A DNA stretch of 41,489 bases from Deltaproteobacteria bacterium. GTDB lineage: Bacteria > Desulfobacterota > Desulfomonilia > Desulfomonilales > Desulfomonilaceae. A program made the position numbers and the translations under genes. The stretch lies in the NCBI GenBank assembly GCA_021777225.1, contig JAJYDQ010000039.1, positions 1 to 41,489 of the forward strand, written 5' to 3'. The notes below the pieces were generated by a model. The model saw only the letters and a list, made by a program, of their open reading frames with translations, had not been told where the DNA came from and ran no database searches. Position 1 is the first letter of the stretch. Each line of letters starts with the position of its first letter. Below are positions 1 to 41,489 of the stretch, piece after piece.

Positions 1-74
1 CTTGTCTCTCCTGCGCCTGTCCTCGCAAAAAGGGGATTGCTGTAATTTCCCTGCCCGGATCCTGCAGTAACATT

Positions 75-116
75 CTGTAGCCTGACCTGCTACGATTGGT
101 TCAGGTCGGGCTACGG
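75..116 (+). terminator. Strong inverted repeat, possible terminator of an upstream gene
   Basis: Arms at about 77-89 and 102-114 pair over 13 bases with one G-T wobble and a 12-base loop. The plus-strand side is followed by a moderately T-rich stretch (CTATTTATCTT). It probably ends a plus-strand gene lying left of the window. The T tract is poor, so a regulatory hairpin is also possible. Confidence 0.45.
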
Positions 117-129
117 CAGTCTATTTATC

Positions 130-159
130 TTGACGCGACTACCTTTTCTGTGATTAAAT
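130..159 (+). promoter_or_regulatory. Candidate sigma-70 promoter for the first gene
   Basis: TTGACG at 130-135 is followed after 17-18 bases by ATTAAA/TTAAAT at 153-159. It lies about 40 bases before the start at 199. The -10 element is weak. Confidence 0.35.
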
Positions 160-198
160 TCGGCTTAGGATAACAATTTTACCCGCTTGAAGGGCCGC

Positions 199-1155
199 AT
201 GGGAAAAAGCCCGTTCAAAAAGGCTACTATAATTTTCTGCTTCGTGGTGGCGCTGATGGCTTCAGGATGGGGGCGCGCGGAAGCGCAGGTCCCTGATTTC
301 GGCCTTGGTTCCATCGTACCGTTCAAATCCCTTCAGACTTTCTTCGGCCCGCTATTTCCGCCTACCTGTATTGGCGACACGTTCCGGAGTGAATTCGGGA
401 TGGGCCTTGCCACCCCACTGTTCGACAGGATAAAACTTACGGGTACGGATGCCACTAACAATGCTTCCGTTTCTTTAAATCTTCTAAACAACAACGCGAC
501 CACGCCCCCAGACCCGACAAACACAGCAGGTTGGGAACCGATAATTATGACCCAATCGCTGGATGGTGGGCCTGTAGTGTACGATTTTTTCGCAAAGCTT
601 AGAGTATGGCGTTTTGCGGGGAAAGTCGATTATTCGATTTTTGAAGCGCGAAGCCGCCGGGCTGACGGCAGTGGTTTTTTCTTTGATTCTGTCATCTTGA
701 CCGGAGACGTTGACATTATTCAGGGGCCATGGTTGACAGCCGGAGGCAGGTTCCAGTTCTATCTTAACCAGCCATATTTCAAGTTTAATTTCCTCAATTA
801 TGCCATCAATTCTACCCAAACTAACCAGATTTCTGAGCTTTATTTCAATGCAAATCCTCCGGCGACAATTGGGGCGTACATCCGATACGTTCCGCCAGAA
901 ATATTGGGCTTCCCCATGCATTTTGACGCTTATGCCGATTTTCCCTTAAAGGGCTCACCGCTACAAACTTATGGCGTGGCTTTTGTGTTCAGGCCACAAA
1001 TTTATCGTTTTGATCTGTTTGCTCGCCTGAAACTGGAACGCTCTACTTTTAATATCAATGCGGACGTTCCGTCACCCATAACAAATTCATCAACTTCATG
1101 GAGCCTGGATATGCTGTGGAACCTTTATGGGGCAGAGTTCGGGATCTACTTCTAA
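199..1155 (+). CDS. Exported protein, probable outer-membrane beta-barrel, family not recognised
   Basis: A 318-residue protein that I do not recognise by family. The N-terminus has a basic start, a hydrophobic stretch (IIFCFVVALMASG) and an Ala-x-Ala-like cleavage region (AEAQ), so it is exported. The mature part is rich in aromatic residues in alternating polar/nonpolar stretches typical of beta strands, and the chain ends in Tyr-Phe, a C-terminal Phe common in outer-membrane barrels. I prefer ATG 199 over the upstream TTG at 187 because GAAGGG sits 5 bases before ATG 199. It converges with the omptin gene, 39 bases away. It could be a porin-like channel or a small assembly barrel; the function is unknown. 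Confidence 0.75.
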   Translation: MGKSPFKKATIIFCFVVALMASGWGRAEAQVPDFGLGSIVPFKSLQTFFGPLFPPTCIGDTFRSEFGMGLATPLFDRIKLTGTDATNNASVSLNLLNNNATTPPDPTNTAGWEPIIMTQSLDGGPVVYDFFAKLRVWRFAGKVDYSIFEARSRRADGSGFFFDSVILTGDVDIIQGPWLTAGGRFQFYLNQPYFKFNFLNYAINSTQTNQISELYFNANPPATIGAYIRYVPPEILGFPMHFDAYADFPLKGSPLQTYGVAFVFRPQIYRFDLFARLKLERSTFNINADVPSPITNSSTSWSLDMLWNLYGAEFGIYF

Positions 1156-1194
1156 ACTGCTATCCGTCCTCTTATCTGAATCAAATTTCTTGAA

Positions 1195-2193
1195 CTAGAA
1201 AATCAATTCGGCTGAAGCTGCGACAGACAACTGATCCGACCAGACCCTGGATCCACTAAACGAAAAGTCTACGCTGAAGAAACTGTTTGTGAGCTGATGT
1301 CCGCCGTTGGTTATGATGCGTTTGAAATCCACATCAATCAGCGCCTTGATATTTTGGCGAATCATTAATGAAGCTGTCGCTTCAGCGTGCCAGCAATGAC
1401 CGCTGGTGTTTTCGTTTGTGATGCGCTCGCCTTCCCTGAGCAGATGCAGATCCTGGTTCTTCGCTGTAACCACAGCATAATCCAGCGTGACGGTGAGGTC
1501 CGTAGTAGGCAGGGACCTGAATATCCCCGCCGTATTCACCTTGGTGTTTATTAAAGCCCCCAGATAGTACTGATAAAACGTTTGGTCAAATTCTATACCT
1601 TCACCCGGCAGGGCGGTGTTATACCCGTCAAGACTTCCTTGATAGCCATCGTGCGTGACAAACGAGAACGTCTGGTATCGTGTTCCCACCACGGGCTGGA
1701 CAATCCTGAACAAGGAAACATCCGGTTTGAAAAGGATCCTGAAGTCAATTAGCCACGATCTCTTGAGCTTACTTTTGGACTCACTGAAAACCGATTTTTG
1801 GGAAGGCTGGTCCTCTTGGTCCCAATCACTATCCTGCATGTTGGCCCGACCCTCCTGGTTTATATTTCCCCAAGCGTCAAGCTGCGCCGTCCAGAAACTG
1901 GAATTGTAGATATAATCTCCACCATAGAACCACTGATCTATAGGAAATTCCAGCCGACTTAATGGGTTCTGTTCAGGAGGGAATGGATTGGGGAATTGAT
2001 AGGATGTGTAACTGTTGAAGAACTTTTTTACGCCGATTGAATACTGCCAGTTCGCGGCCCTTACGCGCGAAACAAGATCTGAAGCCATATCCAGGGGATC
2101 AGCGTATTGAGCCGCCGCAGGGAACGGCTGAGCGCACGAATAGATAAAAATTAGGATAGTCGCCAAAATGGCGGCCCCTATTCGAGAAATCAT
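1195..2193 (-). CDS. Omptin-family outer-membrane aspartyl protease
   Basis: A 332-residue protein that aligns by eye with E. coli OmpT. Omptins are ten-stranded barrels whose surface active site pairs Asp83/Asp85 with Asp210/His212 (OmpT mature numbering) and cleaves extracellular peptides, often at basic residues. The counterparts here are Asp121 and Asp123 in MQDSDW and Asp248 and His250 in QDLH, followed by the conserved EGERIT stretch (OmpT DPGKRIT). SRLEFPI at 79-85 matches OmpT SQLDWKF. A signal peptide covers about residues 1-29 (cleavage after AAAQ); a Cys at 20 makes a lipoprotein possible but less likely. The C-terminal residue is Phe, as expected for BAM substrates. It stands alone and converges with the barrel gene at 199. 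The family call is firm; substrate specificity cannot be read. Confidence 0.85.
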   Translation of the reverse strand: MISRIGAAILATILIFIYSCAQPFPAAAQYADPLDMASDLVSRVRAANWQYSIGVKKFFNSYTSYQFPNPFPPEQNPLSRLEFPIDQWFYGGDYIYNSSFWTAQLDAWGNINQEGRANMQDSDWDQEDQPSQKSVFSESKSKLKRSWLIDFRILFKPDVSLFRIVQPVVGTRYQTFSFVTHDGYQGSLDGYNTALPGEGIEFDQTFYQYYLGALINTKVNTAGIFRSLPTTDLTVTLDYAVVTAKNQDLHLLREGERITNENTSGHCWHAEATASLMIRQNIKALIDVDFKRIITNGGHQLTNSFFSVDFSFSGSRVWSDQLSVAASAELIF

Positions 2194-2635
2194 ACCTATC
2201 CTTCATTACATGCGACAAACTGATTCAAAAAACCTGTGAATGACTACTAAACCAAAAACCTTTAAAAATCAGCTTACCGCGGAATAAATTCAAATCGGTT
2301 TTTAATAAAAAATAAACCGACAAATGAAGTTTTCAACAATACATATGGAATGGATACACAATAACATAAGGACCATGACAAGTCAACGACGATTGAACCT
2401 TAACTATTGTAATTGTTATACTTTATATAATTGCAATAACTTATTGCTTTATTAGATGAATATGGTTATGTATTGTATCTTGAGCGGTATGAGCGCATGA
2501 AAAAAATGGGCAAACGTCTTCCTACCGAATATATTGTTTCTGGTCCAGCGACCGGGGCAACTCCTAAACAGATTGCGCCACATGCTCATGCGACTGGGGC
2601 CTGAGCCAGGAACCTACAGGAAAGGACAATCCGGC
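2194..2635. other. Divergent intergenic region between the omptin gene and glnD
   Basis: AT-rich spacer holding the promoters of the two divergent genes. The only element I can support is a sigma-70-like promoter for glnD (entered separately). No RNA gene or convincing small ORF was seen. Confidence 0.5.
2393..2422 (+). promoter_or_regulatory. Candidate sigma-70 promoter of glnD
   Basis: TTGAAC at 2393-2398, an 18-base spacer, then TATACT at 2417-2422 (5 of 6 to TATAAT). It lies about 210 bases before the preferred glnD start, in AT-rich DNA. Confidence 0.45.
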
Positions 2636-5311
2636 ATGAGGTTCATTTTCTCCACACATGACAAAACAGAGCAGATTCAAAGAATTCGTGAAGGTATAGC
2701 AAATTATCGGGACAGTGGCCAGTCGGACCCAGGCAATTTTGAAATGAACACGGTCTATGATGAACTATTATGCCAGGTTTGCGACCATTTTCTGGGTTAT
2801 TGGAAAAACGAGATTGCGCTGATAGGTCTCGGCGGTTATGGACGTCAGGAAATGAGCCCGTACTCAGACATCGATTTATTGTTTCTAAGACCGGAAAATG
2901 CAGCCGAGGGGATCTATCGTGGAATACGGAACATTCTGTACCTGCTTTGGGACGCCAGGATTGAACTTGGTCATTCTGTCAGGACTGTAGAAGAGTGTAA
3001 ACAGGAGGCAAACAAGGACCTTGCCGTATTGACCTCCCTGATGGACATACGACGCGTATGGGGATGCCCGGACATATGTCGCAATCTGATAGTTCAGAGA
3101 AACCGCTTGATCATAGAAACGGACCCTCTAGACCTTTACCTCCGCATCGAAGCGGAAATCAGAAAGTCACGCGAGAAATTCGGTCATACCATTTATCTTC
3201 TTGAGCCACACCTAAAAGAAGGTCCGGGCTCGTTAAGATATATTCAGCTTCTTACATGGCTTGCCCGCATGATTTTTGGCTGTGCGACCCTTGATGATCT
3301 AGTGATTGCCGGATTGTGCTCTGAAAAATCAGTTCTGGAAATTAAGGATGGTGTTCGTTTCCTGGCGGAAATTAGGACCCGTCTCCATTTTATTGAAAGC
3401 CGCCGGGATGATCGTCTCAAATTTGACTGTCAGGCCATAATAGCAAGAGACATGGGGTTTCAGGAGACTCCCGAAAGACCTGCGGTGGAAGATTTCATGA
3501 GAGAATATTACAGGCACGCGGCGACAATGGATTTCTTCGGTCGGCAGCTTCTCGCCAGAGCCAGGCTATTTCTTAGACCGAAGCTGGTTTCCAATAATAA
3601 AAGGCTCCATTTGAACTTCTCCTTTTATGTTGGCTCCGGAGGAATAAATTTTCTCAATCCTGAGGATTTTGGTAACGACGCCAAAGAGCTTTTCCACGCT
3701 TTCAGGCTTATAGCTGAAACAGGCTGTGACCTGGACATCAGGCTCGTTGACTTGATTCGTTCGAAGCTATCTCAACTTGACGAAGCGACTTTGCGCGACA
3801 CTGAAGCGAATCAGCTTTTTCTGGAAATCCTCAAATGTCGTAGAAACGTGTCAAAAGCTTTGAATACCATGATGAAAGTCGGGTTCCTGGAAAGATTCAT
3901 CCCTGATTTTGCCCGGATCAGATTTTTGCCCCAGTATGATGTCTATCATCAGTATACGGTTGATTTGCATACGATCGCGGTGCTTGAGAATATCGACGAG
4001 ATGGAACGGCCTGACGGCCCGGAAGATGAGAGGCTGTTAAGGACGATATTTTCGAGACTCGAGAAACCCCTGATTCTCCGCATTGCCGGTCTCTTCCACG
4101 ATATCGCCAAAGGAAGTGGGTCAGGCCACGATTTAAAGGGAGAGAAAATTGCGGCGTCAATCATGAAGCGGTTTGCGCTTCCAAGCGAGGATGTCGAGGA
4201 TGTGCTGTTTTTGATAAGAAACCACCTTGCCATGACTCACCTAGCTTTCAAAAAAGACATTCACGATGAAGCCCTTATCAACCGTTTCGCTGAAAACGTA
4301 ATGCTAAAACGCCGGTTGGACTTATTACTTCTTTTGACCTATTCGGACCTAAAAGCTGTTGGTTCAACAGCTTTGAATTCCTGGAAGAAGATGCTCTTGG
4401 AAGAACTCTACTACAGGACCCTCGACGTCATCGAAGGCGAAGGAATAGATGGGCAGGACTTGTCCGACTGGGTTAAACAGATAAAGGCCGTTGTTCGGGA
4501 GCTTGTCCCTGTTGAACACAGAGGCGAACGCCTGGAGGCGTTTCTTGCGAAAGCGAACCCCCGCTATTGCCTGGACTTTTATCCAGGCGTAATAGTTGAC
4601 CATTTCATGGAGATTGAAAGCCGACTTTCTGAAACACATAAGGACTCTCTTGATCTGGATGATCTCATTGTAAGAAAAATAGATCATCGGAAACCGGGAT
4701 ATAGTTCCATAACATTGATCATACGGGACCAACCCGGCCTTTTTTACAAAATTGCCGGAACGCTTTCTTCAAACAAGATAAATATCCTGAGTTCATGGAC
4801 CCACCTGATAGGCCCGATAGCAATTTCCACATTACACGTCAACAATATACCGGAAGGGCCGGTCGACGATCAGGAAAGATGGATGAATTTCCAGAATGAT
4901 TTTAAAAGTGTTATCTCCGGTCAAATCGATATCGATACTCTTGTTGAAATGAGAAGACAGACCAGGGGACTATTTTCCAGGCCATCAAATCCCCGCTTCC
5001 CCGTTAAAGTAGAGATTGACAATTCTACATCTGACAATGCTACTATAATTGAAGTTTACGCCCACGACCGACCTGGACTCCTCTACGACATCACGCGCAG
5101 GTTGTCGGCCATGGAACTCAATATAGTCCTTGCAAAGATCACTACAGAAGTAGATCAGGCGGCCGACATATTTTACACACAAAATCAGAACGGGAATAAA
5201 ATAATCGATTTTGACGAGCTTGATTCAATCAGGGAAGAGCTTACAAAACACTTGTCGGTAATGGAAAAAATGTCTCTCGAAAAACAGTCGCCCACTCAGA
5301 TTTCATTTTAA
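2636..5311 (+). CDS. glnD: [Protein-PII] uridylyltransferase / uridylyl-removing enzyme GlnD
   Basis: Bifunctional nitrogen sensor that uridylylates PII when glutamine is low and deuridylylates it when glutamine is high. From ATG 2636 it is 891 residues, almost exactly the E. coli length (890); the longer frame from TTG 2534 lacks a ribosome site, whereas AGGAAAGGA lies about 8 bases before ATG 2636. Domains in order: nucleotidyltransferase with GGYGRQEMSPYSDIDLLFL near residues 65-83, a helical linker, an HD domain with LFHDIAKG near residue 485 that carries the UMP-removing activity, and two C-terminal ACT domains near 690 and 800 (RDQPGLFYKIAG, HDRPGLLYDITR) that bind glutamine. No glnB, glnK or amtB gene is in the window, so the PII target is elsewhere. 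The recombinase gene follows after 13 bases. Confidence 0.96.
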   Translation: MRFIFSTHDKTEQIQRIREGIANYRDSGQSDPGNFEMNTVYDELLCQVCDHFLGYWKNEIALIGLGGYGRQEMSPYSDIDLLFLRPENAAEGIYRGIRNILYLLWDARIELGHSVRTVEECKQEANKDLAVLTSLMDIRRVWGCPDICRNLIVQRNRLIIETDPLDLYLRIEAEIRKSREKFGHTIYLLEPHLKEGPGSLRYIQLLTWLARMIFGCATLDDLVIAGLCSEKSVLEIKDGVRFLAEIRTRLHFIESRRDDRLKFDCQAIIARDMGFQETPERPAVEDFMREYYRHAATMDFFGRQLLARARLFLRPKLVSNNKRLHLNFSFYVGSGGINFLNPEDFGNDAKELFHAFRLIAETGCDLDIRLVDLIRSKLSQLDEATLRDTEANQLFLEILKCRRNVSKALNTMMKVGFLERFIPDFARIRFLPQYDVYHQYTVDLHTIAVLENIDEMERPDGPEDERLLRTIFSRLEKPLILRIAGLFHDIAKGSGSGHDLKGEKIAASIMKRFALPSEDVEDVLFLIRNHLAMTHLAFKKDIHDEALINRFAENVMLKRRLDLLLLLTYSDLKAVGSTALNSWKKMLLEELYYRTLDVIEGEGIDGQDLSDWVKQIKAVVRELVPVEHRGERLEAFLAKANPRYCLDFYPGVIVDHFMEIESRLSETHKDSLDLDDLIVRKIDHRKPGYSSITLIIRDQPGLFYKIAGTLSSNKINILSSWTHLIGPIAISTLHVNNIPEGPVDDQERWMNFQNDFKSVISGQIDIDTLVEMRRQTRGLFSRPSNPRFPVKVEIDNSTSDNATIIEVYAHDRPGLLYDITRRLSAMELNIVLAKITTEVDQAADIFYTQNQNGNKIIDFDELDSIREELTKHLSVMEKMSLEKQSPTQISF

Positions 5312-5324
5312 TGTCAGGGTCGTC

Positions 5325-6275
5325 TTGAGCCAGGAGTATGAATCAGTGTTGGAACCCGAGATAAACACAGCTTCGCATACTCAGGGAATCGACATCTCTG
5401 TCAATGCGTTCCTGGATCACAGTCTGGTAAACCGTGGTTTAGCGAAACTCACCCTGGAATCATATTCTTCAGATTTGGCGGATTTCGCTATGTTTCTGAA
5501 CGCGAGAAACATCCGCTCCCCAAATGAAATCCAAAAAGAACACATCCTGATTTTTCTGGATCTGTTAAATCAACAGGGTCTCTCCGCCAGAACCAGAGCA
5601 AGGAGGCTATCGTGTCTGAAAGGGTTCTTCAAATTTCTTGTTGAAACGGGCGCGGTCCTCGAAAATCGTTGCGAGTACATTGAGAGCCCCAGACTCCCGA
5701 AACGGGTACCCCCATATCTCGACCAGCGTGAAGTTGAGTCACTCATAGCCGCAACCGACACTTCAAACCCTCTGGGGGTAAGAGACGACGCGATGATTGA
5801 ACTCCTGTACGCGACCGGCCTGAGGGTTTCTGAGTTGGTCGGTCTGGAAACTTATAGAGTAGATTTTGAAATCGGATGCGTCACGGTCATGGGAAAAGGG
5901 TCCAAAGAGAGGGTCGTTCCAATGGGACTTACAGCGTCCAGGAAATTGCTTGGTTACTACGAAAATGCTCGTCCATTAATAATGGGGAATCGAAGAAGCG
6001 AGTCCATCTTTGTGACCGGCAAGGGACGAAAAATGACTCGCCAGGCATTTTGGAAAATCATAAAAAAGGTCGCTCACTGCGCAGGAATTTCTAAAGAGAT
6101 TTCACCCCACACATTGAGACATTCATTTGCTACCCATCTGGTTCAGAATGAAGCGGACCTTAGGTCAGTCCAGCTCATGCTCGGTCACTCTGACATCTCC
6201 ACAACCGAGATTTACACGCACGTTGCCGGAGCAAGATTGAAAGCGCTGCATAAAAGGACACATCCAAGAGGATAG
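5325..6275 (+). CDS. xerD: Tyrosine site-specific recombinase, XerC/XerD type
   Basis: Resolves chromosome dimers at dif with FtsK in the Xer system. The 316 residues comprise an N-terminal SAM-like core-binding domain (about 24-115) and a C-terminal catalytic domain. All catalytic residues are present: Arg167 (ATGLRVSEL), Lys191 (GKGSKER), His262 and Arg265 (PHTLRHSF), His288 (LGHSD) and the nucleophile Tyr297 (EIYTHV). Whether it is XerC or XerD cannot be settled by eye. It follows glnD by 13 bases and is probably co-transcribed. The start is uncertain: TTG 5325 has a weak AGGG 5 bases upstream, while GTG 5346 has AGGAG 9 bases upstream. No integron, phage or att-like repeats surround it, which supports a housekeeping role. 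Confidence 0.9.
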   Translation: MSQEYESVLEPEINTASHTQGIDISVNAFLDHSLVNRGLAKLTLESYSSDLADFAMFLNARNIRSPNEIQKEHILIFLDLLNQQGLSARTRARRLSCLKGFFKFLVETGAVLENRCEYIESPRLPKRVPPYLDQREVESLIAATDTSNPLGVRDDAMIELLYATGLRVSELVGLETYRVDFEIGCVTVMGKGSKERVVPMGLTASRKLLGYYENARPLIMGNRRSESIFVTGKGRKMTRQAFWKIIKKVAHCAGISKEISPHTLRHSFATHLVQNEADLRSVQLMLGHSDISTTEIYTHVAGARLKALHKRTHPRG

Positions 6276-6394
6276 GCGAAATTGACGCAAAGACAAAAGC
6301 CTACCGATGAAACGACATCAGCAGGCCTGTATCTTGATAGATTAGTTATTTAATCTCAATTGGTTAGGGCACAAACAGCTAACATCATCAAAAA

Positions 6395-7462
6395 TTAACC
6401 CACATTTACCACCCAACCATATGGATCAGGTCTCTTTGCCAACTGGATGCCTGTTATTTCATCGAATAGCTCTTTTGCCACTTGGCCGGTCTTACCGTCA
6501 GCAACCATGTAATCATGGCCCAAGTACCTAAAATGGCTCACAGGGGAAATGACAGCCGCTGTTCCTGAGCCGAATACTTCCTGCAGTTTGCCGGATTTTG
6601 CCGCTGACACGAGTTCATCAATAGAGATAACTCTTTCAGAAACTTTCATACCTTTGGATCTGCATAGTTGAAGCACGGAGTCGCGCGTAACACCTGGCAA
6701 AATTGTTCCCCCAAGTTTTGGGGTGATTATTTCATCATCAATTCGAAAAAATATGTTCATCGTGCCGACTTCTTCGATAGCAGATTTATCCACAGCGTTC
6801 AGCCAAAGCACCTGAGTGAAACCTTCGGCGTGAGCTTCTTCGGCAGCAAGCAGTGAAGCGGCGTAATTAGCCCCTGTTTTTGCTTCGCCTACTCCGCCAG
6901 CCGCCGCTCTCGCGTATTTGTCGGTAACCATGATCCTGACTGGCTCAAACCCCTCAGGGTAATATGCTCCCACGGGCGAAAGAATGATGAAAAATAGGTA
7001 TTTCTTCGATGGTCGTACACCCAGGTGAGCATCCGTAGCAATTACGGTAGGTCTAATGTAAAGAGAAGTCCCCGGAGACCTTGGAACCCAGTCTCTGTCT
7101 CTTCGTAAGAGTTCCGCCATTTGATCCATGAAGATTTTCGGATCTAATGGTGGAATACATAAACGTTCACAAGACCTGTTAAATCTGGCTATATTCATAT
7201 CTGGTCTGAACAGTAAAATGTCTGAATCTTCGGGCCCGGAGAAAGCTTTTAAACCTTCAAAGACTTGCTGTCCGTAATGAAGAACCATTCCGGCGGGGTG
7301 CAGACACAGGTCCTGAACCGTAACGATCTTTGCGGGACCCCAACCGCCATCAGCGGCGGAATATTCAATTGTAAGCATATGATCTGTGAAAATATCACCA
7401 AAACCTAGTTTGTCCTCATCGTACTGTTGGGACCCTGTTCTGTTTCTGGGTAATGTTCCCAT
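6395..7462 (-). CDS. ilvE: Branched-chain amino acid aminotransferase (class IV PLP enzyme)
   Basis: Transfers amino groups between glutamate and the keto acids of leucine, isoleucine and valine in the cytoplasm. At 355 residues it has the length and motifs of the longer BCAT type also found in eukaryotes. LHYGQQVFEGLKAF near 61-74 is the conserved N-terminal motif, Lys195 in GEAKTGANYAAS is the PLP-binding lysine, and EEVGTMNIFF and FGSGTAAVISP are the cofactor-phosphate and substrate loops. The start ATG has GGAGG 4 bases upstream. It is monocistronic and converges with xerD; the 119-base gap holds only a weak AT-rich hairpin. Confidence 0.94.
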   Translation of the reverse strand: MGTLPRNRTGSQQYDEDKLGFGDIFTDHMLTIEYSAADGGWGPAKIVTVQDLCLHPAGMVLHYGQQVFEGLKAFSGPEDSDILLFRPDMNIARFNRSCERLCIPPLDPKIFMDQMAELLRRDRDWVPRSPGTSLYIRPTVIATDAHLGVRPSKKYLFFIILSPVGAYYPEGFEPVRIMVTDKYARAAAGGVGEAKTGANYAASLLAAEEAHAEGFTQVLWLNAVDKSAIEEVGTMNIFFRIDDEIITPKLGGTILPGVTRDSVLQLCRSKGMKVSERVISIDELVSAAKSGKLQEVFGSGTAAVISPVSHFRYLGHDYMVADGKTGQVAKELFDEITGIQLAKRPDPYGWVVNVG

Positions 7463-7627
7463 TGATCCTCCAGGACCACTTAACGTGGCGCAAATGTTAC
7501 AACAAACAAAAAGCCAGGCGCCTCCCCGGTAATATACATCCAGAAGGCTTCACCCAGCCCGATTCAGTTATAATAGCAAGTATACGATGAATTTATCCAG
7601 AGAAATGTTATGAGAGTCGGTTGATCA

Positions 7628-7825
7628 TTACCAATAATCCTCGGAGCCCGTGGCCTGTTCAATGAATCTTGTTCGTGAATAGGCGTCACACTCCGAACAT
7701 GAGAAATCAGACCAACGACACTTTAACGCTATGTTTAAACACTCACTATAATGATCACAGTCCACTTTTCGGTAGGGTCTGTCCGAGTCCCGGTTTCCCT
7801 TAACAAGTACTGGACAAGGTTCCAT
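7628..7825 (-). CDS. Small Cys-rich protein, probable metal-binding, unrecognised
   Basis: A 65-residue protein with six cysteines (4, 23, 29, 36, 43, 46). The C-x5-C and C-x2-C spacing (CDHYSEC, CSEC) suggests a zinc or iron-sulfur site. Start ATG 7825 has TTGGAG 7 bases upstream on the minus strand, better than the earlier ATG at 7846, which has none. The clustering of Cys with hydrophobic and aromatic positions between (YSECLNIAL, WSDFSC) looks like a folded domain rather than random translation. It stands between ilvE and an unknown gene with its own spacer on both sides. I know no function; a regulator or metal chaperone is only a guess. Confidence 0.55.
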   Translation of the reverse strand: MEPCPVLVKGNRDSDRPYRKVDCDHYSECLNIALKCRWSDFSCSECDAYSRTRFIEQATGSEDYW

Positions 7826-8241
7826 AACTATGCTCCAACCTCCCATCCGATTTCAGAAATGTCCCACGTAAATCGCTTCTACTTCAAGACTCTGAAAATT
7901 CCGTACAGTCGGAAGCGACAGAGGTTCCCCAAACCCTAACCAGAAAAAAGCGTCTGCCTCAAGCGATGCGCAACGGTATACCAATAACATTATTAGATAA
8001 CTTATAATGGCCTCCGCTGAGCTATTGACTTAATAAATTGTGCCTGTCTTTCTCTGGTTACGTTTCCGGGATTAACAAGCCGGGGATGAGAAAATATGTC
8101 TCTCTAAAGAAAGTTTCATTAAACTCATATATAATTTTTGTCAAGGGACTCGAATTGGGTTCGGCTTCAGGTGGTCATAGTGACGGGGCCTGGAATTGAC
8201 ATACGATTTTCTTTTTGCTGTAGTTTCCTAAAGAGGCCTGC
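7826..8241. other. Intergenic region between divergent small genes
   Basis: About 415 bases separating the minus-strand Cys-rich gene from the plus-strand gene at 8242. The only supportable element is the TTGACA promoter near 8196. Short ORFs here have no ribosome site or recognisable domain. Nothing else is evident. Confidence 0.5.
8196..8224 (+). promoter_or_regulatory. Candidate sigma-70 promoter for the gene at 8242
   Basis: Perfect TTGACA at 8196-8201, a 17-base spacer, then TGTAGT at 8219-8224. It lies immediately upstream of the start, which would leave a short leader. Confidence 0.4.
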
Positions 8242-8586
8242 ATGGTGGTTTCAGTAAAAATTCTTCACTCCAATACTCTTGTTGCGCAGATCAGTTATAG
8301 GCCGGGGTTCTATGTAGAAATCGAGGTAGGAGAACCTTTTCTGACGAAAAAAGTTGTTTTTCGAGTTTGCCACCGTCAAGACCTTGAGCTGGTTGGCAAT
8401 TGGCCTGAGGCTTTGGACAAATATTTCAATGAATGTGTCTTTGAATTGCGACCGGACCTTCTCCCGAATGAACAGGCAAGAACTGGGACCGGGAGAGAGC
8501 ACAGGAGTCTTTTTCTTGCGGCCGCCAGAGCTTTGGAAAAGGACCTGACTCCCCTGGGATACGAATTTAAAGTGTCTTTCGAATAA
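8242..8586 (+). CDS. Hypothetical protein, 114 residues
   Basis: Start ATG 8242 has AAGAGG 5 bases upstream. The protein is mixed alpha/beta without a signal peptide, membrane segment or Cys cluster, so it is probably cytoplasmic. It carries a beta-rich first half (VEIEVGEPFLTKKVVFRV) and a helical C-terminal half (LFLAAARALEKDL). I do not recognise a family. It has its own promoter candidate and converges with the HtrA gene across a strong hairpin, so it is likely a single-gene unit. Confidence 0.72.
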   Translation: MVVSVKILHSNTLVAQISYRPGFYVEIEVGEPFLTKKVVFRVCHRQDLELVGNWPEALDKYFNECVFELRPDLLPNEQARTGTGREHRSLFLAAARALEKDLTPLGYEFKVSFE

Positions 8587-8636
8587 TCTTGACGGATGGA
8601 TATTGACGTTAAGATGAGAGCTTGGGCGCCATTTAA

Positions 8637-8666
8637 GGTTTGGAGGCCTCAATTGGCCCCCAAACC
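8637..8666. terminator. Hairpin between convergent genes, likely bidirectional terminator
   Basis: Arms 8637-8648 and 8655-8666 pair over 12 bases with one mismatch around the loop TCAATT. It sits between the stop of the 8242 gene and the stop of the HtrA gene. The flanking T runs are short (TTAAAT on the minus side), so efficiency is uncertain. Confidence 0.55.
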
Positions 8667-8683
8667 AAACGAAAAGTTACAGT

Positions 8684-10165
<1,482 letters not shown>

Positions 10166-10199
10166 GATATACTCCTTCTGGGTATCACATTTAAGCCAA

Positions 10200-10211
10200 C
10201 CCTGTACAGGG
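10200..10211. promoter_or_regulatory. 12-base perfect palindrome ahead of degP, candidate operator
   Basis: CCCTGTACAGGG lies 35 bases before the degP start. A possible minus-strand promoter (TTGCCC at 10249-10244, 17-base spacer, TGATTA at 10226-10221) would place its start site right before the palindrome, a normal position for a repressor site. The binding protein is unknown. Confidence 0.4.
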
Positions 10212-10428
10212 ATTGCGCTTTAATCACAAAGACATTTGCGAAAGGGCAACGTTCCCAATAATTTTGTTTTTTGAAATTTCCCTATCAGTTTCGGGGCCAA
10301 AGTTGCTCCGTTATGACTAAACGCCGCCAGTATTGGAAGCTCTTGAAACGATCCCCCAACAAATTTTTGAAGATGAGATATTGCGAGTTCAGGACACATT
10401 AAAACCAATTTTTCATTGATATTAGATA

Positions 10429-10848
10429 TTATTTCTTGTCACCTTCGGCGCGCATTACCTGAAAATAACCTGGCGAGGATTCGACATCAGGTTTTGTTCT
10501 ATCCGGATGAGTGTTAATAACCATCCAACGCCAAGAGCCTGCGACATCAGGTGTAAATTCAAAAACTTTACGTCCCTTGGGCACTTTGAGCAAAACATAT
10601 GTCCCTGACGGTCTTATGAAAACTATGAAAAATCCTTCTCCACCGGGTTGATCATGATTACACGTCCATCTGAAAATACCTGCGTTTCCCAGCTCAATCG
10701 CTGAACAATCCAAAAGTTCAGGTTTGCAAATTCTGTCTTCGCCAAGTTCGTCGCAAAAGATGGGCGCCGCCGGCAACAAAAGGCAAAAAGCTAATAGGGT
10801 TACAGAAGATCTAGATAATCTAGACTTGTTGATCATTCTAAGGTCCAT
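10429..10848 (-). CDS. Secreted hypothetical protein with beta-sandwich-like domain
   Basis: A 139-residue protein with a signal peptide (hydrophobic core about 16-27, cleavage near Ala-Pro-Ile-Phe-Cys). The mature part has four Cys (at about 32, 41, 48 and 62) that may form disulfides in the periplasm, and strand-like segments ending in SWRWMVINTHPD, reminiscent of an Ig-like or blood-group of periplasmic beta domains. I do not recognise the family. Start ATG 10848 has no strong ribosome site; Met5 is an alternative. A 262-base spacer separates it from degP, so co-regulation with the protease is possible but not shown. Confidence 0.68.
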   Translation of the reverse strand: MDLRMINKSRLSRSSVTLLAFCLLLPAAPIFCDELGEDRICKPELLDCSAIELGNAGIFRWTCNHDQPGGEGFFIVFIRPSGTYVLLKVPKGRKVFEFTPDVAGSWRWMVINTHPDRTKPDVESSPGYFQVMRAEGDKK

Positions 10849-11145
10849 AAATTACCATCAAACCTTCTACAAAAACTTAAACTAATGGGCGTTAATTTGC
10901 AACAATTATAAGACTTATTTATATCTTCCATGGTTTACAGTTGCCTGATGGGCGACCCTTGATTTTGTCAATTTATTACTATACAAGCTTAATTACCTTT
11001 GAATACTACATTTCTCATAATGACAAAAGAATTTATCACATAATATAATGAACTTGCTACATTCTTTCAAAGCTACACGATAATTGTGCGGCGCTATCTC
11101 AATCACGTTGAAGGCGCATTGCGTAAACCAATGAGGAAGTGACCC
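10849..11145. other. Divergent AT-rich spacer
   Basis: About 297 bases between the secreted protein gene and the hydrolase gene. It must hold both promoters, but no element stands out clearly. Confidence 0.4.
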
Positions 11146-12024
11146 ATGGAATTCAACGTCATACGTGTTATGTTTAATAAACTAATGGAAGCTCTTAGAA
11201 TGGATAAGACACCTGAAAGCTTTTCTCGTGTGGATCCCATTGGATCACGTGAAGTAGAGCCGTTTTCTCTAATGTCTGACGGCATCAAGTTACAGGGAAA
11301 TATTTTTTTCCCCGTAAACAGGCCTAATATGCAATATCCCGCTATAATCATTTGTCACGGTATTCCAGGAAGCGGAGCGGCCAGACCAACTGATGATCCC
11401 GGGTACGAAGGACTCGCCAAGGATTTTACCTCCATTGGGTTCGCGGCGGTAATTTTCAACTTCAGAGGCTGTGGGGATTCGGGTGGAGATTTTGACATGA
11501 TGGGTTGGTCCAGAGACCTCGATGCTACACTGGACAGGATAATGAACACCCCTTTTATAGATCCCACCAGGATAATTCTGGTAGGTTTCAGTGGAGGAGG
11601 CGCAGCGGCCATTCATGTCGCGGCCGACAATCCAAATGTTTATGGGCTTGCAGTCGTTGGAACTCCTTCAGATTTCGAAATTTTCAAGAAAGATGTTTCT
11701 ACAATTATAAGGGATTTCAAAGAGAGGGGAATTATTAGAAATCCCGACTTTCCGTCCAACCCTGAAAAATGGTTAAACAGTTTTTCTGAAATTGAACCAA
11801 AGAAGTGGATTGCCTTCTTTAAGGGAAAAACACTCTTGATATTGCATGGCGACAACGACGAATTGATACCTGTGGAACAGGCGAAGGAACTTTACAGAAA
11901 TGCTCCTGCGGGCATTGCCCGACTCGAAATCATACCGGGCGGAAGCCATCGGTTAAGACTCGACAAACGGTGCGTGGACGCTTTAAAAACCTGGTCTCTG
12001 GAATCATTGGGCTGGAAACGGTAA
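11146..12024 (+). CDS. Alpha/beta-hydrolase, serine esterase/peptidase-like
   Basis: A 292-residue cytoplasmic protein (no signal peptide) with the full alpha/beta-hydrolase layout: the oxyanion-hole motif HGIPGSG at 71-77, nucleophile elbow GFSGG with Ser149, acid Asp238 (HGDNDELIP, Asp236 is the alternative) and base His268 (GGSHRL). FNFRGCGDSGG at 105-114 is typical of esterases, dienelactone-hydrolase-like proteins and acyl-peptidase relatives. Start ATG 11146 has GAGGAAG about 6 bases upstream. The AsmA-like gene follows 57 bases later on the same strand and may be co-transcribed. Substrate unknown. Confidence 0.88.
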   Translation: MEFNVIRVMFNKLMEALRMDKTPESFSRVDPIGSREVEPFSLMSDGIKLQGNIFFPVNRPNMQYPAIIICHGIPGSGAARPTDDPGYEGLAKDFTSIGFAAVIFNFRGCGDSGGDFDMMGWSRDLDATLDRIMNTPFIDPTRIILVGFSGGGAAAIHVAADNPNVYGLAVVGTPSDFEIFKKDVSTIIRDFKERGIIRNPDFPSNPEKWLNSFSEIEPKKWIAFFKGKTLLILHGDNDELIPVEQAKELYRNAPAGIARLEIIPGGSHRLRLDKRCVDALKTWSLESLGWKR

Positions 12025-12081
12025 AATGTAATTGGGAGTGTGCTCAAACCAGTTTATAAAAGAAAGTAAAACAAACCAACG

Positions 12082-15000
12082 ATGAATCTCTTTAAAAAGA
12101 TAATCATAGTGATTGTAACCGTTTGTCTGGTCATCGGGATCGGTTCCTTCCTTATAGCCAGATTCCTGCCTGAAAGTGATTTCCTGAAAGGCGTTATCGA
12201 AAACAAGCTAAATGAAGTAACTGGTCAGAAAGCATCAATAGGGTCGGTTCAGGTTCGACTTGGTTTTCCTTCGCTGATCAATGTAGTTGTACAAGACATT
12301 GACCTAAAGGACATAAACAGCCGGGAACTTTTTTATTCAGGCTCCATGCGTCTAAATGTGGGGATTTGGAGCCTGCTTACAGGAAACCCATCTCTGAACG
12401 ATTTGAAAATATCATCAGCCAGACTCAAAGTTTACCGTGACTCTTCCGGTAACATCGAGAGTGTATTTTCCAGGAAAACGGCGGGAGTTACCGAGGGACC
12501 TGCGCCATTACGGCCGGAACAACCCCTGGAGTCCGGGAAAGAGACACCGCTACCTGGAACCGCTCCCGCGCCCTCATCCCCTAAGGTTGAGGCTGCACAT
12601 AAGTTGTCCTGGCCTATCAGGCATATTGAAATAGAATCATCACAGATTACGTTCGAAGATTCGTCTGTTGGATTGGGAAAACCTATCCTAACATCATTTG
12701 AAAACATTGGCGGCAATATCAACAGACAGGACAATGTGTTCGATTTCCAGGTAGATGGGACACCTAATTGCCCAGGCGTGGAGAGTTCCAAATTGGCGAT
12801 AGGAGGTTCAATCAAGGTTGGCCCGGAGTTATCTTCCATCGAGTTCGCCGACATAAATTGCAACCTGGACACGGTTAAACTGATTGATCCCTACTTTTTA
12901 CCCCGGAAAGTGGTCCCATGGATTAGCAAACTTGAGATCAACAAACTTACTTTAAACACTCATATCAGGAAGGGCGACCACACGCGGATTGACTTTTCGG
13001 CGGGTGTTTTTCAAACAAAGGATTCCCCAGGATTACGATTCACGGCTTCAGCGACGTTGACCCCTGACTTCACTAGGATCGAAGGGTTACGCCTCAAAGG
13101 CGTTTCAGATGACGTCCAGATTGTCAACATGGAAAGAGTTGTACCAAAGGAAGTCCTTGATCAGTTTGGGCCTGGCGGTTCAATTAACATCAGTTTCGAA
13201 GGATCATGGTCGAGTGAAGCAGGGTTGTCCATCGCAGGATCGGCTGGGCTCCATGATTTCCCCACTCCCGGGAAATATGCTTTCCTCGGCAAACAACTTT
13301 CAACTTCGATGGCCTTTGAGCTTACATCCGACTCATTGGTGGTCAAGGAATTGAAGCTTCAAAACGAATCTTCCAGCAGTCTGATGTCAATAAAAGGAAC
13401 TTTGAATAACCCATTTGCCGGTGATCGATCTTTAGACCTTCATGCGAGGGTCAATTGTGAGGGGGCTTGGCTTTCACATCTGGGGATGAGTTCATACAAG
13501 GACCTTATCTTACGTGGCCCTATCCCAGTAGATGTTCATTTGAAGGGCGTCTCAAAGGACCTCAAGGTTGATCTCGATGTTGACCTCTCTGGCTCAGCAC
13601 TGTCCCTTAAGTCGGTTTTTGAAAAGGAAATGGGTGTAAAAGCAAGGCTTGAGGCTCACACCGCTGTGTCCCTGGATTCGTCCAAACCATTATCCAGTGT
13701 TTTGAAACATATGGACGTTAAATTCAAGGCCCAAGACGCCATTATAAAATTAACAGCGGGATTTCAACCTATCGCAAATTGTCCTTTAAGTTTGGACGCT
13801 GAATTAACAGGTTCAAAAGGCATGTATGATCTTAAGAATTTCTCTATGAAGATATCCCTTCCCGGTAACAAACACACCCTGATTTTTGCAAAGGGCTATG
13901 TCAGCAGGTTAAATTCTCAAGCTCCCGACCTGAATATCGAAGGCAATTTGAATCTTAACCGCGAATTGGTAAATCTCCTGGGCTTACCTTCAAAAGCTTC
14001 GGTCGATATGGCTGGCGGCGCCAGTTTAAATTTTAGAGTTACCGGTTCCCCAAATTCTTTGAAATGGTCATTAGGCGCGCCACTTAAAGGCGCCAGTTTC
14101 ACAATTGGCGACTGGTTTGTCAAAAAAGCGGGTGTTGATCTTGATGTAACATTGTCGGGAACTCGAACACCTGGTGAAATTCACATTGGTCGGGCAAGGA
14201 TCAAGTCACCAGGATTCACTGGTGTAGCATCCGGAGAAATTGGCAATAAACCCGGAGCGTCCAATTCGTTCAAATTGGATGTGGATGAAGCTGAAATAGG
14301 AGCCCTGGCTGGTTTGTTTCCATCACTGAGACAATCCGGTTTTTCCGGACCGATTCGCGGGTCTCTGGAGTTTAACGGCCCCGGCCGTGGAATCCCAATA
14401 AGTGGACAGATCCAGCTCATGTCCGTCAATTACAGACCGCACAAGAGCCCTATAACTTTTGAGAAAGTCGCTGGGACTGTCTATTTAAAGGGACATTCTA
14501 TTGATAGTGATCAGATTAAAGGCTACGTTCACGGGACGATAGACGCCCCTGTAAACGCGTCGTTGAAACTTTCCGGACTAGAAAACTTTGGATCTATGAA
14601 TGGAAAGATATCTCTTTCGGCCGGACCTGGAAAGCTTTCTGTTGACAGATTGAGATCTGTTCTTAATCAAGCCCGTTCTCTCATTGAACCATTCTTGAAT
14701 GGCAACGGGGAAGTAAAGAGGTTCAATCCTTTTGAACTCAAATCAGCTACTGCGGACCTTACGATAGATGCTGGAACATTAAGAACGGACAATGTCCGGA
14801 TCAGGGCGTCCGGACTTTCCATCGGGGCAATTGGCAGTGCAAACCTGAAATCGCGCCAAATTGACATTCTTAGCTACATTAGAACCTCGGCGGCCCCATT
14901 GTCAGCTATCGGAACAATTCCTGTGGTTAAGGACATTATCAAGAAAAATGAAGGGCTGTTAAAGATGACCGGACTGGACAAGGAACTTAAAAAGCTGGGT

Positions 15001-15174
15001 ATTGAGAAAAACCAAGACCAGCAGCCAGATAAACGGGAACAAACTAACAAGGAACAGGAATTGAATGTTATCGTCAAAATAGCAGGTTTGTGGGCTGAAC
15101 CAACACTCATGCCGGTCCTGGAAACCGCCATTCCACGCAATCAGGTTAATCAATTAAAAGAGTTATTGAACTGA
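12082..15174 (+). CDS. Large AsmA-family inner-membrane-anchored envelope protein
   Basis: A 1030-residue protein with one N-terminal membrane helix (about 6-27) and a very long periplasmic region of repeated beta strands. The N-terminal domain (KLNEVTGQKASIGSVQVRL) matches the AsmA start, and the C-terminal AsmA-like module contains DLTIDAGTLRTDNVRI and the membrane-proximal stretch near the end. AsmA-like proteins such as AsmA, TamB and YhdP are beta-groove bridges thought to carry phospholipids to the outer membrane or to affect protein assembly there. A Pro-rich insert at about 140-170 (APAPSSP) is probably a flexible linker. A charged Gln/Lys-rich stretch lies near 985-1005. No strong ribosome site precedes the ATG. 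Specific subtype is uncertain. Confidence 0.85.
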   Translation: MNLFKKIIIVIVTVCLVIGIGSFLIARFLPESDFLKGVIENKLNEVTGQKASIGSVQVRLGFPSLINVVVQDIDLKDINSRELFYSGSMRLNVGIWSLLTGNPSLNDLKISSARLKVYRDSSGNIESVFSRKTAGVTEGPAPLRPEQPLESGKETPLPGTAPAPSSPKVEAAHKLSWPIRHIEIESSQITFEDSSVGLGKPILTSFENIGGNINRQDNVFDFQVDGTPNCPGVESSKLAIGGSIKVGPELSSIEFADINCNLDTVKLIDPYFLPRKVVPWISKLEINKLTLNTHIRKGDHTRIDFSAGVFQTKDSPGLRFTASATLTPDFTRIEGLRLKGVSDDVQIVNMERVVPKEVLDQFGPGGSINISFEGSWSSEAGLSIAGSAGLHDFPTPGKYAFLGKQLSTSMAFELTSDSLVVKELKLQNESSSSLMSIKGTLNNPFAGDRSLDLHARVNCEGAWLSHLGMSSYKDLILRGPIPVDVHLKGVSKDLKVDLDVDLSGSALSLKSVFEKEMGVKARLEAHTAVSLDSSKPLSSVLKHMDVKFKAQDAIIKLTAGFQPIANCPLSLDAELTGSKGMYDLKNFSMKISLPGNKHTLIFAKGYVSRLNSQAPDLNIEGNLNLNRELVNLLGLPSKASVDMAGGASLNFRVTGSPNSLKWSLGAPLKGASFTIGDWFVKKAGVDLDVTLSGTRTPGEIHIGRARIKSPGFTGVASGEIGNKPGASNSFKLDVDEAEIGALAGLFPSLRQSGFSGPIRGSLEFNGPGRGIPISGQIQLMSVNYRPHKSPITFEKVAGTVYLKGHSIDSDQIKGYVHGTIDAPVNASLKLSGLENFGSMNGKISLSAGPGKLSVDRLRSVLNQARSLIEPFLNGNGEVKRFNPFELKSATADLTIDAGTLRTDNVRIRASGLSIGAIGSANLKSRQIDILSYIRTSAAPLSAIGTIPVVKDIIKKNEGLLKMTGLDKELKKLGIEKNQDQQPDKREQTNKEQELNVIVKIAGLWAEPTLMPVLETAIPRNQVNQLKELLN

Positions 15175-15301
15175 ACGAATGAACCTAAAACCATTATACG
15201 GAATTTTTCTCATCATTGGACTTGAACAGGCTTTCAGTGTTCTGAAGATTTGAACAAAAATCAACCCTGTTTTTGTCGCAATTTTCAGATCTCATTTTAT
15301 C

Positions 15302-15330
15302 TTGACACGATCATGTGATTTGAGTAATTC
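15302..15330 (+). promoter_or_regulatory. Candidate sigma-70 promoter for paaK
   Basis: Perfect TTGACA at 15302-15307 followed after 17 bases by TAATTC at 15325-15330, about 70 bases before the preferred paaK start. The -10 element is weak. Confidence 0.4.
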
Positions 15331-15401
15331 TTTGAATTAAACAGCTTTCCTATATGTTCTTTTCAAAAAAAATACCACCGCATGTCTTGAGGAGGCCCCT
15401 G

Positions 15402-16700
15402 ATGTTTAAGAAGTACTGGGACGAAAAGTTCGAAACCATGAACGACGGAGCGATGAAAAAATTTCAGTTGGAAAAACTGAAAGAAACTGTCAAATGGGTT
15501 TATGATCGCGTTCCGTTTTACAAAAAAGCCTTTGACAATCAGGGGGTGAAACCTTCTGACCTTCAAGAACTTGCAGACCTTGCGAAATTTCCGTTTACCA
15601 TAAAGACTGATTTACGTGACAATTATCCGTTTGGGCTTTGCGCAGTCCCCATGGCTGACGTTGTCAGAATACACGCGTCGTCGGGCACTACCGGAAAACC
15701 TATCACCGGACCATATACGGCAGAGGACCTGGACCAGTGGACTGAGTGTATGGCAAGAGGCCTTTGGGCCCAGGAAGTTCGGCCGGACAGCATCCTTCAA
15801 AACGCATACGGCATGGGACTCTTCACAGGTGGACTTGGATTTCATCAAGGCGCTTTAAGGATTGGGTGCGCCGTAGTTCCTTCCGGGGCGGGCATGACTG
15901 AGAGGCAGGTTATGTTAATCCAGGATTTCGGTACTACCGCCCTCTGCTGTACCCCCTCTTATTGCCTGACCATAATCGAAAAGGCAGAGAAGATGGGGGT
16001 GGATATTAAGAAAACCGCTCTAAGGACTGGACATTTTGGGGCCGAACCGTGGAGCGTAGAGATGCGAAACGACATTGAAGGTCGAGGCGGGATTCACGCT
16101 TATGAGCATTACGGCCTTACTGAATTGGGGGGACCCGGGATTTCATTTACCTGTGAGTTCTATCAGATTCATGTAAATGAAGACCACGTATACCCCGAAA
16201 TCGTTGATCCTGAAACATTGCAACCGGTACCTGAAGGCGAAGAGGGCGAACTGGTTTTTACAGCGCTACAAAGAAGGGCCATGCCGATGATTCGGTACAG
16301 GACTCGTGACATATGTTCGTTAAAAAGGGAAAAATGCCAATGTGGCAGGACCCTCATTACGATGGACAAAATCCTCGGAAGGTCCGACGACATGATGATA
16401 ATAAGTGGCGTTAACGTCTTCCCGTCGCAGATAGAAACAGTCCTGATGGAATTCCCAGAAGTTGAACCCCAATACCAGATCAGGCTTAGCAAAAAAGGTT
16501 ACATTGATCATATAACGGTGGAAACAGAGCTTAAAAAGCACTTGTATGATGAAGGCAAGTCAAAAATTGACACTATTTCCAAAAGCATTTCAACCAGGAT
16601 ACATCAAATTATTGGTATAAACGTTCCTGTTACAGTCGTACCTCCTGAAACAATTGAACGTAGCATTGGCAAGGCCAAACGTATCATTGACGAAAGATGA
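15402..16700 (+). CDS. paaK: Phenylacetate-CoA ligase (PaaK-type AMP-forming)
   Basis: Activates an aryl acid, typically phenylacetate, to its CoA thioester with ATP. From ATG 15402 it is 432 residues, the usual PaaK length; AGGAGG lies 6 bases upstream, so the longer frame from 15354 is not used. Motifs: N-terminal FYKKAF, the ATP loop SSGTTGKP at 93-100, YGLTELGGPG around 225-234, the Asp-containing RYRTRDI, and the C-terminal SIGKAKRI with the adenylation lysine. A Cys-x-Cys pair (CQCGR) before GRSDDMMII is typical of the family. In anaerobic bacteria such ligases often pair with indolepyruvate:ferredoxin oxidoreductase to use aromatic amino acids, but no such genes are in the window. Confidence 0.92.
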   Translation: MFKKYWDEKFETMNDGAMKKFQLEKLKETVKWVYDRVPFYKKAFDNQGVKPSDLQELADLAKFPFTIKTDLRDNYPFGLCAVPMADVVRIHASSGTTGKPITGPYTAEDLDQWTECMARGLWAQEVRPDSILQNAYGMGLFTGGLGFHQGALRIGCAVVPSGAGMTERQVMLIQDFGTTALCCTPSYCLTIIEKAEKMGVDIKKTALRTGHFGAEPWSVEMRNDIEGRGGIHAYEHYGLTELGGPGISFTCEFYQIHVNEDHVYPEIVDPETLQPVPEGEEGELVFTALQRRAMPMIRYRTRDICSLKREKCQCGRTLITMDKILGRSDDMMIISGVNVFPSQIETVLMEFPEVEPQYQIRLSKKGYIDHITVETELKKHLYDEGKSKIDTISKSISTRIHQIIGINVPVTVVPPETIERSIGKAKRIIDER

Positions 16701-16728
16701 TATTTTCTGACAGACAATCGTAACGATT

Positions 16729-16764
16729 CACAAAGGGAACATGCCTAAATATGTTCCCTTTGTG
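16729..16764. terminator. Perfect 14-base hairpin between convergent paaK and TPR gene
   Basis: Arms 16729-16742 and 16751-16764 are perfectly complementary (CACAAAGGGAACAT and its reverse complement) around an 8-base loop. It sits between two converging stops and should work in both directions; the T-rich 3' side of the stem (CCCTTTGTG) serves weakly as a T tract. Confidence 0.75.
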
Positions 16765-16773
16765 TAATATGTC

Positions 16774-18405
16774 TTAACGATTCACAAAAACTCTGGCTCT
16801 CCAGGAATCCTGCCGTGCCTTTTCCTGATCTCCCAACGCGTTGAAACATTGGGACCTCAAAGCGTAAACCTCCCCACTATATGGATTGACCCCTACCGCG
16901 CAATCAAGGTCGTCCAATGCCTCCGGAAAATCCCTCAGTTCAACGTAGAGCTTTGCCCTCTTGATCCTTGCCTCGAAACTGTTGGCGTCTATACTCAAGG
17001 CTCGGGAGTAAGCTTCTACGGCCTGATCGTAATTAAGATCGGACATTTGAACATCACCAATTGTTATGTAGGCCGGGACATACGACGAATCCTTATCCAA
17101 AGCCAATTCCGCTTTTTCTAAAGCCGCTTTCCTGTCACCTTTTCTAAGCAAAGCCTCAGCCAGAATCTGGTAAGGGGAAGGATCATCTGGAGTTTGGCGG
17201 ATTGCTTCATCAAGGTCCTGTATCGCACGTTCGAGTTGCTGTTCACTGAAATACAAACTACCTCTGAGCAAGAGGGCCTGATGGTTCTTCGGGTCACTGG
17301 CCAGAGCGGTGTTCAGGTCCGACATGGCTCTATCCCCTCTAGCCATAAGCTTGAATATATAGGCCCTTCTGATGAGCAACTGAGGGTCATCCCCCCTGAG
17401 TTCAATGGCCTTGTTAAGGTCGCTTAGTGAAGCAAGTAAGTTTCCCGTGTCAAATTGAAGCACTGCTCGGTTGATGAATGGAAGGGGATTTTCAGGATCC
17501 AGTACTATGGAATGGGTTAACTTTTCCAGTGCCTCAGGATATCGTCCCATGGCCATCAGGACTGTGCCCTGGTTTAAATACAGGATGGGATCATTCGGGT
17601 CGGCGGCCTCGGCTTTTTCATAATCTCTCAGGGCCTTTTGTGGTAGCCCTAAGACTCTGTTAGTCTCGGCTCTATACCAATATATTTCCTTCAAATCCGG
17701 GTCCAACTGAAGAGCCATGTCAAAATCAGCCAGCGCCTTTTTCGGATCAGAGGCCTTCAGATATGCGAAACCACAACGGAATAATGCCTGCGCATTCTTG
17801 GGATGAAACCTTAGAAGGCTATCCAGCTCCTGTATGGCTGCTCCATAATTTTTTTCCTCAATGTCAATGGCCGCTCTCCCAAAGTATGCCCCTTCGTGTT
17901 GTTCATCAATTGTTTGGCTTTCATCAAACAGTTTACGAGCCTTGTTGAAATCTTTTGTGAAAAAATATGCAAGCCCCATCGAGGAAATCAGATAGGCGCT
18001 CTTGTGTCCTCCCTGCAACACCTTGTTGAAGTCTTCCAGGGCTCCCTTATAGTCGCCCATTCTGATTTTTAGGCGTCCCCTGGTTTCCAGGACATCCAGC
18101 AGGTTTGGGTCGCGCTTCAACACTTCGTCATAATCCGCAAGGGCTAAATCAAGGTCTTCCGAACGATCCCTGACCCGCGCTCTCAACAACAGGGCCTTTT
18201 TGTTGTCAGGTTCAAGATTGAGTCGTCGTTCCAGGATCTTGGACGCCTGATCCAGGTGGCCCTCTTCCAGCAACTTCCCAGCTTCGGTCAGACTATAATT
18301 ATTAGATTTTGAGCAACCAGATGCAATAAGGCCCAATAATCCGAGTAAAACAATAAATGTTTTGGTGGTTGATCCCAGATTCAAAACCTTGAATGCTTCC
18401 ATCAT
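16774..18405 (-). CDS. Tetratricopeptide-repeat lipoprotein
   Basis: A 543-residue protein with a lipoprotein signal (hydrophobic core about 16-28, lipobox IASGC with Cys31). The rest is about 14-15 tandem TPR units of 34 residues, with the usual Ala8/Ala20/Pro32 pattern (for example KALADFDMALQLDPDL). TPR solenoids are protein-protein scaffolds; a lipid anchor places this one on the periplasmic side of a membrane. Most units carry the ALxDxxxAxxLDP consensus, so they look like recent duplications. No enzymatic domain is visible. The start has two adjacent Met codons and only a weak ribosome site. The partner is unknown; envelope assembly or secretion are typical settings for such proteins. 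Confidence 0.9.
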   Translation of the reverse strand: MMEAFKVLNLGSTTKTFIVLLGLLGLIASGCSKSNNYSLTEAGKLLEEGHLDQASKILERRLNLEPDNKKALLLRARVRDRSEDLDLALADYDEVLKRDPNLLDVLETRGRLKIRMGDYKGALEDFNKVLQGGHKSAYLISSMGLAYFFTKDFNKARKLFDESQTIDEQHEGAYFGRAAIDIEEKNYGAAIQELDSLLRFHPKNAQALFRCGFAYLKASDPKKALADFDMALQLDPDLKEIYWYRAETNRVLGLPQKALRDYEKAEAADPNDPILYLNQGTVLMAMGRYPEALEKLTHSIVLDPENPLPFINRAVLQFDTGNLLASLSDLNKAIELRGDDPQLLIRRAYIFKLMARGDRAMSDLNTALASDPKNHQALLLRGSLYFSEQQLERAIQDLDEAIRQTPDDPSPYQILAEALLRKGDRKAALEKAELALDKDSSYVPAYITIGDVQMSDLNYDQAVEAYSRALSIDANSFEARIKRAKLYVELRDFPEALDDLDCAVGVNPYSGEVYALRSQCFNALGDQEKARQDSWRARVFVNR

Positions 18406-18700
18406 TACCTAAACCTTAGAGGAAGACCGCGTGAAAAGGATGAACATGCCGCCAGTCTAGAAACGCCTAACAGTTTTGTCAATCCGTCTTGACACAGGCC
18501 TGAACGATAATCTCAACAGTAGGCACTATCACTATAAATAGCATTTTAAAATCAGTATTTTATAAAAAATATATATTTCATGACATGAAACACTATTGAT
18601 TATATATTAATATTATGTACTAATATACACCATCATTTAACGGACCATGTTCGACGCTACCTGATGGCGCCGGGCTACAAGATCTACAGGGAGTCGGCGC
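18406..18700. other. AT-rich divergent spacer
   Basis: About 295 bases, very AT-rich around 18540-18630. It must hold promoters for the TPR gene and the small membrane protein. A TTGACA occurs at 18489-18494 but without a good -10 at the right distance. Nothing else stands out. Confidence 0.4.
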
Positions 18701-19174
18701 ATGCAACCTATCTCAGAAACTCTCTCGCAATTACAGGTATTTTTTCAATTGAACTTCCTGCTTACAGGACTTGAAATGTCTTCAATGTGGGTGTTCATAA
18801 TACGTTCACTGGTTTTTCTGACATGCTTGACTGGTTGTGTTTGGGGAGTGTTTAAAATTGCGCTAAAGACGCTGGATGTGGTTCAAGCGCTTGTTTCAGC
18901 TCTAGGACCTCTCCCAAAGTCGTTTTTCCTTTTACTGATATTAATCCTTCCTTTGTCGGATAACAGTATCGGTGGAAGATGGATCGGTTACATTCTTCTG
19001 ACGCTGTCAACGACAGTGTTAACCATCGCGACTGCGCTTACGGTGACAATGTGGAAGTATGGAGTTGATCAGACATTACGTGTGATTAATTTCTTCCGAT
19101 CCAGATCCAGGTCCTCCGAAGGGTCCAACATGCCGGAACAATGCTTCACGGAAAATATTAAGTCAACCCTATAA
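18701..19174 (+). CDS. Small integral membrane protein, unrecognised
   Basis: A 157-residue protein with about three hydrophobic helices (near 28-50, 70-85 and 92-118) and a basic Ser/Arg-rich tail (FFRSRSRSSEGS) that should be cytoplasmic. GGGAG lies 7 bases before ATG 18701. No family is recognised. It stands alone, converging with the DUF1573 gene; a weak hairpin (19185-19209, nine-base arms with one mismatch) lies after its stop. Confidence 0.65.
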   Translation: MQPISETLSQLQVFFQLNFLLTGLEMSSMWVFIIRSLVFLTCLTGCVWGVFKIALKTLDVVQALVSALGPLPKSFFLLLILILPLSDNSIGGRWIGYILLTLSTTVLTIATALTVTMWKYGVDQTLRVINFFRSRSRSSEGSNMPEQCFTENIKSTL

Positions 19175-19184
19175 GAACAATGCG

Positions 19185-19209
19185 GGCGGACTATTACAAA
19201 TAATCCGCC
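19185..19209. terminator. Weak hairpin between convergent genes
   Basis: Arms GGCGGACTA and TAATCCGCC pair with one mismatch around a 7-base loop. There is no T tract. It lies between the stops at 19174 and 19242. Confidence 0.35.
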
Positions 19210-19241
19210 GACTGCAGATTCCCCATCAAATTGTCTTACAA

Positions 19242-19961
19242 CTAGTTTTGTCCAGTGTTGTCGAGTTTTACGAGAAAGGGAATTTCAATTTCCGATTCAC
19301 TTGGATGGTTTGTCTTCAAGCGTATCCTGCCTGCGTAAAAAGATCGATTGGGCTCAGGTTTAAGTCTCAACAGCAGATTTAAATGAGATGTGGACTTTGG
19401 CTCCAGCGTCACGCTTGAAGGGTCCAAAGAAACCTGGGCCTCACCTTCTACAGCGGTCGCGTCCATTATTTTGTAACTTTTTTCCGTGGTGTCAGTAATG
19501 TTCAAAGGAAAAACCACTGGCTGCGAAAATGATGAGACCTTCTTGTTTAAAGACGGTGGCGCAACGGTCAATTCTTTCACCACATCGGCATATAGGGTCA
19601 GTTTGGTTACAGGATTCACCAAATCGTTGGTCTTTACAAAGATTGTTTTTTGTTTTCTGCCCGCTTTCATACCTATTGTGTCAAAATGGGCCATGATCTT
19701 TCCGGTTCCATGAGGTGGAATTTCCTTATTTCCTTCTACTGCCTTTGTGCAGCCACAACTGGCCGTTAAACTTTCGATTTTGAGAGTGGCGGCGCCTTCG
19801 TTTTGAAATTCAAATTCTGCTGAAACAGTCCGACCAGAAAGGACCTTACCGTAATCGTGGCTCAGTTTTTCAAATTTTATCTTCGGCCCATCTGCGGGAC
19901 AAAAACTGGAAAACGACAACGCAAGAAAGATCGATAAAACAAGTTTGACCCAAGCTTTCAT
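19242..19961 (-). CDS. DUF1573-family exported protein
   Basis: A 239-residue exported protein. The signal peptide covers about 1-23 (FLALSFSSFCPADG). The first Ig-like domain has the DUF1573 hallmarks: FxFxNxG (FEFQNEGAATL) and SLTASCGCT, followed by PHGTGKIMAHFDT and KTIFVKTND. A second similar beta domain occupies about 130-235. DUF1573 proteins are ASPM-SPD-2-Hydin-like beta sandwiches in the cell envelope of many anaerobes; their function is not established. Start ATG has AAGGAGG 5 bases upstream, an excellent ribosome site. It appears to be monocistronic. Confidence 0.88.
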   Translation of the reverse strand: MKAWVKLVLSIFLALSFSSFCPADGPKIKFEKLSHDYGKVLSGRTVSAEFEFQNEGAATLKIESLTASCGCTKAVEGNKEIPPHGTGKIMAHFDTIGMKAGRKQKTIFVKTNDLVNPVTKLTLYADVVKELTVAPPSLNKKVSSFSQPVVFPLNITDTTEKSYKIMDATAVEGEAQVSLDPSSVTLEPKSTSHLNLLLRLKPEPNRSFYAGRIRLKTNHPSESEIEIPFLVKLDNTGQN

Positions 19962-20342
19962 ACTAACCTCCTTAGTTCAACCACAATGATGGCCTCATTT
20001 GAATCAATGATTTTCCGGGATCTCATCATGGGTTCACAAGAACCAACAGCGCTGATTACGCGCCGTTGGTTCTTGCAGGGACTTTTTCTAGGCCATACAT
20101 CAAAACATGTTTTCTTTCAACAAACTGATTTTTCTTGGTATCCAAATCTCAACCAATTATCGGGGCCATTGTAATTATTTGTAATGCGCATTAATATTTG
20201 TTTGGTACGATTGTTATGAGTTCGATTATGAAACAGACCTGACAGTATCGTGGATTTCTCAGTTTATGACGACAGACTCTGCCTTGAGGCGTTTTCGCCG
20301 ACAGTCAATTCATTAATGATCCCCTGATAATGGAGTTGTTTC
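19962..20342. other. Intergenic region with a strong orphan hairpin
   Basis: About 380 bases between the divergent DUF1573 and tatB genes. The only conspicuous structure is the hairpin at 20037-20075. The short plus-strand ORF across it has no ribosome site and is treated as noise. Confidence 0.5.
20037..20075 (+). terminator. Orphan hairpin, possible terminator of a small RNA
   Basis: Arms 20037-20052 and 20060-20075 pair over 16 bases with one mismatch around a 7-base loop. On the plus strand a T5 run follows six bases later. No gene ends upstream on the plus strand, so it may end an unannotated short transcript or act in a leader. Confidence 0.4.
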
Positions 20343-20774
20343 GTGTTCGGTATTTCTATGTATGAACTTGGTCTTATAGCTTTGATTGGGTTAATATTTC
20401 TAGGGCCTCGTCAACTGACAGAGACAGCGAAAGTTGTCGGCAAGATGGTTCGCGAACTTCAAAAGATGGCCTCTGAGGTTCAAAAATCTATAGATTTTGA
20501 TCTTGATTCTCCGACTAAAACATCTTCCTCATCTTCATATAATTATAATAAGGATGCTGAAAGATTCGCTGCCACACCCCCTCTTGCGCATGATCCGGAC
20601 AAAGGCTTGACAGTAAATGAAGGTGAGAAACTAGGCCCGGATTTTTACGCTGAGCTTTTGGCCAGTTCTGCAGAGCCTGAACTTTTGCCCACAAAAGACC
20701 CTGTTAATCCAAAAGAAGACACGAAAGAGGATAAACCCCAAGAAAAAACCACCCAGGCAGGTTCCCCATCCTAG
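20343..20774 (+). CDS. tatB: Sec-independent protein translocase subunit, TatB-like
   Basis: Part of the twin-arginine translocase that exports folded proteins. The 143-residue protein has the TatA/B architecture: a short N-terminal transmembrane helix (about 4-20) with Glu8, the LGPRQL hinge at 20-25, then an amphipathic helix (VVGKMVRELQKMAS) and a variable charged tail. Glu8, the start MFGIS.YEL and the GP hinge favour TatB over TatA, which normally has FGxGK. It starts with GTG 20343, with GGAG 7 bases upstream. No tatA or tatC neighbour is in the window, so the rest of the translocase lies elsewhere. Its role as a twin-arginine receptor component is inferred from family. Confidence 0.85.
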   Translation: MFGISMYELGLIALIGLIFLGPRQLTETAKVVGKMVRELQKMASEVQKSIDFDLDSPTKTSSSSSYNYNKDAERFAATPPLAHDPDKGLTVNEGEKLGPDFYAELLASSAEPELLPTKDPVNPKEDTKEDKPQEKTTQAGSPS

Positions 20775-20789
20775 ACAAGTCCAAACTCG

Positions 20790-21344
20790 TCAGGTGTACA
20801 AATTGTATAAACCCAGCGCGGCGATCATGATTCCGCAAGTTATCTTTCCATCGCGAACATAATCTTTGAGATTTTTTGCAGGCGCTAAAACTGTCTCAAT
20901 CTCTTCGGTCTCATCAGGATTGAGTTCCCCTGAGAAAGTGGCGTTTTCAGCGAGGTACACGTAGAACTTGTTATTGAAGATTGCGGGAAAAGGATGCATC
21001 CATCCGAGTAGTTCAAGAGATGGCGCTACAAATCCTGTTTCTTCAGCAAGTTCCTCTGCAGCGCTCTTCATGGGGGTTTGTCCCTCTTTGACCAGACCAC
21101 CGGGAAGTTCCAGCGATAAACCACGCGTCCCATGTCTGAACTGATTGACCAGGACCACTTCTTTGTCGCCGGTTATCGCTACTACCGCCACCCAGTCAGG
21201 TGATTTCAGCACCTGAAACTCATGGGCGTTTCCTGTCCGCGGAGATTTGCAAGTGTCTATGTCCACTGAAAACAAATGGTACTGACGGTCTTCTCTGGAA
21301 TTTAGAAGTTCCCAATATAGGTTTTTGTTTGGAGTGTTTTTCAT
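20790..21344 (-). CDS. Nudix hydrolase, ADP-ribose pyrophosphatase-like
   Basis: Hydrolyses nucleoside diphosphate-linked compounds. The 184-residue protein has the ADP-ribose pyrophosphatase layout, with the NQFRHG and LELPGG lead-in before the Nudix box at 83-105. The box reads G83...E98-L-A-E101-E102-T-G104-F105, so the metal-binding glutamates are present. Two consensus positions differ: Gln89 replaces the first Glu and Glu97 replaces the Arg of REUXEE. It starts 10 bases after the QueG-like gene and is probably co-transcribed; a weak AGGA in the preceding gene's end serves as its ribosome site. Substrate uncertain. Confidence 0.87.
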   Translation of the reverse strand: MKNTPNKNLYWELLNSREDRQYHLFSVDIDTCKSPRTGNAHEFQVLKSPDWVAVVAITGDKEVVLVNQFRHGTRGLSLELPGGLVKEGQTPMKSAAEELAEETGFVAPSLELLGWMHPFPAIFNNKFYVYLAENATFSGELNPDETEEIETVLAPAKNLKDYVRDGKITCGIMIAALGLYNLYT

Positions 21345-21354
21345 TCAATCGGTC

Positions 21355-22092
21355 CTAAGATCTAAAATTGAGTGGTTGTTCAAATTCTTTCACTTTCCTC
21401 TTGCGAGTCTTGCCCCATGGACAGGCTCTAATGCACACCCCGCAGATAGGGCTCTCAATGAATGGCCTACTCGAATTCTCAAGGACCCGGGCCAGACACC
21501 GATCAAAGTGTAAGGCTTCATCCCTGCAGGAATAATGCGTGCCGGTGTTAACATTTTTTATTGCGCCAACAGGGCAGGCATCCGAGCATAAAGAGCATCG
21601 ACCGCACCGGTTTTTCTGCGGATGGTCCGGCTTTATAGCCGCGTCAGTCAATATTGTAACGAGCCTTATCCGGGGTCCAAAATCCGGACTTACCACAAGA
21701 AGGCTCTTGCCCTGCCAACCTAATCCCGCGGCTATTGCCACGGCTTTGTGAGAAATGTATGAGGTCCAGTTTTCTTTGTCTAAAAGTTGGGATGCCGGTA
21801 TAGGAATGGTCTTGGAGCCTCTCGCCTGGATATATTGAGAAACTCGGAGAGCAATATCATCCAACAAAAGATTGGCTTTCAAATAGTGCTGCTGATAAAT
21901 AGGGGTCGGTCTGTCCTCGATCACATCCAGGATGCCGTCTGCTAAACGAACAGCGATGCTGACGGCTCTACGATAGCCTTTCAATAAATCAACCGGCTCG
22001 GTTTGGATACCGTCGAGAACAGCCAAATCTGCAATTCCGACCAAATCGGCCCCGCATTGACGCGCAAAATCTTTCACCTGATAACTATTCAC
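21355..22092 (-). CDS. Short QueG-like 4Fe-4S protein
   Basis: A 245-residue iron-sulfur protein resembling epoxyqueuosine reductase (QueG), which completes queuosine synthesis in tRNA using cobalamin. The AGLGWQGKSLL motif at 122-132 matches the QueG active-site region. Two 4Fe-4S clusters are carried by Cys163/166/169/173 (CGRCSLCSDACP) and Cys217/220/224 (CGVCIRACP), with Cys199 a likely partner. It lacks the C-terminal HEAT-repeat domain of full-length QueG and is therefore shorter than the usual 300-plus residues; related short proteins may not act on tRNA. GTG start 22092 has GGAGG upstream. It follows suhB by 95 bases and precedes the nudix gene by 10. Confidence 0.82.
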   Translation of the reverse strand: MNSYQVKDFARQCGADLVGIADLAVLDGIQTEPVDLLKGYRRAVSIAVRLADGILDVIEDRPTPIYQQHYLKANLLLDDIALRVSQYIQARGSKTIPIPASQLLDKENWTSYISHKAVAIAAGLGWQGKSLLVVSPDFGPRIRLVTILTDAAIKPDHPQKNRCGRCSLCSDACPVGAIKNVNTGTHYSCRDEALHFDRCLARVLENSSRPFIESPICGVCIRACPWGKTRKRKVKEFEQPLNFRS

Positions 22093-22187
22093 GACCCCTC
22101 CATAGGTTTCGCATGGATTGAAAGAAGGGACCCCAATTACCTAAAAACAAGTTGCGATTCACTGGAGTACCCCAAGAACTAAGATTT

Positions 22188-23012
22188 TTAATCGTCCGGT
22201 GTCAAGATCCGGAGCAAATCGTCATGAATAAAAGTGTTTGTAGCGACAATACTGGGGCTCCAAAGTTCTATTGAACTCCCATACCTGTCTGTTGCCTTCC
22301 CTCCGGCTTCGTGAGCCAGGATCGTCCCTGCCATGAAATCCCATGGTTTGAGTTTCAACTCCCAAAAGCCATCCAGGCGCCCACACGCCACCCAAGCAAG
22401 ATCCAAAGCAGCGGAGCCTGATCTTCTAACTCCCTGGACCTTTGGTATCACCTGACAGAATTCCTTGATATTGTTGATGGACGACTTGGCTTTATCATAG
22501 GGGAAACCAGTGCCGACAATGCATCGGTACAGATTGTCGGTTTGGGTAACACTGATCGCGGCTTCATTCAGAAACGCGCCGCCAGATCGATAAGCCCAAA
22601 ACATTTCCTGACGCATTGGGTCAAAAACAACACCGGCCTTGATGATATTGTCTTCCATAAAGCCTATAGAAATTCCAAAATGAGGATAGGAATGAGAAAA
22701 GTTTACCGTCCCGTCCAGCGGGTCGACAACCCACAAGAACTTCGACCCAGTAATCTCGGTTTTTGTTTCTTCGGTCAAGATGTCGTGGGCCGGGAATGAT
22801 TTCCGAATTTGATCCATAATGAAATGCTCAGACGCTTTGTCGGCGTCGGTTACTATATCAATGCCGTTTGGGGCTTCATCCTTTGACTGCACAGTAAAGC
22901 AGCCCTGAAAATATGAGGCCACTATGGCCCCGGCCTCAGAGGCTAAATCCTTCATGAATTTTATTATCTCGATGGTGTTTGTTGAATGAGTCATTCGTTT
23001 CGGTTTTCTCAT
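22188..23012 (-). CDS. suhB: Inositol-1-monophosphatase family protein (SuhB)
   Basis: Mg-dependent sugar or inositol phosphatase. The 274-residue protein has all family motifs: metal ligands Glu81/82 (LTEET), Asp97 and Asp100 (WVVDPLDGTVNF), and the second motif WDFMAGTILAHEAGG with Asp225. SuhB proteins also act with transcription antitermination in E. coli; that role cannot be judged here. Its ATG overlaps the xseA stop codon by 4 bases (ATGA), so translation is probably coupled. The QueG-like gene follows 95 bases later. Confidence 0.92.
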   Translation of the reverse strand: MRKPKRMTHSTNTIEIIKFMKDLASEAGAIVASYFQGCFTVQSKDEAPNGIDIVTDADKASEHFIMDQIRKSFPAHDILTEETKTEITGSKFLWVVDPLDGTVNFSHSYPHFGISIGFMEDNIIKAGVVFDPMRQEMFWAYRSGGAFLNEAAISVTQTDNLYRCIVGTGFPYDKAKSSINNIKEFCQVIPKVQGVRRSGSAALDLAWVACGRLDGFWELKLKPWDFMAGTILAHEAGGKATDRYGSSIELWSPSIVATNTFIHDDLLRILTPDD

Positions 23013-24376
23013 TTCCTGAGGATTTCTTGGTTCATTGGAATTAAGTCGGATGTTATGACACGCGAAATAATTTGACCACCAGAAACAAGGGTTCGAATTT
23101 CATCTCCTGCCACAACTGATTTTGCGTCCAGAACGACAGATCCGTCAACTTTCCTGAAAGTTATGGAATAGCCTCGGGAAAGGACTTTGAACGGGCTTAA
23201 AGCATCGAGCCGAGCGCTTAAGGCGGTTAAATTATTTCTGGACTCTTCTATAGATAGTTTTATTGATCTTTGCAGCCGGCAGGAAAGTCCTTTAGTGGCT
23301 TCAACTGACAACGTGAGACATCTCTGGAGTATTTCCGGCCGCAACCTCCCTGACATCGCTTCCAGATCTCTGCGCAGTGACGTGAGGGTCCTCAGCGAAC
23401 TCTTCCTCATCCTTCCGAGGAAATCTTCAAATTTGATTCTTTCCTCATCAATTCTACGCATGGGATACTGGAACGCGCGCGTAAGCTCATCTAGGTTTTG
23501 CGCATTCCGGGTAAGCTGGTTCAACATACCATTCTTAAGTCTTGCGACCATATGCGATATGGAATCCCATGTTTCTTCATCGTCCGGGGCTATGAGTTCC
23601 GCAGCCGCAGATGGAGTCGAAGCACGAAGGTCAGCGGCAAGATCAGAAAGCGTGAAATCGGTTTCATGGCCCACTGCGCTTACAATTGGAACCGGACAGG
23701 AAGCAATGGCCCGAACCACCCGCTCATCGTTGAAAGCCCACAGGTCTTCTATCGAACCGCCCCCTCTCCCTATTACTATCACATCCGGGACCCCGCAAAC
23801 CATTAGCCTTCCGAGCGACGCGACTATTTCATCCGGAGCTTTGTCCCCTTGTACGGAGGTTGGACTAATCAGTATGTTGATTCCCGGGGACCGTCTCTTA
23901 ATAATTCGAATGATGTCACGAACAGCCGCACCTGTCGCTGAGGTGACCACTCCGACACAGTGAGGTCTTTTCGGAAGTAGTCTCTTTCGAGAAACATCGA
24001 ACAAGCCCTCTGCCGCAAGCTTCGCTTTGAGCTGTTCAAGGGCAAGCATCAGGCCACCGAGCCCCGCGGGTTCCACGGTTTCTACGATGAGCTGGTACTC
24101 TCCCCTGGGGCTATAGACGTTGACCCGTCCCCATGCAAGGATTTTGAGACCATCTTCAAGTTTGAATTTTAGAGATCTGTTCTGATTCTTGAACATGACG
24201 GATCTCAATTGAGAATTTGCATCCTTGAGTGTGAAATAGGCATGGCCGGAAGGGGCCCGTTTGAAGTTGGAAATTTCACCCTGGACCCACACGGAGGGAA
24301 ATGTTCCTTCGAGTACTTTTCGGATTTCTTCAGTGAGTTGCGTTACCGTAAGTATCTTGCGTTCATTAAATTCCAA
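23009..24376 (-). CDS. xseA: Exodeoxyribonuclease VII large subunit
   Basis: Large subunit of the single-strand DNA-specific exonuclease VII. The 455-residue protein has an N-terminal OB fold (VWVQGEISNFK at about 29-39), then the catalytic region with GVVTSATGAAVRDI, VIVIGRGGGSIEDLWAFND and SAVGHETDFTLSDLAADLRASTPSAAAEL, a long coiled-coil helical region (about 280-400) and the C-terminal LSRGYSI motif. It starts with TTG 24376, with AAGG about 10 bases upstream. The usual partner xseB is absent next to it; suhB overlaps its stop instead. It follows trmFO by 40 bases. Confidence 0.95.
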   Translation of the reverse strand: MEFNERKILTVTQLTEEIRKVLEGTFPSVWVQGEISNFKRAPSGHAYFTLKDANSQLRSVMFKNQNRSLKFKLEDGLKILAWGRVNVYSPRGEYQLIVETVEPAGLGGLMLALEQLKAKLAAEGLFDVSRKRLLPKRPHCVGVVTSATGAAVRDIIRIIKRRSPGINILISPTSVQGDKAPDEIVASLGRLMVCGVPDVIVIGRGGGSIEDLWAFNDERVVRAIASCPVPIVSAVGHETDFTLSDLAADLRASTPSAAAELIAPDDEETWDSISHMVARLKNGMLNQLTRNAQNLDELTRAFQYPMRRIDEERIKFEDFLGRMRKSSLRTLTSLRRDLEAMSGRLRPEILQRCLTLSVEATKGLSCRLQRSIKLSIEESRNNLTALSARLDALSPFKVLSRGYSITFRKVDGSVVLDAKSVVAGDEIRTLVSGGQIISRVITSDLIPMNQEILRK

Positions 24377-24416
24377 TTTCGTTCGACCTTAGAAAGAATT
24401 TCCAAATAGTGTTTTA

Positions 24417-25745
24417 TTAAGAAGTCGTCTTATTCCAAAGGTTTTCAAGTTCAGCTTTCCAATTTCGGACTGCGTTCATGGCTATCGCCGCAATTTCTTC
24501 TTTCCTAGATTTTCTGGATTTACCAACATCTGACTTTATCATGCCGAAATTTACATTCATAGGTTCATACTTCTTTCTAGGGACATCACGAGTGTGCTTT
24601 AGCAAGCCGCCAATCGCTGATTCGTAAGGTGGAACGGGTGGAACAATCCCTTTCGAAATTAAGGCGCACATTGAACCAACAGCGAGTCCTGAAGCTGTAG
24701 ACTCCACGTAACCTTCGACTCCGGTAATTTGACCCGCGAAGAAAATGTTCGGGAAAGCGATTGCCCGAGAAAAATTATCGAGCAAGGCAGGGGCGTTAAT
24801 GTAAGTGTTCCTGTGGATAGAACCTAAACGGGCGAATACGGCTCCTTCCAGTCCAGGAATCATACGAAAGACCCTTTCCTGCTCAGGATGAGTCATTTTA
24901 GTTTGAAAACCCACGAGGTTGTATAGTGTCCTATCACTGTTTTCGGCTCTAAGTTGTACTACAGCATGAGGTCTTTTTCCTGATCTGGGATCTATTAAAC
25001 CTACAGGCTTCATTGGACCGAACGCCAAAGTATCCGTCCCTCGTGCAGCCAACTCCTCGATAGGTAGACAACCTTCGAAATGCGGTATTTTCTCAAAAGC
25101 GTGAGGTTCTACTTTATCTGCGTTTCTAATCTCGGACACAAATTTCTCGTAACAGTCGTGATTCATGGGAGCGTTCAAATAATCGCCTACACCTTCCTCA
25201 TAACGTGAAGCCTGAAACAGGACATCCATGTTAAGGCTATCAGCGTAAACAATTGGGGCTATTGCGTCGTAAAAATGAAGTCCGGACTCACCAAACGTCT
25301 TGACTATATTCTCTGTGAGACGATCCGATGTGAGGGGGCCTGTAGCTATGATGACCGTTTCATCCCTGTCGTTCGGGACTTCATACATTTCCTGCCGTAC
25401 GACACTTATCTTGGGGCAACTTTCAATTTTTCCGGTAACATATTTTGAAAATTCTATTCTATCTACCGCCAGGGCCTTCCCAGCCGGAACTGAAGTACAA
25501 TCCGCGGCCTCCAACACTAATGATCCCAGGACCCGAAGTTCTTGCTTGAGTATCCCTACTGCCGATTTAAGAGAATCAGACCTCAGGGAATTTGAACAAA
25601 CGAGTTCCGCAAAGTCTTGCGAACTATGAGCAGGTGAAAATCGCTCAGGCTTCATTTCATACAATCTAACCGGTATGTCAAAACCTGCCAAAGCCCACGC
25701 CGCTTCACACCCCGCAAGCCCTGCTCCTATAACTGTGACACTCAA
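24417..25745 (-). CDS. trmFO: Folate-dependent tRNA (uracil-54-C5) methyltransferase TrmFO
   Basis: Makes ribothymidine at position 54 of tRNA using methylenetetrahydrofolate and FAD, rather than SAM. The 442 residues from TTG 25745 begin with the FAD-binding GAGLAG at 7-12. Two conserved cysteines, Cys50 and Cys226 (the latter in EGCLPIEE), match catalytic Cys53 and Cys226 of the B. subtilis enzyme. GGGAG lies 5 bases before TTG 25745. The longer frame starting at 25844 would add 33 residues that do not match the family and would start before the rlpA stop, so it is not used. TrmFO is known from Firmicutes and several proteobacterial groups, which helps place the organism. Confidence 0.93.
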   Translation of the reverse strand: MSVTVIGAGLAGCEAAWALAGFDIPVRLYEMKPERFSPAHSSQDFAELVCSNSLRSDSLKSAVGILKQELRVLGSLVLEAADCTSVPAGKALAVDRIEFSKYVTGKIESCPKISVVRQEMYEVPNDRDETVIIATGPLTSDRLTENIVKTFGESGLHFYDAIAPIVYADSLNMDVLFQASRYEEGVGDYLNAPMNHDCYEKFVSEIRNADKVEPHAFEKIPHFEGCLPIEELAARGTDTLAFGPMKPVGLIDPRSGKRPHAVVQLRAENSDRTLYNLVGFQTKMTHPEQERVFRMIPGLEGAVFARLGSIHRNTYINAPALLDNFSRAIAFPNIFFAGQITGVEGYVESTASGLAVGSMCALISKGIVPPVPPYESAIGGLLKHTRDVPRKKYEPMNVNFGMIKSDVGKSRKSRKEEIAAIAMNAVRNWKAELENLWNKTTS

Positions 25746-25850
25746 AACAACTCCCGAAGTCTCACGAACATTTAGGCTTACCAAATGTATAGCCGCGCCC
25801 CTCTTTTTGCAACTCCCACGATCTGAGGTTTTTTGTTCAAACAAAAATAG

Positions 25851-26411
25851 CTAGTTTTTTAGGAGAGCCAGGAAGCCTTTGTGATTTGCCGCGTAATAAG
25901 GATTAGAAGGTGTTGCTGGATGAGAGGTCTTAATATTTCTTGGGATTTTCCCGGCTGAGGCCAGCCGAATTTGAGTCCCTATTACTTCAAGTTTCACCAG
26001 CGCCGTCCCGGGGGTTACCATGCCAAGATCACGAGCTGCGGCTAAAGACATGTCTATCACTCTGTCTCCAACAAAAGGCCCCCGATCATTCACTCTAACT
26101 ACGACATGTCTATTATTTTTTAAATTCGTCACCTTAAGCAGAGTGTTCAAAGGCAGTTCACTGTGAGCCGCCGTTAATTGATTCATGTCATACACTTCAC
26201 CTGAAGCTGTCTTTCGCCCATGAAAACCCGGGCCGTACCAAGAGGCTACCCCATCTTGTTTGTATCCTACCTTTACGCATTTCATCGGATGGTAGGTCTT
26301 CCCATAAATTTTATAAGACCCGGAACGGTCAGTTTTCACAAAACTTGGGCTTACGGCACAACCGCATAAAGAAACCACAAACAATATGAGCACTGACACG
26401 CGCCACGGCAT
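25851..26411 (-). CDS. rlpA: Rare lipoprotein A, RlpA-like double-psi beta-barrel protein
   Basis: Lipoprotein lytic transglycosylase or septal-ring protein family acting on denuded peptidoglycan. The 186 residues have a lipobox LCGC with Cys18, then the DPBB domain with GVASWYGPGFHGRKTASG, LTAAHSELPLNT and the catalytic-region RVNDRGPF, followed by DMSLAAARDLG. It lacks the C-terminal SPOR domain found in E. coli RlpA. It is the first gene of the minus-strand run and is followed by trmFO after 105 bases. No strong ribosome site precedes ATG 26411. Confidence 0.92.
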   Translation of the reverse strand: MPWRVSVLILFVVSLCGCAVSPSFVKTDRSGSYKIYGKTYHPMKCVKVGYKQDGVASWYGPGFHGRKTASGEVYDMNQLTAAHSELPLNTLLKVTNLKNNRHVVVRVNDRGPFVGDRVIDMSLAAARDLGMVTPGTALVKLEVIGTQIRLASAGKIPRNIKTSHPATPSNPYYAANHKGFLALLKN

Positions 26412-26679
26412 TGGAATATTTTCTCTTTAATTACAGAGTAATAAAGCCTTTATATTAAATTAATCAATAGCATAATTATCATTAAATGTCCATAACTTAC
26501 TTGTTTAATTAATATATTTTATGTATAAAATAGTAGATATTTGGCTTGCGTGGCAATAAACAAGTGTTTTGAAGCATTGCCAGACTCAAGAGACCCTTTT
26601 ATAAAACCCTGGTATGGTTGGGGCCTGAAAACACATCATCAGGCAGAAATCGGCATATTGTGTTGGTCTCAAACAGCGG

Positions 26680-26708
26680 TTGACCTTGTAAGCGCTGTCT
26701 GATAGAAT
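26680..26708 (+). promoter_or_regulatory. Sigma-70 promoter of the emrAB-like pair
   Basis: TTGACC at 26680-26685, a 17-base spacer, then TAGAAT at 26703-26708. Both boxes match 5 of 6 consensus bases. The start site would be near 26715, about 60 bases before the emrA start. Confidence 0.65.
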
Positions 26709-26725
26709 TGATCTGTAAATCAATT
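26706..26725. promoter_or_regulatory. Inverted repeat overlapping the promoter start site, candidate operator
   Basis: Arms AATTGAT and ATCAATT (7 bases each, 6-base spacer) overlap the -10 box and the predicted start of transcription. This is a usual place for a TetR- or MarR-type repressor of efflux genes. No regulator gene is adjacent in the window. Confidence 0.45.
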
Positions 26726-26774
26726 TACTTAGCATGGTTAAATCAATACAAACTTATGCTTACCGGTTGACAAT

Positions 26775-27968
26775 TTGCCAGAAGGACCAGGAAACAACAC
26801 AAAACTTAAAATCACTATTGCCATCATAGTAGCGACTGTATTGGTCATAGCTGGGGGCGTTTACTATTTTTTGACCATGGGAAATGTATCTACCGACGAC
26901 GCGTATATTGATGGTCACATTTTTTCGGTAACTCCAAGAGTGGCTGGCTACGTGATCTCTGTTGATGTGGACGACAACCAGGAAGTTAAAGAAGGAGACG
27001 CTTTACTTTCACTAGACCCTACCGAATATGAAGTAGCGTTAGCTGAGGCACGTGCAAACCTTGCAGAGTCTGAGTCTACTCTGACATCTCTGGAATTGGG
27101 AGTGCCCCTTGAACTTTCCCAAACAGAGCAAAAAGTCCGGGGGGCTGAATCCGAACTAAACACACTGACCAAGAACCTTGAGACTAAAAATAAGGATGAA
27201 GATGCCGCGACCCAGGATTTGCTTCGCGCTCAGGCCGAGCATGATAAGGCTCTTATTGATTTTAAACGAATGGATGAGTTGCTTAAAGGTCAGGCTATCT
27301 CACAATCCACGATGGACGAGGTGGAAACCAGAGTCCAAACAACTTTAGCTCAGGTGAATGCTGCTCGAGCGAGAGCAGAAGCGATAAGGAAGCAAAAGGC
27401 CGCCCTGCTTTCCGACAAAGACCGATTAGAAGCAAATATTCGCTTGGCCTCCACTGGTGAAGACCAGGCTAAAATTAGATCCAGACAGGTAGAAGCGCAA
27501 CAAGCCCGTGTTGAATTGGCCAAAGCAAGACTTCGCCAGGCTGAACTCAATCTCGGTTATACAAACATTAAATCTCCGACCCATGGTTTTGTAACCAGAA
27601 AAAAGGTTGAGCCAGGTCAGATGGTTTCCCGGGGGCAACCCCTCATGGCGATTGTTCCTTTGAATCCGAAGCTAATCTGGGTAACCGCCAATTTTAAAGA
27701 AACCGAATTGAAGGGCGTTAAACCAGGTCAACCGGTGAGCATTGAAGTGGATACTTATCCAGGAATAAAATTCAAGGGCAAAGTTGATTCGATTATGTCG
27801 GGCACGGGGGCGGCTTTTTCGCTTTTTCCCCCTGAGAACGCGACGGGTAATTATGTAAAAATAGTTCAACGCATACCTGTAAAAATAATGTTCGAAACCA
27901 AGGAACCCAATCCCTTCCCTGCTCTTAGAATCGGAATGAGTGTGATCCCTACGATTTACACTGATTGA
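26775..27968 (+). CDS. emrA: HlyD/EmrA-type membrane fusion protein of a multidrug efflux pump
   Basis: Periplasmic adaptor of an EmrAB-TolC-like exporter. The 397 residues contain one N-terminal membrane helix (about 13-33), then the DDAYIDGH motif and first lipoyl half-domain (VAGYVISVDVDDNQEV), a long coiled-coil hairpin (about 85-250), the second lipoyl half (YTNIKSPTHGFV) and a beta-barrel domain. It starts at TTG 26775; there is no in-frame ATG nearby and no strong ribosome site. The transporter gene follows 10 bases later. Promoter and candidate operator lie just upstream. Confidence 0.92.
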   Translation: MPEGPGNNTKLKITIAIIVATVLVIAGGVYYFLTMGNVSTDDAYIDGHIFSVTPRVAGYVISVDVDDNQEVKEGDALLSLDPTEYEVALAEARANLAESESTLTSLELGVPLELSQTEQKVRGAESELNTLTKNLETKNKDEDAATQDLLRAQAEHDKALIDFKRMDELLKGQAISQSTMDEVETRVQTTLAQVNAARARAEAIRKQKAALLSDKDRLEANIRLASTGEDQAKIRSRQVEAQQARVELAKARLRQAELNLGYTNIKSPTHGFVTRKKVEPGQMVSRGQPLMAIVPLNPKLIWVTANFKETELKGVKPGQPVSIEVDTYPGIKFKGKVDSIMSGTGAAFSLFPPENATGNYVKIVQRIPVKIMFETKEPNPFPALRIGMSVIPTIYTD

Positions 27969-27978
27969 CCAGCTTTAC

Positions 27979-29535
27979 ATGGCGCAATCGCAACAACACA
28001 AGTTATTGATAACGTTAGCGGTAATGATCCCGACTCTTATCGAGATCCTTGACACCAGTGTTGCAAATGTTTCATTAAAACACATTCAGGGGAGCCTGGC
28101 GGCAGGGCAGGAAGAAGTAACCTGGGTATTAACCTCGTACTTGGTCGCCAATGCGATAGTAATCCCCATGAGTGGTTGGCTCGCGCGTGTAATGGGGCGA
28201 AAACGGTATTTACTTCTTTCGCTGGTGGTGTTCACAATCAGTTCCGCTCTCTGTGGCGCAGCCACGAGCCTCAACGAGATAATCCTATTTAGAATTGTTC
28301 AAGGCATGGGCGGTGGGGCATTGCAACCTATGTCTCAAGCCATACTTCTTGAAACATATCCACCCAATCAACGAGGCCTAGCTATGGGGATCTTCGGAAT
28401 GGGGATAGTTGTCGGTCCGATCTTGGGACCTCTCGTTGGTGGTTATTTGACCGACAATTATTCGTGGCGGTGGATTTTTTATATAAATGTACCGTTCTGC
28501 GCCCTAGCTCTTTATATGATAACCAGTTTTGTATTCGACCCACCGTTTCAGGAGCGGCGTGAAAAGGGAGAAAAAGTCGATTACGTTGGACTGATGTTGC
28601 TGGCAATTGGTCTGGGAAGTCTTCAGATCGTCCTGGACAAAGGTGAACTCAAGGATTGGTTCAGCTCTAATCAAATTGTCATTTTGACTGCTGCGGCCAT
28701 CGTCGCTTTGACGGCTCTGGTTATTTGGGAACTTTACTGCGAGCGCCCAATAGTTGATTTAAGGATTTTCAGGGACCGAAGTTTTGCCACTGCTAATATA
28801 GTAATGTTTCTGGCTTTCTTTGCTTTTTTTGGATCTATTGTATTATTGCCGTTGTTTTTACAGACACTTATGGGATACACGGCGTATCTAGCTGGGTGGG
28901 TACTGGGACCGGGTGGCGCTATAGCGTTTATTATGCTCCCGTTCGTGGGAAAGATGACCGAGCGGATAGACGCCAGGATTCTACTTGCGGTGGGCCTGTT
29001 GATAAACGCTTATAGCCTCCATTACATGTCAGGATTTAATCTCCAGATCAATATCGAAACAGCTACGGTTTCAAGATTGATTCAGGGGATAGGTATGCCT
29101 TTCATTTTCGTTCCGTGCTCGTTTCTGGCTATGGCCTACGTGCCTAAAGAGAAGCTAAATAACGCTTCGGCCATTTTCAATCTTCTCAGAAACCTGGGCA
29201 GTTCGTTTGGGGTGGCCTTCGTGTCAACGCTCCTGGATCGCCGGGCCCAGTTTCATCAGGCGAGGTTGATAGAGAATTTCTATCCATCAAGTCCTGGATT
29301 TTCCTATCGACTCGATCAATTGCATCAGGCATTACAGGAAAAGCTTGGATCATTTAGTGACCTCAACTCCTTGGCTCTTGGATATTTTTACAAAGTACTT
29401 AACCAGCAAACTTTGCTGATGGCGTATTGTGATGTGTTTTACGCTCTGGCGGTGATTTTTGTGTTACTGGTCACTATTGTATGGGTGATTCGAAAACCTC
29501 CGGTGGGACGGAAATTCGAAATGCCTTCAGAATGA
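27979..29535 (+). CDS. emrB: DHA2-family (EmrB/QacA) MFS drug transporter, 14 TM
   Basis: Proton-coupled inner-membrane exporter that works with the preceding adaptor. The 518 residues start with LIEILDTSVANVSL (the DHA2 motif with the conserved Asp in TM1), then GWLARVMGRKR (MFS motif A), RIVQGMGGGALQPMSQ and the motif C region GIVVGPILGPLVGG, and 14 predicted membrane helices. Start ATG 27979 is 10 bases after emrA. It ends 17 bases before the convergent MATE gene stop, where only a very short repeat could serve as a terminator. Substrate unknown; a role in exporting the product of the neighbouring synthase locus is possible but unsupported. Confidence 0.93.
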   Translation: MAQSQQHKLLITLAVMIPTLIEILDTSVANVSLKHIQGSLAAGQEEVTWVLTSYLVANAIVIPMSGWLARVMGRKRYLLLSLVVFTISSALCGAATSLNEIILFRIVQGMGGGALQPMSQAILLETYPPNQRGLAMGIFGMGIVVGPILGPLVGGYLTDNYSWRWIFYINVPFCALALYMITSFVFDPPFQERREKGEKVDYVGLMLLAIGLGSLQIVLDKGELKDWFSSNQIVILTAAAIVALTALVIWELYCERPIVDLRIFRDRSFATANIVMFLAFFAFFGSIVLLPLFLQTLMGYTAYLAGWVLGPGGAIAFIMLPFVGKMTERIDARILLAVGLLINAYSLHYMSGFNLQINIETATVSRLIQGIGMPFIFVPCSFLAMAYVPKEKLNNASAIFNLLRNLGSSFGVAFVSTLLDRRAQFHQARLIENFYPSSPGFSYRLDQLHQALQEKLGSFSDLNSLALGYFYKVLNQQTLLMAYCDVFYALAVIFVLLVTIVWVIRKPPVGRKFEMPSE

Positions 29536-29552
29536 AAGGACTTTCACCTAAA

Positions 29553-30956
29553 CTAGTCTAAAACATTGATGGTTTTCCAGTGTCCCGATCTGAATCTAAG
29601 CCAAAAAACCGTTCCAATTACTATTACGTATATCAACATCCAGATCCAGGCGGCAAATATACCCATCCCCAGATACTTGGTCATTATATAGACGGGCGGG
29701 ACAAATAATATCCATGCGATCACTACTTGCGCCCACATTGTAAACTTGGTGTCTCCGGCGCCCTTCAGCGCTCCGTTGAATATTATGAAAACTGTATCAA
29801 ATAGAGTGTATGCTCCTATTATACGAACAAGAATGACGCCTTTATCGATCAATAGTTGGAAATTATTAATTGTATCTTGGTGTGGTTTGAAAAGACGTAA
29901 TAGTAAATCCGGAGCCGCCCAAAAAAACGCAGCGACCAGCGCAGTGTATGACAGGGCGAGAACAAGTGCGCATAACACACGCTTCTGAGCTATATCGGGT
30001 CGTTTTCTACCGATGTATTCGCCAACAATAGCGCTAGTGGCTACTGACATCCCTACCATGGGGAGAAAAGAAAGAGTTTCAACGCTGAGGGCAATGTTTG
30101 TAGCCGCAAGATCTATTTCACCTAGTTTTCCCACGATGAGCACGAAAGCGGTAAATGATCCTACGTCCAGAATAAATTGAGCCCCCGCAGGTAATCCAAA
30201 CTTTAAAAGCGCCATAAAAATCCTGCTATTTAAAGGCGCCTCTCTTCTAGTCCGGTATTTTAACTGGTATTGCGGGCTCAGGAAAATGTAGGCCCAATAA
30301 ATCGTTGGTATGAAGTTCGTCACAGCGGTAGCAATGCCAGCCCCTTTGATACCTAACTCAGGAAAACCAAAATTCCCAAATATGAGAAGGTAATCAAGCA
30401 CAACGTTTCCGATATTTCCAACGAGGTTTCCGATCAAAACATATGAGGTTTGACCTCTACCAGAAAAAAAAGAAGACAACGCGGCGTTAAGGGGAAGTGA
30501 AACTCCACTATACATAAGGATGGTAAAATATTGTTTCTCCAATTCTACGACACATGGCTCGTGGCCGGTATTTCCCAATATCCAGCGGCCTAGAGGAATA
30601 AAAGCCACTATTAACGGTACGGAAAAGGCTGAGAGCCATATTCCTTGCCAGACCGCTTTGGAACAACCTAACCTGTCACCTGCTCCATGACTCTGAGCCA
30701 CGAGAGTATTTGTATATTGAGCTGTTCCCTGAAAAAAACAGCAGATTGTGAAGTATGTGATTCCACCTGGAGTCGCCGCTGCTACATCGTCCATGCTGTG
30801 CCAGGACAGCATTAATCGATCGACAAACAACGCCAATGTTAAAGAAGACGTGGAAAGTATCAGGGGAACAGCAATACGTAGGACTTCGGAGTAACCATCC
30901 AGCACGTTTTCGACAAGGCTGGAGACTGGATTGTTTTGTTCTGACAGAAGACCCAA
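29553..30956 (-). CDS. MATE-family (NorM-like) multidrug efflux protein
   Basis: Cation-coupled exporter of organic cations or other small molecules. The 467-residue protein has twelve predicted membrane helices, the MATE N-lobe start (IAVPLILSTSSLTLALFVDRLML), FSGRGQTSYVL and LDYLLIFGNFGFPELGIKGAGIAT, which is a diagnostic MATE segment. It begins with TTG 30956 and has no clear ribosome site; the first internal ATG is too far in to be the start. It lies 125 bases after ihfA on the same strand and may be read with it or with the synthase operon upstream. Confidence 0.9.
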   Translation of the reverse strand: MGLLSEQNNPVSSLVENVLDGYSEVLRIAVPLILSTSSLTLALFVDRLMLSWHSMDDVAAATPGGITYFTICCFFQGTAQYTNTLVAQSHGAGDRLGCSKAVWQGIWLSAFSVPLIVAFIPLGRWILGNTGHEPCVVELEKQYFTILMYSGVSLPLNAALSSFFSGRGQTSYVLIGNLVGNIGNVVLDYLLIFGNFGFPELGIKGAGIATAVTNFIPTIYWAYIFLSPQYQLKYRTRREAPLNSRIFMALLKFGLPAGAQFILDVGSFTAFVLIVGKLGEIDLAATNIALSVETLSFLPMVGMSVATSAIVGEYIGRKRPDIAQKRVLCALVLALSYTALVAAFFWAAPDLLLRLFKPHQDTINNFQLLIDKGVILVRIIGAYTLFDTVFIIFNGALKGAGDTKFTMWAQVVIAWILFVPPVYIMTKYLGMGIFAAWIWMLIYVIVIGTVFWLRFRSGHWKTINVLD

Positions 30957-31081
30957 AATACAACCATAACTTACAGAAAAAATATTTCCCGAGTACGGGC
31001 CTGTTCATCCCGAAATCAGCTTTTAGGGCATCGGGGGAACAGACTCGTGGGAACTTTTGGAGAATGTATTGGATAGGTTAG

Positions 31082-31369
31082 TTAGGAGGGTATATTCACA
31101 GTCTTTTTAAGAACAGGGGAATATTTCCAGGTGACAACTTTTCGAGCATCCAAAATTAATTCATCTCCGGTTTGCGGATTGCGTCCTCTTCTGGAATTTT
31201 TCTCCTTGACTGTCCATTTCCCGAATCCCGAGATCATGACATCTTCCCCATTGATAAGACAATCTTTAACGATATCCAGAAGTTTTTCCACAATCTCTGT
31301 GGCTTCCCCCTTCATAAAACCGCAATCATCCGCTATCTTCTTTGCGATATCGGCTTTTGTAAGCGTCAT
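31082..31369 (-). CDS. ihfA: Integration host factor alpha subunit (HU/IHF family)
   Basis: Nucleoid protein that bends DNA at specific sites as a heterodimer with IhfB. The 95 residues contain LTKADIAKKI at the start, ISGFGKWTV and the beta-arm RGRNPQTGDEL, which carries the Pro that intercalates into DNA. Similarity is higher to IhfA (TGEDIPITARRVVTF) than to HU. Start ATG 31369 has GGGAGG 6 bases upstream; the frame could be opened at GTG 31375 but that codon touches the ribosome site. It is separated from the radical SAM gene by 144 bases with a hairpin and T run. Confidence 0.93.
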   Translation of the reverse strand: MTLTKADIAKKIADDCGFMKGEATEIVEKLLDIVKDCLINGEDVMISGFGKWTVKEKNSRRGRNPQTGDELILDARKVVTWKYSPVLKKTVNIPS

Positions 31370-31393
31370 ATACACCCTCCCAACCAGTTAAAA

Positions 31394-31419
31394 AAAATGA
31401 CTAATCTAAAATTAGATTA
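31394..31419 (-). terminator. AT-rich hairpin plus T run upstream of ihfA
   Basis: On the minus strand TAATCTA and TAGATTA (31402-31419) form a 7-base stem with a 4-base loop, followed by GTCA and a run of eight T. It lies after the radical SAM stop and before ihfA. It may be a weak terminator of the synthase operon; the stem is AT-only and could instead be part of an ihfA promoter. Confidence 0.35.
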
Positions 31420-31513
31420 AAACAGTTTGATCAGAAAAGGCAAGACTTTTTTTTAAAAAACCATCATGATTAGAAATAGATGGAAATAACTGTCCCAAAT
31501 CCGATCCCCCAGA

Positions 31514-33070
31514 TTAACCGTGCGCAACTGGTAACGGTTCCGCAAATCTTTTTACAAGCCTGCCCGAATAAGATTGGCTGACCAGGGCCTTTCTAATCAG
31601 ACCCGCTGCGTCCGCGGGTTTGAATATAAAACGGATCCCGGTTTTTATTCCAATTACATTCCCGAATCGCATGTACTTCCAATACGGCCCCTTTAATCGA
31701 AGAAGTCTACAGATACCAGCTATAACTCTCGAAAAGGAAAGCATCTTTTCATCAAAACCAAGGTATATCTCCGGACATACTGCGGCAGCATGGAACATTT
31801 GAGAAACAGCTTCATCAAGATCGAGTTCCTCAGACATATACCAGACCTGATCCAATGGATTGGTCAGTCTATTCACAAAACCTTCCTTTATGGCCAGTTT
31901 CCACAAGCCTGTTCGAGGATAGAGACGCACTCCAATAAAGAATTGCGCTACGTGAGTAACGGCCCGACCATCTTTTTTAAGATTATTGAGCACAAAATCC
32001 AGAGATGTCTGAAGCGTCTCATTCGTCTCTCCCGGACCACCTATCATAAAAAACCACCAGACTGCGAATGCGGTTTTATTGAGGGCCTCGGCCGCCTCAA
32101 AGACATCCTTGCTTGTGAACCCCTTCCTGTAATTGGCCAACATAATGTCCGACGCGGATTCAGGAGTGATCATGAGGGATCTGAACCCAGCCTTCCACAT
32201 TAAATCCAGGTACCCTTTATCCAGGCCCTTGGGATGCACCCCCATAGCTGTGAATCGAGCCTTCCATGGCCGTCTTATTATTTCTTCCAGGATTGACACC
32301 GAATGATCAATCGGATCATTAAATACTGAGTCAACAAATTCAAATGTATCAGGGGAGTATTTCTTGAGGGCATCCTCGATTTCGTCCACCACATCTATTG
32401 GATCCCTTAAACGCAAACGAACACCTTCAAGTGATTGATTGTAGGTGCAATACACGCACTGTCGCCTACAACCTCTTTTCGTTTGAATATTGTAGGCGGC
32501 CCCAATCCTCCGATAAGATGATGTGTCAACCCACCTACCGATATCCGGGGCACGGCTAACAAATCCATTCATCACAGGCGGAATCAAATCAAAGACCCCA
32601 TTAACCAAGCGACCCACCCCCGGTATCTTGACCACTTCCTTACCATTCCCTATACATTCCAACAAAGTAGTAAAAGGCCCTTCTCCATCAGAAACTACTA
32701 CATAGTCGGCCTTCAACAATTTAAGCACAGCCTCGGGCGCTAAACTGACGGCGGAACCACCCACGACTATAGGACAGTCAATCAAACGTCTGATTTTTTC
32801 AAACAACTCAAGTGTGTCAGGAATATAAGAAATCGGATGGAGCATGTTAGTATTGTCAATGTTCCTGACGGATACCCCAATTACCTCGGGTTCAAATGAC
32901 CGAATAGCAAGTTCAACCTCGTCGAATACCCTTTTTCTGGAAAAGCACAGGTCTAAAGCCTTAACTGTATGACCGGCGGCTTCTACAGCCGAAGCCACAT
33001 AGCACAAGCCAATAGGGGCCGCAGCGAGCATATCTCCTTTTCTGTTGCTGTTAATTAACAAGACTCTCAT
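31514..33070 (-). CDS. Cobalamin-type (B12-binding-domain) radical SAM protein
   Basis: The 518 residues from ATG 33070 have an N-terminal B12-binding-like domain (about 1-140) and a radical SAM core with the cluster motif C201-x3-C205-x2-C208 (RGCRRQCVYC). GGPGETNET follows in the SAM fold. The ATG overlaps the phosphopantetheinyl transferase stop codon (ATGA), so the two are translationally coupled; the 20 extra residues of the longer frame from 33130 are therefore not used. The classical D-x-H-x-x-G cobalamin motif is not evident in the N-terminal domain, so B12 binding is inferred from the family fold. Class B members are often methyltransferases or ring-forming enzymes acting on lipids, tetrapyrroles or hopanoids. 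Here it is probably a tailoring enzyme for the synthase product. Confidence 0.85.
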   Translation of the reverse strand: MRVLLINSNRKGDMLAAAPIGLCYVASAVEAAGHTVKALDLCFSRKRVFDEVELAIRSFEPEVIGVSVRNIDNTNMLHPISYIPDTLELFEKIRRLIDCPIVVGGSAVSLAPEAVLKLLKADYVVVSDGEGPFTTLLECIGNGKEVVKIPGVGRLVNGVFDLIPPVMNGFVSRAPDIGRWVDTSSYRRIGAAYNIQTKRGCRRQCVYCTYNQSLEGVRLRLRDPIDVVDEIEDALKKYSPDTFEFVDSVFNDPIDHSVSILEEIIRRPWKARFTAMGVHPKGLDKGYLDLMWKAGFRSLMITPESASDIMLANYRKGFTSKDVFEAAEALNKTAFAVWWFFMIGGPGETNETLQTSLDFVLNNLKKDGRAVTHVAQFFIGVRLYPRTGLWKLAIKEGFVNRLTNPLDQVWYMSEELDLDEAVSQMFHAAAVCPEIYLGFDEKMLSFSRVIAGICRLLRLKGPYWKYMRFGNVIGIKTGIRFIFKPADAAGLIRKALVSQSYSGRLVKRFAEPLPVAHG

Positions 33071-33834
33071 TGCGAAAGACCAGCCATTCTTTTTTGGAGC
33101 GATTTGTGGACATGCAGCCAATCCCGACATCCTGAACTCTTTATGACACTTAAAGAGAGAAATCCGGCGCCTTCATGCCGGGTAAAAGTCTGAACAGGAA
33201 GAAAACCCTGGATGCCCAATCTTTCGCTTAGGGCTCGCGAAATGGAAAAGTATGACTGGAAATATTCGTCACACGATCCTGAGGATACCAGGAAAAGATC
33301 TAAAGGATCACAAATATTAAAACCTATACCTAAAGCTTTTGTAAATGATTCTTTCGCTGACCATAGAAAACCAGCGGCGCCCGACAGAGAAAAGTTGTGA
33401 ACAGAAGCCAATGTATCTAGTTCACGGGGCTGAAAAGCTCTTTGAAAAGGATAGGGGGGTAAAAACTCCAGGGGAAAAGCCACATCTATCCCACAAGTCA
33501 AATTTGCATTGGCTATTGCTCCCCATACTTCACCAGAACCGTATGAGAAAGAGATCGAAAAATCTCCCCAGCCCAGAACTTCAAGGGTAGGCTTACCCAA
33601 ATAATCCGATCGAATATTCAATGCGAGATTGCTGGGGATCAAAAAATCTCTTCTGTGGCGGCTGTTGACTCCCATTGCCGCTACGAGACAGCGGGCGAGT
33701 TTGAGCTTGATCTTACGCCGATCTTCAGAACTTAGCCCCAGGGAACCATATGCAATACGGGTGTAGAACACTTTGGAACCTAGCGCCCCAAATTCCCAGG
33801 AGCGAATCGTTTCACATTTTCCTTGAACAATCAT
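33067..33834 (-). CDS. Sfp-type 4'-phosphopantetheinyl transferase
   Basis: Loads the phosphopantetheine arm of CoA onto carrier proteins. The 255-residue protein has the bipartite Sfp-type layout: GKPTLEV near 80-86, SISFSYG (SHSG in typical members), the metal motif at GIDVAF with Asp117, and the second half FLWSAKESFTKALG with Trp158, Lys161 and Glu162. The second metal residue of GIDVE, normally Glu, is Ala119 here, and the His of SHS is Phe96. It begins 4 bases after the synthase stop and overlaps the radical SAM gene, so it is the dedicated partner of the synthase by position. Catalytic competence is likely but not certain because of the Glu-to-Ala change. Confidence 0.8.
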   Translation of the reverse strand: MIVQGKCETIRSWEFGALGSKVFYTRIAYGSLGLSSEDRRKIKLKLARCLVAAMGVNSRHRRDFLIPSNLALNIRSDYLGKPTLEVLGWGDFSISFSYGSGEVWGAIANANLTCGIDVAFPLEFLPPYPFQRAFQPRELDTLASVHNFSLSGAAGFLWSAKESFTKALGIGFNICDPLDLFLVSSGSCDEYFQSYFSISRALSERLGIQGFLPVQTFTRHEGAGFLSLSVIKSSGCRDWLHVHKSLQKRMAGLSQ

Positions 33835-33838
33835 CAGA

Positions 33839-36800
33839 TTAACAGCGTGACCCGAAAATCCATCTCATCATGATCCCTTTCGCATGCATTACGACCGAAC
33901 CATTTTCGTCAAGACCTAAAGCGTCCCAGGTCACTCCCTTGTCATCACCGCCACGTTTCCTGGCTTGAACTGAAAGTTTCTCGCCGTGCCCAATCTTCCG
34001 AAAACAGTTTAACTCGTTGATTCCAAACGGGATAAGAATCTTCTTTTCTTTGTCGTCCCGCATTGCGAGATAAAAGTTTACCAAGTGCATGAAAGCTTCG
34101 AAAAGATACGGCGAAAATTGATATCGAGTCTTTAATGACTTACTGAAGTCCTCCGAATGCTTGTAAATAAACTCTCCTGTTATACACTCGTGTCCAGTAC
34201 CGTCGAGCCGCTCCATGACTCGATATCGTCCTTTAAGATCTGAACGGTCGGAATACCAATTGGTTACCTCCGAATGTTCCATTGGCCTGGTGTCAAGTTC
34301 CTTTTCGAGGACCGGGAAACCATCGAAGGACTTGTCAGGTTTCATCATTTTTCCGCCAAGAACTACCTGCGCCTTGAAATTCGAGTGATTTCTTTCAAGA
34401 ATTTTTCCAGATTCATCCTTCTCAACAAACATCATCGCATCGCATAAAACGATTCCACCCTTACTTGAAATCTTCCTGACCTGTATGTTGCTCTTAACGG
34501 GTTTGTGCGCAGGACACTCAATCATGTCAAGAAATCTGGCTTCTCTAATACCGGTAACGTTAAGGTAAGGGAACAGGACTTTTGCCCCTTCCATAAACGT
34601 CTCCAGCGCCATAATCGCCGAAACTATCGGATGCTTCAGAAACTTGAAGGGTTTGTGATCAGTAACCCACAAATCCTTTTCCTGATCAAATGTCCTATCG
34701 GCCTCGAGAGAACTCTGGTCCATGTTCAAATCCGTAACAACGTCTATCATGGGGAAAAGCGGCTTCGTGTATTGCGCCGGACCCGCGCTGAAGATGCTCT
34801 GGTCATGATTAGGGGCGGTTGTGTCGAGAGGAGCGCCACTCAACGACGGCAGGCTTTTCATAAACAATGTCCATACGTCTGACTTGGGAGCGTTGAACAA
34901 TTCCCGCAAAAACATTCCTGTCAGTTCATCAATAGTAATGTAAGAGGCATTCATACGGCGCATCAATTCCCGAACCTCTGAATTCTCCGCCATTCCTGCC
35001 CCTTCAATCGGAGGCAACATGAGGGCTTTGAAATTGATACGGGGATAAAAAGACTTCATGCTCCTCAACAATCCGGACATTAATCGGTTTCCAGCAGCGT
35101 AATTAACTTGTCCGGGATTACCCTGAACAGCCGCTGCCGACGACAGACCCACAAAAAAACGGAGGGATGCTTTGTCCAAAGCTTCAAAAAGATTCAGAAC
35201 CCCCAGAAATTTAACATTTACAACTGTTGTGAAATCAATTGGGGGCATTCGTTTGATAAAGTTGTCTCTTAGTAGCCCCGCTCCATGGATTACACCTGTT
35301 ATTTTTCCATGCGAACCAACGATTTCACTAATCGCCGAATTTACAGCTTTTGGATCAGTTATGTCCAACTGGTAATAGTGGGCTTCAATTCCTTCTGATC
35401 TTAGTTCCTCCAGTTTCTTTCTGGTCAGGGCTGTTCCGTCATTCTCACTGATCGAATCAACAGGCGTTCTTCCTACAAAAACCAACTTCGGATAAAAGGG
35501 GGCCAAAGAGCGACCCAATTCAGCGGAGATCCCAGAAAGACCTCCAGAAATGAGGATTACGTCATCTTTTCCAAGCTGTAATCCTGACGGTCCATCACCA
35601 ATCATAATTGCCGATGATTTTCCTTGAAGTGTGTAAAGTTCATTGTCCCGACAAATCAGTTGTATTGGCTTCTTGCTTCTATCCATCGCGCTTCTAAGAG
35701 CCATTCGGAGGTCGGTGTTTGGATCAAGAAAAACCGTTCTGAATTGAACTGACCCGAATTCCAGCCCAGCGCTAAGAAACAAGCCTGTGACGGCTTCCAG
35801 GAAAGCGCCTGGCGATTCAGCGCCAGCCTGGAGGCATACGGCCATCTTCTTGGTAGGCTTGTCCATAAATTTTTGAAAGATTTTGAAAAACCCTGTTAAG
35901 AAATCAGACAGGGCCACCGTGTCTGAATACCGTGTTTCGAAGGCCTCGTCTGTTACGAGAACCAGTCCTGCAAGTGATTCCAGATTCCGAATCGATTCAT
36001 TTATCTCCGCCAAGCCCGAGTCGGACGTTAGGTCCACTAGAGATTCTCCGTCCTCTGAACGTTTCGAGTTGTAAAAAAAGTGATCAATGTGGACCCCATA
36101 GTCCCTTCGAAAAATGTCCCCAGCTTGTTTACACAACTCCTCGGAAGAAGATGGACCCACTATGATAATTGAATCCAACGGACTAAGTTCCAAAGGAGCA
36201 AACGAGTCGTTGGAAATCAGAACCTCGTTAAAAGTCAGCCTTTTCAAGGTTTCTTCTTGAGCGATATCCAATCCCGCAACTTTACCGTGATCATTCTGGG
36301 CTGTGTCGTGCCTCTTTGAAGGCGCCTTCCTGGCGAGCACGGAATCGAGACGTTCCGCTAAATCTTTGATTGTTCGGACATCCATAAAGTCTTCCAGATC
36401 AATCTTGATGTTGAAGTGACTTTCCACCGCGTCCATGATCACCGGCAGTCTACTTGACCTTATGGCCAAATCTTCTCTTAGATCCATGTGGGGTTCTATT
36501 TCATCCCGTTCGTACCCGGTTACCTCCATTATGATACTGATTACAGCCTCTGTAGTATCCGTCTCTGCGAACTCTTTGTCCGGGTCTGGAATGATGGGAA
36601 CAGCGGCATCATGAATACCAGACGGTTTGAAAGATTCGGGTTCGTTGTAGGTCATGTCGATGGGCGCCATGTTCGGAACTGATCCGAAGAGGTCGCTTAG
36701 CATGTTGTTCAGCTCAGTCTCGCTAAATTGTGGGTCCTTTTTGTTTCTAATGCGCCTTAAGATCCCGGGCTTGATAAACTTGCCGAATGTTTCGATAACA

Positions 36801-39800
36801 AATGAGTTAATTTCATCCCGAATAATTTCACGGAAATCGTCATCTTTTGGCGGTGGGCTACAAGATATCGGCAATGTGGCTGTTTGGCGTTGTGCTGGAG
36901 CATTAACGGTTGGGGTTTGCGCTGTTGGAATTTCCCCAATTTCCCGAACATTTTCGACTTCCAGTGCTCCATTAGCATAAAGTTGAGCTAAAGCCGTCTT
37001 ATACATTAATGACTCAGCCGACGGAAGACAGGTTTGTATGCATGAAGCCTCCTCAATAGTATCCTGGATAAGATTTGATAAAATCTCTCGAGGCCCCACT
37101 TCCACAAATAGCCTTACTCCAAAATCATTCCAAAGAGTCTGTACGTTTTGCATCCAATGGACCGGTGACTCAAGGTGGGCCATGACTATTCGCTTGATTT
37201 CCTGAGTGTCATCGGGAAACGGACGCATAGTTGTGTTTGAAACCACAGGAAGTCTGGGTGGATGAAACTCGATCCCATCCACAAATTCCTTTAGTTCATC
37301 GTGAATACACCGCATGATCGGAGAATGAAACGCCATGCTGACTCGAAGCACTGTACTCCTGTAGCCCATCTCCTTGAGTTTTAAAGCTATGGATTTCGAT
37401 TGCTCCGTGCCACCTCCAATTACAATCTGCCGAGGAGAGTTTAGATTGGTTATAAATACATTCTCGAACTCCGACAGTATCTTGTTTATTAGGTCCAGAG
37501 GGGCGTCACATGCAACCATTACTCCGGGGTCGGCATTCATATTACAGGCTTTGTCCATGCAAAGAGCGCGTTTGTTTACAATACGAAAACCGTCTTCAAA
37601 TGAATAAACCCCGGCCAGACATAAAGCGGTTAGCTCTCCGAGGCTATGTCCGGCAAGCACGGCTGGTTGCACACCTAAAGAAATCAAGTATTGAACCATC
37701 GCGAACTCTAGTGTGAATAAAGCCGGTTGTTGCCATCTCGTCTTTTGAAGATCTTCCTCCCTGTCAAAAAACAGGAGTTTGAGTATATCGAATTCCGCTA
37801 CCTCGGCGGCTCTATTCATCCATTGTCTAACTACAGGGAAACCGTTATAAAGCTCATGCCCCATTCCAGCATAGTGGGATCCCTGGCCTGGAAATACAAA
37901 AGCTACATTTGGAGATGGACGATCCATAGGGCCAATGTAAATTCCCTGCCTTCCCAGCGCTTTTAAGCGTTTTCCACCTAAAGTGCAGTCGCTCGACCCA
38001 AAGTCTTCTTTTTTGACCAGTTGTAGCGCAGAGGCCTCAGATTGAGACAGGACAGCAATTCTGCATGTTTTTTCAGATATGTCGCGTTTAAAGAAATAAA
38101 TCCCTGCCGGAGGGGCGGCGGTTTTTGGCGTCGCCTTCGAAAGGCTAAGTTTTTCAGGCGATAGAGCAAAGATCACGTCCTTTTCAGCAAGAGATTCCTC
38201 GATTTGCACCACGTAATTCGATCCGCCGAAACCAAACGCGTTGACTTGCAATCTACGGGGATTACCGTTACTCAAATGCCAGTCCTCGGGTTGGTCAAAC
38301 ACCCGGAACCCCGCGGATTCAAGACCAATCTCAGGGTCAGGCTTTGAATAATTTAACGTAGGAGGATAAACACCTTCACGCATGGCCATTACCCCACGTA
38401 TAAGACTGTTTAACCCCGACGCTCCCAACGTGTGGCCTATTTGTGATTTGAATGAAGACAGCGTCGGCGCCTTATCGCCATTGAATACGGACTTCAGTCC
38501 CTGGACCTCCTCCATGTCCCCCTGTTTTGTGCTGGTAGCATGACATTCGATAAAATCAACTGACTCTGGGCCATAAGATGAATCCCTAAAGGAAGCGTTT
38601 ATGGCAATTTCCTGAGTAGTCCTTGATGATTCCACCATGCCCAAATTGTTGTTACTCGCGCCCATTGAAGTAATAAAGGCGAGGATATTGGCGCCGCGTT
38701 TCCTTGCTACCGACTCCCGCTCAATAATTATCATTGCGCCACCCTCTCCGAGGACCATCCCGTCGCGATCGGCGTCAAAAGGTCGGCTAGCTTCCACAGG
38801 AACGCGGTTCACTCCAGAAAGACCAGCAAGGGCGCCTAGGGCGGAAAACTCGAGAAAGTGCATAGGAGTTAGAAGTTCTTCACCTCCGCCCACAACTGCG
38901 GCATCTATGATTCCGTTTCTAATCATTTGATAGGCGCTATAAAGAGCGACAAGCGACGTTGCACAGGCTGCCGATACGGAAAAACTTGGCCCCATGAATC
39001 CGTACTTGTTGCAGATGAAGCCCCCGGCCGAACAGTTTAGGCGACCCAAAAGGGTCGTATCGTCGACTCCTAGTCTCTTTTTTCTGATCTCCTCGGAAAT
39101 AGCGAGTTCTTGATCAGGACTGAGATTCAAGACCATTTTGATATCGGACAATATTTTTCCAGAGCAACCCCGAATAATCATCTCTTCTAGTGTTGAGGCC
39201 GCCTCACCGGAATTTTGGGATATTAAAACAGCGATCCTTTCTCTGGGAATATCTGATTCAAGGATGCTGGACTCAAGGATTGCGTTTTGTGCAAGCCACA
39301 TTGTAACTTTTGTGGCTTCAGCCATTGTACGAAAATCCTGGGGAGGAATTCCCAGTTCTTTTCGCGAAACTTGTAGTTCCTGAAAAGCACCGAATCGGCA
39401 ATATGTCTTCTCAGGCGCTCTAGGGCGGGGATTGAAGAAAGTTTCGTGGTCCCATTTTTCGATCGGAACCGGGATTATTCCACTTTTTAGGGCCAGGCTC
39501 GCTTGAATTATTTGATCCGGGCTATTACCAAGAGAATTCACAACGCTCATACCGGTAATTGCTATTCTTTCAAACGTGTCTTTCTGTCGAATCGCACAAG
39601 TTCCAAGGTCGACTGCAATACCTTTTGTAGATCGCAAATTCTGAGAACTTTGAAAAAATCCAGAATCTAAACCGGGAAACTTCACCGGAAGTGGGTACTT
39701 GTCGTTTGGACCACCCAAAGCCAGTCCTTCGTGGATTTGCGCCAAAGAAAGCTGTTCGCCAATCGCGCCGGCGCAGGCCCCACTCATAAATTGGCCCTGT

Positions 39801-41489
39801 TCCAGGATTGTAGATTCATCCAGGGCACAACCATTGGGTTTGTCCATACCTTTTGCCGCTACAAACAGACTGCCTGCGCTCAAGGTTTCTATTGCCCTGC
39901 GAAAAGAGGCTTCATCTTCCGAGCCCGCGGCGAAATCCCGTTCAAGGGAACAAATAGCGTCAATCTTTGAAGTCTTTAGGGATCTTACCCTCAGGCCTGC
40001 GCTTGCGCCTGTTACAACTGTATCCCCTGGTTTTGCCCCAAGAATTTGTTCTTGGTATACATGGTTCAACGCTCCGGTTTCGACGATTTCTCTTGAAGCA
40101 AGATAGATCGTCCCCATTTGTAGGCCATCAGCGCCCAATATTGAAGCTATGACGGCAGTTAAGCGGTTGAAAAAACCACCAGCCATTATTAGACGGCAGT
40201 TTTCAAACAAGGATGGTTTTCGGTCCTTCAAATCCAGAGCCATCTGGATTAGGGTTATCGAACTATGCGTCCCAACATGTCCTCCAGACTCCTGGCCTTC
40301 CAGCACTACAAATTTGACTCCATTTTCCAAAGCCAATCGGAGGAGTTCATCGTTAGGAGCAATATATATCGTTTCTATTCCATCAGACATTAAAGCGCTA
40401 GCGTGAGACGGTTCACCAGCCGCTATGACAGCGAATCGAGGTTTCTTCGATTTTACCCACTCCAACTGTTCGTTACGATAGGGATTTTCCTGCAACGTTA
40501 TAATGTTTACCGCATAAGGTCGGTTACGCATTAACTCGTCCAAAGTGGCAAATTTCTGGGTAAGTGTCCCGGAATCCATCAATCCAAGGGCCAATGTCGG
40601 CAAAGCCCCGGCTTCCGAAACCTTCAGGGCAAATTCTGGGGAATCTGTGATCCACGACATGGCGCCTTGAATGAATGGATAAGTTGTCCCCATCTCCTTT
40701 GCTGCAGGCCCTTCAGCGAACAAAGAACACCTGTTGGAGGCGGAATCGATCACTTTTTTAGTGTCATTGATAAATTTTCGGATCGCGGCTTCGGTGGAAT
40801 CACCATATCGTCGAACAAAAGACGACGAGAACGCCGCCTCGATACCTAATGGTATTAGTTCATCCTTTCCAAAGTTACTTTTAAGGGGATTGATTGACTT
40901 TTCCAGGATGTGTTTTGCAAAAAACACCCTTTGCTCATCACGAACCTCGTCACCACAAAGAGAACCTGAGAAATCTCTTAAATCCTTTACCGAAAGTGAG
41001 TTGCCTTTGTTGAATACACGAACATTGACCCCAAGGGCGTTTCCAGTCAGTTCCGTGTGATCAGGCCGAATGTTCCCGATTCGTTTTTTCGCTTCTTCCC
41101 CTATTTCAGTAAGGTCTGTCAGCCAATGGAGACTTTCAAATACTATCCCTTCTACGCCGCAGCAAAGGAAAGCCGCTGCCGCCTCCGGGAAAGCTATGCC
41201 TCCCCAGATATAAATATCCTTTTCGGCCCCGGATTTTTCCAACATGGAAGAAACAGAAGAAAACAACGTAAGGATTGTCTCCGAACCCACAAATCCCGCA
41301 GATTCATTTCCCTTAATACCCAGTTTCCTTATTCGTGGGTGGTTGTTGATAATTTTCCCTATAACATCCACATCACTAAGGACAGGGATTATTTCGAGGT
41401 CTGAGCATAGTTCCCCAATTCGATACAAGATCGTGTCAATGTTTTCCAGTACGCATGTAGGTTCAAGTTCGACCCAAACCCAGATCGGA
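33839..41489 (-). CDS. Giant iterative polyketide/PUFA-type synthase (partial, N-terminus beyond window)
   Basis: A minus-strand open frame of at least 2549 residues that remains open to the right edge, so the true start lies outside. Numbering from TTG 41428: NPD-like remnant about 1-130 (NESAGFVG, His replaced by Phe46), helical linker, full NPD/PfaD-like enoyl reductase about 245-600 (ESGGHVG with His384), ketosynthase about 621-1065 with Cys822, His963, His999, acyltransferase about 1170-1480 with GHSLGE Ser1262 and AFHS His1368 (malonyl-type), one carrier domain with Ser1658, ketoreductase about 1955-2160 with GGLSGIS, Ser2097, Tyr2110, and C-terminal double-hotdog dehydratase with His2258 and Glu2444. 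The order resembles PfaA/PfaD secondary-lipid synthases fused into one chain, but with a single carrier. It heads an operon with its transferase and radical SAM partner. Product unknown. Confidence 0.88.
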   Translation of the reverse strand, partial: PIWVWVELEPTCVLENIDTILYRIGELCSDLEIIPVLSDVDVIGKIINNHPRIRKLGIKGNESAGFVGSETILTLFSSVSSMLEKSGAEKDIYIWGGIAFPEAAAAFLCCGVEGIVFESLHWLTDLTEIGEEAKKRIGNIRPDHTELTGNALGVNVRVFNKGNSLSVKDLRDFSGSLCGDEVRDEQRVFFAKHILEKSINPLKSNFGKDELIPLGIEAAFSSSFVRRYGDSTEAAIRKFINDTKKVIDSASNRCSLFAEGPAAKEMGTTYPFIQGAMSWITDSPEFALKVSEAGALPTLALGLMDSGTLTQKFATLDELMRNRPYAVNIITLQENPYRNEQLEWVKSKKPRFAVIAAGEPSHASALMSDGIETIYIAPNDELLRLALENGVKFVVLEGQESGGHVGTHSSITLIQMALDLKDRKPSLFENCRLIMAGGFFNRLTAVIASILGADGLQMGTIYLASREIVETGALNHVYQEQILGAKPGDTVVTGASAGLRVRSLKTSKIDAICSLERDFAAGSEDEASFRRAIETLSAGSLFVAAKGMDKPNGCALDESTILEQGQFMSGACAGAIGEQLSLAQIHEGLALGGPNDKYPLPVKFPGLDSGFFQSSQNLRSTKGIAVDLGTCAIRQKDTFERIAITGMSVVNSLGNSPDQIIQASLALKSGIIPVPIEKWDHETFFNPRPRAPEKTYCRFGAFQELQVSRKELGIPPQDFRTMAEATKVTMWLAQNAILESSILESDIPRERIAVLISQNSGEAASTLEEMIIRGCSGKILSDIKMVLNLSPDQELAISEEIRKKRLGVDDTTLLGRLNCSAGGFICNKYGFMGPSFSVSAACATSLVALYSAYQMIRNGIIDAAVVGGGEELLTPMHFLEFSALGALAGLSGVNRVPVEASRPFDADRDGMVLGEGGAMIIIERESVARKRGANILAFITSMGASNNNLGMVESSRTTQEIAINASFRDSSYGPESVDFIECHATSTKQGDMEEVQGLKSVFNGDKAPTLSSFKSQIGHTLGASGLNSLIRGVMAMREGVYPPTLNYSKPDPEIGLESAGFRVFDQPEDWHLSNGNPRRLQVNAFGFGGSNYVVQIEESLAEKDVIFALSPEKLSLSKATPKTAAPPAGIYFFKRDISEKTCRIAVLSQSEASALQLVKKEDFGSSDCTLGGKRLKALGRQGIYIGPMDRPSPNVAFVFPGQGSHYAGMGHELYNGFPVVRQWMNRAAEVAEFDILKLLFFDREEDLQKTRWQQPALFTLEFAMVQYLISLGVQPAVLAGHSLGELTALCLAGVYSFEDGFRIVNKRALCMDKACNMNADPGVMVACDAPLDLINKILSEFENVFITNLNSPRQIVIGGGTEQSKSIALKLKEMGYRSTVLRVSMAFHSPIMRCIHDELKEFVDGIEFHPPRLPVVSNTTMRPFPDDTQEIKRIVMAHLESPVHWMQNVQTLWNDFGVRLFVEVGPREILSNLIQDTIEEASCIQTCLPSAESLMYKTALAQLYANGALEVENVREIGEIPTAQTPTVNAPAQRQTATLPISCSPPPKDDDFREIIRDEINSFVIETFGKFIKPGILRRIRNKKDPQFSETELNNMLSDLFGSVPNMAPIDMTYNEPESFKPSGIHDAAVPIIPDPDKEFAETDTTEAVISIIMEVTGYERDEIEPHMDLREDLAIRSSRLPVIMDAVESHFNIKIDLEDFMDVRTIKDLAERLDSVLARKAPSKRHDTAQNDHGKVAGLDIAQEETLKRLTFNEVLISNDSFAPLELSPLDSIIIVGPSSSEELCKQAGDIFRRDYGVHIDHFFYNSKRSEDGESLVDLTSDSGLAEINESIRNLESLAGLVLVTDEAFETRYSDTVALSDFLTGFFKIFQKFMDKPTKKMAVCLQAGAESPGAFLEAVTGLFLSAGLEFGSVQFRTVFLDPNTDLRMALRSAMDRSKKPIQLICRDNELYTLQGKSSAIMIGDGPSGLQLGKDDVILISGGLSGISAELGRSLAPFYPKLVFVGRTPVDSISENDGTALTRKKLEELRSEGIEAHYYQLDITDPKAVNSAISEIVGSHGKITGVIHGAGLLRDNFIKRMPPIDFTTVVNVKFLGVLNLFEALDKASLRFFVGLSSAAAVQGNPGQVNYAAGNRLMSGLLRSMKSFYPRINFKALMLPPIEGAGMAENSEVRELMRRMNASYITIDELTGMFLRELFNAPKSDVWTLFMKSLPSLSGAPLDTTAPNHDQSIFSAGPAQYTKPLFPMIDVVTDLNMDQSSLEADRTFDQEKDLWVTDHKPFKFLKHPIVSAIMALETFMEGAKVLFPYLNVTGIREARFLDMIECPAHKPVKSNIQVRKISSKGGIVLCDAMMFVEKDESGKILERNHSNFKAQVVLGGKMMKPDKSFDGFPVLEKELDTRPMEHSEVTNWYSDRSDLKGRYRVMERLDGTGHECITGEFIYKHSEDFSKSLKTRYQFSPYLFEAFMHLVNFYLAMRDDKEKKILIPFGINELNCFRKIGHGEKLSVQARKRGGDDKGVTWDALGLDENGSVVMHAKGIMMRWIFGSRC

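Follow-up and report, generated by a model that had tools for sequence, protein, structure and literature searches.

The window, i.e. the whole stretch of DNA analysed (41,489 nucleotides), is contig C28 of a 4.04 Mb assembly composed of 153 contigs, whose host is a sulfate-reducer relative of Desulfomonile. One end of the window carries, on the minus strand, a large single-chain synthase, a Sfp-type phosphopantetheinyl transferase (PPTase), a B12-binding radical SAM protein (rSAM), a small DNA-binding protein and a MATE exporter (Table 1).

Table 1. Features of the synthase locus, in window coordinates.
Feature	Position	Strand	Evidence
MATE exporter	29553..30956	-	TIGR00797 over cut-off; follows rSAM in 8 related loci as well as here
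HU/IHF-like DNA-binding protein	31082..31375	-	PF00216; same place in several relatives
B12-binding radical SAM protein, CxxxCxxC, TIGR04072 relative	31514..33070	-	Pfam; profiles; structural model
Sfp-type phosphopantetheinyl transferase, divergent	33067..33834	-	PF01648; alignment
Single-chain iterative type I synthase, 5' end on C47	33839..41481	-	ORF, Pfam, family conservation, C47 join
Dehydratase (DH) double hotdog, His2278 and Glu2464	33863..34741	-	PS-DH; residues invariant
Ketoreductase (KR), Ser/Tyr/Asn intact	35057..35557	-	Pfam; alignment
Acyl carrier domain (ACP), IRSSRLP instead of the usual DSL motif	36347..36547	-	Pfam PF00550; motif kept in alignment
Acyltransferase (AT), GHSLG and AFHS (malonyl type)	37028..37900	-	Pfam; alignment
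Ketosynthase (KS), Cys842-His983-His1019 intact	38348..39571	-	Pfam; alignment
NPD enoyl reductase (ER), FabK type, GGHVG motif	39728..40693	-	Pfam NMO; TIGR03151 127 bits
Degenerate N-terminal NPD-like domain, AGFVG vs GGHVG in the active copy	40769..41481	-	hhalign to second NPD E=5e-6; alignment motif
Adapter remnant AGATCGGA, non-genomic	41482..41489		Contig-end comparison with C47

The synthase open reading frame (33839-41488, minus strand, in the ORF list) runs open into the contig end, whose last 8 bases are a remnant of a sequencing adapter. Contig C47 overlaps exactly the 126 bases preceding position 41482 and supplies the missing 5' end, with the start at C47:105622. The joined protein contains 2631 amino acids, of which about 2546, the C-terminal part, are encoded in the window. 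A divergent stand-alone reductase gene (TR, for thioester reductase) is located on C47, outside the window contig, and starts 233 bases upstream of the joined synthase gene. Downstream, the PPTase gene starts 4 bases past the synthase stop and the rSAM start overlaps the PPTase stop as ATGA. Both points had been described in an earlier note on this DNA, and the NPD, KS, AT, ACP, KR and DH domains that it assigned to a minus-strand synthase are all recovered by Pfam. The note had also called the synthase, its activator and the rSAM protein self-contained, a description that does not hold, since it overlooks that the synthase is cut off at the contig end, that a release reductase precedes it and that an exporter gene follows. 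The unit extends past those boundaries, the HU and MATE genes and the TR gene of C47 being also members. Elsewhere in the window, an EmrA/EmrB-like efflux pair (26775-29535, plus strand) lies next to the MATE gene, an arrangement found within the genus only, and an omptin-family outer-membrane protease-like protein is encoded at 1195-2193 (minus strand).

In a survey of 18 Desulfomonilaceae genomes, the synthase was found in 17 and TR in 15. The rSAM gene adjoins the synthase in 13 genomes, in ten of them with the PPTase gene in between, and MATE follows rSAM in 9 loci, window included. The order of the cassette is TR, synthase, PPTase, rSAM, HU (or a zinc-ribbon protein) and MATE, and cultured D. 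tiedjei DSM 6799 is among the genomes that carry it (G010:C1:3,874,475-3,889,600, with the zinc-ribbon protein before MATE). Since the synthase is so widespread in the family and the synthase-PPTase-rSAM order is kept in 10 of the loci retrieved, this gene arrangement is not due to chance. However, the absence of PPTase from the locus in three relatives counts against the cassette explanation. In one branch inside the Desulfomonile clade, TR is paired with a sulfotransferase (locus L142), which would fit a hydroxylated product. In another genome (G004), a contig (C3) holds a second TR together with PPTase and rSAM in the absence of a synthase, and a synthase copy without PPTase is present on C104.

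The synthase is constituted by a degenerate NPD, a FabK-type NPD, KS, AT, ACP, KR and a double-hotdog DH, in this order; no thioesterase domain was found in it. Pfam places NMO/NPD at residues 266-587 of the window ORF, KS at 640-1047, AT at 1197-1487, ACP at 1648-1714 and KR at 1978-2144, and PS-DH extends to residue 2542. The catalytic motifs are kept across 65 aligned synthases. A PfaD-type enoyl reductase was rejected for the NPD domain, because TIGR03151 (FabK) is the only NCBIfam model matching the domain at E<=1e-5, in a model set expected to include PfaD. KR, DH and a FabK-type ER are together sufficient to reduce the chain fully.

A profile search separates the synthase from PfaA (429 bits against TIGR02813, cut-off 1010), as it does from the nearest PKS model, NF045894 (PKS_plus_SDR; 501 bits, cut-off 1740). 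The earlier idea of a distinct lipid or polyketide pathway with its own activator and radical enzyme is supported by these scores, far under the thresholds, and by the retention of the PPTase and rSAM genes beside the synthase within Desulfomonilaceae; self-containment is the part that was lost. The synthase has one ACP, in place of the 4-6 tandem ACPs of PfaA-type proteins, and no KS-CLF or FabA-like DH/I partner was found in the synthase loci. With Pfa-type synthases (PfaA/PfaD, Types A-T of Shulse and Allen), the window synthase shares an iterative KS-AT-ACP-KR chain, ER, DH and a nearby PPTase. It differs in having all domains on a single polypeptide, with a tandem FabK-type NPD, a lone RSS-motif ACP and no CLF, in a PPTase without the His found in either published motif class, and in the attached TR, rSAM and MATE genes. 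Type S (PMC3098273) may overlap the window synthase family.

SgaAB, the PKS-derived sphingolipid cluster of Pseudomonas fluorescens MYb115 (PMC12134224), also contains an iterative type I synthase that feeds sphingolipid synthesis. Its partner is an SPT (SgaB), whereas ceramide synthase (CerS) is the usual neighbour among relatives of the window synthase and the window locus has neither. The spt/cerS/cerR system of Caulobacter (PMC11324152) resembles our case in that CerS/SPT-family genes are present near related synthases and in the window genome; however, Caulobacter uses an acyl-ACP ligase and an ACP with no type I synthase, and the window locus lacks CerS- and SPT-family genes. No paper on the synthase-CerS pairing or on a TR-rSAM-MATE cassette was found in a search of openly accessible literature. 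The nearest published systems there are the Pfa types (PMC3098273) and SgaAB (PMC12134224).

Enediyne PKSs have the order KS-AT-ACP-KR-DH-PPTase, and the window synthase shows the same order with the PPTase after it. Compared on this domain order alone, it differs by the extra tandem NPD and the separate PPTase, and no enediyne genes were seen.

The PPTase reads ISFS, without the His of NxSH, and GIDVA, without the Glu of DxE. The NxSH His is replaced by Phe in 9/9 aligned PPTases, and neither (F/S)NxSH nor hShxH is found. According to the alignments, the RSS-type ACP and the divergent PPTase motifs both hold in distant members of the family. These sequences suggest that ACP and PPTase could be a co-adapted pair.

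The rSAM protein has the B12-binding domain, the radical SAM domain and the CxxxCxxC motif of cobalamin-dependent methylases. Its structural model matches TsrM best (E 1e-30), followed by OxsB, MgmA and CysS, and from this fold we infer that the protein may act as a methylase. Against methylation, B12 radical-SAM relatives also perform ring and C-C chemistry. The nearest curated model is TIGR04072, a ladderane-cluster protein, with 303 bits and an equivalog cut-off of 360. TIGR04072 proteins and TsrM share the B12-binding plus radical SAM fold with the window protein; the partner of the latter is a type I synthase, while that of TIGR04072 proteins is a FAS II cluster. A second TIGR04072-like gene of the genome (C24) has no lipid neighbours, and a ladderane cluster was discarded. 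The D. tiedjei synthase locus includes a SAM synthetase gene.

TR carries the catalytic S-Y-K residues and, in its predicted structure, the R-domain fold. Against the PDB it comes closest to the R domain of myxalamid (E 1e-17), then to a PKS thioreductase from Streptomyces coelicolor (E 2e-16); ketoreductases and epimerases rank behind (about 2e-13), which lowers its candidacy as a CerR/epimerase-type ketoreductase. NAD_binding_4 outscores Epimerase in the profile search, and the score against the thioester-reductase model TIGR01746 is 79 bits, below the cut-off of 213. Judged by the model, TR appears closest to the release R domains of PKS/NRPS.

A wider scan of 85,000 species genomes yielded 78 synthase loci, spread over anaerobes of Desulfobacterota, Nitrospirota, Verrucomicrobiota, Lentisphaerota, Planctomycetota and Aminicenantes. 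The distribution is patchy (10/297 genomes in Desulfobacterota). Outside Desulfomonilaceae, the synthase gene lies mostly directly behind a gene of GNAT family f2, often accompanied by SPT and ABC-exporter genes. This family is most likely the bacterial ceramide synthase: a Roseomonas homologue (34.7%) occupies the place of cerS in a Caulobacter-like sphingolipid gene order and f2 adjoins SPT across Desulfobacterota; a PDB comparison of f2 gave no match. The CerS gene was found in 40 of the 60 usable loci, those with >1.5 kb of sequence upstream of the synthase, and mostly immediately upstream. Other neighbours are SPT, an AMP-ligase-ACP-SPT fusion, a CerR-like SDR, an ABC exporter, PAP2, an EptA-like transferase, a sulfotransferase and other radical SAM genes. 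The Desulfomonilaceae-type rSAM is not conserved beside the synthase in these lineages; the conservation of PPTase and rSAM as neighbours of the synthase, proposed in the earlier note as a check, is therefore limited for rSAM to the family. In the KS-AT tree, a clade with CerS, SPT and ABC genes forms the sister group of the Desulfomonile clade, and CerS-linked loci also occur outside both. The fused protein, which joins an acyl ligase, an ACP and an SPT-like domain, is encoded at L146:21040-24480, with similar genes in L094, L106, L108, L109, L116 and L137. Two further conserved neighbours in sphingolipid-type loci, f7 (L149:8895-9740) and f9 (L131:21178-22215), gave no Pfam match.

The window genome encodes an SPT-like protein on C95 (522 bits with the SPT model; BioF 385, Kbl 383) and a CerS on C122, both unlinked to the synthase. 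CerS homologues are present in 16/18 Desulfomonilaceae genomes and, among Desulfobacterota, in 9/10 synthase-bearing versus 70/287 other genomes (Fisher p 4e-5, with no kinship correction). On C122 (L168:7791-12055), a B12 radical SAM gene lies on either side of the CerS gene, one of the two with DUF4070; G004 has the same trio, and a DUF4070-type gene is also found beside CerS and synthase in L082 and L096.

Our preferred explanation, which we consider somewhat probable, is that the locus constitutes the 3' part of a Desulfomonilaceae lipid cassette. The divergent PPTase would activate the divergent ACP of the synthase, and the single chain would elongate iteratively on malonyl units, each round being fully reduced by KR, DH and the FabK-type ER, so that a long saturated acyl chain would build on a single ACP. 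Because the synthase has no thioesterase, release is assigned to TR, which would free the chain as an aldehyde or alcohol. The rSAM protein would add at least one methyl group to the chain or to an attached group, and the MATE protein would export the product. Against this explanation count that lipid export is not typical of MATE proteins and that TR lies off the window contig and scores under the thioester-reductase cut-off. Since the synthase family is otherwise linked to the genes for CerS and SPT, a lipid of the envelope is the most likely product, rather than a diffusible antibiotic.

A rather unlikely alternative is that the synthase makes the acyl chain of a sphingolipid, the unlinked CerS or Spt taking it off the ACP and TR and rSAM acting on a branch or at a later step. 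The frequency of CerS in the family, the SPT score, the adjacency of SPT orthologues and CerS in the phylum, the CerS genes at synthase loci and the co-occurrence just mentioned, which ignores kinship, all speak for it. In Desulfomonilaceae, however, it is the release reductase and not CerS or SPT that is near the synthase, and chains from an ordinary FAS II can also serve Spt and CerS. That rSAM closes rings or makes C-C bonds, as in ladderanes or tetraethers, and adds no methyl groups seems very unlikely: although the nearest curated model is named for a ladderane-cluster protein and ladderane-like clusters are also present in Desulfotalea (PMC2649909), the score is below the equivalog cut-off, the best structural match is a methylase and no FAS II ladderane-type cluster lies nearby.

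Two other readings concern the synthase itself. The KS-AT-ACP-KR backbone and the PfaA-like KR motif would also suit a secondary lipid synthase of the PUFA or heterocyst-glycolipid type, the comparison drawn in the earlier note, and fused PfaD-PfaA genes are known (PMC13291983), but the low PfaA score, the one ACP, the FabK-type ER, the missing partners and a complete reduction set, which argues against polyunsaturation, make this quite improbable. That the synthase is the core fatty acid synthase of the cell is the least probable explanation of all. Shulse and Allen proposed such a role for the Type S synthase in Desulfobacterium autotrophicum (PMC3098273), and no FabZ scores above cut-off in the window genome. 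This idea is weakened by a FabMG/FabA-like reductase-hotdog fusion (529 amino acids) on C56 (L183:8511-10100); moreover, dedicated rSAM, TR and MATE proteins are ill-suited to primary metabolism and the family is patchy.

Returning to the lipid cassette, a broader proposal can be made tentatively, as a possibility open to considerable doubt: a widespread, so far undescribed family of one-chain synthases, each with an ACP-PPTase pair of its own, might supply special long acyl chains for sphingolipid-type envelope lipids in anaerobes from several phyla, CerS itself releasing them. In Desulfomonilaceae, TR might have taken over the release and a B12 methylase been added, which would yield a new radical-tailored long-chain aldehyde or alcohol lipid. 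Co-abundance has linked Desulfobacterota and other groups to the unusual sphingolipids of anoxic waters (PMC11334938). The association between synthase and ceramide genes points to a possible undescribed route to unusual membrane lipids, and the synthase linked to CerS in these lineages would let the origin of the sphingolipid chain be tested directly. The RSS-type ACP and its matching PPTase may form an orthogonal carrier-activation pair. In Desulfomonile, the synthase together with the radical methylase, the release reductase and the exporter leads us to predict that a cultured strain makes a new lipid.
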